A program made the position numbers and the translations under genes. A stretch of 64,000 nucleotides of DNA, from the NCBI GenBank assembly GCA_019112875.1, contig DXIO01000049.1, positions 1-64,000 of the forward strand, read 5' to 3'. A model generated the notes under the pieces. That model was given only the letters and a program-made list of their open reading frames with translations. It did not search any database and was not told the DNA's origin. Source of the stretch: Candidatus Aquabacterium excrementipullorum (GTDB lineage Bacteria > Pseudomonadota > Gammaproteobacteria > Burkholderiales > Burkholderiaceae_C). Position 1 is the stretch's first letter. Every line of letters begins with the position of its first letter. Below are positions 1 through 64,000 of the stretch, one piece after another.

Positions 1-147
1 GCGATGGCGTGCGCCGATGGGCGGCCGCGCAGCTTGGCGGTGTGCTGGCTGCCGCAGGACAGACAGCCCAAGATCCCTTTGCTTAATGGCCTTGCCCATA
101 CTTGAGTGATCCAGCAGAAGTGGCCTAACGCAATGTAGACGACCAAA

Positions 148-184
148 ACGTCCCCTAACCTTGGAATCCAAGGTTAGGGGACGT
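148..184. repeat. Perfect 18-bp inverted repeat, terminator-like on minus strand
   Basis: The left arm ACGTCCCCTAACCTTGGA (148-165) is exactly complementary to 167-184, with a single A at the centre. On the minus strand the hairpin is followed by TTTT (complement of 145-148), the layout of an intrinsic terminator for minus-strand transcripts, for instance those of the operon ending at 646. The unusual length and perfection would also fit the end of a mobile element or a protein-binding dyad. Confidence 0.6.
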
Positions 185-374
185 CCATGTCGGATAACCT
201 GGCGCAGCAATTGCAGCCAAGCTACTTCCCAAGTCGGTGATTGAAAGCATGTCTCCCTCCCAGGTTGTTGAACATGCCGTTACAACACTATAGCCTTGGA
301 ACGCCAAACCCTGGCACGTCAACCTCCAGACATGAAGCGCCGCCCTTTCCTGCTGACGCGCGATGCAGCACAGC

Positions 375-600
375 CTGAAGCGTCATGATCCAACACCTGA
401 CGCTTCAGCAAAGAAGGGTGGCGTGTCGAGCCGTGACACCTGACGCTCCACTGCCTGATGGTGGCGCTTCTCCAAAAAAGCCCGACGCGTCAGCATCCAG
501 CACATGGAGTGCGAGCATCCAACACCTGAAGCCTCAAGCTCCACTGCATCGCACTGCACACCCACAACGTCGCGCTTGGGGCTCACACCACTGACGCTCC
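375..600. repeat. Cluster of degenerate short repeats
   Basis: Several words recur: ATCCAACACCTGA at 388-400 and 517-529; ACACCTGACGCT at 393-404 and 436-447; GCTCCACTGC at 445-454 and 538-547; TGACGCTCC at 441-449 and 592-600. CTGAAGCGTCA (375-385) and TGACGCTTCAG (398-408) form an 11-bp inverted pair with a 12-nt loop. The copies are diverged and not evenly spaced. No protein-coding interpretation fits. It could be a decayed repeat family or a structured RNA. Confidence 0.45.
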
Positions 601-645
601 GCCCTTTTGTGTTTTGCGGTAGGGCCATGCGGGCAACGGATGGGC

Positions 646-1551
646 CTAGGCGCCCACCGCCAGCACATCCCAATGCCCTACGGTCAGGGCCAACTCCCCC
701 TGCCGCAGGTCATCTGCTCGGCCTGCCAACCAGGCAGATGCGGTGGCCGATTCGCCGATGTTCACCTCCGACGCCACGGCGGCGGCCTCCTGAGCCATTG
801 CCAGCAGCATGTCAGGGTGGTCCGCGCCGATGCGCCAGTCACTGCGGTCGGTGCTGACACGGTAACCCTGCGCCGCCAGCCTCTCCGCCAGGTAGCTCGC
901 GGCCTGCCCCCCTAGCGACTCACCAAATCCCTTGTCGCCCGCCTGATGCGCCAGGAAGGCGTGGGTGATGCGTTCATCCGCTTCCCGTGGCGGGTGCCAT
1001 GTGCGCCGGCCATCCACCGTCAAGGTCGCGAGCAAGGGGCGCCGCTTGTCCGCCAACAGGGCGCACAGCCTGTCCAGCCAGGCGGCCGACACCAAGTCCA
1101 GGAAAGCCGTCGTCACCAAGCCATCACACCAAGACAGATCGATCTGCTCCAGATCGCGCGCCAGATCGAGTTGTTGTCCGCGCACCTGCCAATGGGCCGT
1201 GCCCGTATCGATCCTCAGAACACCGCTTTGATCCTGGCAAAGCCAACCTCGCTGCCGCGCCCAGCCTGAGATCTCCGTGCGTTGCGCAACGAGCAGCAAG
1301 GGATCATGGTCAACGAGGATCCAATCCTGATCGGCCTGCAGCACGGGCGCCAGTGCGCGCAAGTTCGCGCCCGCCCCTGCTGCCAGGTCGATCAGCCGCA
1401 AAGCCTCGCCAGCCCTGGGCTTGAGTGCGGCCTTGAAGCCCTGGGCCAATGCCTGGCTGCGCGCGGCCATGTCCAGCGGCTCTCGCAGCCGCAACCAGTC
1501 GGCAGAAAAACCGCCCGCAGGCACTTGTTCGGTCATCGTTGGTTCACTCAT
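646..1551 (-). CDS. Class I SAM-dependent methyltransferase, last gene of the pterin-like operon
   Basis: The 301-aa protein has a Rossmann-type methyltransferase core: the SAM-binding motif I reads DLAAGAGANL at about residues 55-65, followed by an acidic motif II (VDHDPLLL). The rest has no close feature I recognise, so the substrate is unknown. Its start overlaps the end of the upstream glycosyltransferase gene by 4 bases (ATGA), which implies translational coupling and membership of the seven-gene operon from 7247. An in-frame ATG five codons downstream is an alternative start. By inference it methylates the sugar or ring of the product made by the upstream enzymes. Confidence 0.8.
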   Translation of the reverse strand: MSEPTMTEQVPAGGFSADWLRLREPLDMAARSQALAQGFKAALKPRAGEALRLIDLAAGAGANLRALAPVLQADQDWILVDHDPLLLVAQRTEISGWARQRGWLCQDQSGVLRIDTGTAHWQVRGQQLDLARDLEQIDLSWCDGLVTTAFLDLVSAAWLDRLCALLADKRRPLLATLTVDGRRTWHPPREADERITHAFLAHQAGDKGFGESLGGQAASYLAERLAAQGYRVSTDRSDWRIGADHPDMLLAMAQEAAAVASEVNIGESATASAWLAGRADDLRQGELALTVGHWDVLAVGA

Positions 1552-2597
1552 CGGCTCACCTGATCCAGGGCGCTTGCCCAGCGCGCCACGGCAGTGCCCC
1601 AGTCAGGCAATGTGGCGGCGGCCTTTGCTGCGCAGGCCGTCAACCGGGCCCGCAGCGCGGCATCCGTCATCAATTGCCGCAAGGCGTCGCGCAAGGCCGC
1701 TTCGTCGCCCGGGGGCACCAGCAGCGAGGCAGCGGCAGGCACCGTGTCGGCGATGGCACCCGCCGTGGTGGACACGACGGGCAGCCCATGGGCCAGCGCC
1801 TCCGCGAAAACCATGCCGTAGCCCTCGTGGTACGAGGGCAGCACGAAGGCATGCGCCTGCTGGTAGGCCTGGGCCACGCGTTCGGCCGGCTGTTCACCCA
1901 GCAGTGTGATGCGGTCTTCGAGGCCGTGCGCCGCGATGGCTTGTTGCAGGGCCTGGGCCTCGGCGGGGTCGCGCTCAAGGCTGCCGATGCAGGTCAGTTG
2001 CCAGGGCAGATGGCGCAGCGGTGCCAGCGCATCGACCAACAGGCGATGGCCCTTGCGAGGGGTGATGGTGGCCACGGCCAGCAATTGCAGGGGGCCATCG
2101 CTGCGCGGCCGGTGAAGGCGCGCGGGCTTGTGCGTGCCGGGTGCCACCACGGCCACGCGGTGGGCAGGCAGGCCACTGGCGCGCACGGCACGGGCCGTGT
2201 GTTCGCTGGGGCAGATGGCGCCTTTCAGGTGCGGCCACAGCGCGGCTTCCAGCTCGGCGTAGTGGCGCGCGCTGGCCGCGCTTTGCCCTGTCTCCAGCGA
2301 CAGCGGGTGGTGGATGAAGCCCACCAGGTGCAGCCGTTGGGCGTGCTGGGACAAGCTGTCTGCCAGGCCAGGCAGCGCCAGCCCGTCGATGATCACGGTG
2401 CGGCCATCGGGTTGGCGGGCCAGGGCCTCGGCGGCGGCCTGGCAGGTGTCGGTGTCTGCGTCAGGGTAGCGGCCCGGCAACTCGACCACGTCGACCGCCC
2501 TGCCCTGCTGGCGCAGGCCCTCGACCACGTGGCGGTCGTACAGGTAGCCACCGGTGAGCTGGTCCAGCCGGCCCGGCACCAGGAAGCCCAGCGCCAT
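1548..2597 (-). CDS. Family 4 glycosyltransferase (GT-B fold)
   Basis: The 349-aa protein has GT4 hallmarks: a glycine-rich N-terminal start (GGYLYDRHVVEGL), a central VATITPRKGHRLLVDAL segment typical of the donor-binding domain, and the EX7E motif in EGYGMVFAEAL near residue 260. GT4 enzymes transfer a sugar from a nucleotide donor with retention; donor and acceptor cannot be told from the sequence. There is no signal peptide or membrane segment, so it should act in the cytosol. The start codon shares one base with the stop of the upstream PTPS-like gene (TGATG) and the end overlaps the methyltransferase start. Confidence 0.88.
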   Translation of the reverse strand: MALGFLVPGRLDQLTGGYLYDRHVVEGLRQQGRAVDVVELPGRYPDADTDTCQAAAEALARQPDGRTVIIDGLALPGLADSLSQHAQRLHLVGFIHHPLSLETGQSAASARHYAELEAALWPHLKGAICPSEHTARAVRASGLPAHRVAVVAPGTHKPARLHRPRSDGPLQLLAVATITPRKGHRLLVDALAPLRHLPWQLTCIGSLERDPAEAQALQQAIAAHGLEDRITLLGEQPAERVAQAYQQAHAFVLPSYHEGYGMVFAEALAHGLPVVSTTAGAIADTVPAAASLLVPPGDEAALRDALRQLMTDAALRARLTACAAKAAATLPDWGTAVARWASALDQVSR

Positions 2598-3001
2598 CAG
2601 CGCAGCGGGCCTTCGAAGGCGGCCCAGGCCACGGGCGATTCACGCAGCACCACGCGCAGGGCGGCCAGGTTGCCGGCGGTGCCCGGGCCCACGGCGCCTT
2701 CGGCCACACGGGTCTTCACGCGCTGGAAGATCTCACCGGCCAGGAACTCGGTGGTGGTGTTGCGGCCCTTGAACACGGGCAGCTCATCGAGGTTCTGGTA
2801 GTTGAACTCGCTCAGCACATCGCGCAGCAGCTCGAGCGCCAGGCCGATGTCGCACACCAGGCCGTTGTCGTCCAGCGCGGGGCGGCGGAACTCGATCTCC
2901 ACGCCGTAGGTGGCGCCGTGCACCTTTTGAGCAGGGCCGAAGACTTCACCGCGGAAGCTGTGGGCGATCATGAAATGGTCGGAAACGGCGAGGCTGTACA
3001 T
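2597..3001 (-). CDS. Divergent 6-pyruvoyltetrahydropterin synthase / QueD-family protein
   Basis: The 134-aa protein follows the PTPS fold end to end. The first zinc histidine is present (FMIAHSF), but the usual HGH pair reads VHGATYG, so the third zinc ligand is Ala. The catalytic Cys four residues before HGH is missing (AQKVHG), and the DHH triad region reads SEFNYQNLDE. The pterin-anchoring Thr/Glu region (NTTTEFLAGEI) and the C-terminal Glu (VLRES) are kept. It probably binds a pterin-like ligand but is unlikely to run the standard QueD or PTPS reaction. A normal queD lies at 14262-14636, so this is not the queuosine enzyme. Confidence 0.85.
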   Translation of the reverse strand: MYSLAVSDHFMIAHSFRGEVFGPAQKVHGATYGVEIEFRRPALDDNGLVCDIGLALELLRDVLSEFNYQNLDELPVFKGRNTTTEFLAGEIFQRVKTRVAEGAVGPGTAGNLAALRVVLRESPVAWAAFEGPLR

Positions 3002-3016
3002 GGGGGGGTTTTCCGG

Positions 3017-3988
3017 TCAGTTGTAGTGGATGACGTGGCAAAGCGCATCGCCCGGCGCTTCGGCCAGGCGCGACAGGGTGCGAGGCAGGTCGCCGAAGGG
3101 GCTGTCACCGGTGAGGAAGTGATCGAACACGGGGTCGGCCAGCAACGTCAAGGCCAGCCCCAGCCGCCGTGCGTAGCTCCAGCGGGCGCGCTGCGCCGTG
3201 GCCACCGAACCCACCTGGGAGGAGCGCAGGTTCAGGCGCCTGGCGTGAAAGGCTTCGCCCAATGGCACGGCGACGGCACGGTCGCCATACCAGCTCATTT
3301 CCAGCACCGTGGCCTCGAAGCCTGCGATGCGCAAGGCTGTGCCCAGGCCATCGGGGTGACCGCTGGCGTGGATGACCAGGTCGGCCTCCGGGGTGGCTTC
3401 GTCAGGGGTGGCGAAACGGCAGCCCAGCCGGGCGGCGAGCGCGGCGCGGGCAGGGTTGGTGTCGATCAGCTCGACCGTGGCGCCGGGAACGCGGGCCGCC
3501 AGCGCCGCCACGAGGCCACCGACCACGCCGGCGCCGATCACCGCGATGCGGTCGCCCAGACGGGGGGCCGCATCCCACAGGCCGTTGAGGGCCGTCTCCA
3601 TGTTGGCCGTGAGCACGGCGCGCGCATCAGGCACGGCGTCGGGCACGAGGGTGACGGCATCCTCCGGCACGATGTAGTGGTCCTGGTGGGGATGCAGGCA
3701 GAACACCCGGCGGCCCAGCAGGTGCGGCGGCCCCGAGACCACGCGGCCAACGGAGGCATAGCCGTACTTCACCGGCCCGGGGAAATCACCTTCCTGGAAC
3801 GGGCAACGCATGGCCTGCCATTGGCTCTGCGGCACACCGCCCCGAAACACCAGGCTTTCGGTGCCACGGCTGATGCCGCTGTGCAAGGCTTGAACCAGGA
3901 CTTCGCCAGCACAGGCCTCGCGCAAGGTGGCGCTGCGGATCTCACCGACCCCGGGCGCCACTGTCCAGAATGCGCGCGCCTCAGTCAT
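3017..3988 (-). CDS. MDR-family zinc-type alcohol dehydrogenase-like oxidoreductase
   Basis: The 323-aa protein is a medium-chain dehydrogenase: a GroES-like N-terminal half with SGISRGTESLVF near residue 40, then a Rossmann NAD(P)-binding fold with VIGAGVVGGLVAALAA near 150. SGISRGTE is shared with the BchC-like branch of the superfamily (bacteriochlorophyllide hydroxyethyl dehydrogenase), but no photosynthesis genes are present. The structural zinc cysteines are not visible. Its start lies inside the end of the upstream RibD-like gene (8-base overlap). By context it oxidises or reduces an alcohol on the operon's intermediate. Confidence 0.82.
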   Translation of the reverse strand: MTEARAFWTVAPGVGEIRSATLREACAGEVLVQALHSGISRGTESLVFRGGVPQSQWQAMRCPFQEGDFPGPVKYGYASVGRVVSGPPHLLGRRVFCLHPHQDHYIVPEDAVTLVPDAVPDARAVLTANMETALNGLWDAAPRLGDRIAVIGAGVVGGLVAALAARVPGATVELIDTNPARAALAARLGCRFATPDEATPEADLVIHASGHPDGLGTALRIAGFEATVLEMSWYGDRAVAVPLGEAFHARRLNLRSSQVGSVATAQRARWSYARRLGLALTLLADPVFDHFLTGDSPFGDLPRTLSRLAEAPGDALCHVIHYN

Positions 3989-4796
3989 GGAAGGCGCATT
4001 CGATCATGGTGTCATCGCCCAGCAGGAAGCGGCGCGTGCGCGGACGCAGGCTGTGGGACAGGTCGTGGATCTCCGGCAGGACCAGGCTGGGGCGGCCGGA
4101 ACCCATGATCACCGGCGCCACGGTGATCTGCAGCCGGTCGAGCGCCCCCGCGGCCAGGAAGCGTGACACGGTGATGCCACCGCCTTCGACGAACAGCCAG
4201 TGCAGGCCGCGCTGAGCCAGCGTGCGGCGGATCTCGAACGGGTCCAGTCCCTGCTCGCCACGCAAGATCGGGATCACCTCGGCCTGGCCGCAGCGGGCTT
4301 CTCGGCCGACGCGGTCAGCCGCGACCAGCAGCAGCGTGGGCGCCTTGCCATCGGTGAACACCTTCTGGCTGCCATCGAGGCGCCGCTCGGGATCCAGGAT
4401 CACCCGCACGGGGTGGTCGCCCGCGCACAGGCGCACGGTGAGCTGCGGATCGTCGTGCTGCACGGTGCTGGCACCGACGAGCACGGCATCGGCGATGGCA
4501 CGCATGCGGTGCGTGTGCAGCAGATCTTCGTCACCGCTGAGCCAGCGCGACACGCCGCAGGTGGTGGCGATGCGCCCATCCAGGCTTTGCGCCAGGTGGC
4601 CGACCACATAGGTGCTGCCGCGCCGACGCATGGCGCACAGCGGACCATACAGGGCATGCAGCAGCGAATCGTCCTGCAGAAACGGGACGCCGTGGTCCCC
4701 GGGCGATCCCTGGCGCAGCAGGGCCTGCCATGCGTGGTCTTCACCGCGCAGGGCGATCTGGCCCGGAGGGCTCAGGAGCACGGGCGAGGCCGTCAT
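3981..4796 (-). CDS. RibD C-terminal-domain (pyrimidine reductase / DHFR-like) protein
   Basis: The 271-aa protein carries the RibD reductase domain from about residue 60: SLDGRIATTCGVSRWLSG, then AIADAVLVGASTVQHDDPQL and, near the C-terminus, LFVEGGGITVSRFL and APVIMGSGRPSL. These are the family's substrate and NADPH sites. The zinc deaminase domain of bifunctional RibD is absent; an unrelated stretch of about 60 residues precedes the reductase. Reductase-only relatives reduce the ribosylamino side chain of the GTP cyclohydrolase II product before any deamination. Here it sits with ribA and pterin-type enzymes, suggesting a branch away from riboflavin. The start overlaps the preceding gene by 4 bases. 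Confidence 0.87.
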   Translation of the reverse strand: MTASPVLLSPPGQIALRGEDHAWQALLRQGSPGDHGVPFLQDDSLLHALYGPLCAMRRRGSTYVVGHLAQSLDGRIATTCGVSRWLSGDEDLLHTHRMRAIADAVLVGASTVQHDDPQLTVRLCAGDHPVRVILDPERRLDGSQKVFTDGKAPTLLLVAADRVGREARCGQAEVIPILRGEQGLDPFEIRRTLAQRGLHWLFVEGGGITVSRFLAAGALDRLQITVAPVIMGSGRPSLVLPEIHDLSHSLRPRTRRFLLGDDTMIECAFHD

Positions 4797-6586
4797 TCGG
4801 CCGCCCCCGCGGGTGCGGCAGCCGCCAGCCCCGCGCTGGCGAAGGGCGTGAACAGCACGGTGTACTCGGGCTTGTCAGGCAGGCGCGCCTCTTCGGGGAT
4901 GCGGCACAGGTTGCTGTCGGCCAGCCAGCGCCCCAGGCGCGGGTCGGCGCTGACCACGGCCAGGGGAATGGCACCCGCCAGGCCGGCGACGAAGGGCAGC
5001 CACAGCAGCCAGGTGTCGGGGAACACCTGCAGGAAACCCAGGCCCATCACAAGGCCCAGCAGCGTGTGCACCCACAGCCGCTGCGCGGCCGCGCCGAAAG
5101 ACAGGCCCACGGCATCGCGCTGTTGCGCTGTCCAGCCGATCTGGCGCCCGAAAGGCAGGCCCAGCATGAACAAGGTGATCGAGACGGCGGCAATGGGCGC
5201 CATCAGCATCGAGAAGCCGACTTCGAGCGCAGCGCTGAGCAGGATGCGCACGGTGCCGCCGTAATCACGCCGCAGCCCGGGGCGCATCAGCACGTCGCCG
5301 AGCGTGGCGAACTTGGGGGCGAAGCACATGGTCATGGTCGCGGCGAACAGTACCTTGAACAAGGTGAAGTCGGCGGGCGGCTCTCGCAGCAGGCCCAGGG
5401 CGATCATACCCAGCCAGGCCGGCGCGCCCACGTACATGGCGATGGCCAGCCAGAGCTGGCACCGGCTGACCGGGAGCAGCCCAGGCATCTTGAGGAGCTT
5501 GAGGTACTGCAGGTTGCCCTGGCACCAGCGCAGATCGCGGCGGATGAACTCCGGCATGGTGGGCGGGTTCTCTTCCCAGCTGCCGTCTTCATCGGGCAGC
5601 ACGCGCACCTCGTAGCCGGCGCGGCGCATCAGCACGGCCTCGAGCTGGTCGTGGCTGAGGATGTGGCCGCTGAGCGGCGAATCGCCGGGCAGCACAGGCA
5701 GGTGGCAGTGCTCGGTGAAGGGCGCCAGGCGCAGGATGGCGTTGTGCCCCCAATAAGGGCCGCAATCGCCCTGCCAGCTGGCCGCGCCCAGTGTGTACGA
5801 GCGCATGCCCAGGCGCATGCCGAACTGGAACACCCGTGCGAACGGGCTGGTGCTCGGCAGGCCGGTCACCAGCGTCTGCAGGATGCCGATCTTCTGGTTG
5901 GCCTGCATGATGCGTACCAGACGCAGCATGGCCGCGGAGGTCATCACGCTGTCGGCATCGAGCACGATGGCGAAGCGGTGCAGGGTGCCCCAGCGCTCGC
6001 AGAAATCGCGGATGTTGCCAGCCTTGTAGCCTTCGTGGCTTTCACGGCGGCGGTGGGTGATCTGGAGCTGCGGGCCGAAGCGCTCTGACAGGCGTGCGGC
6101 CACCTGCTGCTCACCCTCGATGATCTCGGGCAGATCGCTGTCGCTCAGCATGTAGAGGTGGAACCAGCGCGACTGACCGGTGCGCACCAGACCATCGAGC
6201 ATGAAGCCCAGGTTGCGCTCCAGGCGGTCGGTGTCCTCATGGCGGATGCAGACCAGCAGCGCGGTGGAGCCGGTGAGGGGCTCGTCACCCCGGATGCTGC
6301 GCAGGTGCGGCGCCACCAGGCCCGCCGGATCGCGCGTGAAATGCATCAGGTAGAAGCCGATCACGGCGTTCCAGAAACCGATGGTGGTCCAGGGCAGGGT
6401 CAGCGCGAACAGCGCCAGGATGCTGACACCCAGTGCATCGACGCCCTGGGCGAACAAGGCCGTGGCCATCAGGCCCAGCAGCAGCAGCGCCGTGCCGATG
6501 ACCAAAGAGGCGAACACCACGCGCCGACGGCGCAGGGTTTCTCGTGCGGCGACGGAGGCCGCCGCGAGTTGGAATGCATTGGGCAT
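4793..6586 (-). CDS. OpgH/MdoH-like membrane glucosyltransferase (GT2)
   Basis: The 597-aa protein resembles the glucan glucosyltransferase OpgH: two N-terminal membrane segments (about residues 25-85), a GT2 catalytic domain with the LDAD acidic motif, QGDCGPYWGHNAILR, EDGSWEENPP and the Q/RXXRW-type motif DLRWCQGN, then several membrane segments from about 390. E. coli OpgH is about 850 residues; the long N-terminal part is missing. No opgG partner is in the window. Its place between ribA and the RibD-like gene suggests it polymerises or transfers glucose onto the operon's product rather than making ordinary periplasmic glucans, but this is inference. Confidence 0.85.
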   Translation of the reverse strand: MPNAFQLAAASVAARETLRRRRVVFASLVIGTALLLLGLMATALFAQGVDALGVSILALFALTLPWTTIGFWNAVIGFYLMHFTRDPAGLVAPHLRSIRGDEPLTGSTALLVCIRHEDTDRLERNLGFMLDGLVRTGQSRWFHLYMLSDSDLPEIIEGEQQVAARLSERFGPQLQITHRRRESHEGYKAGNIRDFCERWGTLHRFAIVLDADSVMTSAAMLRLVRIMQANQKIGILQTLVTGLPSTSPFARVFQFGMRLGMRSYTLGAASWQGDCGPYWGHNAILRLAPFTEHCHLPVLPGDSPLSGHILSHDQLEAVLMRRAGYEVRVLPDEDGSWEENPPTMPEFIRRDLRWCQGNLQYLKLLKMPGLLPVSRCQLWLAIAMYVGAPAWLGMIALGLLREPPADFTLFKVLFAATMTMCFAPKFATLGDVLMRPGLRRDYGGTVRILLSAALEVGFSMLMAPIAAVSITLFMLGLPFGRQIGWTAQQRDAVGLSFGAAAQRLWVHTLLGLVMGLGFLQVFPDTWLLWLPFVAGLAGAIPLAVVSADPRLGRWLADSNLCRIPEEARLPDKPEYTVLFTPFASAGLAAAAPAGAAE

Positions 6587-6596
6587 GCGTACTGCC

Positions 6597-7247
6597 TTAT
6601 TCGCTGATGGCCAGGGTATCGGGCAGTGCGTGGCCCATGCGTGTGCGCTTGGCTTCGAAATAGCCGACCGAATGCTGGTTGGGCACGGTGATGACGGGGC
6701 GTCGGCGCTCGACCTGCACGCCCAGCGCCGTGAGCTTGGCCACCTTGTCGGGGTTGTTGGTCATCAGGCTGATGCTGGGCACGCCGAAGTGGGCCAGCAT
6801 CTCGGGCACGACTTCGTACGAGCGGGCGTCGTCGGGCAGGCCCAGCGCACGGTTGGCATCGACGGTGTCATAGCCCTGCGACTGCTGCAGGTGGTAGGCG
6901 CGGATCTTGTTGGTCAGGCCGATGCCACGGCCCTCCTGGCGCAGGTACAGGATGATGCCGGCGCCCAGGCGGACGATCTCGGCCTTGGCCTTGTCCAGTT
7001 GGTCGCCGCAATCGCACTTCAGCGAACGGAACACCTCGCCGGTGATGCATTCGGAATGCACGCGCACGGGCAAGCCGGCCTTGCCGGTGACATCGCCATA
7101 GACCAGGGCGATGTGCTCGCGAAACCCTTCGGTTTCATTGGTGCTGGTGGTTCGGAACACGTGCATGGTGAACAAGCCATGCTCGGTGGGTAATTCGGAT
7201 GAGGCCAGCCATTGGGAATGACGGGATGGCGCGGAGGGGCTCGACAT
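6597..7247 (-). CDS. ribA: GTP cyclohydrolase II
   Basis: The 216-aa protein is a full-length stand-alone GTP cyclohydrolase II, converting GTP to 2,5-diamino-6-ribosylamino-4-pyrimidinone 5'-phosphate, formate and pyrophosphate. It has the zinc-binding cysteines in HSECITGEV and SLKCDCGDQL, and the catalytic RQEGRGIGLTNKIRAY segment. There is no dihydroxybutanone-phosphate synthase domain. AGGAAA lies nine bases before the ATG. As the first gene of the seven-gene operon it supplies the pyrimidine precursor; whether it also serves riboflavin synthesis depends on other copies outside the window. Confidence 0.95.
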   Translation of the reverse strand: MSSPSAPSRHSQWLASSELPTEHGLFTMHVFRTTSTNETEGFREHIALVYGDVTGKAGLPVRVHSECITGEVFRSLKCDCGDQLDKAKAEIVRLGAGIILYLRQEGRGIGLTNKIRAYHLQQSQGYDTVDANRALGLPDDARSYEVVPEMLAHFGVPSISLMTNNPDKVAKLTALGVQVERRRPVITVPNQHSVGYFEAKRTRMGHALPDTLAISE

Positions 7248-7586
7248 ACTGGTTTATTTCCTGACTTGTGCCTGACGTGTGCGTTTGCGACGCCTCTGAG
7301 ACCTTTCAGATGCGCACCCAGCCGGGATGACCGGGTTGCATATTCAGAATATCTGCGCAATGGTCGCACGTCACGCAAAAACCGTGGAATCCATGAGTTG
7401 TTACACCCTGACAAATCAATGGTTCGCCAAGGTTCGCATTTTCAGCCATGGCCGCTATAACTTATCTCCTGGGCGACTGAGCATTTGTCATATGGATATG
7501 CGCATTTATTGAATGGTCTTTACACCCATATAAGGGGGTAATAGTTGCCTTTTGAAATACCGCTACACGACACCTTCCAAATTCAT
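7248..7586. other. Leader and promoter region of the ribA operon, AT-richer than surroundings
   Basis: No gene. These 340 bases are visibly richer in A and T than the flanks and separate ribA from the MocR gene, both transcribed leftward. A palindrome, ATATTC-A-GAATAT, lies at 7340-7352, about 90 bases upstream of ribA, in a place suited to an operator. I looked for an FMN-riboswitch signature and did not find it. I cannot fix a promoter with confidence. Confidence 0.5.
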
Positions 7587-9041
7587 TCAACGCAGCGCAT
7601 CCACCAGGGTTTGCACATGCCCGTCCACGGCCGCCTGCGGCACGTGCGCATAACCCATCACCAAGCCGTTGAACCCTGCCGCCCCGCCCGGCGTGCCGTA
7701 AGAGGACAAGGGCCGCGGGCTCAGTCCCAGCGCCCACGCCCGCTCGGCCACCTCTGCATCGGGGTGGTCGGCCGGCAGGCTGAGCACCAGGTGCATGCCG
7801 CCCTGCCCGCCCAGCACGGCACCGTCGAGAGGCCAATGGCGTGACAGCGACTCGCGCAGGGCCTGCTGGCGCGCCGCATACAACCGGCGCATGCGACGCA
7901 GGTGTCGGGCGAAGTGCCCCTCATGGATGAAGGTGGCCAGCGCACGCTGCTCGGCCACGCGGCCCTGGCGCACCAGTTCGCCGACCACGGCCACGGCCCG
8001 ATCCGCCAGAGCGGCCGGCATCACGATGAAGCCCAGGCGCAAGCCGGGGAACATGGATTTGCTGAAGGTGCCGAGGTAGACCACCGGGGCATCGTCCACC
8101 AGGCCCTGCATCGCGGCCAGGGGCGGTCCGTCGTGGCGGAACTCGCTGTCGTAGTCGTCCTCCAGGATCCAGGCGCCGTGGCGGCGCGCCTGCTCCATCA
8201 GGGCCAGCCGCCGGGGCAGGGTCAGCACCGAGCCCAGCGGGTACTGGTGCGACGGCGTGGCGTAGACCAGGCGCGGCGCTTGGGTATGCCACAGCGACTC
8301 CATGGCCTGCTGCCCCTCGGCATCGACGGTGATGGGCACCGGCACCAGGCCGGCGGCGGCGAAGGCCGTGCGGGCACCGCCGTAACCCGGGTGCTCCATC
8401 CAGACGCGCTCACCCGGGTCGGCCAGCAGGTGGGCGCACAGGTCCAGGCTGTGCTGGGTGCCGTCGGTGACGATCACCTGGTCGGCCTGGCAGCGCACGC
8501 CGCGCGCGGCGCGCAGGTGGGTGGCGATGGCCTGGCGCAGTTCTGGCTCGCCCACGGCGTGGCGATACCCCAGGTCTTGCGAACTGGCTTGGCGCTGGGC
8601 ACGCTCCAACAGCTGGCGCCAGAGCGCGAACGGGAAGGCATCGAGCGCCGGCGTGCCGGGCATGAAAGGACGAAGGTCATCTTCCGGGTGGCGCACACGG
8701 CCCCGGCCCGCCACGCGCTGCGACAAGGCCGGGCCGGTGGCTTGCTCGATGGCCTGCCGCGCGGGGCGCTCCGGCGCGGCACCCAGGGCCGCCACCACCG
8801 TGCCCTGTCGGCTGGTCTGCACATAGCCTTCGGCGCCCAGTTGCTCGTAGGCATGGATGGCGGTGTTGCGGGCGATGCCCAGATCCTGCGCCAGCACGCG
8901 GCTGGCGGGCAGCAGCGCGCCGGCCTGCAAGCGGCCGTCGAGGATGGCGGCACGCAGCGCCTGGTAGAGCCGGCGCTGGGCAGGCACGGATTGCCGGCGT
9001 GCGAACTGTCGGCGGTCGATCACGAGGTCCAGGTCGGCCAT
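7587..9041 (-). CDS. MocR/PdxR-type transcriptional regulator (GntR HTH + aminotransferase fold)
   Basis: The 484-aa protein has an N-terminal GntR winged helix (LYQALRAAILDGRLQAGALLPASR, residues about 24-50) joined to a fold-type I aminotransferase-like domain (VTDGTQHSLDLCAHL; YATPSHQYPLGSVL; the PLP-lysine region YLGTFSKSMFPGLR). This is the MocR architecture, in which PLP acts as effector. It is divergent from the FMN split-barrel gene at 9162 across 120 bases, the usual arrangement for a MocR protein and its target, so it probably controls that gene. Confidence 0.92.
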   Translation of the reverse strand: MADLDLVIDRRQFARRQSVPAQRRLYQALRAAILDGRLQAGALLPASRVLAQDLGIARNTAIHAYEQLGAEGYVQTSRQGTVVAALGAAPERPARQAIEQATGPALSQRVAGRGRVRHPEDDLRPFMPGTPALDAFPFALWRQLLERAQRQASSQDLGYRHAVGEPELRQAIATHLRAARGVRCQADQVIVTDGTQHSLDLCAHLLADPGERVWMEHPGYGGARTAFAAAGLVPVPITVDAEGQQAMESLWHTQAPRLVYATPSHQYPLGSVLTLPRRLALMEQARRHGAWILEDDYDSEFRHDGPPLAAMQGLVDDAPVVYLGTFSKSMFPGLRLGFIVMPAALADRAVAVVGELVRQGRVAEQRALATFIHEGHFARHLRRMRRLYAARQQALRESLSRHWPLDGAVLGGQGGMHLVLSLPADHPDAEVAERAWALGLSPRPLSSYGTPGGAAGFNGLVMGYAHVPQAAVDGHVQTLVDALR

Positions 9042-9161
9042 CGGGCCATGCTCCTTGTGGTTCCATCAGATGGATGGATTCTGGTTCTGTGCATGGTGCC
9101 ATGAAAGGCCTATCGTTCAAGCCATCGCACCCCACCAGCCAAGCCCACAGGAGCCCCGAAG

Positions 9162-9824
9162 ATGTCGATCAGCGCCAGCCCGATCACGGCCATGCCCCCC
9201 TCCGACCGCAGCCGCGTGCGGCGCGCCGCGGAACGCGCCCACTATGACCAGGCCACCGTGCACGCCATCGTGGATGCGGCCTGGGTGTGCCATGTGGCCT
9301 TCAACGATGGCGACCACGTGGTCTGCATCCCGACGGCCAGCTGGCGCGTGGGCGACACGCTGTACGTGCATGGCTCCAACGGCAGCCGCATGATGAAGCG
9401 CCTGGCCGAGGGCGCGCCCGCCTGCGTCACCATCACGCACGTGGACGGGCTGGTGATGGCGCGCTCAGCCTTCTCGCATTCGATGAACTACCGCTCGGTG
9501 GTGGTCCACGGCCGCTTCAGCGCCGTGCCCGAGGATGCCAAGGCGGCCGTGCTCGATGCATTGATGGACCACATGGCCCCCGGCCGGCGCGAGCATGCGC
9601 GGGCACCGGACGAGTCCGAGCTCAAGGCCACGACGGTGCTGGGCATCCCCTTGCTGGAGGCCGCAGCCAAGATCCGCAACTGGGGGCCGCGCGACAAGGA
9701 CGAGGACCTGGCCCTGCCGGTGTGGGCCGGCGTGCTGCCCTTGCGCGAGCAGCGGCTGCCACCCGTGGACGAGCCGGGCTTCGACGGGCCGGTGCCTGCG
9801 TATGTCAGCCGTTGGACAGATTGA
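9162..9824 (+). CDS. Pyridoxamine 5'-phosphate oxidase-family (FMN split barrel) protein
   Basis: The 220-aa protein matches the family of split-barrel flavoproteins found next to MocR regulators: VCHVAFNDGDHVVCIPTASW, LYVHGSNGSRMMKRLAEGAPACVTITHVDG, and a central SHSMNYRSVVVHG. True PNPOx substrate residues cannot be confirmed. AGGAGCCCCGAAG precedes the ATG and supports this start. Divergent from the MocR gene; the downstream flavodoxin-like gene begins 35 bases later on the same strand and could be co-transcribed. Confidence 0.87.
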   Translation: MSISASPITAMPPSDRSRVRRAAERAHYDQATVHAIVDAAWVCHVAFNDGDHVVCIPTASWRVGDTLYVHGSNGSRMMKRLAEGAPACVTITHVDGLVMARSAFSHSMNYRSVVVHGRFSAVPEDAKAAVLDALMDHMAPGRREHARAPDESELKATTVLGIPLLEAAAKIRNWGPRDKDEDLALPVWAGVLPLREQRLPPVDEPGFDGPVPAYVSRWTD

Positions 9825-9858
9825 AGCCCATGGCGCGCAGCCGGTCTATGCTGCGCGC

Positions 9859-10359
9859 ATGAGCTCCACCAAGACCCTGCTGATCGTCTACCACTCCATG
9901 ACCGGCGGCACGCGCCAGATGGTCGAAGCCGCGCGCGAAGGCGCAGCGGCGGAAGAAGGCCTGGCCGTGCGGCTGCTGGAGGCCGCGCAAGCCGGCCCGG
10001 ATGATGTGCTGGCCGCCGATGGCCTGGTGTTCGCCACGCCAGAGAACCTCGCGGCCATCAGTGGTCGGTTGAAGGACTTCTTCGATCGCAGCTATTACGC
10101 CGCGCTGGACCGCCTCAACGGCCGGCCGTACGCGAGCATGGTGTGCGCGGGCAGCGACGGGCACAACGCCGTTCGGCAGATCGAACGCATCGCCACCGGC
10201 TGGCGACTCAAGCCCGTGGCCGAACCCCTGATCGTGTGCACGCACGCACAGACGCCAGAGGCCATCCTGGCGCCCAAGCACATCGGTGAAGACGATCTGG
10301 ACCGCTGCCGGGCGCTGGGCGAGGCCATGGCGGCCGGAATGGCCCTGGGCGTGTTCTGA
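9859..10359 (+). CDS. Flavodoxin-fold NAD(P)H-dependent oxidoreductase
   Basis: The 166-aa protein starts with a classic flavodoxin FMN-phosphate loop, IVYHSMTGGTRQMVEAA, followed by FATPENLAAISGRLKDFFDRSY, as in WrbA/flavodoxin relatives. It should bind FMN and act as a small cytosolic reductase; the substrate is unknown. The frame stays open further upstream, but the ATG at 9859 places the FMN loop in its normal N-terminal position. Confidence 0.82.
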   Translation: MSSTKTLLIVYHSMTGGTRQMVEAAREGAAAEEGLAVRLLEAAQAGPDDVLAADGLVFATPENLAAISGRLKDFFDRSYYAALDRLNGRPYASMVCAGSDGHNAVRQIERIATGWRLKPVAEPLIVCTHAQTPEAILAPKHIGEDDLDRCRALGEAMAAGMALGVF

Positions 10360-10438
10360 CACTGGGCGAGCGCCGTCGGCGCATCAGACGAACCCGGAAT
10401 CGCGCAAGGTCGGATTGCACGTCAGGGTCGACCCTCCC

Positions 10439-10696
10439 TCAGCCTCCCGCCGACTGCTGATCGATCCATTGCGTGGCGGCGGCGAAGCCGTGGTCCTGCG
10501 CATCCTGGATCAGGGCAAAGCGCCTGCCTTGCGTGTCCACGGCAACCTCCTCCTGCGTCTCGGAGCCGCGCACATAGGCCTGGACGACGAACTGTCGCGC
10601 CGCCACGTCCCAGGCCGTGACCACGCGGATGCGCAAGCCGGCGTGGGCGCCGATGGCTTCTTCGTGGTCGTCGCTGTGGATGACTTGGTGGTCCAT
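10439..10696 (-). CDS. Hypothetical protein, 85 aa
   Basis: A small acidic protein without signal peptide or membrane segment that I do not recognise. GGGAG lies six bases before the chosen ATG (MDHQVIHSDD). An internal beta-rich run (RIRVVTAWDVAARQFVVQAYVRG) suggests a small folded domain. It is convergent with the flavodoxin gene and divergent from the DUF2630-like gene. The frame is open well upstream of the ATG, but that part has no coding character. Confidence 0.6.
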   Translation of the reverse strand: MDHQVIHSDDHEEAIGAHAGLRIRVVTAWDVAARQFVVQAYVRGSETQEEVAVDTQGRRFALIQDAQDHGFAAATQWIDQQSAGG

Positions 10697-10916
10697 GGTG
10701 GGCTCCCGGTGCTCTGGGGCCATCTTAGGCACAAGCCTGAACCCGGGATGGCTCAGCGGCTTTGCCAAGGGAAGCGGCGGGCCAGGTCGCGATGGCCTTG
10801 AAGGCGACCCGCCTTTGCGCTTGCGCCTACCCTGTCCGCATGGGAGATGCGCGCCCGGTCCACCGGGCGTCATCATCTGCCGCCACCCATTTGCCTCACA
10901 TCGGAAGGACATCGCC

Positions 10917-11150
10917 ATGAACGACCAGGACATCGTCCAGCACATCTCCACCCTGGTGGAGGAAGAGCAGCAACTGCGCAAGGACACCGCCCCGGCCGGC
11001 AACCACGCCGACCGGATCCGCAAGATCGAGGAGCAACTGGACCAGTGCTGGGACCTGCTTCGCCAGCGCCGTGCCAAGCGCGAGTTCGGCGACAACCCGG
11101 ACGAGGCCAAGCCCCGCGACGTGGGCACGGTGGAAAACTACCTCAACTGA
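10917..11150 (+). CDS. DUF2630-like small protein
   Basis: The 77-aa protein (MNDQDIVQHISTLVEEEQ, then RIRKIEEQLDQCWDLLRQRRAKREFG and a short tail with VENYL) matches the conserved DUF2630 pattern: a helical hairpin ending in the Q-C-W-DLLRQRRA segment. Function unknown. GAAGGA lies six bases upstream of the ATG. Its 3' end overlaps the end of the convergent serine hydrolase gene by eight bases. Confidence 0.85.
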   Translation: MNDQDIVQHISTLVEEEQQLRKDTAPAGNHADRIRKIEEQLDQCWDLLRQRRAKREFGDNPDEAKPRDVGTVENYLN

Positions 11151-12186
11151 GCGACCTCAACAGAGCCAGCGCGTCGAAGGTGAGCGTTTCGGCCTCATCG
11201 TGCGCGCCACCGCCGACGATGGCGGTGACGATGCCCCGCAAGGCGCCCTCGCGCCACAGGCCGAAGGCGCTCGCGCTGTAGCCGGGGCCGCCGCCGTTGT
11301 GGCCCCGCACGGTGCCCAGCGGCATCCCCGGGTCGATCATCAGGCCCAGGCCATAAGCTGGCTGGCGCCAGCGGCCACCCACCTGGCCGACAGGCACCGT
11401 TTCAACCATGGCTGCCAGGCTGTGCGCCCGTAGCAGGCGGCCGGTGAACAGCGCTTGCAGGAAATGCGTCACCTCGGATGCGGTCGACGCGATGACACCG
11501 TGGGAGACCCAGCCGGGGTGGTAGCGGCCTCGCACATCGATCGGTTCATCGCCTTCGATCAGGCGCGACAGGCCAGGCGCCAGGGGCAGCAGATCGGCCA
11601 GGCCCGTGGCCACGGTGGTGCGGGTCAGGCCCAGCGGGCGGCACACGCGCTCGGCCAACTGCACCTGCCACGGCCTCTCACCCACTGCCTCCAGCAACTG
11701 GCGCAACACCATGTAGCCCGGGTTGCTGTAGGCGAAGCGCGCGGGCATGGGCACGGTCCACGCCTGTGCCAGCGTGGCCTGGGTGAATTCATCCGTCGTC
11801 CAGGGCCGGTCTGGCTGCTGCCGCACCTGGGCGTGGTATTCAGGCAAACCACCGTAGTCCGGCACGCCGGCGGTGTGGTTCAGCAGGCGGCGCGTGGTGA
11901 CGGCATCGGTGAAGGCCGGCGGCAGCGGCGCGCCTCGCCACAGGTGAGTCACCGGGGCGTCCAGATCCAGCCGCCCAGCCTCGGCCAGTTGCAGCAGCAG
12001 GCAGGCGATGAAGGTCTTGGTGATGCTGTAGACCAGGAAGGTGGGTTCCGGCGCGCCGCTGCCCTCTGGTGAGGTCCAGCGCGTGACGGTACCGGCTTCC
12101 GGCGTCCACCTGCTCACCGCGGCGGCGATGCCCCGCTCGCGTTGGGCGCCCAGCAGGTCGTCGATCCGCGCGGCATCGGGCATCAC
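11143..12186 (-). CDS. Class C beta-lactamase-family serine hydrolase
   Basis: The 347-aa protein has the penicillin-binding-protein-like catalytic set: SITK (SXXK) near residue 54, YSN (YXN) near 150 and HNGGG (in place of KTG) near 307, plus LLNHTAGV typical of AmpC-like esterases and peptidases. No signal peptide is visible, so a cytosolic esterase or amidase is more likely than a secreted beta-lactamase. It starts four bases after the bioD stop and is probably the last gene of the queE-queD-bioA-bioD transcript. In other bacteria an esterase (BioH) releases pimeloyl-ACP, but this protein is not of the BioH fold; any role in biotin synthesis is speculation. Confidence 0.85.
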   Translation of the reverse strand: MMPDAARIDDLLGAQRERGIAAAVSRWTPEAGTVTRWTSPEGSGAPEPTFLVYSITKTFIACLLLQLAEAGRLDLDAPVTHLWRGAPLPPAFTDAVTTRRLLNHTAGVPDYGGLPEYHAQVRQQPDRPWTTDEFTQATLAQAWTVPMPARFAYSNPGYMVLRQLLEAVGERPWQVQLAERVCRPLGLTRTTVATGLADLLPLAPGLSRLIEGDEPIDVRGRYHPGWVSHGVIASTASEVTHFLQALFTGRLLRAHSLAAMVETVPVGQVGGRWRQPAYGLGLMIDPGMPLGTVRGHNGGGPGYSASAFGLWREGALRGIVTAIVGGGAHDEAETLTFDALALLRSLS

Positions 12187-12190
12187 GGCC

Positions 12191-12886
12191 TCAGGGCAGG
12201 CTCAGCGACTGCGCCAATTGCGCCGGCTCGGCCGACGGGTCCCAGCCCCAGTGCGCCAACTGCGGCGCCTGCAGGTGATCGCGCAGGGTGCGCAGGTTGG
12301 CCTCCTGCTCCGGCATGCCGGCATCGACCACGTTGGCCACCCAGCCGGCCAGCGTCAGGCCGCGCGAGACGATGCTCTCCTGCGTGAGCAGCGCGTGGTT
12401 CAGGCAGCCCAGGCGCAGGCCCACCACCAGGATCACGGGCAGGCGCAGACGCTGCGCCAGGTCGGCGCTGGAGGCGAACTCGCCCGGCCCTTCGTGCAGC
12501 GGCACGATGAAGCCGCCCGCGCCTTCCACCACCACCGCATCGGCGTGCTGGCTGAGCGCATGGAAACTCGCCTCGATGTGGCCGATGTCGATCACCGCGC
12601 CGGCATTGCGCGCGGCGATGTGCGGCGACACGGCATCGGGCAAGGCATACGGGTTATCGAAGGCCGGCGGCACCTTCAGGCTGGAGGCGGCGCGCAGCGC
12701 GGCCACGTCTTCGTTGAGCCACTGGCCAGGATGTCCGTCCACGCCCTCGATCCAGTCGCAGCCGGCGGCCACGGGCTTCATGCCCACCACGCGCGGGTGA
12801 TCACGGCGCAGTGCATGGATCAGGGCACAGCTGGTGCGGGTCTTGCCGACGCCGGTGTCGGTGCCGGTGACGAAATAGGCGGTCAT
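12191..12886 (-). CDS. bioD: Dethiobiotin synthetase
   Basis: The 231-aa protein has the P-loop GTDTGVGKT at residues 7-15, the substrate lysine in GMKPVAAGC and the conserved VVEGAGGFIVPL. It closes the ureido ring of dethiobiotin from diaminopelargonate, CO2 and ATP. Its start overlaps bioA by 4 bases. bioB and bioF are not in the window. Confidence 0.96.
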   Translation of the reverse strand: MTAYFVTGTDTGVGKTRTSCALIHALRRDHPRVVGMKPVAAGCDWIEGVDGHPGQWLNEDVAALRAASSLKVPPAFDNPYALPDAVSPHIAARNAGAVIDIGHIEASFHALSQHADAVVVEGAGGFIVPLHEGPGEFASSADLAQRLRLPVILVVGLRLGCLNHALLTQESIVSRGLTLAGWVANVVDAGMPEQEANLRTLRDHLQAPQLAHWGWDPSAEPAQLAQSLSLP

Positions 12887-14259
12887 GGCACGGGCACCTC
12901 GGTGGCCTGGGCGCTGGCGGGGCCTTCTTCGGCCAGCACGCGGTCGAGCACGCGCAGCGCGCCTTCGGCCAGGTGGCGTTGCTCGGCCTCGCCCAGCACG
13001 TAGGGCGGCATGAAGTACAGCGTCGGGCCGATCGGGCGCAGCAGCAGGCCTTCGTCGAACGCGGCGCGGTGGTAACGCGAAGCGAAGGTGGGGTCGGCCA
13101 CGTCCACATCCCAGGCCCAGACCATGCCCAGGCGGCGCGAGGCCTTCACGCGCGGGTGGTCGGTGATGGGCTGCACAAGTTCATCGAGCTGCTCGGCGGT
13201 GCGGCGGTTGTCGCCCAGCACATCGCTGCCTTCGAAGGTGTCCAGCACGGCCAGGGCGGCGCGGCAGGCCAGCGGGTTGCCGGTGTACGAATGCGAGTGC
13301 AGAAAGCCGTGCGTCGTGCGGTCGTCCCAGAAGGCCTGGTAGACCTCGTCGGTCGTCAGCACGGCCGAGAGCGGCAGCACACCGCCCGTCAGGCCCTTGC
13401 TCAGGCAGATGAAATCAGGCTTGATCGGTGCGCCGTCATCGCCCAGGGCCTGCTGGTGCGCGAACATCGTGCCCGTGCGCCCGAAGCCCACGGCGATCTC
13501 GTCGGCGATCCAGTGCACCTGGTACTGGTCGCACAGGCGGCGCACGGCACTGAGGTAATCGGGCAGGTACATGCCCATGCCGGCCGCGCCCTGGATCAGC
13601 GGCTCCAGGATGATGGCGGCGATCTGCGCGTGGTGTTCGTCGAGGTAGGCGGCCAGCGCGTCGATGCAGTGCTGCGTGTGCTCGGCGGGCGACACGCCAG
13701 GCGCGGCATGGCGCGGGTCGGGCGATGGCAAGGTGGCGCTCAGGCGCAGCAGTGGTGCGTACGATTCGCGGAACAGCGGGATGTCCGTCACGGACAGGGC
13801 TCCGGCGGTCTCGCCGTGGTACCCACCCTGCAAGCCGATGAAGCGGTGCTTGCCTTCGCGCCCACGGTTGCGCCAGCTGTGCGCGCTCATCTTCAGCGCG
13901 ATCTCGGTGGCGCTGGCACCATCGCTCGCATAGAAGGCGTGGCCCAGGCCGGTGAGCTGGCCCAGGCGCTCGGACAGTTCCACCACCGGGGGGTGCGTCA
14001 GGCCGGCCAGCATGATGTGGTCGACCTTCTGCAACTGGTCGGCGATCGCCTCGCGGATGGGCGCGAAGCCGTGGCCGAACAGGTTCACCCACCACGAGCT
14101 GACGGCATCGAGGATGCGGTGCCCGCGGTCATCGATCAGCCAGGGGCCCTGCGCCGACACGATGGCGCGGGGCGGGTGGGTGTCGTGCACCTTCATCTGC
14201 GTGCACGGGTGCCAGACGGCCTGGCGACTGCGTTCAGACCAATCCATGTGAGCCGCCAC
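12883..14259 (-). CDS. bioA: Adenosylmethionine-8-amino-7-oxononanoate aminotransferase
   Basis: The 458-aa PLP enzyme makes 7,8-diaminopelargonate using SAM as amino donor. It shows HPCTQMK near the N-terminus, DAVSSWWVNLFGH, the PLP-Asp region WIADEIAVGFGRTGTMFA and the Schiff-base lysine in FICLSKGLTGG. It starts two bases after the queD stop, so queuosine and biotin genes share an operon here. Confidence 0.96.
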   Translation of the reverse strand: MAAHMDWSERSRQAVWHPCTQMKVHDTHPPRAIVSAQGPWLIDDRGHRILDAVSSWWVNLFGHGFAPIREAIADQLQKVDHIMLAGLTHPPVVELSERLGQLTGLGHAFYASDGASATEIALKMSAHSWRNRGREGKHRFIGLQGGYHGETAGALSVTDIPLFRESYAPLLRLSATLPSPDPRHAAPGVSPAEHTQHCIDALAAYLDEHHAQIAAIILEPLIQGAAGMGMYLPDYLSAVRRLCDQYQVHWIADEIAVGFGRTGTMFAHQQALGDDGAPIKPDFICLSKGLTGGVLPLSAVLTTDEVYQAFWDDRTTHGFLHSHSYTGNPLACRAALAVLDTFEGSDVLGDNRRTAEQLDELVQPITDHPRVKASRRLGMVWAWDVDVADPTFASRYHRAAFDEGLLLRPIGPTLYFMPPYVLGEAEQRHLAEGALRVLDRVLAEEGPASAQATEVPVP

Positions 14260-14261
14260 GC

Positions 14262-14636
14262 TCAGGCCGAAGCCGGGCGGTAGATGCAGCGGTCACCCGC
14301 CGCACGCGACACGCTCACCGCCGACACCTGCGGCAGGTGCAGGTGCACCTGGGCGTAGATGAAGACGCAGAGGTTTTCCAGCGTGGGCGCGCCCAGGCCG
14401 GCCACTTCGTCCAGGAAGTGGTGATCGAGCTGCTCGCGCACGCCGGCGATCACGGCGCGCAGATGTGACAGATCAACCACCATGCCGGATTCAGGCTGGC
14501 GCTCGCCTCGCACCATCACCTCGGCGGTGTAGGTATGCCCATGGATACGGCGGCTGCCGGCGGCCTCTTCGGCCCCCACCTGGCGCTTGAGGGTGTGGGC
14601 GGCGTCGAAGGAAAAAGTCTGGCTCAGTTCGAACAT
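14262..14636 (-). CDS. queD: 6-carboxy-5,6,7,8-tetrahydropterin synthase
   Basis: The 124-aa protein has the PTPS signature: zinc histidines in FDAAHTL and RRIHGHTY, the catalytic DHH in QLDHHFLDE and the pterin-binding PTLENL. The usual catalytic Cys four residues before HGH is a Ser (GSRRIHGH). It converts dihydroneopterin triphosphate to the queuosine intermediate used by QueE, whose gene lies 13 bases upstream. The Ser variant may be a normal subgroup; its activity should be confirmed. Confidence 0.9.
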   Translation of the reverse strand: MFELSQTFSFDAAHTLKRQVGAEEAAGSRRIHGHTYTAEVMVRGERQPESGMVVDLSHLRAVIAGVREQLDHHFLDEVAGLGAPTLENLCVFIYAQVHLHLPQVSAVSVSRAAGDRCIYRPASA

Positions 14637-14649
14637 GGTGTGGCGGGTC

Positions 14650-15312
14650 TCAACGGATGCCCAATGTCTTGTGGGTCTGGACGCTCAACAACCAGCGCGG
14701 GTGGTCCAGACACCACTGCACGGCCCATTCGGTGGCGGCCAGGCGCGCGCCGGGCGCGGCGCTGTCCATCGGCTGCACGCGGCGCTGCACGAAGTCCATG
14801 GCCTCGAACTCGGCCAGCCTGGCATCGTCGAAACCGGCCTGGGGCACGACCACCTTGAGTTCGTGGCCCGAGGTCTGCACCAGGGTCGAGCCGGCCTTGG
14901 GGCTCACGCAGATCCAGTCCAACCCAGGGGGCGCGGCCACGGTGCCGTTGGTCTCGACCGCGATCTCGAAACCCTGATCATGCAATGCATCGATCAAGGC
15001 CGGGTCGACCTGGAGCAAAGGCTCGCCGCCAGTCAGCACCACGAATCGCTTGCCCTCGCGGCCCGAAGCCGTGTCCGGCCAGAACGAGGCGATGCGCGTG
15101 GCCAGATCGAGCGCCGTGGCGAACTTGCCACCGCCCAGCCCGTCGGTGCCCACGAAATCCGTGTCGCAGAACTGGCAGATGGCCTTGGCGCGGTCTTCCT
15201 CTCGGCCCGTCCACAGATTGCACCCTGCGAAACGGCAGAACACGGCGGGGCGGCCCGCATGGGTGCCCTCGCCTTGCAGGGTGTAGAAGATTTCCTTGAC
15301 GCTGTAGGTCAT
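14650..15312 (-). CDS. queE: 7-carboxy-7-deazaguanine synthase (radical SAM)
   Basis: The 220-aa enzyme makes 7-carboxy-7-deazaguanine from 6-carboxytetrahydropterin. The cluster cysteines are spaced CX14CX2C (AGC, 14 residues, CQFC) instead of the common CX3CX2C; this variant is known from Burkholderia multivorans QueE. LTGGEPLLQ and VETNGT follow. The ATG at 15312 with GGGGCG upstream fits and overlaps the stop of the preceding membrane-protein gene (ATGA). Confidence 0.94.
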   Translation of the reverse strand: MTYSVKEIFYTLQGEGTHAGRPAVFCRFAGCNLWTGREEDRAKAICQFCDTDFVGTDGLGGGKFATALDLATRIASFWPDTASGREGKRFVVLTGGEPLLQVDPALIDALHDQGFEIAVETNGTVAAPPGLDWICVSPKAGSTLVQTSGHELKVVVPQAGFDDARLAEFEAMDFVQRRVQPMDSAAPGARLAATEWAVQWCLDHPRWLLSVQTHKTLGIR

Positions 15313-15584
15313 GCACGCCCCTTGAAGCCGGTCCACCACACCACCAGCGCGGCTGAAAGTACCAAGCCCGCATAAGTGCCCATGGCACCGTCACGCCCGG
15401 TGATCGCCAAGCCGGCCACCAGCACGATCACGCCGGCCAGGGCCACGCGAAGGCCCATCGTCCAGCCCAGCCCCTTGAACGCCCGCCACCAGAACAGGCG
15501 CGCCAGAGCCGGCAGCAGCAAGGCCATGGCCAGCGCAGGCAGCAGGAAATTGAACAGGTGGATCAGGGCGTCTAGAAAACCCAT
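15309..15584 (-). CDS. Small membrane protein, 91 aa
   Basis: Starting at MGFLDALIHLFNFLLPAL the protein has about three hydrophobic segments (residues about 8-28, 38-55 and 65-85) with short charged links. I do not recognise the family. It is the first gene of the queE-queD-bioA-bioD operon and is translationally coupled to queE by an ATGA overlap. A transport or accessory role for a queuosine or biotin precursor is conceivable but unsupported. An earlier in-frame ATG would add 19 residues. Confidence 0.65.
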   Translation of the reverse strand: MGFLDALIHLFNFLLPALAMALLLPALARLFWWRAFKGLGWTMGLRVALAGVIVLVAGLAITGRDGAMGTYAGLVLSAALVVWWTGFKGRA

Positions 15585-15810
15585 GGACAGCGGGGCTCGG
15601 GCAAGGCGTGGCAAAACATCACAAAAGGCGTGGGGCGGCAAGCCCGCAGGTCAAACGTCGGCGCATAAGCATCTGCTCAGGACACATGACGCGCATGAGC
15701 AATCTCAAATGTCGTCCATTTCGCCGACCACGAAGCGGCGGGATTGCCCGACAATGACGGTCTTAGCAAGCCTCAATGGCCGGACCCGCACACGCTAAAA
15801 CCCTCGATTT

Positions 15811-15816
15811 TATAAT
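15811..15816 (+). promoter_or_regulatory. Candidate -10 box of hemA
   Basis: A perfect TATAAT ends eight bases before the hemA ATG (15824). A transcript from it would begin on or beside the start codon. No good -35 hexamer lies 17 bases upstream (GCACAC). Confidence 0.45.
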
Positions 15817-15823
15817 TTCTCAC

Positions 15824-17173
15824 ATGAGTGTCTTGGCCCTGGGTCTCAACCACACGACGGCCGCGGTTGATCTGCGGGGTCGGTTCGCCTTCGCGGTGGA
15901 CCAGTTGAGCCCTGCCCTGCGCACCCTGCACACCCGTCTGGCGGGCGGTCAAAACACCCCCCATGCCCCTGAGGCCGCGCTGCTGTCCACCTGCAACCGC
16001 ACCGAGCTGTACTGCGCCGCGCCCGCGCTGAGCGGCTCGCCGCACGTGCTGCAGCGCGAGGCGGTGGGCTGGCTGGCCCACGTGGGCGGCGTCTCGGCCG
16101 ACGAGCTGATGCGCCACACCTACCTGCTCGAAGGCGGCGCCGCCGCGCGTCATGCCTTCCGCGTGGCCAGCGGGCTCGACTCGATGGTGCTGGGCGAACC
16201 CCAGATCCTGGGCCAGATGAAGCAGGCCGTGCGCGAGGCCGATGCTGCCGGCACCCTGGGCACCACGCTGCACCAGCTGTTCCAGCGCTCCTTCGCCGTC
16301 GCCAAGGAAGTGCGCACCTCCACCGAGATCGGCGAGCACTCCATCAGCATGGCCGCCGCCGCCGTGCGCCTGGCTGGCCAGCTGTTCGAGAACCTGTCCA
16401 AGACCAAGGTGCTGTTCGTGGGCGCCGGCGAGATGATCGAGCTCACGGCCACGCACTTCGCCGCCCGCGCGCCGCGCAGCATGGCCGTGGCCAACCGCAC
16501 GCTGGAACGCGGCGAGAAGCTCGCCACCCACCTGGGCGCCGAGGCCATGCGCCTGGCCGACCTGCCCCAGCGCCTGCACGAGTTCGACATCGTCGTCTCC
16601 TGCACGGCCAGCACGCTGCCCATCATCGGCCTGGGCGCCATGGAGCGCGCCATCAAGGCCCGCAAGCACCGCCCGATCTTCATGGTGGACCTGGCCGTGC
16701 CGCGCGACATCGAACCCGAAGTCGGCCAGATGCCCGACGTCTACCTCTACACCGTCGATGACCTGAGCGAGTTGGTGCAGACCGCTGGCGCCCGCCGCCA
16801 GGCCGCCGTGGCCCAGGCCGAGGCCATCATCGAGAGCGGCGTGCAAGGCTTCGTGCACTGGCTGGACCAGCGAGCCACCGTGCCACTGATCCAGGCCCTG
16901 CAAGCCCAGACCGACACCTGGCGCACCGCCGAGATCGCCCGCGCCCGCAAGCTGCTGGCACGCGGCGACGACGTCGAAGCCGTGCTGGACGCGCTCTCCA
17001 AGGGGCTGACCCAGAAGATGCTGCACGGCGCCCTGGCCGAGCTGCACAGCGCCGCGCCGCAGCACCGGCCCCAGGTGGCTTCCACCGTAGCGCGCCTGTT
17101 CCTGCGCGGCGACGTGCCGCCCGGCCTGTCCACCTCGACACCAAGCAACAGCTCGGAAAGCGATCCCGCATGA
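15824..17173 (+). CDS. hemA: Glutamyl-tRNA reductase
   Basis: The 449-aa protein is full length and starts [13 protein letters not shown]. It has the catalytic Cys in [10 protein letters not shown], the [15 protein letters not shown] signature, the NADPH fold ([14 protein letters not shown]) and a C-terminal dimerisation region. It reduces glutamyl-tRNA to glutamate-1-semialdehyde, the first step of tetrapyrrole synthesis. No Shine-Dalgarno sequence precedes the ATG (TTTCTCAC). The stop overlaps the prfA start (ATGA), as in many proteobacteria. Confidence 0.97.
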
Positions 17174-18279
17174 GCGGCCTCGCTCCCTCCCTGGCGGCCT
17201 CGCTGGAACGCCTGTCCCACCGTCTGCGCGAGCTGGACGCAGCCTTGTCCGACGGCGCCGTCGCGGCCGACCCCAAGCGCTACCGCGACCTGTCGCGCGA
17301 GCACGCCGAGGTCAGCAGCGTCTGCGACCTGGCCCGCCGCCACGCCCAGCGTACCGATGACCTGGCCACCGCCACCCAGATGCTGCGGGATTTGTCCGAC
17401 GACCCCGACATGAAGGCCATGGCCCAGGACGAAGCCACACAGGCCGAAGCCGACCTGGCCAGCCTGGAGGCCGAACTGCAGACCGCCCTGTTGCCCAAGG
17501 ACCCGGACGACGCGCGCAATGCCTTCCTGGAAATCCGAGCCGGCACGGGCGGCGACGAATCCGCCCTGTTCGCGGGCGATCTGGCCCGCCTGTACACCCG
17601 CTTCGCCGAGCGCCAGGGCTGGCGCTGCGAAATCATGTCGGCCAACGAATCCGATTTGGGCGGCTACAAGGAAATCGTCTTCCGCATCGAGGGCGCCGGG
17701 GTCTACGGCCAACTCAAGTTCGAATCTGGCGGTCACCGCGTGCAGCGCGTGCCCGCCACCGAAACCCAGGGCCGCATCCACACCAGCGCCTGCACCGTGG
17801 CCGTGCTGCCCGAGCCCGACGAGGCCGAGGAAGTGCAGATCAACCCCGCCGACCTGCGCATCGACACCTACCGCGCCAGCGGCGCCGGCGGCCAGCACAT
17901 CAACAAGACGGATTCGGCCGTGCGCGTGACGCACATCCCCACCGGCATCGTCGCAGAGTGCCAGGACGACCGCAGCCAGCACCGCAACAAGGCCAAGGCC
18001 CTGGCCGTGCTGGCCGCCCGCCTGCGCGACAAGGACCGCATCGAACGCCAAGCCCGTGAAGCCGCCACGCGCAAGAGCCTGGTCGGCACCGGCGACCGCT
18101 CCGACCGCATCCGCACCTACAACTTCCCGCAGGGCCGCTTGACCGACCACCGCATCAACCTCACGCTGTACAAGCTGCTGACCATCATGGAAGGCGAGCT
18201 CGACGACGTGATCGCCGCGCTGGTGTCCGCCCAGGCCGCCGATCAATTGGCCGAACTGGAAGCCGCCACCGGTGTCTGA
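17170..18279 (+). CDS. prfA: Peptide chain release factor 1
   Basis: The 369-aa class I release factor has the domain-3 GGQ motif in [15 protein letters not shown] and the usual neighbouring [18 protein letters not shown]. It reads UAA and UAG stop codons. It is coupled to hemA upstream and to prmC downstream, whose product methylates the GGQ glutamine. The tripeptide anticodon region is present but I did not pin it to a residue. Confidence 0.97.
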
Positions 18280-19120
18280 GCCCGACACGTCAGCCCAGGT
18301 ACCTGCCACCGTGGCGCAAGCCCTGGCCCTGGCCCGCGCCCAGGGCGTGGACCGGCTGGACGCCCAGATCCTGCTCGGCACCCTGCTCGGCCAGCCCCGC
18401 AGCTGGCTGCTGGCCCACGACACCGATCCGCTGCCATCGGACATCGCCACCCGCTTCAGCGACCTGACCGCCCGCCGCGCACAAGGCGAGCCCGTGGCCT
18501 ACCTGGTCGGCGACAAGGAGTTCTACGGCCTGAGCCTGCGCGTCGCCCCGGGCGTGCTGGTGCCACGACCCGACACCGAAACCCTGGTCGACTGGGCGCT
18601 GGACGTGCTCCCGGCCGAACCGCCCACCCGCGTGCTGGACCTGGGCACCGGCAGCGGCGCCATCGCCCTGGCGATCCGCTCGCGCAGGCCGCACGCCAGC
18701 GTCACCGCCGTGGACGCCAGCCCCGAAGCCCTGGCCATCGCCAGCGACAACGCCAGGCACCTTCACCTGCCGCTGGAGCTGCTCCATGGTTCATGGCTCG
18801 AACCCTTGGGCGAGCGCCGCTTCGAACTGATCGTCAGCAACCCGCCCTACATCGCCGAGGGCGATCCGCATCTGCCCGCCCTGCGCTTCGAGCCGAAGCA
18901 AGCCCTGACCGCCGGCCCCGACGGCCTGGACGACCTGCGTCTGATCGTGGCCAAGGCTCCCCAGCACCTGGAGCCCGGCGGCTGGCTGCTACTCGAGCAC
19001 GGCTACGACCAGGCCGATGCCGTGCAAGGCCTTCTGCGCACAGCCGGTTTCAGCGAGGTGGGCAGCCGGCACGACCTGGCTGGACACCTCCGTTGCACAG
19101 GCGGCCGCCGGACACTGTGA
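18272..19120 (+). CDS. prmC: Release factor glutamine methyltransferase
   Basis: The 282-aa enzyme has an N-terminal helical recognition domain, SAM motif [16 protein letters not shown] and the N5-glutamine motif NPPYIAE. It methylates the GGQ glutamine of release factors. The start is GTG at 18272, inside the last codons of prfA, and gives the family's usual N-terminus. Confidence 0.95.
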
Positions 19121-19392
19121 GCTTTTCACCCCTGTGAGATACCCTGACCCCGGGCGGGCTTTCAGGCCCGAAAGTGAGCAAGCGCTCGCGAGCCAGCACG
19201 CACAACGGCGTCACCTGGCCTCACAACCCTTGAGGGTTGACCCTGAGCCCTCGATGTAAAGGGTTGGTATTTGTGGAAAAGGGGACACCAACGGTCACAA
19301 ATCTCCCCCACAAAAAACAGGCAGCGACATAGCATCGGTTCCATAGAACCCTTCCGCCCTTGCGGTCTTGGGTTCGTTGCCGGAGAACCACC
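19121..19392. other. Intergenic region between prmC and the barrel gene
   Basis: No gene. A short hairpin, CGGGC-TTTCAG-GCCCG (19155-19170), lacks a T run and is not a clear terminator. Several GGGTT/AACCC-type words occur, but I could not define a regulator site. Confidence 0.4.
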
Positions 19393-20163
19393 ATGCTGTG
19401 CGCCCACCGCCCTCTGATCACCACCTTGTTCGGCACCCTGCTGAGCGGCCTGGGTTCGCTGGCACACGCGCAGATGGTGCCCATGCCGACCAACATCGTC
19501 ACCGGCCACGCCGTGGTGCGTTCGTCCACCACCACCCTGACCAGCGACCTGGCCACCGCCTCCATCGGCCTGCACACGCCCCGCAGCACCAGCTCGGGCG
19601 GCAGCGGCCTGGCCCTTACCGATCCCCCCTCCACCAACCTGTGGCCCCACTGGGAAGGCCGCATCGGCGTCGTGCTCGATCGCCCCTCCGACCCGATGAG
19701 CAACTCCTTCGTGCTGGCCCAGCCCGCCTACAGCGGCCTGAAGGTCTACAGCCTGCACATGCTGTCGGATTACTACTTCGCCGGGGGCTTCCGTGCCACG
19801 GCCGGCCTGATCCGCGGCTCCAGCAACATGCCCTGGTGGCCCAGCGACCAGCAGGGCGCCACCGGCCTGAACCTCAGCATGCAACGCCTGGACATGCTCA
19901 GCTCGCCCGGCCAGGACCGCGCCCAGACCGACGACGCCACCCGCACCTCGCCCTACCTGGGCGCCGGCTACAGCACGCGCTTCAACGGCGTCCGTGCCGC
20001 CGATGGCTGGCGCTTCAACGCCGACCTGGGCCTGATCTCCATCAACTCCAACAACATCGACCGCATCAGCCGCATGTTGCAGGGCGACGAGGGCGTGGAG
20101 AACATCATCCGCGAACTGCGCCTGCGCCCGGTGATCAAATTCAGCGTCAACTACGCTTTCTGA
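19393..20163 (+). CDS. Putative outer-membrane beta-barrel protein
   Basis: The 256-aa protein starts with a signal peptide (MLCAHRPLITTLFGTLLSGL, cleavage after AHA). The mature part alternates polar and hydrophobic residues with many aromatic ends (YSLHMLSDYYFAGGFRATAG; SPYLGAGYSTRF; WRFNADLGLISI) and ends in VNYAF, the C-terminal aromatic signature for Bam-dependent insertion. It resembles small barrels of unknown function; about eight strands would fit. CGGAGAACCACC precedes the ATG. It interrupts the otherwise common prmC-grxD neighbourhood. Confidence 0.75.
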   Translation: MLCAHRPLITTLFGTLLSGLGSLAHAQMVPMPTNIVTGHAVVRSSTTTLTSDLATASIGLHTPRSTSSGGSGLALTDPPSTNLWPHWEGRIGVVLDRPSDPMSNSFVLAQPAYSGLKVYSLHMLSDYYFAGGFRATAGLIRGSSNMPWWPSDQQGATGLNLSMQRLDMLSSPGQDRAQTDDATRTSPYLGAGYSTRFNGVRAADGWRFNADLGLISINSNNIDRISRMLQGDEGVENIIRELRLRPVIKFSVNYAF

Positions 20164-20214
20164 TACGCTCGGGCCCCGCCGCCCTGCGTAAATCCGACCG
20201 CCGGACGGCATCGC

Positions 20215-20238
20215 ACAGGCCTGCTATAACAGGCCTGT
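20215..20238 (+). promoter_or_regulatory. Candidate grxD promoter inside a dyad
   Basis: An extended -10 element, TGCTATAAC (20222-20230), lies 37 bases upstream of grxD. It sits in the loop of a perfect 7-bp inverted repeat, ACAGGCC (20215-20221) and GGCCTGT (20232-20238), followed by TTTCCATTT. The dyad could be an operator or a weak terminator for the upstream gene. Confidence 0.4.
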
Positions 20239-20266
20239 TTCCATTTCCCCAAACGGTGATCGCACC

Positions 20267-20584
20267 ATGAGCGACGTACAGCAACGCATCGACGACCTGG
20301 TCAAGGGCCACAAGGTCGTCCTTTTCATGAAGGGCACCGCCCAGTTCCCGCAGTGCGGATTCTCCGGCCGCGCCATCCAGATCCTCAAGGCCTGCAACGC
20401 CAGCGACATCACCACGGTCAACGTGCTGGAAGACGACGGCATCCGCCAGGGCATCAAGGAATACGCGAACTGGCCCACCATCCCCCAGCTCTACGTGAAC
20501 GGCGAGTTCATCGGCGGCTCGGACATCATGATGGAGATGTACCAGGCCGGCGAACTGCAGCAGGTCCTGGCCGGTGGCCAGTGA
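20267..20584 (+). CDS. grxD: Monothiol glutaredoxin, Grx4 type
   Basis: The 105-aa protein has the CGFS active site (KGTAQFPQCGFSGRAIQIL), the cis-Pro WPTIPQLY and the GG glutathione site (EFIGGSDI). CGFS glutaredoxins bridge a [2Fe-2S] cluster with glutathione and pass it to target proteins. ubiX overlaps its 3' end by 11 bases. Confidence 0.96.
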   Translation: MSDVQQRIDDLVKGHKVVLFMKGTAQFPQCGFSGRAIQILKACNASDITTVNVLEDDGIRQGIKEYANWPTIPQLYVNGEFIGGSDIMMEMYQAGELQQVLAGGQ

Positions 20585-21179
20585 GCCTTCGGCTGCTGCA
20601 CCGACACGGCCTGTGCGCCCGCGCCGGCTGATCGTCGGGCTGACGGGCGCCAGCGGCGCCGTCTATGGCGTGCGCCTGCTTCAGCGCGCGCGCGTCCTGG
20701 GCGTGGAAACCCACCTGGTGGCCACGCCCGCCGGCATCCTCAACACCCACCACGAGCTCGGCCTGGACCGGCGCGATCTGGAAGCGTTGGCCACGCAGGC
20801 CCATGCGCCGGGTGACGTGGGTGCCTGCATCGCCAGCGGCAGCTTCGCCACCGACGCCATGGTGATCGCGCCCTGCTCCATGAAGACACTGGCCGCCGTG
20901 GCCCACGGCCTGGGCGACAACTTGGTCACCCGCGCCGCCGATGTCACCCTGAAAGAGCGTCGCCGCCTGCTGCTGATGGTGCGCGAAACGCCCTTCAACC
21001 TGGCCCACCTGCGCAACATGACGTCCGTCACCGAGATGGGCGGCATCGTGTTCCCGCCGCTGCCGGCCTTCTACCACCGGCCCGAAACGCTGGACGACAT
21101 CATCGACGACACGGTCGAGCGCGCCCTGGCCCTCCTGGGCCTGGACGAGGCCCAGCCCCGCGCCTGGAATGGCCTGTGA
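20574..21179 (+). CDS. ubiX: Flavin prenyltransferase
   Basis: The 201-aa protein attaches a dimethylallyl group to FMN to make prenyl-FMN for UbiD-type decarboxylases in ubiquinone synthesis. The family motifs are IVGLTGASGAVYGVRLL, IASGSFATDAMVIAPCSMKTLAAVAHG and RETPFNLAHLRNM. The start is a GTG inside grxD. An N-terminal tail of about 18 residues rich in Ala/Pro precedes the conserved fold. Confidence 0.95.
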   Translation: MASEPSAAAPTRPVRPRRLIVGLTGASGAVYGVRLLQRARVLGVETHLVATPAGILNTHHELGLDRRDLEALATQAHAPGDVGACIASGSFATDAMVIAPCSMKTLAAVAHGLGDNLVTRAADVTLKERRRLLLMVRETPFNLAHLRNMTSVTEMGGIVFPPLPAFYHRPETLDDIIDDTVERALALLGLDEAQPRAWNGL

Positions 21180-21191
21180 AAGGCCCTTTTT
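21171..21191 (+). terminator. Intrinsic terminator after ubiX
   Basis: GGCCT-GTGAA-AGGCC (21171-21185) followed by CTTTTT; the ubiX stop codon lies in the loop. The stem is short, so efficiency may be modest. Confidence 0.5.
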
Positions 21192-21295
21192 AAAACTGGC
21201 GCCCACGCTGGTTTCGTGACAGAGTCGTCGCAGCCGCAGTCCCACAGAACACCGGCATGCATCCAGAGGCCGGGCCCGCTGCGTAAACGGCATCC

Positions 21296-21721
21296 ATGTC
21301 CGCTCTCACCTCATTTCGCCAGGCCTCCGGCCTGTTCTGGCTGCTGACCGCCCTGGCCGGGCTGGTCGGGCTTTGCGCGGCCTGCTCGACGCCGCCGGCC
21401 TCACAGAAGCTGACAGGTCGCGCCGATATCGGCCAGCGTCTGTACAACGAGAACTGCCTGGAGTGCCATGCCATCGACCACCACCGGATCGGCCCCTTGC
21501 ACCAGGGCGTGGTGGGCCGCATCGCGGGCACCGCGCCCGGCTACGACTACTCCACCGGCTTGAAGCGCTTGGGCAAGACCGGCCTGCGCTGGACACCAGA
21601 GACGCTGGACCGCTGGCTGACCGACCCGGACGCCTACGTGCAGAACCAGCAGATGGATTTCAGCGTGCCCGATCCGCAGGACCGGGCCGACCTCATCGCG
21701 TACCTGGCGACGCTGAAGTGA
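21296..21721 (+). CDS. Class I c-type cytochrome, probable lipoprotein
   Basis: The 141-aa protein has a hydrophobic N-terminal export segment (residues about 12-30) ending in a Cys-containing LCAACS, which could be a lipobox, then the haem-binding CLECH and a later Met in QNQQMDFS as likely sixth ligand. The YLATL end is typical of monohaem cytochrome c. It should carry electrons in the periplasm. Its 3' end overlaps the convergent transglycosylase gene by 29 bases. Confidence 0.88.
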   Translation: MSALTSFRQASGLFWLLTALAGLVGLCAACSTPPASQKLTGRADIGQRLYNENCLECHAIDHHRIGPLHQGVVGRIAGTAPGYDYSTGLKRLGKTGLRWTPETLDRWLTDPDAYVQNQQMDFSVPDPQDRADLIAYLATLK

Positions 21722-22376
21722 CGCTGGCCACCACGCGCGGCGCGGGCTCGGCGGCGACGGCATCTTCCCAGCGCTTGCGCGCGCCCAGCACCGCGTTGGG
21801 GTACTCGGGGCGGCCACGGCTGCCGTTGTAGCGCCCCAGGGCCATGAAGAGGTTGCCCTTCTCGATGTCCAGGTAGTGGCGCAGGATCACGCAGCCGAAG
21901 CGCAGGTTGGTCTGCATGTGGAACAGGCGGCCCGCATCGCCATCACCGATGGTGCGCGACCAGAAGGGCATCACCTGCATGTAGCCGCGCGCGCCGACCA
22001 CGCTGATGGCGTACTTGCGGAAACCGCTTTCCACCTCGACCAAGCCCAGCACCAGGGTGGGGTCCAGCCCCGCGCGCGTGGCCTCGTACCAGACGGTCTG
22101 CAGGAACTCCTCGCGCATCAGCTCGTCGGGCTTGCGCTTCTTGAGGCGCTCGGCGGCGCCGCGCTTCCAGCGCTCGTAGGTTTCCTTGCGGCGGTCGTCC
22201 ACGAAGCGGGGCACCGGCGGCACCGCGTTGGCGATGGAGGCGGACAAGGCCGTGCGCACGGCATCGGCCAGGGGCTCTTCGCGCTGGGCACCGGCGTGCG
22301 CGGGCAGGCCGGTACCCGCCAGCAGCGCCAGGCCCATCAGGGCCCGCAACAGGTGATGACGCACAACCCTGCTCAC
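21693..22376 (-). CDS. Lytic transglycosylase (SLT domain)
   Basis: The 227-aa protein has a signal peptide ending AHA near residue 28 and a transglycosylase domain with the catalytic Glu in LVEVESGFRKYAIS, then GARGYMQVMPFW and a NLRFGCVILRHYLD helix. It cleaves peptidoglycan to 1,6-anhydromuropeptides in the periplasm. It starts five bases after the proS stop and is probably co-transcribed. Confidence 0.9.
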   Translation of the reverse strand: MSRVVRHHLLRALMGLALLAGTGLPAHAGAQREEPLADAVRTALSASIANAVPPVPRFVDDRRKETYERWKRGAAERLKKRKPDELMREEFLQTVWYEATRAGLDPTLVLGLVEVESGFRKYAISVVGARGYMQVMPFWSRTIGDGDAGRLFHMQTNLRFGCVILRHYLDIEKGNLFMALGRYNGSRGRPEYPNAVLGARKRWEDAVAAEPAPRVVASVTSASPGTR

Positions 22377-22381
22377 GCGCC

Positions 22382-24127
22382 TCAGGCCTTCAACTGGGCC
22401 AGCACGTGGGCGGCGACCTCGGCCACCGCGATCTTGGCGGCTTCCTTGTCCTGGCGGCCCTGGTACTCGGCCAGGCCTTCCTTGAGACCCTTGTCGCCCA
22501 GCACCACGCGGTGCGGCACGCCGATCAGTTCCCAGTCGGCGAACATGGCGCCGGGGCGCTCGCCACGGTCGTCCAGGATCGCATCGACGCCCTGCGCGCT
22601 CAGGTCGGCGTAGAGCTTGTCGGCCGCAGCCTTCACGTCTTCGGAACGGTCATAGCCCACGGGGCAGATCACCACCTCGAAGGGGGCGATGGCGGCCGGC
22701 CAGACGATGCCGCGCTCGTCGTACTTCTGCTCGATGGCCGCGCCCAGGATGCGGGTCACGCCGATGCCGTAGCAGCCCATCTCGAAGTGCTTGGGCTTGC
22801 CGTCCACGTCCAGGAACGTGGCGTTCATGGCCTTGGAGTACTTGGTGCCCAGGTAGAACACGTGGCCCACCTCGATGCCGCGCTGGATGGCGAGCACACC
22901 CTGGCCGTCGGGGCTGGGATCGCCCTCGACCACGTTGCGGATGTCGGCCACCACGTCGGGCTCGGGCAGGTCACGGCCCCAGTTCACGCCCCTGAGGTGG
23001 AAGCCCTCGTCGTTGGCGCCCACCACGAAATCGGCCATGTGGGCCACGGTGCGGTCGGCCACGATCTTGACGGGCTTGAGCAGCTTGACGGGGCCCAGGT
23101 AGCCAGGCTTGGTGCCGAAATGCGCGACGATTTCCTTCTCGGTGGCGAAGCGGAAGCCTTCTTTCAGGCCCTCGATCTTGCCGGCCTTGACCTCGTTCAA
23201 GTCATGGTCGCCGCGCACCAGCAGCAGCCACACCACGCTCTTGACGATCTCGCCCTTGTCGTTGGTCTCGTCCGTGGCCAGCACCAGCGACTTCACGGTG
23301 CGGCTCAGCGGCAGGCCCAGCAGTTCGGCCACGTCGGCGCAGGTGCTCTTGCCAGGGGTGGCCACCTTTTCAAGCGCCTCGGCAGCGGCGCCACGCTGGG
23401 CGATCAGCGGCAGCGCCTCGGCCAGCTCGATGTTGGCGGCGTAGTCGCTGGTGGGGCAGTAGACGATGGCGTCTTCGCCGGTGTCGGCGATCACCTGGAA
23501 CTCGTGCGAGCGGTCGCCGCCGATGGCGCCGGTGTCGGCCGCCACGGCGCGGAACTGCAGGCCCAGGCGCTGGAAGATGCGCGTGTAGGCCGCGTACATG
23601 CTGTCGTAGCTCTTGCTGGCCGACTCGACGTCACGGTCGAAGGAGTAGGCGTCCTTCATCGTGAACTCGCGGCCGCGCATCACGCCGAAGCGGGGGCGGC
23701 GCTCGTCGCGGAACTTGGTCTGGATCTGGTAGAAGTTCTTGGGCAGCTGGCGATAGCTGCGCAACTCTTGCCGGGCGATGTCGGTCACCACCTCTTCGGC
23801 GGTAGGCTGGATCACGAAATCGCGCTCGTGGCGGTCCTTGAAGCGCAGCAGCTCGTCGCCCATGCCGCTGAAGCGGCCGGTCTCCTGCCACAGCTCGGCC
23901 GGCTGCACCACGGGCATCACCAGCTCGATCGCCCCCGCCTTGTTCAGCTCGTCACGGATGATGGCCTCGACCTTGCGAATGGTGCGCAGCCCCATCGGCA
24001 TGTAGTTGTACAGGCCGGCGCCCAGCTTCTTGATGAAGCCGGCGCGCATCATGAGCTTGTGGCTGACGATCTCGGCGTCGGCGGGCGCTTCTTTCAGGGT
24101 CGAGATGAAGAACTGGGAGGCTTTCAT
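22382..24127 (-). CDS. proS: Prolyl-tRNA synthetase
   Basis: The 581-aa class II synthetase starts [15 protein letters not shown]; an upstream in-frame ATG would add 17 residues without family support. The bacterial-type editing insertion is present (about residues 225-390), with class II motif 2 ([20 protein letters not shown]) and motif 3 ([17 protein letters not shown]). It charges tRNA-Pro. Divergent from rppH across 192 bases. Confidence 0.97.
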
Positions 24128-24319
24128 GGGATGGCGAATGGCTGGTCGGGCGCGCCCTGCACGCCCTGAGCCGGCCATTATCCCAGAGTGCCCCCGCCCA
24201 CGGGCGGGCTTCTGAGGGGCAAACAGAGGCCAGACAGGCCAATTTGGGCATCCACGCCCCTAGGCGGGAGACTGGTCAGGTGCAATAATGAACCCAGTTC
24301 AAAGCATTCGGAGTTGATC

Positions 24320-24988
24320 ATGCTCGACCGTGAAGGCTTCCGCCCCAACGTCGGCATCATCCTGCTCAACCAACGCAACCAGGTGTTCTGGGGCAAACGT
24401 ATCCGCACCCACTCCTGGCAGTTCCCGCAAGGCGGGATCAAGCATGGCGAGTCGCCCGAGCAGGCGATGTTCCGCGAGTTGCATGAAGAGGTCGGTCTTC
24501 GGCCTGACCACGTGCGCATCGTCGCCCGCACCCGAGACTGGCTCCGCTACGAGGTGCCTCAGCACTTCATCCGCCGCGATGCGCGGGGCCACTACCGCGG
24601 GCAAAAACAGATCTGGTTCCTGTTGCAGCTCACCGGCCGTGATTGCGACATGAACCTGCGCGCCACCAGCCACCCCGAGTTCGACGCCTGGCGCTGGAAC
24701 GAGTACTGGGTGCCTCTGGAGGCCGTGATCGAGTTCAAGCGCGATGTCTACCAGACGGCGCTGAGCGAACTGGCGCGCTTCCTGCCGCCGCCCAAGGGGC
24801 AGAACCGCTACCTGCGCGGCAACATGCGCGGGCGCACCGGCGCGGCCACCGATACGGCCCCGGCCGATCGCGCAGTCCGTGACGGCGCGCCTTCCCCCGC
24901 TGTGCCCCCCGAGGCCAACGCCGTCATCACGACAAGCGTCGAACTGATCGAGGTCGATGTCTGGGGTGCTGCGCCCCAGCAGGGCTGA
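24320..24988 (+). CDS. rppH: RNA pyrophosphohydrolase (Nudix)
   Basis: The 222-aa protein removes pyrophosphate from mRNA 5' ends to start decay. The N-terminal 170 residues match RppH, with the Nudix box [13 protein letters not shown] through RELHEEVGL and WQFPQGG. A tail of about 60 residues rich in Ala and Pro follows and is not part of the enzyme fold. CGGAGTTGATC precedes the ATG. Confidence 0.95.
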
Positions 24989-25021
24989 GCCTCGGCCCGG
25001 GCTGGGGCTGACAGCCCGGCA

Positions 25022-25972
25022 TCAGGCCCGCGCGCCCGCCCGGTGCTCGCGCGGTGAACACCCGAACGCACGCTTGAACGCCTGCGCGAACGCCGCCGAC
25101 GACTGGTAGCCCACCGAGCGGGCCACCTCGGCCACCGGCGCGCCCGATTGCCGAAGGCGCCGCCCGGCCAGCTGCATGCGCAGGCTGGTCAGGTAGGCCA
25201 GCGGTGGCATGCCCAGCAACTGCGTGAAGCGCTCGGCCAGCACCGAGCGCGACACGCAGCCCACCTTGGCCAGCTCGGCCAATTGCCAGGCCCTGGCCGG
25301 CTCGCGGTGCATGGCGCCCAGCACGCGCGACACCATGCCGTCCTTCAGGCCCATCAGCCAGCCCGGCGGCAAGGCGCCCGGGCCGTGCAGGTAGGTGCGC
25401 AGACTCTGGATGAAAAGGATGTCGCCGAGCCGGTCGATCACGGCCTGGCGGGCCAGGCTCTCGCGCCCCAGTTCCTGCTCCAGGTAGGCCAGGCCAATCA
25501 CCAGCCAGCCCGGCAGGCCCCGCCCTTCCCATTGCAGCGTGAGCCAGGGCGGCAAGCCGCCCCACAGCCAGGCCTCGGCCACGCCTTCGATGTGCATGCG
25601 GCCACTGAGGGTGCGCCCGCTCCACACCCCGCCCGCCGCCCCACCGGAGGACACCGTGGACGCACCGGCCCCGGCCGCCTCCCGCCAGTGCTGCAGCAGA
25701 TCGGCCGCATCGGGCGAGGGTGCCGCCAGCACCGGCTGCGCGCTCAATACATGTGGCCCGCCCTGGGGGAAAAAGGCCACGTCGCCCGTTTGCAGCGCCA
25801 CGGCGGGCTCGGCCGGCGCCGGATGCAGCCAGACACGCCCCGCCGTCACCAGGTGGAAGCAAGGCTGCCCAGCCTGGCCCACCCGCAATGCCCCCTGCCC
25901 ACCCAGTTGGGTGCGCACGAACATCGCGTCGCGGATGCGCACGTCGGCCAGTACTTCGCTCAAGGGATCCAT
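25022..25972 (-). CDS. AraC-family transcriptional regulator
   Basis: The 316-aa protein has an N-terminal cupin-like sensing domain (CFHLVTAGRVWLHP; GDVAFFPQGGPHVLS) and a C-terminal AraC double helix-turn-helix (LAELAKVGCVSRSVLAERF; VAEVARSVGYQSSAAFAQAFKRAFGCSPREHR). The chosen ATG gives MDPLSEVLADVRI, typical of this subfamily. It is divergent from the 2TM and acyl-CoA dehydrogenase genes across 163 bases and may control them. Confidence 0.92.
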   Translation of the reverse strand: MDPLSEVLADVRIRDAMFVRTQLGGQGALRVGQAGQPCFHLVTAGRVWLHPAPAEPAVALQTGDVAFFPQGGPHVLSAQPVLAAPSPDAADLLQHWREAAGAGASTVSSGGAAGGVWSGRTLSGRMHIEGVAEAWLWGGLPPWLTLQWEGRGLPGWLVIGLAYLEQELGRESLARQAVIDRLGDILFIQSLRTYLHGPGALPPGWLMGLKDGMVSRVLGAMHREPARAWQLAELAKVGCVSRSVLAERFTQLLGMPPLAYLTSLRMQLAGRRLRQSGAPVAEVARSVGYQSSAAFAQAFKRAFGCSPREHRAGARA

Positions 25973-26135
25973 GGCCGTGACTGTGCCCCAAGACAGGGGG
26001 GATTTGATCGCGAGCGTCCGGTTGTCTTGTGTCGAATCACCATGAATGGCCAAGGCCTCGTGACAGGCGGAGGGCGCCGGTGTGAAATCCGCCCCGCACC
26101 GGGTGCCTGTGCCCGGATCACAAGGAGTTGGAGCG

Positions 26136-26327
26136 ATGGGCGGTTTGCAGTTGAGTCTGGTGATTCATGCGGTGGTGTACGTGATGGTGATCGGCGGCCT
26201 GTGGAGCCTGAACCAGGACGCGACGCCCGATATCCAGTGGGTCAAGTGGGTGGCCTGGGGCTGGGGCATCGGTCTGGCCACGCACACCGTGGTCTGGGCC
26301 ATGCTGAAAAGCCGCACCCGCCGCTGA
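26136..26327 (+). CDS. Small 2TM-type membrane protein
   Basis: The 63-aa protein has two hydrophobic segments (about residues 5-22 and 35-52) separated by a polar loop, the layout of 2TM-domain proteins. AAGGAG lies eight bases before the ATG. It ends 32 bases before the acyl-CoA dehydrogenase gene and is probably in its transcript. Function unknown. Confidence 0.75.
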   Translation: MGGLQLSLVIHAVVYVMVIGGLWSLNQDATPDIQWVKWVAWGWGIGLATHTVVWAMLKSRTRR

Positions 26328-26359
26328 GCAGCCTTCACAAGATCTGGAGACAGAACACC

Positions 26360-27670
26360 ATGGCCACTTCCCTCACCCGCCTGGGCCTTCGCACCCTCAG
26401 CCAGATGGCTGGCTCGCCCAGCCTGGACCGCCTGAAACTGCGCAAGCCGACCGAGAGAGTCCTGTACCACGGCACCAAGGCCGGGTTCCGTGCCGTGACC
26501 GCCGTGAGCCGCGCCTTCAAGGCCATCAAGACGCTGGGTCAGCCCGAGCGCCTGCCCAAGCGCGGTGGCGGGGAGCTGTTCGACCTGACCCCCACAGACG
26601 AGCAGGCCATGATCCTGGACGCCATCCGCGTGTTCGCCGCCGAGCAATTGCGCCCTGCCGCCATGGCCGCCGACACCGCCTACGGCGCCCCGGTCGAACT
26701 GCTGAACCAGTGCGCCGAGCTGGGCATCACCACCATGGGCATCCCCGAATCCCTGGGCGGCGTGGGCACCGAGCGCTCGGCCGTGACCAACGCGCTGATC
26801 GCCGAAGCGCTGTCGCACGGCGACATGGGCCTGGCCGTGGCCTGCCTTGCGCCCTCAGCCGTGAGCACGGCGCTGGTGCTGTGGGGCACGGCCGAGCAGC
26901 AGGCCACCTACCTGGGCGCTTTCGCGGCCGACACGCCGCCGCCGGCCGCCCTGGCCGTGCAGGAGCCCACGCCCCTGTTCGACCCCTTCAGCCTGCAGAC
27001 CCGCGCACGCCTGGTCGACGGCCGTTACGAGATCACCGGCGTCAAATCGATGGTGCCGCTGGCCGCCTCGGCCGAACTGTTCATCGTGGCCGCCGACATC
27101 GAAGGCCACGGCCCTGGCCTGCTGGTGGTGGAGTCGTCCACCGCCGGTCTGTCGATCGAGGAAGACACCGCCATGGGCCTGCGCGCCGCCGCCTGCGCCC
27201 GCCTGGCGCTGGACCGCGCCAGCGTGCCCGCCACGGCCCTGCTGGGCGAAGGCCGCCCCGAGGTCTATGCCGAATGCATCCAGCTGTCGCGCCTGGCCTG
27301 GTGCGCCCTGGCCACTGGCTGCGCCCAGGCCGCGCTGGACTACCTGGTGCCCTACACGAACGACCGCCAAGCCTTCGGTGAGCCGATCAGCCACCGCCAG
27401 TCGGTCGCCTTCGCGATCTCCAACATCGCGATCGAACTCAACGGCATGCGCCTGCTGACTTGGCGTGCCGCCAGTCTGGCCGATGCCGACAAGCCCTTCG
27501 CCGAGGCCGCCGCGCTGGCCCGCCGTCTGTGCGCCGACAAGGCCGCGCAGATCGGCAGCGACGCCGTGCAGCTGCTGGGCGGACATGGTTTCGTGAAGGA
27601 ACACCCGGTGGAGCGCTGGTACCGCGACCTGCGCGCGGTCGGTGTGATGGAAGGCGGGCTGCTCATTTGA
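26360..27670 (+). CDS. Acyl-CoA dehydrogenase family protein
   Basis: The 436-aa flavoprotein has an N-terminal extension of about 75 residues before the dehydrogenase fold (LFDLTPTDEQAMILDAIRVFAAEQLRPAA). Middle-domain and C-terminal helices are present (QLLGGHGFVKEHPVERWYRDLRA), ending abruptly at VMEGGLLI, where the family's usual EGT region lies close to the C-terminus. It probably oxidises an acyl-CoA, perhaps as a partner of the second dehydrogenase 120 bases downstream. The substrate cannot be told. Confidence 0.88.
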   Translation: MATSLTRLGLRTLSQMAGSPSLDRLKLRKPTERVLYHGTKAGFRAVTAVSRAFKAIKTLGQPERLPKRGGGELFDLTPTDEQAMILDAIRVFAAEQLRPAAMAADTAYGAPVELLNQCAELGITTMGIPESLGGVGTERSAVTNALIAEALSHGDMGLAVACLAPSAVSTALVLWGTAEQQATYLGAFAADTPPPAALAVQEPTPLFDPFSLQTRARLVDGRYEITGVKSMVPLAASAELFIVAADIEGHGPGLLVVESSTAGLSIEEDTAMGLRAAACARLALDRASVPATALLGEGRPEVYAECIQLSRLAWCALATGCAQAALDYLVPYTNDRQAFGEPISHRQSVAFAISNIAIELNGMRLLTWRAASLADADKPFAEAAALARRLCADKAAQIGSDAVQLLGGHGFVKEHPVERWYRDLRAVGVMEGGLLI

Positions 27671-27710
27671 ACCCTCCCCCTACGCGCTTCGCGCTCCCCC
27701 TCAAGGGGTA
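27671..27710. repeat. REP-like double hairpin
   Basis: Between the two dehydrogenase genes lie GCGC-TTC-GCGC (27684-27694) and CCCC-TCAA-GGGG (27697-27708) in a CCTCCCCCTACGC context. From memory, near-identical elements are dispersed in Comamonadaceae-type genomes. Only one copy is in this window. Confidence 0.45.
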
Positions 27711-27789
27711 ACACCATTGGACGGCAAAAGCCGGATCCTTGGTGTTCACTTGATCGGTTCAGGCCGGTTTACTGAGACGGAAGATACGC

Positions 27790-29007
27790 ATGATCAATCT
27801 TGAAATTCCCCGCAAGTTCGGCGCGCTGGTGCGCCAGGCGCAGGAAACCGCCAGCGAAGTGCTGCGCCCCATCTCGCGCAAGTACGACCGCGCCGAGCAC
27901 GCCCGCCCGGTCGAGCTGGACATGCTGGCGGCCGTGATCGACGGCATGAACGAAGGCAACAGCGAGGTCGGCGGCACGGGCGCCACCGGCGTGCGCCGCG
28001 ATGCCAATGCCGGCGCCGATGGCCTCAACCGCAACGGCACCAACCTGTCCACCGCGCTGTCCATCATGGAGCTGTGCTGGGGCGACGTCGGCATGCTGCT
28101 GTCCATGCCCCGCCAGGGCCTGGGCAACTCGGCCATCGCCTCGGTGGCCAACGAAGAGCAGCTCGCGCGCTTCAAGGGCCGCTGGGCCGCCATGGCCATC
28201 ACCGAGCCGGGCTGCGGCTCCGATTCGGCCGCCATCCGCACCACGGCCCGCCTCGATGGCGACCACTACGTGCTCAATGGCGAGAAGATCTACGTGACGT
28301 CCGGAGACCGCGCCGACCTGGTCGTGGTGTGGGCCACGCTGGACCGCAGCCTGGGCCGCGCCGCCATCAAGTCCTTCGTGGTCGAGAAGGGCACGCCGGG
28401 CTTCGAGCTGGTGCGACTGGAGCACAAGCTCGGCATCCGCGCCTCGGACACCGCCGCCTTCGTGCTGACCGACTGCCGCGTGCCCAAGGCCAACCTGCTG
28501 GGCGACCCGGACATCAACCCCGAGAAGAGCTTCGCCGGGGTGATGCAGACCTTCGACAACACGCGCCCCCTGGTGGCCGCCATGGCCGTAGGCCTGACCC
28601 GCGCCTGCATCGAGGAGATGGGCCGCATCCTGAAAGAAGCAGGCCTGGCGCCCGACTACAACCGCCCGCTGCACCGCCAGAGCGCCGCCGCCTCGGAGTT
28701 CGTGCGCATGCAGGCCGACTACGAGGCCGCGCGCCTGCTGACCATGCAGGCCGCCTGGATGGCCGACAACGCCCAGCCCAACTCGCTGCAGGCCTCGCTG
28801 GCCAAGGCCAAGGCTGGCCGCACCTGCGTGGACGTGGCGCTCAAGTGCGTGGAGCTGGCCGGCAGCATCGGCTACACCGAGGGCGCGTTGCTGGAGAAGT
28901 GGTCGCGCGACGCGAAGATCCTGGACATCTTCGAAGGCACGCAGCAGATCCAGCTCTTGATCATCGCCCGACGCCTGCTGGGCAAGAGTTCGGCCGAACT
29001 GAAGTAA
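27790..29007 (+). CDS. Acyl-CoA dehydrogenase
   Basis: The 405-aa protein is a complete acyl-CoA dehydrogenase: MAITEPGCGSDSAAI for FAD and substrate binding, the C-terminal DIFEGTQQIQLLIIARRLLG with the catalytic Glu of the EGT motif. It lies 120 bases after the first dehydrogenase gene, across a REP-like element. Tandem pairs like this may work together in one pathway, but I cannot name it. Confidence 0.93.
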   Translation: MINLEIPRKFGALVRQAQETASEVLRPISRKYDRAEHARPVELDMLAAVIDGMNEGNSEVGGTGATGVRRDANAGADGLNRNGTNLSTALSIMELCWGDVGMLLSMPRQGLGNSAIASVANEEQLARFKGRWAAMAITEPGCGSDSAAIRTTARLDGDHYVLNGEKIYVTSGDRADLVVVWATLDRSLGRAAIKSFVVEKGTPGFELVRLEHKLGIRASDTAAFVLTDCRVPKANLLGDPDINPEKSFAGVMQTFDNTRPLVAAMAVGLTRACIEEMGRILKEAGLAPDYNRPLHRQSAAASEFVRMQADYEAARLLTMQAAWMADNAQPNSLQASLAKAKAGRTCVDVALKCVELAGSIGYTEGALLEKWSRDAKILDIFEGTQQIQLLIIARRLLGKSSAELK

Positions 29008-29155
29008 GCGCGAGCGGCAGCCCCCGCCTCCAGAGTGATGGCCGCACTGGGAACAATGCACTAGAGTGCATCCCAGTGCCAACCGCCTTGGGCGCTCACC
29101 ACATCAGTACAGGAAGGGGCCAGGCGCTGCCGTGTCCATGCGAGCATGCGCCTGA

Positions 29156-30019
29156 ATGTCATGGCGCCAACGCATCGACGCCATGCTCGACAAATCCCTC
29201 ACCACCGCCGCCTGGACCACCTTCGCCAAGGGCAAGCCTTATGAAGACAAGGCACTGCTCAAGGCCCACAAAGCCGACAAGGCACTGCAAACGTTCTTCA
29301 AGGAGATGGGCGTGCCGCCTCCGAGTTGCAGAAGGCCCTGCTGGCCCGCCAGCGCGCCGAAGAATGCCCGCGCGGCACCGCCCGATGACGACGCCGACCC
29401 CACCGCCCTGACCGATCAGCTCAAGTCGCTCCTGGCCGTGGCGCGCCGGGGCGAGACGCTGTACGCCATGCTGGCCTACACCGGCAAGCAGATGGCGGTG
29501 ATGCTGTCGCGGCGGCCGCTGTCCGCCTCCGCGCGCGGCGTGCTCAACAAATACCTTGGCGCTGCGGGCACCAAGTACCTCATGGGCACCTGCGTGTTCG
29601 AATCCAACGCGCACACCTTCGTGCTCGAAGCCCGGGTGGCCGGCCTGGCCAAGCGCATCCGGCAGGCACTGAACGAGCAGACCAGCCTGCGTCTGAAGGT
29701 GCGCGTGCGGGGCCAGGATCCTGGCGATGTCGAAGAGGCCGATGGGGCCGAGCAAAGCGGCGCCGAATCCGAGGAAACGAGCGATCAACCGGCGCACCCC
29801 GCCGGCAAGGCACCGAGCGACGACCAAGCCCGGCTGGGTATCCGTCCCAGTGAGAGATACGGCATCTTCAAGACAGCCGACCTTTACGCTCATTTCCCGG
29901 AGTTGCAGGCTTTGGCTGAACAATGGGGCGAGAAACTGGGCCGTGACGTGAACCTGGTTGGCTGCCCCGTTCAGCCTGAACGCGACACCACCGAATATCT
30001 GCTGAGAACACCATCATGA
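29156..30019 (+). CDS. Unknown protein, first of a coupled trio; internal frame disturbance
   Basis: The 287-aa reading is not a family I know. The N-terminus (SWRQRIDAMLDKSLTTAAW) is Lys/Ala-rich; residues about 85-180 look like a folded alpha/beta domain (LAVARRGETLYAMLAYTGKQMAVMLSRRP; FESNAHTFVLEARVAGLAKRIRQAL); an acidic Glu/Ser linker follows, then RYGIFKTADLYAHFPELQALAEQWGEKL. Around 29309-29390 the frame gives Pro/Cys/Arg-rich text, while the adjacent frame gives ASELQKALLARQRAEE before a TGA. This looks like two compensating indels or a sequence error. The stop overlaps the next start (ATGA). Confidence 0.65.
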   Translation: MSWRQRIDAMLDKSLTTAAWTTFAKGKPYEDKALLKAHKADKALQTFFKEMGVPPPSCRRPCWPASAPKNARAAPPDDDADPTALTDQLKSLLAVARRGETLYAMLAYTGKQMAVMLSRRPLSASARGVLNKYLGAAGTKYLMGTCVFESNAHTFVLEARVAGLAKRIRQALNEQTSLRLKVRVRGQDPGDVEEADGAEQSGAESEETSDQPAHPAGKAPSDDQARLGIRPSERYGIFKTADLYAHFPELQALAEQWGEKLGRDVNLVGCPVQPERDTTEYLLRTPS

Positions 30020-30333
30020 AAGACTATGTGTGCATCGACGTCCGGTCCGACCTCGACCAGGCAGGGTGGCGTGAACTTCTAAAAGCGTCGCTACCCGACT
30101 TCGCTTGGCGCGGCGGCGACAGCGATGCTCAGGGCCCCTACCTGACAGGACTCCGCCCGGATGGCGTCGACATCCAGTGCTGGATGGGGGAAGCACCAGC
30201 CGAGATGGCCGTGTCCTTTCGCGGGGCAAACCTGAGCCAGGCAGCCATGTCCGACCTGATCACCCTGCTGGAACAACGCATCCTCCCAAAGGCCGGCGAG
30301 GTTCTCAGCATCGACGCCGGAGGGCGCCCATGA
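30016..30333 (+). CDS. Unknown 105-aa protein, middle of the trio
   Basis: A small acidic cytosolic protein (MKDYVCIDVRSDLDQAGWRE) without signal peptide or membrane segment. I recognise no family. It overlaps both neighbours by 4 bases (ATGA at each end), so its production is tied to the first protein and the exonuclease. It could be a regulator or partner of either. Confidence 0.75.
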   Translation: MKDYVCIDVRSDLDQAGWRELLKASLPDFAWRGGDSDAQGPYLTGLRPDGVDIQCWMGEAPAEMAVSFRGANLSQAAMSDLITLLEQRILPKAGEVLSIDAGGRP

Positions 30334-30872
30334 GCTGCTGGATCATGATCGACATCGAGGCCGACGGCCCCATCCCGGGCGATTATTCGATGGTGTCCTT
30401 CGGCGCCGTGGTGGTCGAGCCCGGACTGTCGCGCCGCTTCCAGGCACGCCTGCGCCCCATCAGCGAGCGCTGGGTGCCCGAGGCCCTGGCCGTCAGCGGC
30501 CTGACGCGCGAACAGACCCTGGCCTTCGATGATCCTGCCGCCGCCATGCAGGGCTTCGCGGACTGGCTGGCCGCCCAGGCCCCGGATCAGCCCCGCTTCG
30601 TGTCGGACAACAACGGCTTCGACTGGCAGTTCATCAACTGGTACTTCCACCATTTCCTGGGGCGAAACCCCTTCGGCCACAGCTCGACCAACCTGGGCTC
30701 GCTCTACAAGGGGCTGGTCAAGGACACGCGCCAGAACTTCAAGCACCTGCGGCGCACGCCGCACACCCACGATCCGCTCGACGATGCCTTGGGCAACGCC
30801 GAGGCCCTGCTGCACATGCACAGTGAGATGGGCCTGCTCCCGTCACTCGCAGCCGGCCCGAAGCCGGCCTGA
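30330..30872 (+). CDS. DEDDh-type 3'-5' exonuclease
   Basis: The 180-aa protein has the DEDDh exonuclease residues: Asp and Glu in MIDIEADG (about residues 8-10), an Asp in VSDNNGFDWQF, and the HX4D motif in HTHDPLDDALGNAEALL. The form is close to short stand-alone exoribonuclease-like proteins of the RNase T/DnaQ superfamily. Substrate (RNA or DNA) unknown. Coupled to two unknown genes upstream. Confidence 0.87.
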   Translation: MSCWIMIDIEADGPIPGDYSMVSFGAVVVEPGLSRRFQARLRPISERWVPEALAVSGLTREQTLAFDDPAAAMQGFADWLAAQAPDQPRFVSDNNGFDWQFINWYFHHFLGRNPFGHSSTNLGSLYKGLVKDTRQNFKHLRRTPHTHDPLDDALGNAEALLHMHSEMGLLPSLAAGPKPA

Positions 30873-30898
30873 CGCTTGGACAGATCGGCCCAGCGGGA

Positions 30899-31243
30899 TC
30901 AGCGGCCCGCGCGCGTGTTCTGCTCGATCGCGGCCTGGCACAGCGCCAGCTGGGCCTGCAGCTTCAGGCGCAGGCCGGCGTCCAGCCCCAGCTTCATGCC
31001 AAACCATGTGCAGAAGGCCACGATCACGAAGCCCAGCACCACGGCGGGCCAGCGGCCCAGTTGGGTGTCCAGCGAAGCCGCGCTGATCACGCTCACCGTC
31101 AGCGCCAGGCCAAACAGGAAACCCAGCATCACGCCCTGCTTCTCACGCCGCACCGACTTGCGGTAGAGCTCCCTTGCGAACTCGTGGATCACGGCCACGT
31201 CGTAGTTCACCACGGTATCGTTCTGCGCCATTGACTGCTCCAT
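30899..31243 (-). CDS. Two-helix membrane protein, 114 aa
   Basis: A cytosolic N-terminal helix (VAVIHEFARELYRKSVRREKQG) leads into two membrane segments (about residues 40-60 and 68-88) and a Leu/Ala-rich C-terminal helix that could form a coiled coil (LRLKLQAQLALCQAAIEQ). I do not recognise the family. An ATG four codons downstream (MAQND) is an alternative start. It is convergent with the exonuclease gene. Confidence 0.65.
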   Translation of the reverse strand: MEQSMAQNDTVVNYDVAVIHEFARELYRKSVRREKQGVMLGFLFGLALTVSVISAASLDTQLGRWPAVVLGFVIVAFCTWFGMKLGLDAGLRLKLQAQLALCQAAIEQNTRAGR

Positions 31244-31461
31244 CTATCTTGGACTTCTGACTGGGATGAGGTGCGCCGATTAAGCACCATCCGCCTGCGG
31301 GCCACCATGGCGGAAACCACCGCTTGGCGGGGAAATCCAACGGCGGCCCGGCCCAGTCTATCCACACAGCATAAGCGCTGGCGCCGGCAGGCAAATCGCC
31401 CTCATCCGGGAGTCTGTCGTGGCAAGCCAGCGCGTCATCCCGACGCACGCAAGCCTGGGGT

Positions 31462-32583
31462 TCAACTCATCAGGACCAGGTTGTCACGGTGGATCAGCGC
31501 GGGTTCGATGATGAAGCCCAGGATGCCCTCGATCTCGCTGGAGGGCTTGCGCGCGATCAGGCGCGCCTCGCTGCTGGCATAGTTGGCCAGGCCCCGGGCC
31601 ACGTCCTGGCCGCGCATGTCCTGCACCGCCACCACGTCGCCACGGTGGAACTCGCCCTGCACCTCGACCACGCCGATGGGCAGCAGGCTCTTGCCCTCGT
31701 CGCGCAGCTTGGCCACGGCGCCGTCGTCGATCACGACCACGCCACGCAGCTGCAGGTGGTCTGCCATCCACTGCTTGCGCGCGGTGAACTTGGCCGTGCC
31801 CGCCACGAACAGCGAGCCGATGGGCTCACCCTGCGACAGGCGCACCAGCACGTCGGTCTCGCGCCCCCAGGCGATCACGGTGCTCGCGCCGCTGCGGGCC
31901 GCGCGCTTGGCGGCCAGCACCTTGGTGATCATGCCGCCCGTGCCCACCCGCGAGCCGGCGCCGCCGGCCATCTGCTCGAGGGCTGGATCACCCGCCTCGC
32001 ACACGTCGATGAAGCGCGCGTTCGGGTCCTTGCGCGGATCGGCGCTGTACAACCCTTTCTGATCGGTCAGGATCACCAGAGCATCGGCCTCGACCAGGTT
32101 GGCCACCAGCGCGCCCAGCGTGTCGTTGTCGCCGAACTTGATCTCGTCGGTGACCACGGTGTCGTTCTCGTTGATCACCGGCACCACCTTGTGGGAGAGC
32201 AGCGCCAGCAGGGTGGAGCGCGCATTGAGGTAGCGCTCGCGGTCGGCCAGGTCGGCGTGCGTGAGCAGCACCTGGGCGCTGCCCATGCCATGCTCGCTCA
32301 GCTTGCTTTCGTACATCTGCGCCAGCCCCATCTGACCCACGGCGGCCGCGGCCTGCAGGTCGTGGATTTCCTTGGGACGGGTTGTCCAGCCCAGGCGCTT
32401 CATGCCCTCGGCGATGGCGCCGCTGGAGACCATGATCACCTCGCGGCCGTCATGCGCCAGGGCGGCCATCTGCCGGCACCAGTTGCCGATGGCCTCGGCA
32501 TCCACACCCTTGCCTTCATTGGTGACCAGGCTGGAGCCTACCTTGACGACGATGCGGCGGGCGTTTTTCAACACTTCGTTCAT
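31462..32583 (-). CDS. proB: Glutamate 5-kinase with PUA domain
   Basis: The 373-aa protein phosphorylates glutamate in proline synthesis. It has [15 protein letters not shown] near the N-terminus, the VINENDTV signature, [15 protein letters not shown] and a C-terminal PUA domain (about residues 280-365). It follows obgE on the same strand by 72 bases, the common betaproteobacterial order. Confidence 0.97.
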
Positions 32584-32655
32584 GGCGTGGCGGATGGGAC
32601 GGGGCTGGGTTGGATCTGGCGTGATCGATCAGTTGATGGTGATGCGCGTGGCGGC

Positions 32656-34147
<1,492 letters not shown>

Positions 34148-34197
34148 CAAGCCTCACACCACCCCGGAGGGTGGCACGGCTGGTGGCTGTGAACAGC

Positions 34198-34455
34198 TCA
34201 GACCGGGGTCACGACCACGGTCTTGCGGTTCAGCGCGCCCTTGACGGTGAAGGACACGGTGCCATCGACCAGCGCGAACAGGCTGTGATCGCGGCCGGTG
34301 CCGACGTTGGCGCCAGCATGGAAGCGGGTGCCGCGTTGGCGCACGATGATGGAGCCGGCGGGCACGACTTGGCCGCCGAACACCTTCACGCCGAGCATTT
34401 TCGGTTGGGAATCGCGGCCGTTCCGTGTGGAACCGCCGCCTTTTTTCTGTGCCAT
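34198..34455 (-). CDS. rpmA: 50S ribosomal protein L27
   Basis: 85 residues, starting [24 protein letters not shown], the standard L27 N-terminus that reaches the peptidyl-transferase centre. There is no N-terminal processing extension. It follows rplU by 41 bases. Confidence 0.97.
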
Positions 34456-34496
34456 GGATCTGCTCCTTGGGACTGGCTAGAGGTTGTGGAGGCCGA

Positions 34497-34808
34497 TCAG
34501 CCGTTCACAGAGCTGATTTGCAGCTCGGTGTAGTTCTGACGATGACCCTGGCGCTTCTGGTAGTGCTTGCGACGACGCATCTTGAAAATGCGCACCTTGT
34601 CGTGCCGACCTTGCGACAGAACAGTTGCCTTCACGGTTGCGCCAGCCACCAAGGGCGTGCCGATCTTCAGTTCCGCGCCGTTGCCGACAGCCAGAACCTG
34701 GTCGATCACGATCTCTTGGCCAACGTCCGCAGTAATCTGTTCTACTTTGATCTTTTCGCCTGCAGCAACTTTGTATTGTTTGCCGCCGGTTTTTATGACC
34801 GCGTACAT
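34497..34808 (-). CDS. rplU: 50S ribosomal protein L21
   Basis: 103 residues with [20 protein letters not shown] at the start and [21 protein letters not shown] near the end, the L21 signatures and the usual length. The first gene of the rplU-rpmA unit; the ATG at 34808 restores the conserved N-terminus although the frame is open 20 codons further. Confidence 0.97.
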
Positions 34809-34963
34809 GTTGAGACCTTTCAGTCGAAATTCAGGAAATGAAACTCCGCGCCAAGATATTTTGCCCAATGAAAATCGGACCCATCAAAGTGCGAAGCTCT
34901 CAATCCTAGCATGTTCGGATAGGTTTGCATAGGGGCAAGGCAATGCCCGCCCCTGCGGCAGAT

Positions 34964-36307
34964 TTACTCGGTGGCTGCGACCGGAGCATCTACCGGCAAG
35001 GCCGGCAGGGGCTGCAGCAAGCCCTTGGCACCATCGCCGAGCGGCCCGGCCGATGACGCAGCCCCCTGATCGACGCTGTACGGCAGGCGGATCTTGCGCT
35101 CATCGTCCTGCCCTTCTACCTGGGGGCCCCAGCCGAAGAAGGCGCAGACCTCGTCGCGCTTGGCCAGCGCGTCGTTGAAGCCCAGGTGAATCAACTCCCG
35201 CGTGAACGATGATTCGAACAGCAGGTAGCTGGCCAGCGCGGTGCCGCGTGCCGTCTTGCCGCGCCCGTACACCCCCAGGGCGCGCAGCATGGCGCGCACG
35301 GCGGGCGGCAGGGCCCACAGGTGGCGGGCGGCGATGTCGTCGATGCGCTGCGAGGGCGCGATCACCAGGATGTCGACCTTGCGCAGCGGCGTGTGCGCGC
35401 GCGCCTCGGGCGGCAGCAGGTCGATGGTGCGGTTGATGCGCTGCAGGCGCTCGATGTCGACGGCCAGTGCGTCCAGGAAGATGCTGGACATGGCGTGGCC
35501 GGCGATCTGCGCCAGGTTCGGGTACTCGACGATGGCGTCGCGCGGCTGAGCCGGCTCCTGCAGGCGGCCCGCGCCCACCACCAGGATGCGGTCGGCGCCC
35601 AGGTGGATGGCCGGCGAGATGGGCGCGGCCTGGCGCATGGTGCCGTCACCGAAGTAATGTGAGCGACCACCGGCCTCCAGCTTCACGGCCGGGAACACGA
35701 AGGGGATGGCGCTGGACGCCATCAGGTGGTCCATCGTCAGGTCGGCGCGCACGGCGCTGCGCTGCGAGCGCGACCACGGATCGATCGGCGGAAAGGCGTC
35801 GTAGAAGGTGACGTGCTCGCCGGTGGTGTAGCTGGAGGCCGAGACGGCCACGGCATCGAGCACACCGTCTTCCATCAGCTTGCGCATGCGGCTCATCTTG
35901 AAGGAATCGCCCAGCAGCTCGCGCAACGGTTCGTTGTCCAGCAACGAGCGCGGGCGTGCGCGACGCCAGCGCGCCAGGGCCCAGCCCAGCGAGAACAAGG
36001 TGATCCACTGCGCCCCGCTGCGGATCACGCCCAGCGAATCGGCCCGGTAGACCTGCTCACTGTGCATCTCGCGCCAGAGTTCGGCCATGTGGCGCACGGC
36101 CACCTCGAAATGATCGGCCCGCGAGGCCAGGGCCGCGCTGTTGAGCGCGCCGGCCGATGTGCCGCACATGATTCGGAAAGGGTTGCCCCGCTGCGTCTCG
36201 CCACTGTCGCGGCGAATCAGCATCAGTGCTTGCAGCACTCCGACCTGGTAGGCGGCCCGGGCACCGCCGCCGGTCAGGATGAGGGCGTTCTTTCCTGGCA
36301 GGCTCAT
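34964..36307 (-). CDS. Patatin-like phospholipase
   Basis: The 447-aa protein has the patatin oxyanion loop GGGARAAYQVGVLQAL near residue 13, the nucleophile elbow GTSAGALNSAAL near 49 and the catalytic Asp in FGDGTMRQAAPI near 215 (DGT in place of DGG/A). A DUF3336-like C-terminal half follows. Such proteins hydrolyse acyl esters of membrane lipids. No signal peptide is visible. It lies upstream of rplU on the same strand but 155 bases away, probably a separate transcript. Confidence 0.9.
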   Translation of the reverse strand: MSLPGKNALILTGGGARAAYQVGVLQALMLIRRDSGETQRGNPFRIMCGTSAGALNSAALASRADHFEVAVRHMAELWREMHSEQVYRADSLGVIRSGAQWITLFSLGWALARWRRARPRSLLDNEPLRELLGDSFKMSRMRKLMEDGVLDAVAVSASSYTTGEHVTFYDAFPPIDPWSRSQRSAVRADLTMDHLMASSAIPFVFPAVKLEAGGRSHYFGDGTMRQAAPISPAIHLGADRILVVGAGRLQEPAQPRDAIVEYPNLAQIAGHAMSSIFLDALAVDIERLQRINRTIDLLPPEARAHTPLRKVDILVIAPSQRIDDIAARHLWALPPAVRAMLRALGVYGRGKTARGTALASYLLFESSFTRELIHLGFNDALAKRDEVCAFFGWGPQVEGQDDERKIRLPYSVDQGAASSAGPLGDGAKGLLQPLPALPVDAPVAATE

Positions 36308-36390
36308 GGTTGTTTATCGGCGGGCATTGCACGAAGTTGAGCACGGGGTTGAGCACGGTTTTGGGGCATGGCTTACCCCAACATGCCGGC

Positions 36391-37320
36391 TCAGCCGCCC
36401 GGCCGCATCAGGGTGGACTTGCCGAAGAGACTTTCGACGAGGTCCACCACCAGCTCGGCCGTGCGGTTCTGGATGTCGCGCGCGGGGTTCAGCTCCACCA
36501 CATCGAGCGAGCCGAGCGCGCCGGTGTCGGCGATCATTTCCATGCAGAGCTGGGCCTCCCGGTAGGTAGGACCGCCGCGCACCGGCGTGCCGACACCGGG
36601 GGCGATGTCCGGGTCCAGCCCGTCGACATCGAAGCTCAGGTGCAGGTGGTGGGTGCCGGGCTCCACGCCCATCAGGGCCTGCTGCATCACGGCGCGCATG
36701 CCGTGCTCATCGACATAGCGCATGTCGTAGACCTCGATCTGCTGCGAGTGCACGAAGGCGCGCTCGCCCGGGTCCACGCTGCGGATGCCGATCATGCGCA
36801 GGGCATCGGGCGCGAGCGCGGGCTGGCCATCCACCGAGGCGATGTCGATCAGCGATTGCGGCCCATGCCCGCACAGCACTGCCACCGGCATGCCGTGCAG
36901 GTTGCCGCTGGGCGTGATCTCGGGTGTATTGAAGTCGGCATGCGCGTCGAACCACAGCACGCGCAGGTGCTTGCCTGCGCGCTTGCAGTGCTGTGCCACC
37001 GCGCCGATCGAGCCGATGGCCAGGCAGTGGTCACCACCCAGCATCATCGGGATCTCGGCCTGCGCCAAGGCCTGGCTCACGGCGTCGTGCACCACCTGGT
37101 TCCAAGTGACGACCTCAGGCAGATGGCGATAGCCCTGAACCGGCGCCTGCTGCTGGTTGGGCGGGCCAGCCAGATTGCCTTCGTCCAGCACCGTGAGGCC
37201 CTGACGGGCGAGCGCCGCCGGCAGGCCGGCCACGCGCAAGGCCTCGGGCCCCATGACCGCGCCGAGCATGCTGGCCCCCACGTCGGTGGGCACGCCGATG
37301 ATGCGAATGCGGTTGGTCAT
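36391..37320 (-). CDS. rocF: Arginase
   Basis: The 309-aa enzyme hydrolyses arginine to ornithine and urea. The binuclear manganese ligands are present: His in GGDHCLAIG, the DAHAD motif in WFDAHADFNTPE and the two Asp in SFDVDGLDPD; SGNLHGMP is also conserved. GAGGAG lies six bases before the chosen ATG; an ATG two codons earlier has no room for a ribosome-binding site. Confidence 0.94.
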   Translation of the reverse strand: MTNRIRIIGVPTDVGASMLGAVMGPEALRVAGLPAALARQGLTVLDEGNLAGPPNQQQAPVQGYRHLPEVVTWNQVVHDAVSQALAQAEIPMMLGGDHCLAIGSIGAVAQHCKRAGKHLRVLWFDAHADFNTPEITPSGNLHGMPVAVLCGHGPQSLIDIASVDGQPALAPDALRMIGIRSVDPGERAFVHSQQIEVYDMRYVDEHGMRAVMQQALMGVEPGTHHLHLSFDVDGLDPDIAPGVGTPVRGGPTYREAQLCMEMIADTGALGSLDVVELNPARDIQNRTAELVVDLVESLFGKSTLMRPGG

Positions 37321-37356
37321 GGGCATCTCCTCACAATGGATGGCGCCCTGCCCTGC

Positions 37357-38262
37357 TCACCAGCCGCAGGCCGTGTCCTGCGCCGGTTGGGCCAGGCCGT
37401 ATTCGTTGCGCAGCGTGTCCCAGGCCTCCTGGGCGGTCTCGACGTAGCGGAACAGGTGGATGTCGTCGGGACTGATCATGCCGGTATCGACCAGGTGGTC
37501 GATGTCGATCAGCTTGGTCCAGAAATCGCGCCCGAACAGCAGCACCGGGCGCTTGCGGCACTTGCCGGTCTGCATCAGCGTGAGCGCCTCGAACAGTTCA
37601 TCGAGCGTGCCGAAGCCGCCAGGGAAGCACACCAGCGCCACCGAGCGCATCAGGAAGTGCATCTTGCGCAGCGCGAAGTAGTGGAACTGGAAGCACAGGC
37701 GCGGCGTGATGTAGGGATTGGGCTCTTGCTCGTGCGGCAGCACGATGTTCAGGCCGATGCTCTTGCCGCCGACCTCGAAGGCGCCGCGGTTGCCGGCTTC
37801 CATGATGCCGGGGCCGCCGCCGGTGACCACGTAGATGGGCGTGTCCAGCTGGGTGGAGTGGTTGGTCACCATGCTGGCGAAGGCGCGTGCTTCTTCGTAA
37901 TAGCGCGACATGTCCAGCTGACGCTGCGCGCGGCGCACGGCCAGATCACGGGCTTCGCCGGCCGGCAGATCGTTGGAGGCATCGAGCCGGGCCTGGGCAT
38001 CTTCGGCCGACAGGATGCGGGCGCTGCCGAACATCACGATGGTGGACTGGATGTTCTCTTCGCGCTGCACCAGCTCCGGCTTGAGCAGTTCGAGCTGCAT
38101 GCGAACGGGGCGCAACTCGGGATGCAGCAGGAAATCCGGGTCGGCGAAGGCCAGGTCATAGCTGCTGTCGGGGCCGTCGTACAGCGAGGGCTTGGCCGCC
38201 AGGCGCGCGTCCTGCACGGCGGTGGGGAAGTTGCGGGCCAGCAGTTCCTTGGGGTTGTTCAT
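37357..38262 (-). CDS. LOG-family protein (TIGR00730, long form)
   Basis: The 301-aa protein has the LOG/lysine-decarboxylase-like motifs: GGGPGIMEAGNRGAFE and PGGFGTLDELFEALTLMQ. Proteins of this fold are nucleoside 5'-monophosphate phosphoribohydrolases that release free bases such as cytokinins or adenine. It has a leading segment of about 120 residues absent from short LOG enzymes. It lies 36 bases upstream of the arginase gene. Confidence 0.9.
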   Translation of the reverse strand: MNNPKELLARNFPTAVQDARLAAKPSLYDGPDSSYDLAFADPDFLLHPELRPVRMQLELLKPELVQREENIQSTIVMFGSARILSAEDAQARLDASNDLPAGEARDLAVRRAQRQLDMSRYYEEARAFASMVTNHSTQLDTPIYVVTGGGPGIMEAGNRGAFEVGGKSIGLNIVLPHEQEPNPYITPRLCFQFHYFALRKMHFLMRSVALVCFPGGFGTLDELFEALTLMQTGKCRKRPVLLFGRDFWTKLIDIDHLVDTGMISPDDIHLFRYVETAQEAWDTLRNEYGLAQPAQDTACGW

Positions 38263-38442
38263 GCGTCAGACTCGGGTGCGGAAAACAGACTTCTGAAGGA
38301 CAGCGTAGCAGTGTCGCGGCGGCTTTGCTTGCGAAGCTGTGCTCAATATGCGACGCAAATGAGGCCGTTGGCATCCATACGGGCGGGCGATCGACAAGGT
38401 TCGCTCATTCGCGGGGGGCGACCATGCGTGAAGCTGGAAATA

Positions 38443-38467
38443 AAAAAACCCGGCCGAAGCCGGGTTG
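38443..38467 (-). terminator. Intrinsic terminator after the SWIB gene
   Basis: On the minus strand an 8-bp stem (38448-38455 with 38460-38467, loop CGAA on the plus strand) is followed by seven T residues. It lies 28 bases after the SWIB-gene stop. Confidence 0.85.
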
Positions 38468-38494
38468 GGTTCGCATCGGGCCAAAGCCCAGCAA

Positions 38495-38872
38495 TCAGCT
38501 CAGCTGGTCGCTGATGAGCTTGGTCATCTCGAACATCGACACTTGAGGCTTCTTGAAGATCGCCTTCAGCTTGTCGTCTGCATTGATGTTGCGCTTGTTG
38601 GCGGCATCTTGCAGGTTGTGCTTCTTGATGTACTCCCACACCTTCTTGGTGACCTCGGTGCGCGGCAGCGGAGCGGCGCCGATGACGGCGGCCAGTGCCG
38701 GGCTGGGGGTCAGGGCCTTCATGAAGGCCGCGTTCGGGGTGCGCTTCGCAGCGACCTTCTTCACGGCGGCCTTCTTGGCCGGGGCTGCCTTCTTGGCAGC
38801 CACCTTGGTGGTGGCGGGAGCCGCCTTCTTTACCGCAGCCTTTTTGGCCGGGGCCTTCTTCGCAGTTGCCAT
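38495..38872 (-). CDS. SWIB/MDM2-domain protein with histone H1-like tail
   Basis: 125 residues. Residues 1-45 are repeats of AKKAAPAKKAAVKK type, as in bacterial histone H1-like proteins. Residues about 48-125 form a SWIB domain (FMKALTPSPALAAVIG; EVTKKVWEYIKKHNLQD; KLKAIFKKPQVSMFEMTKLISDQL). Such fusions occur in Burkholderiales and chlamydiae. The tail should bind DNA; the SWIB domain is a protein-protein module in eukaryotic chromatin factors. It has its own terminator and is separated from the LOG gene by 232 bases. Confidence 0.93.
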   Translation of the reverse strand: MATAKKAPAKKAAVKKAAPATTKVAAKKAAPAKKAAVKKVAAKRTPNAAFMKALTPSPALAAVIGAAPLPRTEVTKKVWEYIKKHNLQDAANKRNINADDKLKAIFKKPQVSMFEMTKLISDQLS

Positions 38873-39154
38873 GTGAATTCACTCCATCGAAGTCGTCAGA
38901 TCTGAACAGCCGTCCGCGGGCGCTTGCTGCATGCGCAAACGTTCCTCACAGGGCCAGCGCCCACGATGGTAATGCCACTTCCCTCTGAAAACCAGCGATC
39001 AAACCGGTTTGTAGCCCGTGGACATCAAAGATTTTCTGCCCGATCCCTCCTGGATGGTCCGTTTGCACCGCCCAGGGGCCCCCATCAGAGGGATCACCCT
39101 CGCTTTTGGTGTCCAATGACGACTCCCTCATGACCCGCCACGGAGCGTTACGCC
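38873..39154. other. Divergent intergenic region between the SWIB and OYE genes
   Basis: No gene. It must hold promoters for both flanking genes. I see no confident promoter or operator. Confidence 0.4.
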
Positions 39155-40426
39155 ATGACACCACAAGCGCGCCTGTCTCAAGCCTTCACGCTGTCCAACG
39201 GCACGCGGATCAAGAACCGGCTCGTCAAATCGGCCATGAGCGAAGCACTCGGCACGCGCGAGCGCGCGCCCACGCCCGAGCTGGCGCACCTGTACGGCGC
39301 CTGGGCCGAGGGTGGCATCGGGCTGTGCATCACCGGCAACGTGATGATCGACCGGCGCGCGCTGGGTGAACCCGGCAATGTGGTGATCGAGGACGACCGT
39401 GATCTGCCAGCGCTGAAGGCCTGGGCCGAAGCGGGCACGCGCCATGGCACGCAATGCTGGGTTCAGCTCAACCACCCGGGTAAGCAGGCCCCAAAGGGCC
39501 TCAACAAGGAAACGGTGTCGCCATCGGCCGTGCCCTTCCGGCCCGAGATGGCCGCCTTCTTCGCCACACCGCGCGAGTTGACCGAGGCCGAGATCCTTGA
39601 CCTGATCGCGCGTTATGGCCGCGCGGCCGGCGTCGTCAAGCAGGCTGGCTTCAGCGGCGTGCAGATCCATGGCGCGCACGGCTACCTGGTCAGCCAGTTC
39701 CTGTCGCCGCACCACAACCGCCGCACCGACCAATGGGGCGGCAGCGCCGAGAACCGTCGCCGCTTCGTGATCGAGGTGCTGCGCGCCATGCGGGCCGCCG
39801 TGGGCCCGCAGTTCCCGATCGGCATCAAGCTCAACTCGGCGGATTTCCAGCGCGGCGGCTTCACCGAAGAAGAATCGCTGGACGTGATCCGCGCACTGGA
39901 GGCCGAAGGCATCGACCTGGTCGAGATCTCCGGCGGCACGTACGAAGCCCCTGCGATGACCGGCGTGAAGGACAAGAAGGCCGAGCCGGTGAAGGACAGC
40001 ACGCGCCAGCGCGAGGCCTACTTCCTGGCCTTCGCGGACAAGGCCCGTCAGGCCGTGAAGGTGCCGCTGGTGGTGACCGGTGGCTTCCGCTCGGCCGCCG
40101 GCATGGCCGAGGCCATCGAATCGGGCTCGGTCGATTTCGTCGGGCTGGCGCGATCGCTGGCGCTTGAACCCGATCTGCCGCGCCGCCTGCTCGCAGGTCA
40201 AGATCCGGTGCACACCGTCAAGCCGATCAAGACCGGCATCGGCTACATCGACAAGATGGGCCTGATGGAGGTGACCTGGTACACCGGCCAGCTCAAGCGC
40301 ATCGGCAAGGGCGAAGCGCCGAAGCCCGGCGAACTGCCACTGTGGGTGTTCCTGAAGTTCATCGCCGCCCAGGCCGGCCTGGGCCGCGGCAAGAAGAAGG
40401 CCCCGACGCGGCTGCGCGCCAGTTGA
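39155..40426 (+). CDS. NADH:flavin oxidoreductase, Old Yellow Enzyme family
   Basis: The 423-aa FMN enzyme has a TIM-barrel OYE fold: NRLVKSAMSEALGTRE at the start, WVQLNHPGKQAP, the HGAHGYLVSQFLSPHHNRRTDQWGGSAENR signature region and VTGGFRSAAGMAEAIESG. OYE-type enzymes reduce activated C=C bonds. The C-terminus (about 60 residues) ends in a basic GRGKKKAPTRLRAS. Its 3' end faces the convergent PepSY gene. Confidence 0.93.
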   Translation: MTPQARLSQAFTLSNGTRIKNRLVKSAMSEALGTRERAPTPELAHLYGAWAEGGIGLCITGNVMIDRRALGEPGNVVIEDDRDLPALKAWAEAGTRHGTQCWVQLNHPGKQAPKGLNKETVSPSAVPFRPEMAAFFATPRELTEAEILDLIARYGRAAGVVKQAGFSGVQIHGAHGYLVSQFLSPHHNRRTDQWGGSAENRRRFVIEVLRAMRAAVGPQFPIGIKLNSADFQRGGFTEEESLDVIRALEAEGIDLVEISGGTYEAPAMTGVKDKKAEPVKDSTRQREAYFLAFADKARQAVKVPLVVTGGFRSAAGMAEAIESGSVDFVGLARSLALEPDLPRRLLAGQDPVHTVKPIKTGIGYIDKMGLMEVTWYTGQLKRIGKGEAPKPGELPLWVFLKFIAAQAGLGRGKKKAPTRLRAS

Positions 40427-40443
40427 TCAGTGCATGGCGCGGC

Positions 40444-41685
40444 TCAGGCCGCGCGCTTGCCCGTGGCCGGCATGGCTGCGCCTGAGGGCGTCTGCACCAC
40501 CACGGCCTTGGGTTTGAGCACCCTCGCCTTGCGCTTGCGCATCCAGATCAGCACGCCCGTGACGCTGAGCACCGCGACAGCCGCCCCCATCAGCGAGATC
40601 AGCACACGCCCGGGCACGCCGAGAATGCGCCCCGAATGCAAGGGGAACATCGACTGCATGAAAATGTCGCCCGCGCTGCCGGTGCCAGGTTGATCGACGC
40701 CCACCAACGCACCGCTGCGCGAATCGACATAGATCCACGGGTTGCCCAGGCCGCCATCACCGTGGCTGTTGTCGCCTTGGTAGAAGCCTACGCCCCACAC
40801 ACCGAAGTCGGTCGACAGGAAGATGCCGCCAGGCGGTGCCTGGATGCCTCGCCGCTGCGCCTCGGCCTGCGCGATGGTGATGGCGCGCGTGGCGTCGATG
40901 CCGGGTTCGATGGGCTTGTCCGGCGGTGCGGGTTGGCGGCTCGCGAAGGGCGACGGCGACAGGGGCGAGAACATGGACACCACCGGCCGCATCACCTGCG
41001 TGTTGAGGTTCATCGACACCGAGGTGATCGCCAGCATCAACACCAGCAGCCACAGCCAGACACCGCCCGAGCGGTGCAGATCGAAGGTGAGCCGGTGCCC
41101 GCCCGATGACCAGCGGAACTCGAACGAGCGCCGCCAGGCCTTGAGCTTGGGGAAAGAGATCCACAGCGCGATGACGCAGTCGATCACCCACGCGATGGCG
41201 ATCAGGCCCATGAACCAGATGCCCAGCTCGATGCCCCAGCCCTCCGGGATGTGCATGCTGTAGTGCAGCTTGTACAGAAAAGGCAGCAGGTTTTCGCGCG
41301 TGAGCGAGATCGCGCCCCACTCGCGGCGGCCTTGCACCTGGCCCGTGGCCGGATCGACCGCGACCTGGTTGTAACCCAGCTCGAAAGGCTTGCCAGTGGC
41401 GGGATCCAGGCGCGGCTGCACGGACACGGAGAGTGTGTGGCCAGGCTCGGTCGTGAGCGGCGTGAAGGTGACACGCGCCCGTGGATCGGCGGATTCGACC
41501 TGCTGGACCAGCGCCAGCACCGGTTGCGCGGGGCCCTCGGTGCGGGCATGGAACAACGCGGGGTTGAGCCATTCGTCCAGCTCGTGGTCCCAGGAGATCA
41601 CCGCGCCCGTGGCGCCCGCGACAAAGAGAAAAGCCGCAGCGGCCAGACCGAACCAGCGGTGAATCAGAACGAGGGCTTGGCGCAT
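40444..41685 (-). CDS. PepSY-domain membrane protein, ferric-siderophore reductase-like
   Basis: The chosen frame gives 413 residues, starting MRQALVLIHRWFGLAAAAFL; a GTG eight codons upstream is possible. There are about four membrane segments (near residues 10-30, 150-170, 200-220, 350-370), with periplasmic PepSY-type domains between them (QVAVDPATGQVQGRR; AITIAQAEAQRRGIQ). Such proteins are often Fur-controlled and reduce ferric siderophores at the inner membrane. A Fur box lies 197 bases upstream (41882-41900), and a second at 41980-41998 in the same divergent region. Confidence 0.88.
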   Translation of the reverse strand: MRQALVLIHRWFGLAAAAFLFVAGATGAVISWDHELDEWLNPALFHARTEGPAQPVLALVQQVESADPRARVTFTPLTTEPGHTLSVSVQPRLDPATGKPFELGYNQVAVDPATGQVQGRREWGAISLTRENLLPFLYKLHYSMHIPEGWGIELGIWFMGLIAIAWVIDCVIALWISFPKLKAWRRSFEFRWSSGGHRLTFDLHRSGGVWLWLLVLMLAITSVSMNLNTQVMRPVVSMFSPLSPSPFASRQPAPPDKPIEPGIDATRAITIAQAEAQRRGIQAPPGGIFLSTDFGVWGVGFYQGDNSHGDGGLGNPWIYVDSRSGALVGVDQPGTGSAGDIFMQSMFPLHSGRILGVPGRVLISLMGAAVAVLSVTGVLIWMRKRKARVLKPKAVVVQTPSGAAMPATGKRAA

Positions 41686-41881
41686 AGGAGGGCGATGGTA
41701 ACGCGGCACATCTTGAGCGACATGCGTCAGGGCTGCGCGATGGCTCTCTCGGTGAATTCCAACGCCGGAAATGAAGATGCGTTTGCGTCAAACACCAGCC
41801 ATGCCTCGCCGTCCCCACAGCTCAGCCCTTGCCCGTTTTCCACTTCCTGGAAGGTGTTCAACGCAAACGCAGACGGATATT

Positions 41882-41900
41882 AATGCGAATTAATCTCATT
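41882..41900. promoter_or_regulatory. Fur box
   Basis: AATGCGAATTAATCTCATT fits the Fur consensus of inverted AATGA-type half sites. It should serve the leftward PepSY gene. Confidence 0.75.
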
Positions 41901-41979
41901 TGCAATAGTCCTCGTTCAGAACAGGGGCATCAGGTCAGGCGCGTGACTTGCCTATGGGGCTCGCTCTAACATTCCATCA

Positions 41980-41998
41980 AATGAGAATCATTCTCATA
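41980..41998. promoter_or_regulatory. Fur box, perfect 17-bp palindrome
   Basis: ATGAGAAT-C-ATTCTCAT (41981-41997) is a perfect palindrome and very close to the Fur consensus. It lies 36 bases before the FagA-like gene, in promoter position. Confidence 0.85.
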
Positions 41999-42033
41999 TA
42001 AGCAACGACCGGCCACGCCACTGCTGACTGTCC

Positions 42034-42423
42034 ATGTGCAAACACCTTTTCTGCCGCATGCCACCGCTGGAACGCTGGGACCTTCTGGCCATGCGCGTGC
42101 GCTGTGCCTTGTACCCGGATGACCCGCGTGTGATCGACCACCTGTTCACCATGGGTGGCTGGCTGCACCAGAACGGTGATGCCTGCGCCTGGGACGTGGC
42201 TCACCGCACCGCGGCACTGCTGATCGGCACCGCCGAAGACACCGCCCTGCCCTGGCAATGGCGCTGCCAGTGCCTGGACCATGTGGCCAGGCCACTGGGG
42301 GTGATGCAGCACATTGGCCGCATGAGCGATGCGCCGCCCCACCTGAGTTCGGAGTACCGGCGCATCACCCAGGCCTTGATGCAACGCCTGTCCGCCCTTG
42401 AAATCCACCGCGAATCATGGTGA
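42034..42423 (+). CDS. FagA-like iron-regulated protein
   Basis: The 129-aa protein (PLERWDLLAMRVRCALYPDD; TAEDTALPWQWRCQCLDHVARPL) resembles in pattern and setting FagA of the P. aeruginosa fagA-fumC-orfX-sodA operon, a small iron-regulated protein of unknown function. The identification rests on memory of that family and on context. A Fur box precedes it directly; the ZIP gene overlaps its end by seven bases. No clear ribosome-binding site is seen, and an internal ATG at 42058 is an alternative start. Confidence 0.7.
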   Translation: MCKHLFCRMPPLERWDLLAMRVRCALYPDDPRVIDHLFTMGGWLHQNGDACAWDVAHRTAALLIGTAEDTALPWQWRCQCLDHVARPLGVMQHIGRMSDAPPHLSSEYRRITQALMQRLSALEIHRESW

Positions 42424-43298
42424 AACAACGGCCCTTCATGCAACGCCTGCTCGGCTGGCTCATCGTGGTGGGCGGCATCGCCGCGCTGCTCAACCAGGCT
42501 TGGCGCGGTTGGGCCGACCAGGCCGATCCGCGCGTGATGCACGCCCTGCTGGGCGGTGGCATGGCCGCGCTGGCCACGGCTCTCGGCACGGTGCCGGTGC
42601 TGGTCTCCCGCACGATCCCGGCCCGCGTGCACGACAGCCTGTTGGGCTTCGGCGCGGGCGTGATGCTGGCCGCCTGCTCTTTCTCGCTGATCGTGCCGGG
42701 GCTGGAAGCGGCCCGCGCACAAGGCGCTGGCACCTGGGGCTCGGCCCTGATGATCGGTGGCGGCATCGCCCTGGGTGCGGCGCTGATGATGAGCCTGGAG
42801 CACTGGTTGCCGCACGAGCATTTCATCAAGGGTGTGGAGGGCACGCACGCCCAGGCCATCAAGCGTACCTGGCTGTTCGTCTTCGCGATCGCGCTGCACA
42901 ACGTGCCCGAGGGGCTGGCCATCGGCGTGGCCTTCGGCAACCAGGATCCGGTGGGTGCCAGCGCGCTGGCCACGGGCATTTCCATCCAGGACGTGCCCGA
43001 AGGCCTGGTGGTCTCGCTGGCCCTGCTGGGCATCGGCTACAGCCGCGCCACGGCCGTGGTGCTGGGCGCGGCCTCCGGCCTGGTCGAACCGCTGGGCGCG
43101 GTGCTGGGCGCTTCGGTGGTGACCGTGTCCACCGCCCTGCTGCCGTGGGGGCTGGCCTTCGCGGCCGGGGCCATGCTCTTCGTGATCAGCCACGAGATCA
43201 TCCCCGAGTCCCATCGCAAGGGGCACGAACGCTTCGCCACCAGTGGCCTCATCGCCGGCTTCGTGCTGATGATGGTGCTGGACACGGCGCTGGGCTGA
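42417..43298 (+). CDS. ZIP-family metal transporter
   Basis: The 293-aa protein has about eight membrane segments. The metal-binding ZIP motifs are clear: HNVPEGLAIGVAFGN and DVPEGLVVSLALLG, with a cytosolic His-containing loop before them (LEHWLPHEHFIKG). ZIP proteins import zinc, iron or manganese. A ZIP gene also flanks the P. aeruginosa sodA locus. Coupled to the FagA-like gene and under the same Fur box, so it should rise in iron shortage; manganese or iron is the likely cargo. Confidence 0.92.
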   Translation: MVKQRPFMQRLLGWLIVVGGIAALLNQAWRGWADQADPRVMHALLGGGMAALATALGTVPVLVSRTIPARVHDSLLGFGAGVMLAACSFSLIVPGLEAARAQGAGTWGSALMIGGGIALGAALMMSLEHWLPHEHFIKGVEGTHAQAIKRTWLFVFAIALHNVPEGLAIGVAFGNQDPVGASALATGISIQDVPEGLVVSLALLGIGYSRATAVVLGAASGLVEPLGAVLGASVVTVSTALLPWGLAFAAGAMLFVISHEIIPESHRKGHERFATSGLIAGFVLMMVLDTALG

Positions 43299-43346
43299 GC
43301 AATCTGGTTCCCCCTCGGACAGGTGATGTCTCGCCACAACAACATC

Positions 43347-43369
43347 ATACGAATGAAACTAATTCGTAT
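43347..43369. promoter_or_regulatory. Fur-like dyad before the TonB receptor gene
   Basis: ATACGAAT (43347-43354) and ATTCGTAT (43362-43369) form an 8-bp inverted repeat around GAAACTA, 41 bases upstream of the receptor start. The half-site spacing differs from the other Fur boxes here, so it may be a weak Fur site or another operator. Confidence 0.5.
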
Positions 43370-43410
43370 TTAGGATTTGACGCCTTTTAACGATTCAAGA
43401 GACGTCGTCC

Positions 43411-45582
43411 ATGTCCAACCCATCTTTCGCCACCGCGACGCCGGGGCTGCGCACCATCGCTGCCGCGGCGTTCCTGAGCTGCTTCAACCCGGCACATGCC
43501 GCTGACAGCACCACGGTCACCACCGACAACACCTTGCCCGATGTGCGCGTGAAGGCGCAGGCCGTGCGCGAGAGCGCCACCGGCCAGGTGCAAGGCTACA
43601 AGGCCACGCGCGCCGCCACAGCCACCAAGACCGACACGCCGCTGAACGAGACACCGCAGTCCATCTCGGTGATCACGCGCGATGCCATGGACGACCGCGG
43701 TGCCGCCTCGGTGGCCGAGGTGCTGCGCTACAGCGCCGGCGTCAAGCCGGGGAACTTCAGCTACGGCGGGGACGTGTTCGTGATGCGTGGCTTCGATGTG
43801 GGCGACGAGGGCCTGTTCCTCGATGGCCTGCGCGCTTTCACCAACGTGTTCTCCAGCAGCCTGGAGACCTATGGCGCCGAACGCGTCGAAGTGCTGCGCG
43901 GCCCGGCCTCGGTGCTCTATGGCCTGGCCACGCCGGGTGGCGTGGTCAACGTGGTCAGCAAGCGCCCGCAGGCCGGCATGACGCAGGAGATCGGCGTGGA
44001 GGTGGGCAGCCACAACCGCAAGCAGGTGATGGCCGACATCGGTGGCTCGCTCACGGGTGACGAGCGTTTGCTGGGGCGCCTGGTGTTCCTGGGCCGCGAT
44101 GCCGACACGCAGTACGACTGGAGCCAGGACGATCGCCTGTATATCGCACCGTCGCTCACATGGCGCCCGACGGCCAGCACCTCGCTGACGGCCCTGCTCT
44201 CGTACAACGAAGACCGCCAGTCTTACGTGTGGGGCAGCCAGTACGCGCGCTTCGGCACCACGGCCGGCGGTGCACCGATCACCGGTCAGCCCATCGCGCA
44301 ACTGGGCGAAAACTTCAACTTCTCGGGCCCCGGCACGGGCTTCCACCGCAAGATGAAGACGGTCGGCTACCAGTTCGAGCACCGCTTCAACGATGCCGTC
44401 GCGATCCGCCAGAACCTGCGCTGGAGCGACATCGAAACCGGCCGCCGCGAGATGTGGGCCAGCTACTTCGCGCCCAATCTGGGCCTGCAGACCGATGGCC
44501 GCACCCTGAACCGCCTGGCCGTGGCACGCCCGGACCATGACCGCGCGCTCAACGTCGACAACCACGTCGAGGGCAGGTTCGCCACCGGGGCCGTGACCCA
44601 CACGCTGATCGGCGGCCTCGACTACCGCCGCGTGACCTTCCACTCCGAGATCAGTTCGGACGGCATCATCCGCCCGCTGGACCTGTTCAACCCGACGTGG
44701 ACGGAACCCAACTGGGATGCGATGAACATCCTGGCGTCGAGCAGCACCTCCAAGGGCCGCCAGACCGGCCTGTACGCGCAGGATCAGATGAAGTTCGGCC
44801 CCAACTGGGCCGTCACCGCCGGGCTGCGCCGCGACCGCTACAGCCTGGACACCACCAACCACCTGACCAGCACCACGTCGGGCTACTCGACCGACGCCAC
44901 CACGGGCCGCCTGGGCGCTGTCTACCTGGCCAGCAATGGCTGGGCACCTTATGTGAGCTACGCGACCTCGTTCGAGCCCAATGCACCGCAACAAGGCAAA
45001 ACCTTCGATCCCAGCAGTGGCAAGCAGATCGAAGCCGGCGTGCGCTACGAGCCTGCGGGCCAGGACCTCAGCCTGATCGCCTCGGTCTACGACCTGCGCA
45101 AGACCAATGTGCTGATGACCATCAACAACGTGGTCACACAGCGCGGCGAAGTGGGCTCGCGCGGCCTGGAGCTGGAAGCCAACGTCAACCCGACCAAAAG
45201 CTGGACGCTCACCGGCGCGTACACCTACACCGATTCGGAGATCACCCGCAGCAGCAGTGGTGACCAGGGCCAGCGCGTCATCAACATCCCGCGCGTGACG
45301 GCCTCGGTGTGGTCGATGAACAAGCTGAACACGTTCGTGCAGGGCCTGAGCGCCGGCGCCGGCGTGCGCTACGTGGGTGAATCGCGCAGCAGCGATCCGA
45401 ACCGCCCCAACGAAGCCAGCACGCTGATCGACGCGGTGGTGGCGTACGAGACGGGCCCCTGGAAGTTCTCCTTCAACGCCGACAACCTGTTCGACAAGAC
45501 CGTGCTGACCGAATGCTCCACCACCGTGTGCATGGTCAGCTACGGTCGCAACCTGAAGGCCCGCGCGACCTACCGCTGGTAA
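43411..45582 (+). CDS. TonB-dependent siderophore receptor
   Basis: The 723-aa protein has a signal peptide (through NPAHA, about residue 31), a plug domain (ETPQSISVITRDAMDDRGA; VFVMRGFDVGDEGLFLDGLR; EVLRGPASVLYGLATPGGVVN) and a 22-strand-type barrel ending ARATYRW. The plug motifs put it with the FhuE/FpvA/FoxA group of ferric hydroxamate and pyoverdine-like receptors; no STN signalling domain is visible. It sits between the FagA/ZIP pair and fumC. The haem operon at 52586-56724 has no receptor of its own, but this one looks siderophore-specific. Confidence 0.93.
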   Translation: MSNPSFATATPGLRTIAAAAFLSCFNPAHAADSTTVTTDNTLPDVRVKAQAVRESATGQVQGYKATRAATATKTDTPLNETPQSISVITRDAMDDRGAASVAEVLRYSAGVKPGNFSYGGDVFVMRGFDVGDEGLFLDGLRAFTNVFSSSLETYGAERVEVLRGPASVLYGLATPGGVVNVVSKRPQAGMTQEIGVEVGSHNRKQVMADIGGSLTGDERLLGRLVFLGRDADTQYDWSQDDRLYIAPSLTWRPTASTSLTALLSYNEDRQSYVWGSQYARFGTTAGGAPITGQPIAQLGENFNFSGPGTGFHRKMKTVGYQFEHRFNDAVAIRQNLRWSDIETGRREMWASYFAPNLGLQTDGRTLNRLAVARPDHDRALNVDNHVEGRFATGAVTHTLIGGLDYRRVTFHSEISSDGIIRPLDLFNPTWTEPNWDAMNILASSSTSKGRQTGLYAQDQMKFGPNWAVTAGLRRDRYSLDTTNHLTSTTSGYSTDATTGRLGAVYLASNGWAPYVSYATSFEPNAPQQGKTFDPSSGKQIEAGVRYEPAGQDLSLIASVYDLRKTNVLMTINNVVTQRGEVGSRGLELEANVNPTKSWTLTGAYTYTDSEITRSSSGDQGQRVINIPRVTASVWSMNKLNTFVQGLSAGAGVRYVGESRSSDPNRPNEASTLIDAVVAYETGPWKFSFNADNLFDKTVLTECSTTVCMVSYGRNLKARATYRW

Positions 45583-45679
45583 GGCAGCAGCAGGCCCGGC
45601 AGGGTCTTTGCAGCCTCGCTATCGTGTTCAAGACGGGCATCGCATCACGACGCATCCATCACAAGAAAGGACCAGTCAC

Positions 45680-47056
45680 ATGACCGCCAGCCGAATCGAA
45701 CGCGACAGCATGGGTGAGATGACCGTGCCGGCCGAGGCCCTGTTCGGCGCGCAGACGCAGCGCGCCGTGCTCAACTTTCCGGTCAGCGGCTGGCGCCTGC
45801 CCAAGGCCTTCATCCATGCGCTGCTGCTGGTCAAGAGCGCCGCGGCACGCGCCAACGTGTCGCTGGAACAGTTGCCCGCCGACACCGGCGAGGCCATCGC
45901 CAACGCGGTGACTGAGCTGCTGTCCATCGACTACATGGCGCACTTCCCGCTGGACGTGTTCCAGACCGGCTCGGGCACCAGCACCAACATGAACGCCAAC
46001 GAGGTGCTGGCCACGCTGGCCACGCGCAAGCTGGGCCGCGCCGTGAGCGCCAACGACGACGTCAACCACGGCCAGAGCAGCAACGATTCGATCCCGACGG
46101 CGCTGCACGTGAGCGCGGCCCTGCTACTGGCGGAGCAATTGATCCCGGCGCTGGAGCATCTGGCCAATGCCACGCGCGTGAAGGCCCAGGCCGTGGGCCA
46201 TCATGTCAAGACAGGCCGCACCCATTTGATGGACGCCATGCCCGTGACACTGGGCCAGGTACTGGGCGGCTGGGCCACGCAGGTCGAAACGCAAACCGCG
46301 CAACTCAAGGGCCTGCTGCCGCGCGTGCAGCAACTGGCCCAGGGCGGCACTGCCGTGGGCACGGGCATCAACGCGCACCCGGGCTTCGCGGTGCGCTTCG
46401 CCAGCGAGCTGAGCGCGCTGACGGGCCAGAGCTTCCAGCCCGCGCCCGATTTCTTCGCGGCCATGGGTTCGCAGGATGCGGCGGTGGCGCTATCGGGCGC
46501 GCTCAAGGGCGTGGCCGTGACGCTGCTCAAGATCGCCAACGACCTGCGCTGGATGAACTCCGGCCCGCTGGCCGGCCTGGCCGAGATCGAGCTGGAGGCA
46601 CTGCAGCCGGGCTCGTCGATCATGCCGGGCAAGGTCAACCCCGTGATCCCGGAGTCGGTGGCCATGGTGGCCGCGCAGGTGATCGGTCACGACGCGGCCA
46701 TCACCATCGCCGGACAATCGGGCAACTTCGAGCTCAACGTGATGCTGCCGGTGGTGGCGCACAACCTGCTGGCCAGCCTGGAGCTGCTGTCCACCAGCAG
46801 CCGCCTGCTGGCCGACAAGGCGATCGCCAGCTTCAAGGTGAACGAGGCCGGCCTGGCGCATGCGCTGGCGCGCAACCCCATCCTGGTCACGGCGCTCAAC
46901 CCGATCATCGGCTACGCCAAGGCGGCCGAGATCGCGAAGAAGGCCTACAAGGAAGGCCGCCCCATCGTGGACGTGGCGGCCGAGAACACCGCGCTCTCAC
47001 GCGAGGAGCTGCTCAAGCTGCTGGACCCGGCCAAGCTGACCGAAGGCGGGCTGTGA
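45680..47056 (+). CDS. fumC: Class II fumarate hydratase (iron-free)
   Basis: The 458-aa enzyme interconverts fumarate and malate without an iron-sulfur cluster. It has the superfamily signature GSSIMPGKVNPV, GSGTSTNMNANEV and the TGRTHLMDAMPVTLGQ region. AAGAAAGGA precedes the ATG. Its position before orfX and sodA reproduces the Fur-regulated P. aeruginosa operon, where it replaces the iron-dependent fumarase during iron starvation. Confidence 0.96.
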   Translation: MTASRIERDSMGEMTVPAEALFGAQTQRAVLNFPVSGWRLPKAFIHALLLVKSAAARANVSLEQLPADTGEAIANAVTELLSIDYMAHFPLDVFQTGSGTSTNMNANEVLATLATRKLGRAVSANDDVNHGQSSNDSIPTALHVSAALLLAEQLIPALEHLANATRVKAQAVGHHVKTGRTHLMDAMPVTLGQVLGGWATQVETQTAQLKGLLPRVQQLAQGGTAVGTGINAHPGFAVRFASELSALTGQSFQPAPDFFAAMGSQDAAVALSGALKGVAVTLLKIANDLRWMNSGPLAGLAEIELEALQPGSSIMPGKVNPVIPESVAMVAAQVIGHDAAITIAGQSGNFELNVMLPVVAHNLLASLELLSTSSRLLADKAIASFKVNEAGLAHALARNPILVTALNPIIGYAKAAEIAKKAYKEGRPIVDVAAENTALSREELLKLLDPAKLTEGGL

Positions 47057-47057
47057 C

Positions 47058-47579
47058 ATGGACCGCCGTGCCGACGACACCGAGGTCAGCGGCTGGCAGC
47101 AGCTGACACGCCGCGCCAATCGCTGCATGGCCCTGCGCCAGTACGCGGCCGCGCGCCAGTTGTACCGCGAAGCCCTGTGGGAGGCCGAGCGCCTGCTGGA
47201 GCAGTCCACCCGGCACAGCGAACCACCGGCCGCCGGCTGGGACGCGCTGCTGGCCGCCTGGGTGGTGTCGCACCACAACATGGCCGATCTGCTGGACGTG
47301 CTGGACGACACGCAGCACGCCCACGAACACCTGCGCCAGGCGCATGAAGGTGTCATGAAACTGCTGGCGCAGGGCGCCCAGAGCGGCCCCGTGTCGCAAG
47401 CCCTGCACCACGCACACCGCACCCGCGCTGCCCTGCTGCAGTTCGGGCTGCGGCATCCGGGCTTCCCCGGCGACGAGGGCCATGAGGGTTGGCCTGCGCT
47501 GGCGAGCGATCTTCCCAACGATCTGTCCGCGGAGACCGGATCAGGCGCGACGCCACGCCTGCCGCCGTTCTTCAACTGA
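47058..47579 (+). CDS. OrfX-like helical (TPR-like) protein of the fumC-sodA operon
   Basis: The 173-aa protein is helical, with a TPR-like run ([29 protein letters not shown]) and the motif [31 protein letters not shown]. The gene between fumC and sodA in P. aeruginosa is called orfX and has no known function. A paralogue with the same VVSHHN motif lies at 50528-51028. It starts one base after the fumC stop. Confidence 0.85.
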
Positions 47580-47653
47580 GGCCCACCCGCCTCGCCTTCA
47601 CGCCCTCTTCACCCACTCACCGAGAGCCCGCCTCACCCGCGGGCCGCTTCGCC

Positions 47654-48262
47654 ATGCACACTTTGCCTGCCCTGCCCTACGCCCACGACGCGCTGGAGCC
47701 GCACATCGACGCCCAGACGATGGAGATTCACTACACCAAGCACCACCAGACCTACATCAACAACCTCAACGCCGCCGTGAAGGACACGGCCTGGGCCGAC
47801 ACACCGGTTGAAGCGCTGATCTCCGACCTGGTGGCCCTGCCCGACAGCCTCCGCACCGTGGTGCGCAACAACGGCGGCGGCCATGCCAACCACAGCCTGT
47901 TCTGGACCGTGATGAGCCCCAGCGGCGGCGGCGAGCCCACGGGCGATCTGCGCAAGGCCATCGACCAGGACATCGGCGGGCTCGATGCCTTCAAGGACGC
48001 CTTCACCAAGGCCGCGCTCACGCGCTTCGGCAGCGGCTGGGCCTGGCTGGCCGTCACGCGCGAGGGCAAGGTGGTGGTGGAGAGCAGCGCCAACCAGGAC
48101 AGCCCGCTGATGGAAGGCCGCACGCCCATCCTGGGCCTGGACGTGTGGGAGCACGCCTACTACCTGCGCTACCAGAACCGCCGGCCCGAGTACATCGCGG
48201 CCTTCTACAACGTGGTGGACTGGAACGAGGTGGCGCGCCGCCACGCCGCGGCGCTCGCCTGA
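47654..48262 (+). CDS. sodA: Superoxide dismutase, manganese type
   Basis: The 202-aa protein has the metal ligands His in [11 protein letters not shown], His in [11 protein letters not shown], and Asp/His in [34 protein letters not shown] and NQDSP are typical of the Mn rather than the Fe form. It removes superoxide in the cytosol. As the end of the fumC-orfX operon it would be made when iron is scarce, matching a switch from FeSOD to MnSOD. Confidence 0.94.
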
Positions 48263-48323
48263 TCAGGCCTGCCACCGCGACCGGGGCCGGGGCCTGTCAA
48301 GGCCGCAAGGGCTCCGCCGTGTG

Positions 48324-50402
48324 TCAGTTCACCGGCGCGGTGGCCGGGACCGCCGCCACGGGCTTGCTGCCATCGGCAGCCGGGCCCAGGTACTGGCCCA
48401 GGAAACGCTCCAAGGCCTTGAAGAAGGTCAGGCTGTGCGAGTTCAGGCGCAGGTAGTGATCGCCTTCGTCGAGCGTGATGAACTCGTAGGGCTTGCCGGC
48501 CTTGCGCAGCGCGTTGGCCATGTCCTCGCTCTGCTCGTAGGGCACGGTGCGGTCGGCCGTGCCGTGCACCAGCAGGATGGGCGCCTTGATGCGCTCGGCC
48601 TGCAAGGCCGGCGAGGTGGCCCGCAGGCGATCGCGGTCACGCCAGGCATTGCCCAGCTGGACGTCCATGGCCTCGGCACCGCCGAAGAAATCCGCCTTGT
48701 AGTTCCACAGGTCGATCAGGTCCGAAACGCCGGCGAAACTGACGGCACAACGGTACAGATCGGGTGTCTTGACCACGCCCATCAGCGCCGCGTAACCGCC
48801 ATAGCTGCCCCCCACGATGCAGACGCGGCGCGGATCGGCGATCTTGCGGGCGATGGCCCATTGCACGGCATCGGTCAGGTCGTCCTGCATCTCCAGGCCC
48901 CAGCGCTGCAGCCCTGCGCCCACGAAGGCATGACCGTAGCCCGTCGAGCCGCGGTAGTTCACCTGCAGCACGGCATAGCCGCGGGCCGCGAGGAACTCCG
49001 TCCAGGTGTCGAAGTCGATGTCATCGCGGTATTGCGGACCGCCGTGCGGCAGCAGCACCAGAGGCAATGGCTGCGGCGGCACCGCCGTCTTGCGCCCACC
49101 CACCGCCTTGGGCAGCGTCAGGTAGGAGCGCAGGGGCAGGCCGTCACGCGAGGTGATGACGACCGGGCGCTTGCCGGCAAGCAATTCCGGCGGCAGTTGC
49201 GGGTGCGTTTCCGCCAGCAGGAAGAGGTCACCGGTGTTTCGATCACCCAGGTAGTACTCGGCCGGGATGCCGTTGCCGCTGGAGTAGACCATGTAGCGGG
49301 TCTCGTCCTCGCTGAAGGCCAGCAGGCGGTTGTTGCGCTCGGGCAGGGCCTTGTCGATGGCCAGGGCCAACTGGCGCAGCTTGGGATCCCAGATGTCGGT
49401 GCGCTGGTCATCGCCACCCGTCGCGCGGACCCCGACCACATCGCCCGTGCGCACCGAGCGCAGCAGGCTGCCATCCACGTCCTGTGCAGGGTGCGCCAGT
49501 TTGAGCGTGCGTTTGAGATCCGGGCTGGACAAGTCCACCGCGAAGATCGCTTCCCGCCCGTCATGGTCGGCCTGAACATACAGCTCGTTGGGGTTCTTGC
49601 CGAAGCCCATCGGCCAGACGGCCTCCTTGGCGCCGAGCGTGAAGCGCCATGCGGTACGCCAGTTCTGCCCATCCGGATCGCACACCAGGATCTCGAAGTT
49701 CTTTTCCTCGCGGCGGATGCCGACCCGCACGCGGTGGTTCCCATCGGTGATCCAGTCGTGCACATGGCGGCGCGGCGAATGCACCATCTCGCGCCGGCCG
49801 TTGGTCACATCGACCTTGTACACCGCAGGGACCAGGCTGCCAGCATCGGCATCCATCTGGACCAGGATGTGGCGGCCATCACCGGGCAGCCAGTCGACGA
49901 CATCGTCCTGCAACTGGACCTGCTGATGGCTCGTGTCGAACGGCGAGCTGCGCACCAGATTCAGGGGTTCGCCCCCCGTCCAGGGCACCGACAGCAGACG
50001 CGACTCGATCACACGCACGTGCCCACGGCGCGACGGAAAACGCACGCTGACCACGAGCCGCTCATTGCCCACCCAGTGGGCCCAGCCGATGCTGAACGAC
50101 TTATTGTCGGCCTTGAGGACGGGCTTGAGCTTGTCCTCCTTGACATCACGGGCGACGAGGTAGGTGTCGTCGTCCACATTGAGCAGGCCGGCAATGCGCT
50201 GCCCATTGGGCGAGAGGATGAGCTGCGAGATGTCCGGCACGCGGGCGTAAGCCTCGGTCGGCAAGGACGAGGCCTGCGTGGCTTGCACTGGCGGCGCTTC
50301 GGCCCCATGGGCCTGCGGCCCGATCAAAAGCAGCGACAGCCCCAGTGCTGTCAGCCATGCGGTCACCTGGCCATGCGATGTGGCCACCACGCCCCTGTTC
50401 AT
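48324..50402 (-). CDS. S9-family prolyl oligopeptidase-like peptidase
   Basis: The 692-aa protein starts with a signal peptide (through QAHGAEA, about residue 35), has a beta-propeller-like N-terminal half and a C-terminal alpha/beta hydrolase with the nucleophile in VGGSYGGYAALMG, Asp in VHGTADRTVPYEQ and His in EGDHYL. It is a dipeptidyl or acylaminoacyl peptidase in the periplasm. It is convergent with sodA and flanked by the orfX paralogue; no iron link is evident. Confidence 0.92.
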   Translation of the reverse strand: MNRGVVATSHGQVTAWLTALGLSLLLIGPQAHGAEAPPVQATQASSLPTEAYARVPDISQLILSPNGQRIAGLLNVDDDTYLVARDVKEDKLKPVLKADNKSFSIGWAHWVGNERLVVSVRFPSRRGHVRVIESRLLSVPWTGGEPLNLVRSSPFDTSHQQVQLQDDVVDWLPGDGRHILVQMDADAGSLVPAVYKVDVTNGRREMVHSPRRHVHDWITDGNHRVRVGIRREEKNFEILVCDPDGQNWRTAWRFTLGAKEAVWPMGFGKNPNELYVQADHDGREAIFAVDLSSPDLKRTLKLAHPAQDVDGSLLRSVRTGDVVGVRATGGDDQRTDIWDPKLRQLALAIDKALPERNNRLLAFSEDETRYMVYSSGNGIPAEYYLGDRNTGDLFLLAETHPQLPPELLAGKRPVVITSRDGLPLRSYLTLPKAVGGRKTAVPPQPLPLVLLPHGGPQYRDDIDFDTWTEFLAARGYAVLQVNYRGSTGYGHAFVGAGLQRWGLEMQDDLTDAVQWAIARKIADPRRVCIVGGSYGGYAALMGVVKTPDLYRCAVSFAGVSDLIDLWNYKADFFGGAEAMDVQLGNAWRDRDRLRATSPALQAERIKAPILLVHGTADRTVPYEQSEDMANALRKAGKPYEFITLDEGDHYLRLNSHSLTFFKALERFLGQYLGPAADGSKPVAAVPATAPVN

Positions 50403-50527
50403 CTCCGTACTCCCTCGCCATCACATGCTGCGCGATGGTCTTCTTGCTGTTGAATCCTGAGATCATGCCCTGCCGGGCAGGCCGTCGTCGAGTTTAGCGG
50501 CTGGCCACGTCGGGGAATATCTGCGAT

Positions 50528-51028
50528 TCAATGCAGAACACCCCTTGGCATCTGCTGCGACAGAAGATGCTCGCTCATGCGGCGTGCCAGCAGCAGGCTG
50601 CCGTGGCGGTGCGCGAAGCGTTCGAGTTCGGCCAGGGTGCGCACCAGATGGCGTTCGGCCGCGTCACGGCGTGATGCCGGCTGCCCGGGATCGTCGCGCA
50701 GGCGCTCCAGCCGTTCGTGCGCCACGCACAGGTGGGTGGCGGCCTCGTCGGTCTCGTCGAGCTGCAGCAGGGTGTCGGCCAGGTTGTGGTGCGACACCAC
50801 ATAGGCCGCGAACGCCACATCGGCATCCGGCCATTGCTCGAGCAGCACGTCGGCCATCAGCAAGGCATCCTGGAACAGCGACAAGGCCAGGGCCAGCGAG
50901 CCCGGCGCCAGGTGCTGGTAATGCTCGTTGCCCAGCTGGATGGTGCGGCGCCAGTGCGCCAGCACCTGCTGGAGCGTTCCATCCGACAGGTCATGCAAGC
51001 CCGGTCGGGCGGTGAGCAGCGAGGTCAT
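50528..51028 (-). CDS. OrfX-paralogous helical protein
   Basis: The 166-aa protein shares the core VVSHHNLADTLLQLDETDEA with the orfX protein at 47058 ([20 protein letters not shown]) and is otherwise helical with TPR-like spacing. An upstream ATG (51085) would add 19 residues; the shorter form gives the better match in length. A near-consensus Fur box lies about 190 bases upstream (51215-51233), so it is probably iron-regulated on its own. Function unknown. Confidence 0.75.
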   Translation of the reverse strand: MTSLLTARPGLHDLSDGTLQQVLAHWRRTIQLGNEHYQHLAPGSLALALSLFQDALLMADVLLEQWPDADVAFAAYVVSHHNLADTLLQLDETDEAATHLCVAHERLERLRDDPGQPASRRDAAERHLVRTLAELERFAHRHGSLLLARRMSEHLLSQQMPRGVLH

Positions 51029-51214
51029 GGCGGAAGACGGCGTGTGCGGGCAAGCTGTGAAAGTGCGTTTTGCGAACCGGGCCATGGCCCGACGCTGGCT
51101 TCATTGCCCCACTTTGCCCCGAAGCAGCGCCACGGCCGGCGGGCTGACTCGGCGGAAGAGACCCCGCCGCCCCGCCGGTGGCATGACCGGCTGCGCAAAA
51201 CGCACGCCCATATT

Positions 51215-51233
51215 AATGCGAATAATTCTCATT
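51215..51233. promoter_or_regulatory. Fur box upstream of the orfX paralogue
   Basis: AATGCGAATAATTCTCATT is a near-perfect Fur operator. The only gene it can serve is the leftward orfX paralogue. It abuts the terC terminator. Confidence 0.8.
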
Positions 51234-51237
51234 AATT

Positions 51238-51265
51238 AAAAAGCCCCGGCATGTTGCAGGGGCTT
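51238..51265 (-). terminator. Intrinsic terminator of terC
   Basis: AAGCCCC (51241-51247) pairs with GGGGCTT (51259-51265); on the minus strand the stem is followed by five T residues. It lies 15 bases after the terC stop. Confidence 0.75.
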
Positions 51266-51280
51266 GGGCGTTCGCCGGGC

Positions 51281-52240
51281 TCAGCGCTCGGACAGCACCT
51301 TGGGGGCGGTCTTCACGCTCCACACCATGGTGATGGCCAGGATGCCGACCACCACGCCCAGCGACACCAGCACCGGGATCTTGTAGAAATCCACGATGAG
51401 CATCTTGGTGCCGATGAACACCAGGATCACCGCCAGGCCGTAGCTCAGCAGGTGGAACTTGCTGGCCATGGCCGCGAGCAGGAAGTACATCGCGCGCAGG
51501 CCCAGGATGGCGAAGATGTTGGAGGTGAGCACGATGAACGGGTCGCTCGTCACGGCGTAGATGGCCGGGATGGAGTCCACCGCGAAGATCACGTCGGTGA
51601 AGCCCACGAGCGCCACCACCAGCAGCAGCGGGGTGGCGATCTTCACGCCGTTCTGCACGGTGAAGAACTTCTCGCCGTCGAAGTTGGTGGACACGTGCAT
51701 CACGCGGCGCAGCAGCTTCAGGGCGGGGTTGTCGTTCAGATCCGGCTCCTGATCGGCCGCCCACCACATCTTGATGCCGGTGAACAGCAGGAAGGCGCCG
51801 AACACGTACAGGATCCAGTGGAACTCGGCGATCAGCCAGCCGCCCACCAGGATCATCACCGTGCGCAGCACCATCGCCAGGATGATGCCGATCATCAGCA
51901 CGCGCTTCTGGAAGGCGGGCGGCACCGCGAAGTAGCTGAAGATCAGCAGGAAGACGAAGATGTTGTCGACCGCGAGCGACTTCTCGATCAGGTAGCCGGT
52001 GAGGAACTCCAGCGCCTTGGTGTTGGCCACCGCGGTGCCCTGATCCTGGGCGAAGGCCCACCACAGCAGGCCGTTGAAGGCCAGGCTGAGCGCGACCCAG
52101 ACCGCCGACCAGCGCACCGCCTCGGGCACCGAGACTTCATGCGCCCCCTGCTTCTTGAGGACGACGAAGTCCACGAAGAGGGCCAGCAAAACGAAGATGA
52201 CGAAGACGAACCAGAGCCATTCCGGCGCCAGTGTGTTCAT
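51281..52240 (-). CDS. TerC/Alx-family membrane protein, likely manganese exporter
   Basis: The 319-aa protein has about nine membrane segments, with the TerC acidic motifs in SLAVDNIFVFLLIF and VGFTDVIFAVDSIPAIYAVT. Alx and related TerC proteins export manganese in several bacteria. The long leader contains a yybP-ykoY manganese riboswitch candidate, which supports manganese as substrate. TTTTGGAGAACCCTC precedes the ATG. Confidence 0.93.
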   Translation of the reverse strand: MNTLAPEWLWFVFVIFVLLALFVDFVVLKKQGAHEVSVPEAVRWSAVWVALSLAFNGLLWWAFAQDQGTAVANTKALEFLTGYLIEKSLAVDNIFVFLLIFSYFAVPPAFQKRVLMIGIILAMVLRTVMILVGGWLIAEFHWILYVFGAFLLFTGIKMWWAADQEPDLNDNPALKLLRRVMHVSTNFDGEKFFTVQNGVKIATPLLLVVALVGFTDVIFAVDSIPAIYAVTSDPFIVLTSNIFAILGLRAMYFLLAAMASKFHLLSYGLAVILVFIGTKMLIVDFYKIPVLVSLGVVVGILAITMVWSVKTAPKVLSER

Positions 52241-52305
52241 GAGGGTTCTCCAAAAGATGAACGATCAGACACGGCATGCCCACCACGGGCATGCGCAACT
52301 GTGCG

Positions 52306-52418
52306 CCGAAAGGTCTTGCGGGAGGTGTCTCTGTGGACCCCGGGCTGCGCCGTGAGGCGTGGCCGTGCTGACGGGATGTCACCGCAGCCAGGGCGGCTGC
52401 GCGCTACTCCCCTTTCGG
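52306..52418 (-). promoter_or_regulatory. yybP-ykoY (manganese) riboswitch aptamer
   Basis: On the minus strand the RNA starts with CCGAAAGG (52418-52411), runs directly into the conserved loop GGGGAGUAGC (52412-52403), passes a stem (GCAGCC/GGCUGC) and GGUGACAUC, and closes with CCUUUCGG (52313-52306), an exact 8-bp partner of the first strand. This is the yybP-ykoY layout. Two small hairpins follow (52293-52306 and 52274-52294) before the ribosome-binding site of terC, which may form the expression platform. No poly-U follows them, so control of translation is more likely than termination. Confidence 0.85.
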
Positions 52419-52477
52419 ACAAGCGTGATTGTGCCCTGAATTCAGCCTGCGTTCACATTCAGAATCGGCAAACCCAT

Positions 52478-52512
52478 AAAAAACCGCCGGAATCCATGAA
52501 GGACTCCGGCGG
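52478..52512 (-). terminator. Intrinsic terminator of the hmu operon
   Basis: An 8-bp GC stem (52484-52491 with 52505-52512), one mismatch, three more pairs and loop ATGAA; on the minus strand six T residues follow. It lies 73 bases after the hmuV stop and separates the haem operon from terC. Confidence 0.88.
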
Positions 52513-52585
52513 GAGAAAGGCGGGGGTCCCCCAGGATTCCCGCCAACACGAAATCGACATGGCTTGCCGGTGCGGCTGCGTCAGC

Positions 52586-53368
52586 TCATGAGAAGGCGAG
52601 CCAGCCACGGCGAGCATCGGGCACGGTCAGGCGCTGGCAGACCACGCCCCAGATGCGCTGCACCAGTTGCGGCTGCAGCACCTCTTCGCAATCACCCGAG
52701 GTCTCGATGCGGCCGCCGTTCATCACCAGCACCTGGTCGGCATAGGCACCGGCCAGGTTGATGTCGTGCAGCACGACGACCACGCCCAGGCCTTCGGAGG
52801 CCAGTTGGCGCAGCAGGCGCATCACGCTGTGCTGGTGGGCCAGGTCGAGCGCGGCGGTGGGCTCGTCGAGCAGCAGCCAGCGGGGGCGCTCGTCATCCGG
52901 GTGGTTGCGCACCTGCGCCAGCACGCGGGCCAACTGCACGCGGGCCTTCTCGCCACCGGAGAGCTGCTCGTAGCGGCGCTCGGCCAGGTGCAGGGCACCC
53001 GCCTGGTCCAGGCACCAGTCGATCATGGCGGCCTCTTGCGGATGCGGGTGCGCGGCATGCGGGAAGCGGCCCATGCGCACGATGTCGCGCACGTCGAAAT
53101 CGAAAGGCACGGCGTTGTCCTGCGGCAGCAAGGCACGCTGGCGGGCCAGGGCCAGCGTGTCCCAGTCGGACAGGGCTCGGCCCAGCAGCTGCACCTGCGT
53201 GGCCGTGGCGCGCTCCAGGCCGGCCAGCGCGGACAGCAGCGTCGACTTGCCCGCGCCATTGGGGCCCAGCAGCGCATGCACCTGGCCTGCGGGCAGGTGC
53301 AGGTGGGGCACATCCAGCAGGCGACGGCCGGCCTTGTGCAGCAGCAGGTGGTTGGCGGTCAGGCTCAT
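52586..53368 (-). CDS. hmuV: Haem ABC transporter ATP-binding protein
   Basis: The 260-aa ATPase has Walker A GPNGAGKST, signature LSGGEKARVQLARVL and Walker B WLLLDEPTAALD. It powers import of haem through HmuU. Last gene of the operon, 28 bases after hmuU, with a terminator downstream. Confidence 0.94.
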   Translation of the reverse strand: MSLTANHLLLHKAGRRLLDVPHLHLPAGQVHALLGPNGAGKSTLLSALAGLERATATQVQLLGRALSDWDTLALARQRALLPQDNAVPFDFDVRDIVRMGRFPHAAHPHPQEAAMIDWCLDQAGALHLAERRYEQLSGGEKARVQLARVLAQVRNHPDDERPRWLLLDEPTAALDLAHQHSVMRLLRQLASEGLGVVVVLHDINLAGAYADQVLVMNGGRIETSGDCEEVLQPQLVQRIWGVVCQRLTVPDARRGWLAFS

Positions 53369-53396
53369 GGGGTCTCCGTGCGTGAAGTGCTTGATG

Positions 53397-54464
53397 TCAG
53401 GTGGAGGTGAAGCGCCGGCGCAGCATCCACAGGAAGGCCGGCGCGCCGATCAGGCCCGTGAGCACGCCCAGCGGCAGATCGGCCGGCGTGAAGGCTGTGC
53501 GCGCGACCGTGTCGGCCAGCAGCACCAGCACGGCGCCCATCGCGGCCGAGGCCGGCAGCACCACGCGGTGATCGGGGCCGGCCAGCAGGCGCACCGCATG
53601 CGGCGCCAGCAGGCCGATGAAGCCGACCATGCCGGTCAGCGCCGTGACCGCGCCCACCGAGAGGGCCACCCAAAGCACGCACTGGCGTTGCAGGCGGTCC
53701 ACCGGCACGCCCATCAGGCGGGCCTGGGCCTCGCCCAGCGCCAGCGCATTGAGCGCCCTCGCCTGCGACGGCGCCATGCACAGCACGGCCACGACCACCA
53801 GTGCGCAGGCCGCCGTGCTGTGCCACTGGCTGCCGCCCAGGCTGCCCAGCAGCCAGAAGGTGAGCGTGCGCAACTGGATGTCGCTGGCCACATGCGACAG
53901 CAGGCCCAGACCGGCACTGGCCAGCGCATTGATGGCCACGCCCACCAGCAACAACAGCGGCGTGTGCACCTGCCCCCGTGCGCGCGAGAGCTGCCACACC
54001 AGCGCCGTGACCAGCAGTCCGCCCAGGAAGGCGCACACCAGCATGGGCCATACACCCAGGCCTTCGCGCAAGGCCACGGGCAGCAGCGGCCCGAACACGA
54101 TGGCGAAGCCCGCGCCCAGCGCCGCGCCACTGCTGACGCCGATCAAGCCCGGATCGGCCAGCGGGTTGCGGAACAGCCCCTGCACCAGCGTGCCCGACAC
54201 GCCCAGCGCCGCGCCCGTGAGCACGGCCATCACCAGGCGCGGGGCACGGATGTGCCAGAACACATCGGCACCGGCCGATGCTTGGGCGCTGGGCCACAGG
54301 TCTTTCAAGGCCACGGAGTACGCGCCCTGCGTCGCACCGATCAACAAAGCCAACAGCAAGGCCACGCCGCCGCCCACCACCAGCGCCAGCGGTGACCAGC
54401 GGCCTTCGGGTGATCGCCAGTTGAGCGTCGGCGATGCGTCGGCGTCAAGCGCGTTCGTGTTCAT
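53397..54464 (-). CDS. hmuU: Haem ABC transporter permease (FecCD family)
   Basis: The 355-aa protein has about ten membrane segments and the FecCD motifs APRLVMAVLTGAALGVSGTLVQGLFRNPLADPGLIG and GFIGLLAPHAVRLL. It forms the inner-membrane channel for haem with HmuV. It begins 52 bases after the hmuT stop. Confidence 0.94.
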   Translation of the reverse strand: MNTNALDADASPTLNWRSPEGRWSPLALVVGGGVALLLALLIGATQGAYSVALKDLWPSAQASAGADVFWHIRAPRLVMAVLTGAALGVSGTLVQGLFRNPLADPGLIGVSSGAALGAGFAIVFGPLLPVALREGLGVWPMLVCAFLGGLLVTALVWQLSRARGQVHTPLLLLVGVAINALASAGLGLLSHVASDIQLRTLTFWLLGSLGGSQWHSTAACALVVVAVLCMAPSQARALNALALGEAQARLMGVPVDRLQRQCVLWVALSVGAVTALTGMVGFIGLLAPHAVRLLAGPDHRVVLPASAAMGAVLVLLADTVARTAFTPADLPLGVLTGLIGAPAFLWMLRRRFTST

Positions 54465-54516
54465 GCACGAGGCTCCGTCGGGCTCACAGACCTGGCGTTC
54501 GCGGGAAGGCCGGTGC

Positions 54517-55386
54517 TCATGCCAGCTTCTGCCTCAGCTCGTCCAGCGTGTCGGGCAGGCGCGGGCCGAAGCCCAACAGCGCCATCGCATCCATCGCGAT
54601 CAACCGTTGCTGGCGCCCTGCCGGCGTGAACGCCAGGCCCGGGTGCTGCCAGAAGCGTTCGACGCCACCGCTGGCATCGACAGACTCCTGCGTGGTGATG
54701 ATGATGTCGGGCGCGGCCTGGGCCACCGCCTCGGCGGTCAGGGCCTGGTAGCCATGACCACCGGCCAGCACGTTGCGCACGCCGGCGAAGGTCAGCATCG
54801 CGTGGGCCGCGGTGTCGGTGCCGGCACCTTGCGGGCGGCCACTGTGCGCCATCAAGAACAGCACCCTGCGTTCAGGCCGGTTCTGGGCCTTGCGTTGCTG
54901 TTCGGCCTGCGCCACACGTTGCAGGCTGGCCTGCCAGCGGGCGTGCAGATCGGCTTCCAGTGCCCTGCCCGCCTCGAGGCGGGCACTGGCCTGGGCCACG
55001 GCACGTACCTTGGCACGCAGTTCTTCAAAACTGTGATCGGCCGACACCAGATGCAGGGCCAGGCCCGCGCTCTTGAGCTGGTCGAGCACACGGGCCGGGC
55101 CGGCCTCGTCGGTGCCCAGCAGCGCGGTGGGCCGCAAGGCCAGCACGCCCTCGGCCGACAGCTGGCGCATGTAGCCCACCTTGGGCGTGCGCACCGCGGC
55201 GGCCGGGTAGGTGCTGGTGGTGTCGGTGCCCACCAGCAGGCGCTCGGCGCCCAGACGGTAGACCACCTCGGTCATGCCACCGCTCAGGCTGATCAGGCGG
55301 GGCGCAGTGTCTTGTGCATGGGCCAGGGCAACGCGACCCAGCGCCATCGAGGCTGCGGCACCTTGAAGCAACAGGCGGCGCTTCAT
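54517..55386 (-). CDS. hmuT: Haem-binding periplasmic protein
   Basis: The 289-aa protein has a signal peptide (through LAHA, about residue 23) and a class III binding-protein fold (PRLISLSGGMTEVVYRLGAERLLVG). The Tyr in TSTYPAA is the position that binds haem in HmuT/PhuT. It hands haem to HmuUV. Its start overlaps the hmuS stop (ATGA). Confidence 0.93.
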   Translation of the reverse strand: MKRRLLLQGAAASMALGRVALAHAQDTAPRLISLSGGMTEVVYRLGAERLLVGTDTTSTYPAAAVRTPKVGYMRQLSAEGVLALRPTALLGTDEAGPARVLDQLKSAGLALHLVSADHSFEELRAKVRAVAQASARLEAGRALEADLHARWQASLQRVAQAEQQRKAQNRPERRVLFLMAHSGRPQGAGTDTAAHAMLTFAGVRNVLAGGHGYQALTAEAVAQAAPDIIITTQESVDASGGVERFWQHPGLAFTPAGRQQRLIAMDAMALLGFGPRLPDTLDELRQKLA

Positions 55387-56492
55387 GCGGCCACCTCCAG
55401 CGAGGGCTCATCGGCCTGCATCAGGCCATGCGCCAGCGTGCGCCAGCCGGGCAGCTCGGGCTTGCCGGGTTTGCGTTCGCCGAAGAACATCGCGATCACC
55501 TGGCCTTGTGCGTCGAACAGCTCCAGCGAGGTGACGACGCCATCGTCGGTGGGCTTGCTGACGAGCCAGCTTTCGGCCACCTGGTCGGCGCGCAGGTGCA
55601 GGTTGAAGCCGTCATCGAGCACGTTGAGCCACGGGCCCATGGTCTCGATGCGGTGCACCGCGCCGGTGTGGATCTGCAGACAGCCCGCGTTGCCAGCGAA
55701 GACCATGATGGGCAGGCCGCGGCGCGAGGCGCGTTGCAGCAGCCACTCCACGGCCACCAGCGGCGTGCGGCGCGTGTGCCGGCCCTCCATCAGGCGGAAG
55801 CTCTGCACGCGGGCGACCTGGTGCGTCTTGAGCAGGCTGAAGAATTCGTGCGTGTCCTTCATGGCGGACCAGGCCTGATCCAGCGCGGAGACATCGATCT
55901 CTGCATCGGGCCGGTCGGGCTGCGTCTGGGCCTGGCCGGGCTTGAACAGCGGCCGGGCTTCGGGCCGCGCGTGGCGCTGCACCAGTTGCTCCAGCGCCTG
56001 CAGATCGGACTGCTCTCGCGCATGCACCTTGTGCACGGCCTGGCCATGCACATCGAAGAACTGCAGACTGTGCTGCTCGCCCTTGGCCGTGCGCTCGACC
56101 ACGTGCATGCCCACGTGCCAATGCATCAGGAACAGGCGCAGGTCGATCTCGGCGCCCAGCGCCAAGCCTACGGGCCCTTGCGCGCTCACGTTGCGGTACA
56201 CGCCGATCTTCTCGTGCACGACGCTCTCGTTGCGCGTCAGCGCCATCACGGGCCCGACGGCCTCCAGGCCCTGCAACAAGGCGATCCAGTCGCCCGCGAG
56301 CACGGTGACGCTGTACAGGCTGGAGGCCTCTTCAGCAGGGTGCATGTGGCTGGCGGCATGCGCCACCATGGCCTCGCCTTCGCTGACACCGAGCTTGTGC
56401 GCGGCATCACGCGTGCGCAGACCCTGATGGCGCAAGGCGGCGAACTGCTGGCGCAAGCTGGCGTGAGGGGTGGTGGTCGAAGCGGACATCAA
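55383..56492 (-). CDS. hmuS: Haem-degrading / haem-carrier protein HmuS (ChuX-HemS family)
   Basis: The 369-aa cytosolic protein has the duplicated HemS fold. N-terminal half: VTVLAGDWIALLQGLEAVGPVMALTRNESVVHEKIG. C-terminal half: PIMVFAGNAGCLQIHTGAVHRIETMGPWLNVLDDGFNLHL. HemS proteins take up imported haem and pass or break it down. Coupled to hmuT. Confidence 0.93.
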   Translation of the reverse strand: MMSASTTTPHASLRQQFAALRHQGLRTRDAAHKLGVSEGEAMVAHAASHMHPAEEASSLYSVTVLAGDWIALLQGLEAVGPVMALTRNESVVHEKIGVYRNVSAQGPVGLALGAEIDLRLFLMHWHVGMHVVERTAKGEQHSLQFFDVHGQAVHKVHAREQSDLQALEQLVQRHARPEARPLFKPGQAQTQPDRPDAEIDVSALDQAWSAMKDTHEFFSLLKTHQVARVQSFRLMEGRHTRRTPLVAVEWLLQRASRRGLPIMVFAGNAGCLQIHTGAVHRIETMGPWLNVLDDGFNLHLRADQVAESWLVSKPTDDGVVTSLELFDAQGQVIAMFFGERKPGKPELPGWRTLAHGLMQADEPSLEVAA

Positions 56493-56508
56493 AGTCTCCC
56501 TGGCCAGA

Positions 56509-56724
56509 TCAGGTGTGTCGATGCCCCGTGTCGGCGGCCGACACCGGAGCTGGGAAATCCACCACGAAGCGGTACTGCTTGCCGCAGTCCAGGATCACTT
56601 CCTTCTGCCCTCGCTTGAGCAGGCGCACGTCGACGCGGATGGTGCCAAAGCCGTCATGCGCCAGAACCTCGTCCAGCAGGCCGAGCAGCTGCGACTTCAG
56701 GGCGGGAACGGATCGGTTTTCCAC
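56509..56724 (-). CDS. Small protein heading the hmu operon, HemP-like
   Basis: 71 residues. The middle (LLKRGQKEVILDCGKQYRFVVDF) has the length and pattern of the HemP/HmuP core, small proteins that precede haem-uptake genes and in some bacteria activate them; the N-terminal half (LLGLLDEVLAHDGFGTIRVDV) is extra. The match is loose, so the assignment is tentative. It lies 16 bases before hmuS and 78 bases after the Fur box. Confidence 0.6.
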   Translation of the reverse strand: MENRSVPALKSQLLGLLDEVLAHDGFGTIRVDVRLLKRGQKEVILDCGKQYRFVVDFPAPVSAADTGHRHT

Positions 56725-56801
56725 GGGTGCATCCTCTGGGTTGGGCGAAGGCGAACCGCGGAACAGGTCGGCTTCGGGTGTGTGACGGATGCACTTATGT
56801 T

Positions 56802-56820
56802 AATGCGAATTATTCGCATT
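56802..56820. promoter_or_regulatory. Fur box of the hmu operon, perfect palindrome
   Basis: AATGCGAAT-T-ATTCGCATT is a perfect 19-bp palindrome and fits the Fur 9-1-9 consensus. It lies 78 bases before the first gene of the haem operon. Confidence 0.88.
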
Positions 56821-56897
56821 TAATCTCAAAGACCCTCTCACGGGAGGCGTCTTGACCAGGATTCAGGACAGGAACCTGAAACGTCCGGGCCCAAGGA

Positions 56898-58589
56898 TCA
56901 GAGGTCTTCCTTGCTGTCGTCGCGCAGCATCTGGCGCCAGCGCGTCACACGCGAGTCCAGCACCGACAACTCGATCAGCTCGGCCGAGTTGGGCTGGGTG
57001 AAGCGCTTGCGGGCGGAATCGACCCGGTCGATGGCGCCCTGCAGATCGCCCGTGGCGGCGCTGGCCTCGGCTTCGGCACGCACGGCGCGCAGGGGCTGGT
57101 TCAGGCGCAGCCAGGCGGAGCTGAGGTAGGTCCAGCCGGTGGCATCGTCGGGGCGGTTGCTCAGATGGGGTTGCAGGGCGTTAACGACTTCTTGCAGCGC
57201 AGCAGGCTCTTCGCGTGAATCGGGCAGGTTCAGCGTGCTGCGGGCCAGCAGCATGATCTCCGGGCGCCCCGCGGCCTGCAGGCCCGAGGCCGGGCTGCCC
57301 AAACCCTGCACCAGCGTGGCATGAGCCTGGGCCGCGCGGCCTGTCTCGATGCCGGCATCGATTTCGGCCAGGGTGAGCAGGCGCCGCGCCTCGGGCTGGA
57401 TCGAGGCCGGCAAGGCCTCGGCTTCCTTGCGGGCCAGGGCCAGGGTGCGGTCGACCTCGGCCTTGTCGCGCAGCTTGGTGGCGGCGATCACGGCGGTGTA
57501 CTGGCGGGCCAGGCGGTCCACCGGCGTGGCGTCGGCAGGCAAGGCCGGTGGACGCAGCAAAGGCTCCAGCGACACGCTGCGGGTGTCCATCAGCACACGT
57601 GAGCGGCCGGCCATCAGTTCATGACGCAGCTGCAGCAGGGTCTGAGCGTCATCGGCCTGGGGCGCGATGGCAGCGTTCCAGGCTTGCGAGCCCATGCGGG
57701 CGCGGGCCTCGCCAATCCGTTCGGTGGTCAGGGGGTGGCTGCGCAGGTAGGGGTAGCTGCCGTCGTCGTTCAGGCGTGAGGCCTGCTGCAGCTGCTCGAA
57801 CATCTGGGCCATGCCGCCAGGGGCGTAACCCGCATCCGTCAGCACGCCGTAGCCGACGCGGTCGGCCTCTCGCTCCATGTCGCGCGAGAAGTTCAGCTGG
57901 CCCTGGATGGCCACGCCCTGCCCGCCCATGATCATGGCCTGCGCGGCCTGGGGGGCACGGCTGGCCGCCAGCACGCCCAGGATCATGCTGGCCAGGCCCA
58001 CCCAGGAGGTCTGCTTGGACTGGCTGATCATGCGCGCGATGTGCCGCTGCGTGACGTGGGACATTTCGTGCGCCAGCACCGAGGCGAGTTCGTCGGGCGT
58101 GCGCGTCATGGCCAGCAGGCCCAGGTGCACGCCGATGTAGCCGCCAGGCAGCGCGAAGGCGTTGACGCTGCGCTCGCGCACGAGGAAAGGCGTCCAGGCG
58201 TACATGCCTTCCAGGTCGGGGCCGATCTCGCCACGGTGGCGGGCGGCTGTGAGCAGCGATGTCCACACCGAGGCGATGTACTCCAGCACCAGCGGATCGT
58301 CGATCACATCCGGGTCGCGCAGGATGGAGCGCATGATGCGATCGCCCAGCTTGCGCTCGGCCGCAGGGCTCAAGGCCTGGGAGCTGACGTCGCCCAAGGC
58401 GGGCAGCAGGTTGTTGTCGCTGGTGAGGCCTCGGTGAACCGGCTGCGATGGCGTGGTCTGCAAAGGCACTGCCGATTGCACGGTCAGGGGCAACATCAGC
58501 AGCGCCATACCCATCCTGTGTGCCAGACGGCGACGGTGGCCGGGCAGGTGACGGGAAGAAACGGGACGCTGTCGGTTCGCAATGCTCAT
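56898..58589 (-). CDS. M48-family metalloprotease with TPR-like tail (BepA type)
   Basis: The 563-aa protein starts MSIANRQRP with a signal-like hydrophobic stretch ([15 protein letters not shown], about residues 27-41). The zinc motif is [10 protein letters not shown] with the third ligand Glu in MEREADRVG. The C-terminal half is helical with TPR-like units (PQLSNRP-type repeats near the end). This is the layout of BepA, a periplasmic protease and chaperone for outer-membrane assembly. The frame is open upstream, but this ATG keeps the signal segment near the N-terminus. Confidence 0.88.
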
Positions 58590-58738
58590 CGGGCCATTCA
58601 GGGTCGGGAAGCCGCCCAGTATGCGCTGGCTGGGATACGCAGGCCTCGTTTTGGTTCCACAATCGGCCACGAAGCGCCGGGTTTTTACATCCGGCAAAAA
58701 CGCCCCGCGCGCAATCTGATGCCTGGATGAATGATCGC

Positions 58739-59233
58739 ATGTCTTCCCTGACCCATTTCGACGAGCAAGGCCAAGCCCACATGGTGGATGTCTCGGCCAA
58801 ACCGGCCACCTTGCGCGTGGCCGTGGCCGAAGGCCGTATCCGCATGGCGCCGCAGACGCTGCGGACCATCGCGCAGGGCAGCGCGGGCAAGGGCGACGTG
58901 CTGGGCGTGGCTCGCATCGCGGCCATCCAGGGCGCCAAGCGCACGGCGGACTTGATTCCGCTATGCCATCCGTTGCCGCTGAGCAAGGTGGCGGTCGAAC
59001 TGACCTGCGACGAGCAATTGCCCGGCGTGGTCTGCCGCGTCACGGCCCAGACCGTGGGCCCTACCGGCGTGGAGATGGAAGCGCTCACCGCCGTGCAGGT
59101 GGGCCTGTTGACGGTCTACGACATGTGCAAGGCCATGGACCGCGGCATGACCATCACCGATGTCGGCCTGCTGGAAAAGCAGGGCGGGCGCAGCGGGCAC
59201 TGGAAGCGCGACGACGACGCACCATCGGGCTGA
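58739..59233 (+). CDS. moaC: Cyclic pyranopterin monophosphate synthase
   Basis: The 164-aa enzyme converts the MoaA product to cyclic pyranopterin in molybdenum cofactor synthesis. Motifs: [46 protein letters not shown] and [10 protein letters not shown]. An ATG four codons upstream is possible. It is convergent with the PglL-like gene and divergent from the protease gene. Confidence 0.96.
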
Positions 59234-59265
59234 GCCTTCTGAACGCGTTCCGCGCCCCCGTGGCC

Positions 59266-61086
59266 TCAGCGAGGCAGCACCTGACGCCAGGTGTAGCGGC
59301 CCTGGGGCGGGTCGCACTGGAAGGGCCGGCGGGCAAGCTTCTGGAGTTGCTCGGGCTTCTGGCAGATCGCCAGGAACGCCTGTCCCATCGGGTTGTGGAA
59401 TTCCTGGAGGCGCTGCACCACGTAACGGGCCTGATCCACCTGGCCATGCTCGGCCAGCGAGCGCGCATAAGCGATCATCAGGCGGGCATCGACCAGGTTG
59501 TGCAGCGTGCGGCGGAAAGCCTGAGGGGGTTTCGAAGGTTCATCGGCCTCGGGGCCGGTGGCATCGGCATAGTCCGCCTGGTAGCCGAACCACAGGCGGT
59601 TCTGGCCATGGCGGATGCGCTCCTCCAGCGGGCCGGCACCGGCACGTGGCGCATAGATGTTGACGGCCCACTGGTAGTCGATGGCGGCCCAGGCCGCGCC
59701 CAGCACCAGCAAGGCCGCCAGGGCCACGTTGAGCAGGCCCGTGGGCAGCGATTCATCCTGTCGCGCGGAAGCCGGCACTGGCGGCTCGGCGCGCACACCG
59801 GCGCGCGCGGCCAGGCCCAATCCCCAGACGAAGGCCGTGGGCAGCAGGAAATAGCTGTACCACAGCGGGTACTCCAGCAGGCTGTGCAGGCCAGCCATGC
59901 TGACCATGGTGGCCGCAGCCGGCACGACGGCATCGGTGCCCTCGCGGCCAGGCCACCACAGCACCCACACGGCCCAGGCGCACAGGGCCAGCAGCAGCAC
60001 GGCCAGCGGAATGCCCAACTCCACCATCCACTGCAGCACCAGGTTGTGCGTGTGGTCGAAGAAGGCGATGGGGCGGTTGGGGAACTCGGTGAAGGTCCAG
60101 GCCAGGTTGAACTCGCCCCAGCCCACGCCTGTCCACGGGTTCGCGCGGATCAGCGACCAGGTGTCGGCCCAGATCTTGAAGCGCGAGCTGGAGATGTCGC
60201 TGCCATCGTGCAGCCGGGCCTCGGCGGCGAAGGCATGCCCTTCGCCAGCATGCGACCACCAGGACATGCCCAGCCACCAGGCGCCATAGACCAGCGGCGC
60301 CGCCGCCAGCAACCAGCGCAGCGAACGTGGCAGGCCGCGGTCACGCCAGGCCCACAACGACAGCAGCAGCATGGCCAGCATGCCGGTGCGCGACGCCGTC
60401 CACACGATGACGCCGATGAACAGCACCACCATCCACTGCGCCGCGGCCATCGGCCAGCGCCCACGGCGGCCCAGCCAGGCCACGCCGCAGACGGACCAGA
60501 ACAACAGGGTGCTGAAATGGTTGGGCTGACGCAGATTGCCCACCGCACGACCGGGCGTGGTGGATTCGGCAATGAAGGTGCCATCGGCCAGTTGCGGCAC
60601 GAACACCTGGATCACCGCCAGCACGAGGCCGGCCACGCCCGCCCAGGCCAGGCCGGCGCACACCAGGTCCATCAATTCGGCCACCTCGATGCGGTGCGCG
60701 GCACGCCATGCCGTCCACATCACCAGCCAGGCGGACAGGGACAAGCCCGCGGCCATCAGCCCCAGCCCCAGCGGCAGGCCGGTGGCCCACACGGAGCCCA
60801 AAGCCGAACCGGCGCACATCCACAGCACCACCGAGAGGCCTTGCAAGGGTCCGCTGGCTTTCAGCCTCGGTTCATCGCCACGCCCCGTCCACCAGGCCAG
60901 CGCCGTCATCCACACACCCCAGCCGAACACACCCAACGCTTGGTTGTAGAAGGTGATGGACGGCGACTGGCTCGCAGCCAGCAGTGTGGGCACCAGCAAG
61001 GCCAGGAGGGCCAGGGGCAGGCCCAACCCCGGCAAGGCCGGTGCTCGGGCGGGAGACAGGTTCTCGGTCATGGCGCGCATTGTCAT
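59266..61086 (-). CDS. PglL/Wzy-C family O-oligosaccharyltransferase or O-antigen ligase
   Basis: The roughly 606-aa membrane protein has about a dozen membrane segments. The Wzy_C region is clear: RQPNHFSTLLFWSVCG, VVWTASRTGMLAM-type text, SSRFKIWADTWSLIRANPWTGVGWGEFNL and DHTHNLVLQWMVELG. The C-terminal 150 residues are soluble and helical, as in PglL proteins that glycosylate pilin and other proteins in the periplasm. Target unknown; no pilin gene is in the window. Three ATGs within 5 codons are possible starts; AAGG lies nine bases before the one chosen. Confidence 0.85.
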   Translation of the reverse strand: MTMRAMTENLSPARAPALPGLGLPLALLALLVPTLLAASQSPSITFYNQALGVFGWGVWMTALAWWTGRGDEPRLKASGPLQGLSVVLWMCAGSALGSVWATGLPLGLGLMAAGLSLSAWLVMWTAWRAAHRIEVAELMDLVCAGLAWAGVAGLVLAVIQVFVPQLADGTFIAESTTPGRAVGNLRQPNHFSTLLFWSVCGVAWLGRRGRWPMAAAQWMVVLFIGVIVWTASRTGMLAMLLLSLWAWRDRGLPRSLRWLLAAAPLVYGAWWLGMSWWSHAGEGHAFAAEARLHDGSDISSSRFKIWADTWSLIRANPWTGVGWGEFNLAWTFTEFPNRPIAFFDHTHNLVLQWMVELGIPLAVLLLALCAWAVWVLWWPGREGTDAVVPAAATMVSMAGLHSLLEYPLWYSYFLLPTAFVWGLGLAARAGVRAEPPVPASARQDESLPTGLLNVALAALLVLGAAWAAIDYQWAVNIYAPRAGAGPLEERIRHGQNRLWFGYQADYADATGPEADEPSKPPQAFRRTLHNLVDARLMIAYARSLAEHGQVDQARYVVQRLQEFHNPMGQAFLAICQKPEQLQKLARRPFQCDPPQGRYTWRQVLPR

Positions 61087-61231
61087 GCATGCCGGCCTTG
61101 CCCTCGGGTTCATCCCAGGGCCGCCGAGGCTCGCCAGGCAGCACAAGCGGCATTTCCCCCGAGTTCAAGGGGCGGGACTGTCCCTGAGGCTGTGCGCGCA
61201 CTCGTAACGGAACGCGACAGAATGAGCCTGT

Positions 61232-61963
61232 ATGACCACTGCCTCGCCTTCCAACCCTGCATCCCGTGCCCGCCACCCGCGTGGCGGGGCGGGTGAGCGT
61301 GCGACGCGCGACAACATCATCCGCGCGGCACTGACCCTTTTTGCCAAGCATGGCATCGACGGTGTGTCGCTGCGCCAGATCGTGGCGGCGGCCGGCCAGT
61401 CCAATCCCTCGGCCGTGCACTACCACTTCCAGAGCAAGGAAGGGCTGCTGAGCGCCGTGATCGACCACGTCAACGAACAACTGCAACCTTTGCAGCAACT
61501 GGCGATGGAGACGCTGTTCGAAGCGCAGAAGCGTGGCAACCTCACCGTGCGTGAAGTGGTGAGCACCGCGATCATGCCGTTCGTGACGCTGTATGCATCT
61601 TCTTATGAAGGGCGCATGGCGATCCGCTTCCTGTCGCGCCTGACCTGGCAGCGCGACGCCGTGGGCCAGAGCCGCCTGTTCGACCAGGCCTGGAACTATT
61701 GGCGCGATGTGGTCGTGGTGCTGCACGCGCTGATGCCCGAGCATTCCATCGACGGGCTGCTGCACCGGGGCGTGATGATCGGCTGCACCTTGCTGCATGG
61801 CCTGGCCGACATGAGCATCCTCAGCCGCCAGACCTCCTTCGGGCTGGACAAGCTGTTCCGCGAGCAGCCGCTGCAGCTGTTCGAGCAGTACTGCGACTTC
61901 ATCACCGGCGGGTTGACGGCACCCACCACGCCCACGCACGTCGATACCGCGCACGCCGCCTGA
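61232..61963 (+). CDS. TetR-family transcriptional regulator
   Basis: The 243-aa protein has a TetR helix-turn-helix (NIIRAALTLFAKHGIDGVSLRQIVAAAGQSNPSAVHYHFQSKEGLLSAVI, residues about 28-77) and a TetR_C-like ligand domain (RFLSRLTWQRDAVGQSRLFDQAWNYW). The 25-residue N-terminal tail is Arg/Pro/Gly-rich. Its target is unknown; the downstream macroglobulin gene, 95 bases away, is a candidate. Confidence 0.92.
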   Translation: MTTASPSNPASRARHPRGGAGERATRDNIIRAALTLFAKHGIDGVSLRQIVAAAGQSNPSAVHYHFQSKEGLLSAVIDHVNEQLQPLQQLAMETLFEAQKRGNLTVREVVSTAIMPFVTLYASSYEGRMAIRFLSRLTWQRDAVGQSRLFDQAWNYWRDVVVVLHALMPEHSIDGLLHRGVMIGCTLLHGLADMSILSRQTSFGLDKLFREQPLQLFEQYCDFITGGLTAPTTPTHVDTAHAA

Positions 61964-62058
61964 CCTTCGCCGCCCGGCGTCTTCGCGTTTGCTCCTACAC
62001 TGCGACCAGCCCACCCACAGGGCATGGATCGCACTGGCAAACACGGGAGACACCGCGC

Positions 62059-64000
62059 ATGAGGTCTGGCCTCTTTTCTACCCCTTTGATGCACCGGCCC
62101 CTGCGCGCCGGCATGTTCGGCCTGCTGGCCATGGCATCGACCTGGATGGCGCAGGCCGCCACCGTGGTGCAGAGCACGCCCCAGGGCGAGGTGGCCCAGG
62201 TGCGCCAGGTGGTGGTGCGCTTCGACCGGGCCGTGGTGCCGCTGGGCGATCTGCGCCAGGCCGCGCCCTACAGCGTCGAATGCCAGGGCGATGTGCCCAA
62301 GGGCGATGGCCGCTGGATCAACGACCGCCAGTGGGCCTACGACTTCGAACGTGATCTGGGCCCGGGCGCGCGCTGTCAGGTCAAGCCGCGCGCCGGCTGG
62401 CAGCCTGTAGTAACAGATGCTGGTGGCTGGAGTCAGCCCAAACCATTCGTTTTTCAGACAGGTGGCCCGGCGGTGGTGCGCGTATCGCCTTCCGGTGGCG
62501 AGGTGGAAGAGCAGCAGCACTGGCTGTTCACGCTCAATGGCCCCGCTTTGCCCTCCAGCATCGACGGCAAGGCCTGGTGCGAGGTCGAAGGCGTGGGCGA
62601 GCGCATCCCGTTGCAGGTGGTGACCGGCTCCGAACGTGAGGCGGTGCTCAAGAGCCGCCGGCTCAAGCCCGACGACGCGCGCCTGCTGCTCGTGCACTGC
62701 CAACGCCCACTGCCCAACAAGGCCGCGGTACGCCTGGTGTGGGGCGCGGGCATTGGCGCACAGGCACTGCCGCAGGCCGTGACGCGCCAGGCCCAGCGCT
62801 TCGAATTCAACGTGCGCCCGGCGTTCGAGGTGGAGTTCAGCTGCGAGCGCGAGAAGGCCCAGGCGCCCTGCCTGCCGCTGCGTCCGCTGACCGTGCGCTT
62901 TTCGTCGCCCGTGCCGCGCACGCTGGCCGAGCAGGTGCGCATCGAGCGTGAAGGCAGCGACTCCCTCAAACCCTGGTTCGACAAGGACGACAAGCAGGAG
63001 ACGGTCGAGGAACTGTCCTTCAAACCGCCGCTGCCTGAGAACGCCAACCTGGCCGTGGTGCTGCCGGGCAAGCTCAAGGATGTGTCCGACCGCCCCGTGG
63101 CCAATGCCCATGCCTTCCCGATGGCCGTGCGCACGGGCGGCATGCCACCGCTGGCCAAGTTCGCCACCGCGCCCTTCGGCGTGATCGAGCTGGAAAGCGA
63201 GCCGGGCCAGCCCCCGCTGCTGCCGATCACCGTGCGCCATGTCGAGGCCAGCCTGGGCGTCAAGGCGCTTGATGCGGGCAAGGCCGGCCTGAATGGCCAC
63301 AGCAAGACGCTCACGGAGGATGCCGACATCCTGCGCTGGATCGCCAAGGTGCAGCGTTACCACGAGACTTCGTTCTCCGCCAAGGAACTGGGCCGCCCGC
63401 AGAGCGAATGGAAGGAGTGGCGCACCGAGCAGGATGGCAATGGCCGCGAGATCCGCTACCAGGCCGAGCGCCGCATCGGCGCGCGCGAGCTGTCGCTGCT
63501 CAACACCGAGAAGCAAACCCAGCCGCTGAAACTGCCACCATCTGATTCGAAAGACACCCGCCCCTTCGAGGTGGTCGGCCTGCCGATGCCCGGCCCCGGC
63601 TACCACGTGGTCGAGGTCGAATCGCCGCGCCTGGGCGCCTCGCTGCTGGCCAAGCCCGCACCCATGTATGTGCGCACCGGCGTGCTCGTCACCAACCTGG
63701 GCGTGCACTTCAAGTTCGGCCGCGAGAACAGCCTGGTGTGGGTGACCACGCTGGACAAGGCCCGCCCCGTGGCCGGCGCCGACATCGCCATCAGCAACTG
63801 CCAAGGCGAGCGCCTGTGGCAGGGCCGCACCGATGCGCAAGGCCGCGCCGTGGTCGACAAGCCCCTGCCCGCGCAGCGCTACGACCAGAGCTGCCTGGTC
63901 AACGACGGCTTGTTCATCTCGGCCCGCAAGGCCATCGAGCAAGGCCCCTACAAGGGCCGCACCGACCTGGCCTTCGCCTTCTCCGACTGGCACAAGGGCA
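62059..64000 (+). CDS. Bacterial alpha-2-macroglobulin family protein (5' part, cut by window end)
   Basis: The frame is open from ATG at 62059 to the window end (647 codons seen; the family is about 1,500-2,000 residues). A signal peptide is visible (FGLLAMASTWMAQA). The N-terminal region contains MG-type beta domains (VAQVRQVVVRFDRAVVPLG; RPAFEVEFSCEREKAQAPCLPLRPLTVRFSSPVPR; GVLVTNLGVHFKFGRENSLVWVTTLDKARPVAGADIAISNCQGE). These periplasmic proteins trap foreign proteases and usually lie next to pbpC. The thioester motif would be beyond the edge. GGGAGACACC precedes the ATG. Confidence 0.9.
   Translation, partial: MRSGLFSTPLMHRPLRAGMFGLLAMASTWMAQAATVVQSTPQGEVAQVRQVVVRFDRAVVPLGDLRQAAPYSVECQGDVPKGDGRWINDRQWAYDFERDLGPGARCQVKPRAGWQPVVTDAGGWSQPKPFVFQTGGPAVVRVSPSGGEVEEQQHWLFTLNGPALPSSIDGKAWCEVEGVGERIPLQVVTGSEREAVLKSRRLKPDDARLLLVHCQRPLPNKAAVRLVWGAGIGAQALPQAVTRQAQRFEFNVRPAFEVEFSCEREKAQAPCLPLRPLTVRFSSPVPRTLAEQVRIEREGSDSLKPWFDKDDKQETVEELSFKPPLPENANLAVVLPGKLKDVSDRPVANAHAFPMAVRTGGMPPLAKFATAPFGVIELESEPGQPPLLPITVRHVEASLGVKALDAGKAGLNGHSKTLTEDADILRWIAKVQRYHETSFSAKELGRPQSEWKEWRTEQDGNGREIRYQAERRIGARELSLLNTEKQTQPLKLPPSDSKDTRPFEVVGLPMPGPGYHVVEVESPRLGASLLAKPAPMYVRTGVLVTNLGVHFKFGRENSLVWVTTLDKARPVAGADIAISNCQGERLWQGRTDAQGRAVVDKPLPAQRYDQSCLVNDGLFISARKAIEQGPYKGRTDLAFAFSDWHKG

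Follow-up and report, generated by a model that had tools for sequence, protein, structure and literature searches.

What is made by an operon that joins a GTP cyclohydrolase II and a RibD-type reductase to an MDR-fold dehydrogenase, a PTPS-like protein, two glycosyltransferases, and a methyltransferase? In the present study, we analyzed such an operon in a 64-kb window (the whole stretch of DNA that was examined) from an Aquabacterium genome, and compared it with related loci in other bacteria. We consider the chance to be about one in two (roughly 0.5) that the cassette diverts the first riboflavin intermediate into a non-flavin, pterin-type molecule of the cell envelope.

The operon and the riboflavin genes elsewhere in the genome

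The seven genes all lie on the minus strand, and neighbors overlap by 1-8 bases or stand 10 and 15 bases apart, as the initial annotation had described. In the order of transcription, they are as follows.

6597-7247, minus strand: RibA-type GTP cyclohydrolase II, 216 aa; first gene; PF00925, 199 bits; optional in the cassette family
4793-6586, minus strand: OpgH/MdoH-like membrane GT2, 597 aa; 10-base gap after RibA; MdoH models; optional
3981-4796, minus strand: RibD-type reductase, 271 aa; 4-base overlap with GT2; RibD_C, 130 bits; core
3017-3988, minus strand: MDR-fold dehydrogenase, BchC-like in sequence, 323 aa; 8-base overlap with the reductase; core
2597-3001, minus strand: PTPS-like T-fold protein of the SCO6650 family, 134 aa; 15-base gap after MDR; PF01242, 81 bits; core
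1548-2597, minus strand: GT4 glycosyltransferase, 349 aa; 1-base overlap with the PTPS-like gene; PF00534 (Glycos_transf_1), 106 bits; core
646-1551, minus strand: class I SAM methyltransferase (by predicted fold), 301 aa; last gene; 4-base overlap with GT4; core

A promoter-like site was not found at positions 1-9200, the terminator-like sites in the same region were no more numerous than in shuffled sequence, and an Rfam search of the window gave zero matches.

The operon RibA scored 218.5 bits against TIGR00505 (cut-off, 205.85). It retains the residues of a GTP cyclohydrolase II: the zinc cysteines in HSECITGEVFRSLKCDCG (CDCG), the GRG motif in RQEGRGIGL, and the Tyr of NKIRAY, which is of the diamino-product type. 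The protein is 88% identical to those of two Aquabacterium loci, 73-77% identical to the cluster RibA of Zoogloea and of one further non-Aquabacterium locus, and 47% identical to a second RibA of the same genome (contig C55). The genome also encodes, outside the operon, a two-domain RibD and, on another contig (C22), riboflavin synthase, RibB, and lumazine synthase, the last three identified by eye. Thus, the operon RibA is not the sole GTP cyclohydrolase II, and because a separate riboflavin set exists, the operon is an extra branch. Neither a deaminase domain nor a further riboflavin gene was found within the operon.

The reductase consists of RibD_C alone in 271 aa, and the N-terminal deaminase domain of the riboflavin RibD was not found in it. 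Its closest solved relative is 6p8c, named 2,5-diamino-6-ribosylamino-4(3H)-pyrimidinone 5'-phosphate reductase. His66 occupies the position of the RibD Lys, and none of the 98 cassette reductases has a Lys at the position of Bacillus subtilis RibG Lys151, a residue whose role was reportedly described by Chen in 2009. With this replacement, and with RibD, riboflavin synthase, RibB, lumazine synthase, and a second RibA encoded separately, the initial annotation was probably right that a riboflavin precursor is diverted.

The GT2 passes the MdoH models NF003958 (526.7 bits; cut-off, 419) and NF003962 (479.4; cut-off, 328). With further MdoH models it stays below the cut-off (NF003963, for example, 683.4 versus 884). 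It is the sole OpgH/MdoH-like GT2 in the genome. MdoG (PF04349) was not found in this genome, in a search that was positive for the E. coli control; thus, an OPG operon was rejected for the Aquabacterium genome. MdoG was not found in 11 of 18 genomes with the cassette GT2, a count that leaves out five of 11 added genomes or records, which do not have this GT2. In two loci (L164 in G437 and L114 in G454), the GT2 near the core adjoins MdoG, and the two genes look like a true mdoGH pair; the GT2 counts for the 116, 88, and 62 loci below still code L114 and L164 as GT2-present.

The family profile of the PTPS-like protein matches 3d7j over its full length (E = 1.5e-54), and the alignment showed the FGPAQ..HGAT signature that places the protein in the SCO6650 family. 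Of the zinc histidines of PTPS (H..HGH), H14 and H28 are kept and the third is replaced by Ala30, as in at least 90% of 32 sequences and at least 90% of 117, so that the three histidines of PTPS/QueD are not all present. The signatures of PTPS/QueD, as given in PMC5041015, are CxxxHGH, CxxxxxHGH, or ExxHGH. The operon protein reads GPAQxxHGAT instead, with Ala24 at the place of the catalytic Cys. Glu121 near the C-terminus is invariant (32/32 sequences) and corresponds to the pterin-anchoring Glu of PTPS. The PTPS-like protein thus retains the pterin-site Glu without the catalytic machinery of PTPS, which agrees with the earlier reading of a diverted precursor.

The MDR dehydrogenase scored 55.3 bits against the BchC model, far below the cut-off of 291.25; the nearest folds to its predicted structure (pLDDT 93) are polyol and other MDR dehydrogenases. 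In the GT4, E258 and E266 form a motif of the EX7E type, and at least 90% of 110 sequences retain each of these residues; the match of the GT4 to the tetrahydrobiopterin glucosyltransferase 5ze7 is weak (E = 2.2e-4; one of 58 matches and far from the best). The methyltransferase gave zero Pfam matches at E ≤ 0.001. Its model (mean pLDDT 95) has the predicted fold of a class I SAM methyltransferase, and a substrate hint was not found in fold searches with this model. The operon thus contains the two glycosyltransferases and the methyltransferase originally proposed.

The five-gene core and its neighbors

The conserved unit is five genes, namely those for the RibD-type reductase, the MDR dehydrogenase, the PTPS-like protein, the GT4, and the methyltransferase. 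We found this core in Pseudomonadota, Acidobacteriota, and Actinomycetota, and because it recurs in other phyla, the linkage of the genes is not due to chance. All five genes are present in 56 of the 62 genome-contig loci with good flanks. GTP cyclohydrolase II is encoded in 33 of 116 loci and the GT2 in 36 of 116, so both are optional; the seven genes, initially regarded as one unit, hold together only as far as the core. At least 523 stretches of species genomes were confirmed to carry the PTPS-like marker gene, and presence of the core was checked in the best 80 of them. The marker is encoded by 27 of 398 Pseudomonadota genomes (the Aquabacterium genome included) and by 8 of 199 Acidobacteriota genomes (the central one included). 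Cultured bacteria with the cassette include Aquabacterium soli, strains of Zoogloea and Variovorax, and Methylosinus trichosporium OB3b. Two Streptomyces plasmid cassettes (L152 and L185) contain the MDR, PTPS-like, GT4, and methyltransferase genes together with creatininase and GTP cyclohydrolase II genes. In public plasmid records, members of the cassette are annotated as enzymes of queuosine, riboflavin, and glucan metabolism. An account of the cassette was not found in the open-licence papers searched.

At other loci, the neighbors of the core include a CDP-alcohol phosphatidyltransferase (47/116 loci, and six of the seven from Acidobacteriota), cytochrome b561 (28/116, and 18 of the 31 GT2 loci in the 88-locus set), YceI (24/116), and LPG-synthase-TM, and these neighbors therefore point to the envelope. 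None of the four was found in the 64-kb window, so that this link was out of sight for the initial annotation. Clustering of the gene groups around the core gave YceI and a secreted-looking protein without a Pfam match. The glycosylated pteridine- or pyrimidine-type metabolite of the initial annotation is thus partly supported, and the neighbors elsewhere suggest that it would belong to the envelope. The GT2 and the CDP-alcohol enzyme may be alternatives to each other: among 88 loci, three have both, 28 the GT2 alone, 39 the CDP-alcohol enzyme alone, and 18 neither (Fisher p = 9e-8, uncorrected for kinship).

Creatininase-family genes are present in 11 of the 116 cassettes, and no such (BrbF-like) gene was found in the window. 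In the two Streptomyces cassettes, L152 and L185, the GTP cyclohydrolase II has Met at the position of the operon RibA Tyr, and the change from Tyr to Met in this enzyme is tied to a formylated product. Among the 32 readable cluster RibA sequences of 33 rows (L123 was unreadable), creatininase accompanies both of the Met type and six of the 30 of the Tyr type. A strict link between the Met type and creatininase was thus not found, and the Tyr/Met switch alone cannot explain creatininase.

A proposed route to a pterin-type envelope molecule

The sequences show to which families the genes belong, which residues have changed, that the linkage is conserved, and that a separate riboflavin set exists; from this we infer the following reactions and product. 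GTP cyclohydrolase II would form 2,5-diamino-6-ribosylamino-4(3H)-pyrimidinone 5'-phosphate, and the stand-alone reductase would convert it to the ribityl compound with the 2-amino group retained. The MDR dehydrogenase may oxidize a secondary alcohol of the ribityl polyol, most simply at C2', to give a 1'-deoxy-2'-keto compound, which would be the same one that GTP cyclohydrolase I reaches via an Amadori shift. The PTPS-like T-fold protein would grip the 2-amino-4-oxo-pyrimidine end, and closure onto the 5-amino group, which is probable, would yield a 7,8-dihydroneopterin-type pterin. Addition of a sugar by the GT4 and methylation by the methyltransferase would follow. In the Aquabacterium-type branch, the OpgH-like GT2 would lengthen the sugar and take it through the membrane. 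The other branch would use the CDP-alcohol phosphatidyltransferase to link the molecule to lipid.

In its fullest form, which we offer only tentatively, the proposal is a pterin route independent of GTP cyclohydrolase I, in which a dehydrogenase of the polyol type would act with a ribosyl reductase and GTP cyclohydrolase II to reduce C1', oxidize C2', and close the ring. Sugar and methyl groups would then be added, and the pterin would be anchored to a glucan or a membrane lipid. There it would act in the envelope as a redox or signalling molecule, in Pseudomonadota, Acidobacteriota, and Actinomycetota alike. If true, this route would explain the role of SCO6650-type proteins, give a reason why some bacteria keep additional genes for GTP cyclohydrolase II and creatininase, and predict a new envelope molecule that is traceable by fluorescence and mass spectrometry.

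It is conceivable, if doubtful, that the ring is never closed and that the product is a glycosylated and methylated 2,5-diamino-6-ribitylaminopyrimidine, perhaps linked to lipid or glucan. The MDR dehydrogenase would then oxidize the sugar or the chain end, and the PTPS-like protein, in line with the loss of its catalytic Cys and one zinc His, would only bind the compound or hand it on. By eye, none of the 28 listed recurrent unassigned gene groups resembled the ring-forming lumazine synthase, which also fits an open ring. However, the instability of free 5-amino-6-alkylaminopyrimidines in air is established chemistry, and if the MDR dehydrogenase makes a C2' ketone, that ketone would be expected to close onto the 5-amino group.

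A soluble pterin glycoside similar to cyanopterin or limipterin, used as a cofactor, a screen, or a photoreceptor pigment, seems unlikely. The GT4 shares its class with 5ze7, although by the weak match given above, and pteridine glycosyltransferases are on record (PMC5683033). The nearby membrane genes would then have to be incidental, whereas membrane and lipid genes, such as those for the CDP-alcohol enzyme and YceI, recur across phyla. We regard as improbable a redox carrier with a lipid or glucan anchor that would partner cytochrome b561. The analogy here is mycofactocin, which likewise bears sugar and methyl groups. The frequency of cytochrome b561, also among the GT2 loci, and that of YceI agree with such a carrier; however, cytochrome b561 was not found in 88 of the 116 loci or in the window, it accompanies YceI in none of the 24 YceI loci, and a user enzyme was not found. 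That the operon is simply a spare one for riboflavin and osmoregulated glucan, as the canonical RibA and the MdoH models passed by the GT2 might suggest, is highly improbable. This reading was rejected, as the full riboflavin set lies elsewhere in the genome, the operon has neither the deaminase domain nor the other riboflavin genes, MdoG was not found, and the core is conserved without RibA or GT2.

Comparison with known systems

The toxoflavin operon contains GTP cyclohydrolase II, a RibD-like protein, and a methyltransferase together, and in this it resembles the cassette; it is not known to contain the glycosyltransferases, the MDR dehydrogenase, or the PTPS-like protein. The OpgH/MdoH glucan synthase is similar in that the operon GT2 passes its models, yet the OpgG/MdoG partner was not found in the genome. 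SCO6650 of Streptomyces coelicolor (PDB 3d7j) is a PTPS homolog of the same family as the PTPS-like protein, and SCO6655, encoded near it, is a GTP cyclohydrolase II; to our knowledge, earlier work on SCO6650 and SCO6655 deals with single proteins.

The cassette reductase shares its fold family, and judging from sequence probably its substrate, with Rib7 and Methanocaldococcus jannaschii RED of the archaeal and fungal riboflavin branch, which likewise have neither a deaminase domain nor a Lys at the RibD position. This branch, for which the order of steps is given in PMC8256712, has a later deaminase, whereas the operon has no deaminase, lumazine synthase, or riboflavin synthase. BrbF, a creatininase-family formamidase, yields the 2,5-diamino intermediate (PMC9478397). 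It serves riboflavin, and its 2,5-diamino intermediate is the same as the one proposed for the cassette.

Core and accessory genes of the cassette

The initial annotation had taken seven genes (646..7247, minus strand) as a unit. A scan of genome contigs with the alignment of the PTPS-like protein gave at least 523 confirmed relatives, the best 80 of which were taken as loci; the nearest named locus among the matches listed was that of Aquabacterium soli (PTPS-like protein 93% identical), and the source genome was treated as Aquabacterium-like. When the window proteins alone were used as tblastn queries (E<=1e-4), these best 80 of at least 523 loci had the MDR gene in 79, GT4 in 77, the methyltransferase in 73, the RibD-type reductase in 72, GT2 in 26, and RibA in 18; one locus had the MocR gene. 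We then counted 116 loci (the 80, plus 20 from genome searches and 16 from plasmids) using a larger query set, a cut-off of E<=1e-6, and filtering by coverage. The core genes were MDR (111), GT4 (109), methyltransferase (103), and reductase (98 of these PTPS-like loci, which agrees with the proposed co-occurrence of PTPS-like and RibD-like genes elsewhere). Contig ends cut many loci. Among those flanked on each side by over 4.5 kb, the full five-gene core was present in 56/62, 13/19, and 9/16 loci of the contig-scan, genome-search, and plasmid sets, respectively. The cassette is real and conserved, and its conserved core consists of five genes, not seven, with RibA in 33/116 loci and GT2 in 36/116.

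The other accessory genes encoded a CDP-alcohol phosphatidyltransferase (47), a sulfatase-like protein (33), cytochrome b561 (28), YceI (24, of which 23 also had the CDP-alcohol enzyme), FkbM (22), LPG-synthase-TM (15), and creatininase (11). A protein that looked by eye like a secreted protein or lipoprotein (e.g., 7161-8102 in locus L049) occurred in 22/116 loci, 19 of them with GT2, and in many loci it adjoins the GT2 gene; it and its relatives had no Pfam match.

Outside the operon, the window contained the following genes.
7587-9041, same strand as the operon and upstream of it: MocR-type regulator
9162-9824, strand opposite to the regulator: pyridoxamine-oxidase-like gene
12191-14259: two genes resembling bioD and bioA (by eye)

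As the MocR-type regulator was found in only 1 of the 116 cassette loci, it is probably unrelated to the cassette. On its downstream side the operon is followed, close to the end of the contig, by a perfect inverted repeat of 18 bp whose loop is 1 base long (148-184) and by clustered short repeats, both direct and inverted (ACACCTGACGCT and similar; 374-607).

Proposed link to the cell envelope

The recurrent neighbours included the CDP-alcohol phosphatidyltransferase (PF01066), LPG-synthase-TM (PF03706), cytochrome b561 (PF01292), YceI (PF04264), and a sulfatase-annotated membrane protein without a Pfam match. These and the OpgH-like GT2 combine differently between loci; the opposition between GT2 and the CDP-alcohol enzyme is statistical and not independent of kinship. 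With the same queries, no CDP-alcohol enzyme, cytochrome b561, YceI, LPG-synthase-TM, creatininase, sulfatase-like, or FkbM gene was found in the whole 64 kb window, and the proposed envelope link is not visible from the window alone. The window GT2 is the sole OpgH-like GT2 of the source genome, in which no MdoG was found. MdoG was not found in 11 of the 18 genomes with a cassette GT2 (completeness unstated for six of these), and it directly adjoins the cassette GT2 in 2 of the 7 MdoG-bearing genomes.

Phylogenetic spread

The PTPS-like gene was found in 27 of 398 Pseudomonadota genomes (source genome included; E<=1e-20), 8 of 199 Acidobacteriota genomes (centre genome included), 9 of 61 genomes in the relatives set at 60% identity or more (source genome included), and 21 of 72,556 plasmid records. 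The centre of the Acidobacteriota set was already among the 116 loci (L117), leaving seven further loci, several on short contigs: MDR, GT4, and the CDP-alcohol enzyme were each present in 6, the methyltransferase in 5, RibA in 4, and the reductase in 3; one had the PTPS-like gene without any other core gene. None of 21 same-genus loci with a weak PTPS match (3.2-3.4 kb each), which we took as QueD-type, contained other cassette genes. Loci whose titles name Verrucomicrobia, Gemmatimonadetes, or Chitinophaga come from MAGs and could be binning errors.

On a haloarchaeal plasmid (L157, 5897-10551), genes for MDR, a PTPS-like protein with HSH kept, GT4, a methyltransferase, and a class V aminotransferase were observed, and no RibD-type gene was found in the region covered. 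Up to 9 kb from the PTPS-like gene of two Streptomyces plasmids (L179 and L183), none of the remaining core genes occurs; both plasmids have cupins, a metallo-hydrolase, and a gene with a MEKHLA domain close to it. A 31% PTPS match in OR849993.1 and OR844990.1, both unannotated records of Staphylococcus phages, may be contamination or QueD.

Full-text literature searches found no paper on the cassette, and the main text of a 2026 review of bacterial pterin signalling (PMC13259868) lacks the terms cyclohydrolase II, glycosyl, RibD, and PTPS; as far as searched, the cassette has no assigned function.

Probable precursor diversion and the pterin-like site

Rather than serving riboflavin synthesis, the operon constitutes an additional branch. 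A separate riboflavin set supports the proposed, and probable, diversion of a precursor: contig C22 of the source genome groups a two-domain RibD, riboflavin synthase, RibB with a degenerate GTP cyclohydrolase II (GCHII) half, and lumazine synthase (read by eye from open frames, except the RibD_C and GCHII matches), and contig C55 has a further RibA. Because inspection by eye showed neither the zinc cysteines nor the GRG motif in the GCHII half of the C22 RibBA (L003), the C55 RibA is probably the housekeeping GCHII. The window RibA shares 47% identity with the C55 RibA and 73-77% with the cassette RibA of Zoogloea and of another non-Aquabacterium locus.

The GCHII Tyr was kept in 30 of 32 readable cassette copies and was Met in 2, both from Streptomyces; the Met form (SCO6655) reportedly makes the formylated product. 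Passages of PMC9478397 describe BrbF, of the creatininase family, as removing the formyl group of the formylated GCHII product, and the creatininase in 11 cassettes is therefore a plausible candidate deformylase by analogy. In 9 of these 11, however, the GCHII is Tyr-type or none is in reach.

We judge the proposed direction, a glycosylated pterin or pyrimidine, to be right. The PTPS-like family has FGPAQxxHGAT in place of CxxxHGH, with Ala at the Cys and third His positions in at least 90%, and the residues H14, H28, D51, E85, and E121 do not vary among 32 sequences. The sole close solved structure is SCO6650 (3d7j), which reportedly has no zinc, no triad, and no PTPS activity, and retains a pterin-like site. 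The function of PTPS subfamily V, which may be the same family, is called unclear in a passage of PMC5041015.

At the position equivalent to Lys151 of Bacillus subtilis RibG, all 98 of 98 cassette reductases have Gln or His; the RibD chains 2b3z and 2hxv have Lys there, whereas 6p8c and 2azn have Asn. Since Lys151 is said, in work by Chen in 2009, to select the deaminated product, its replacement suggests that the cassette reductase probably acts on a 2-amino compound, which presents the same ring end as that bound by a pterin site.
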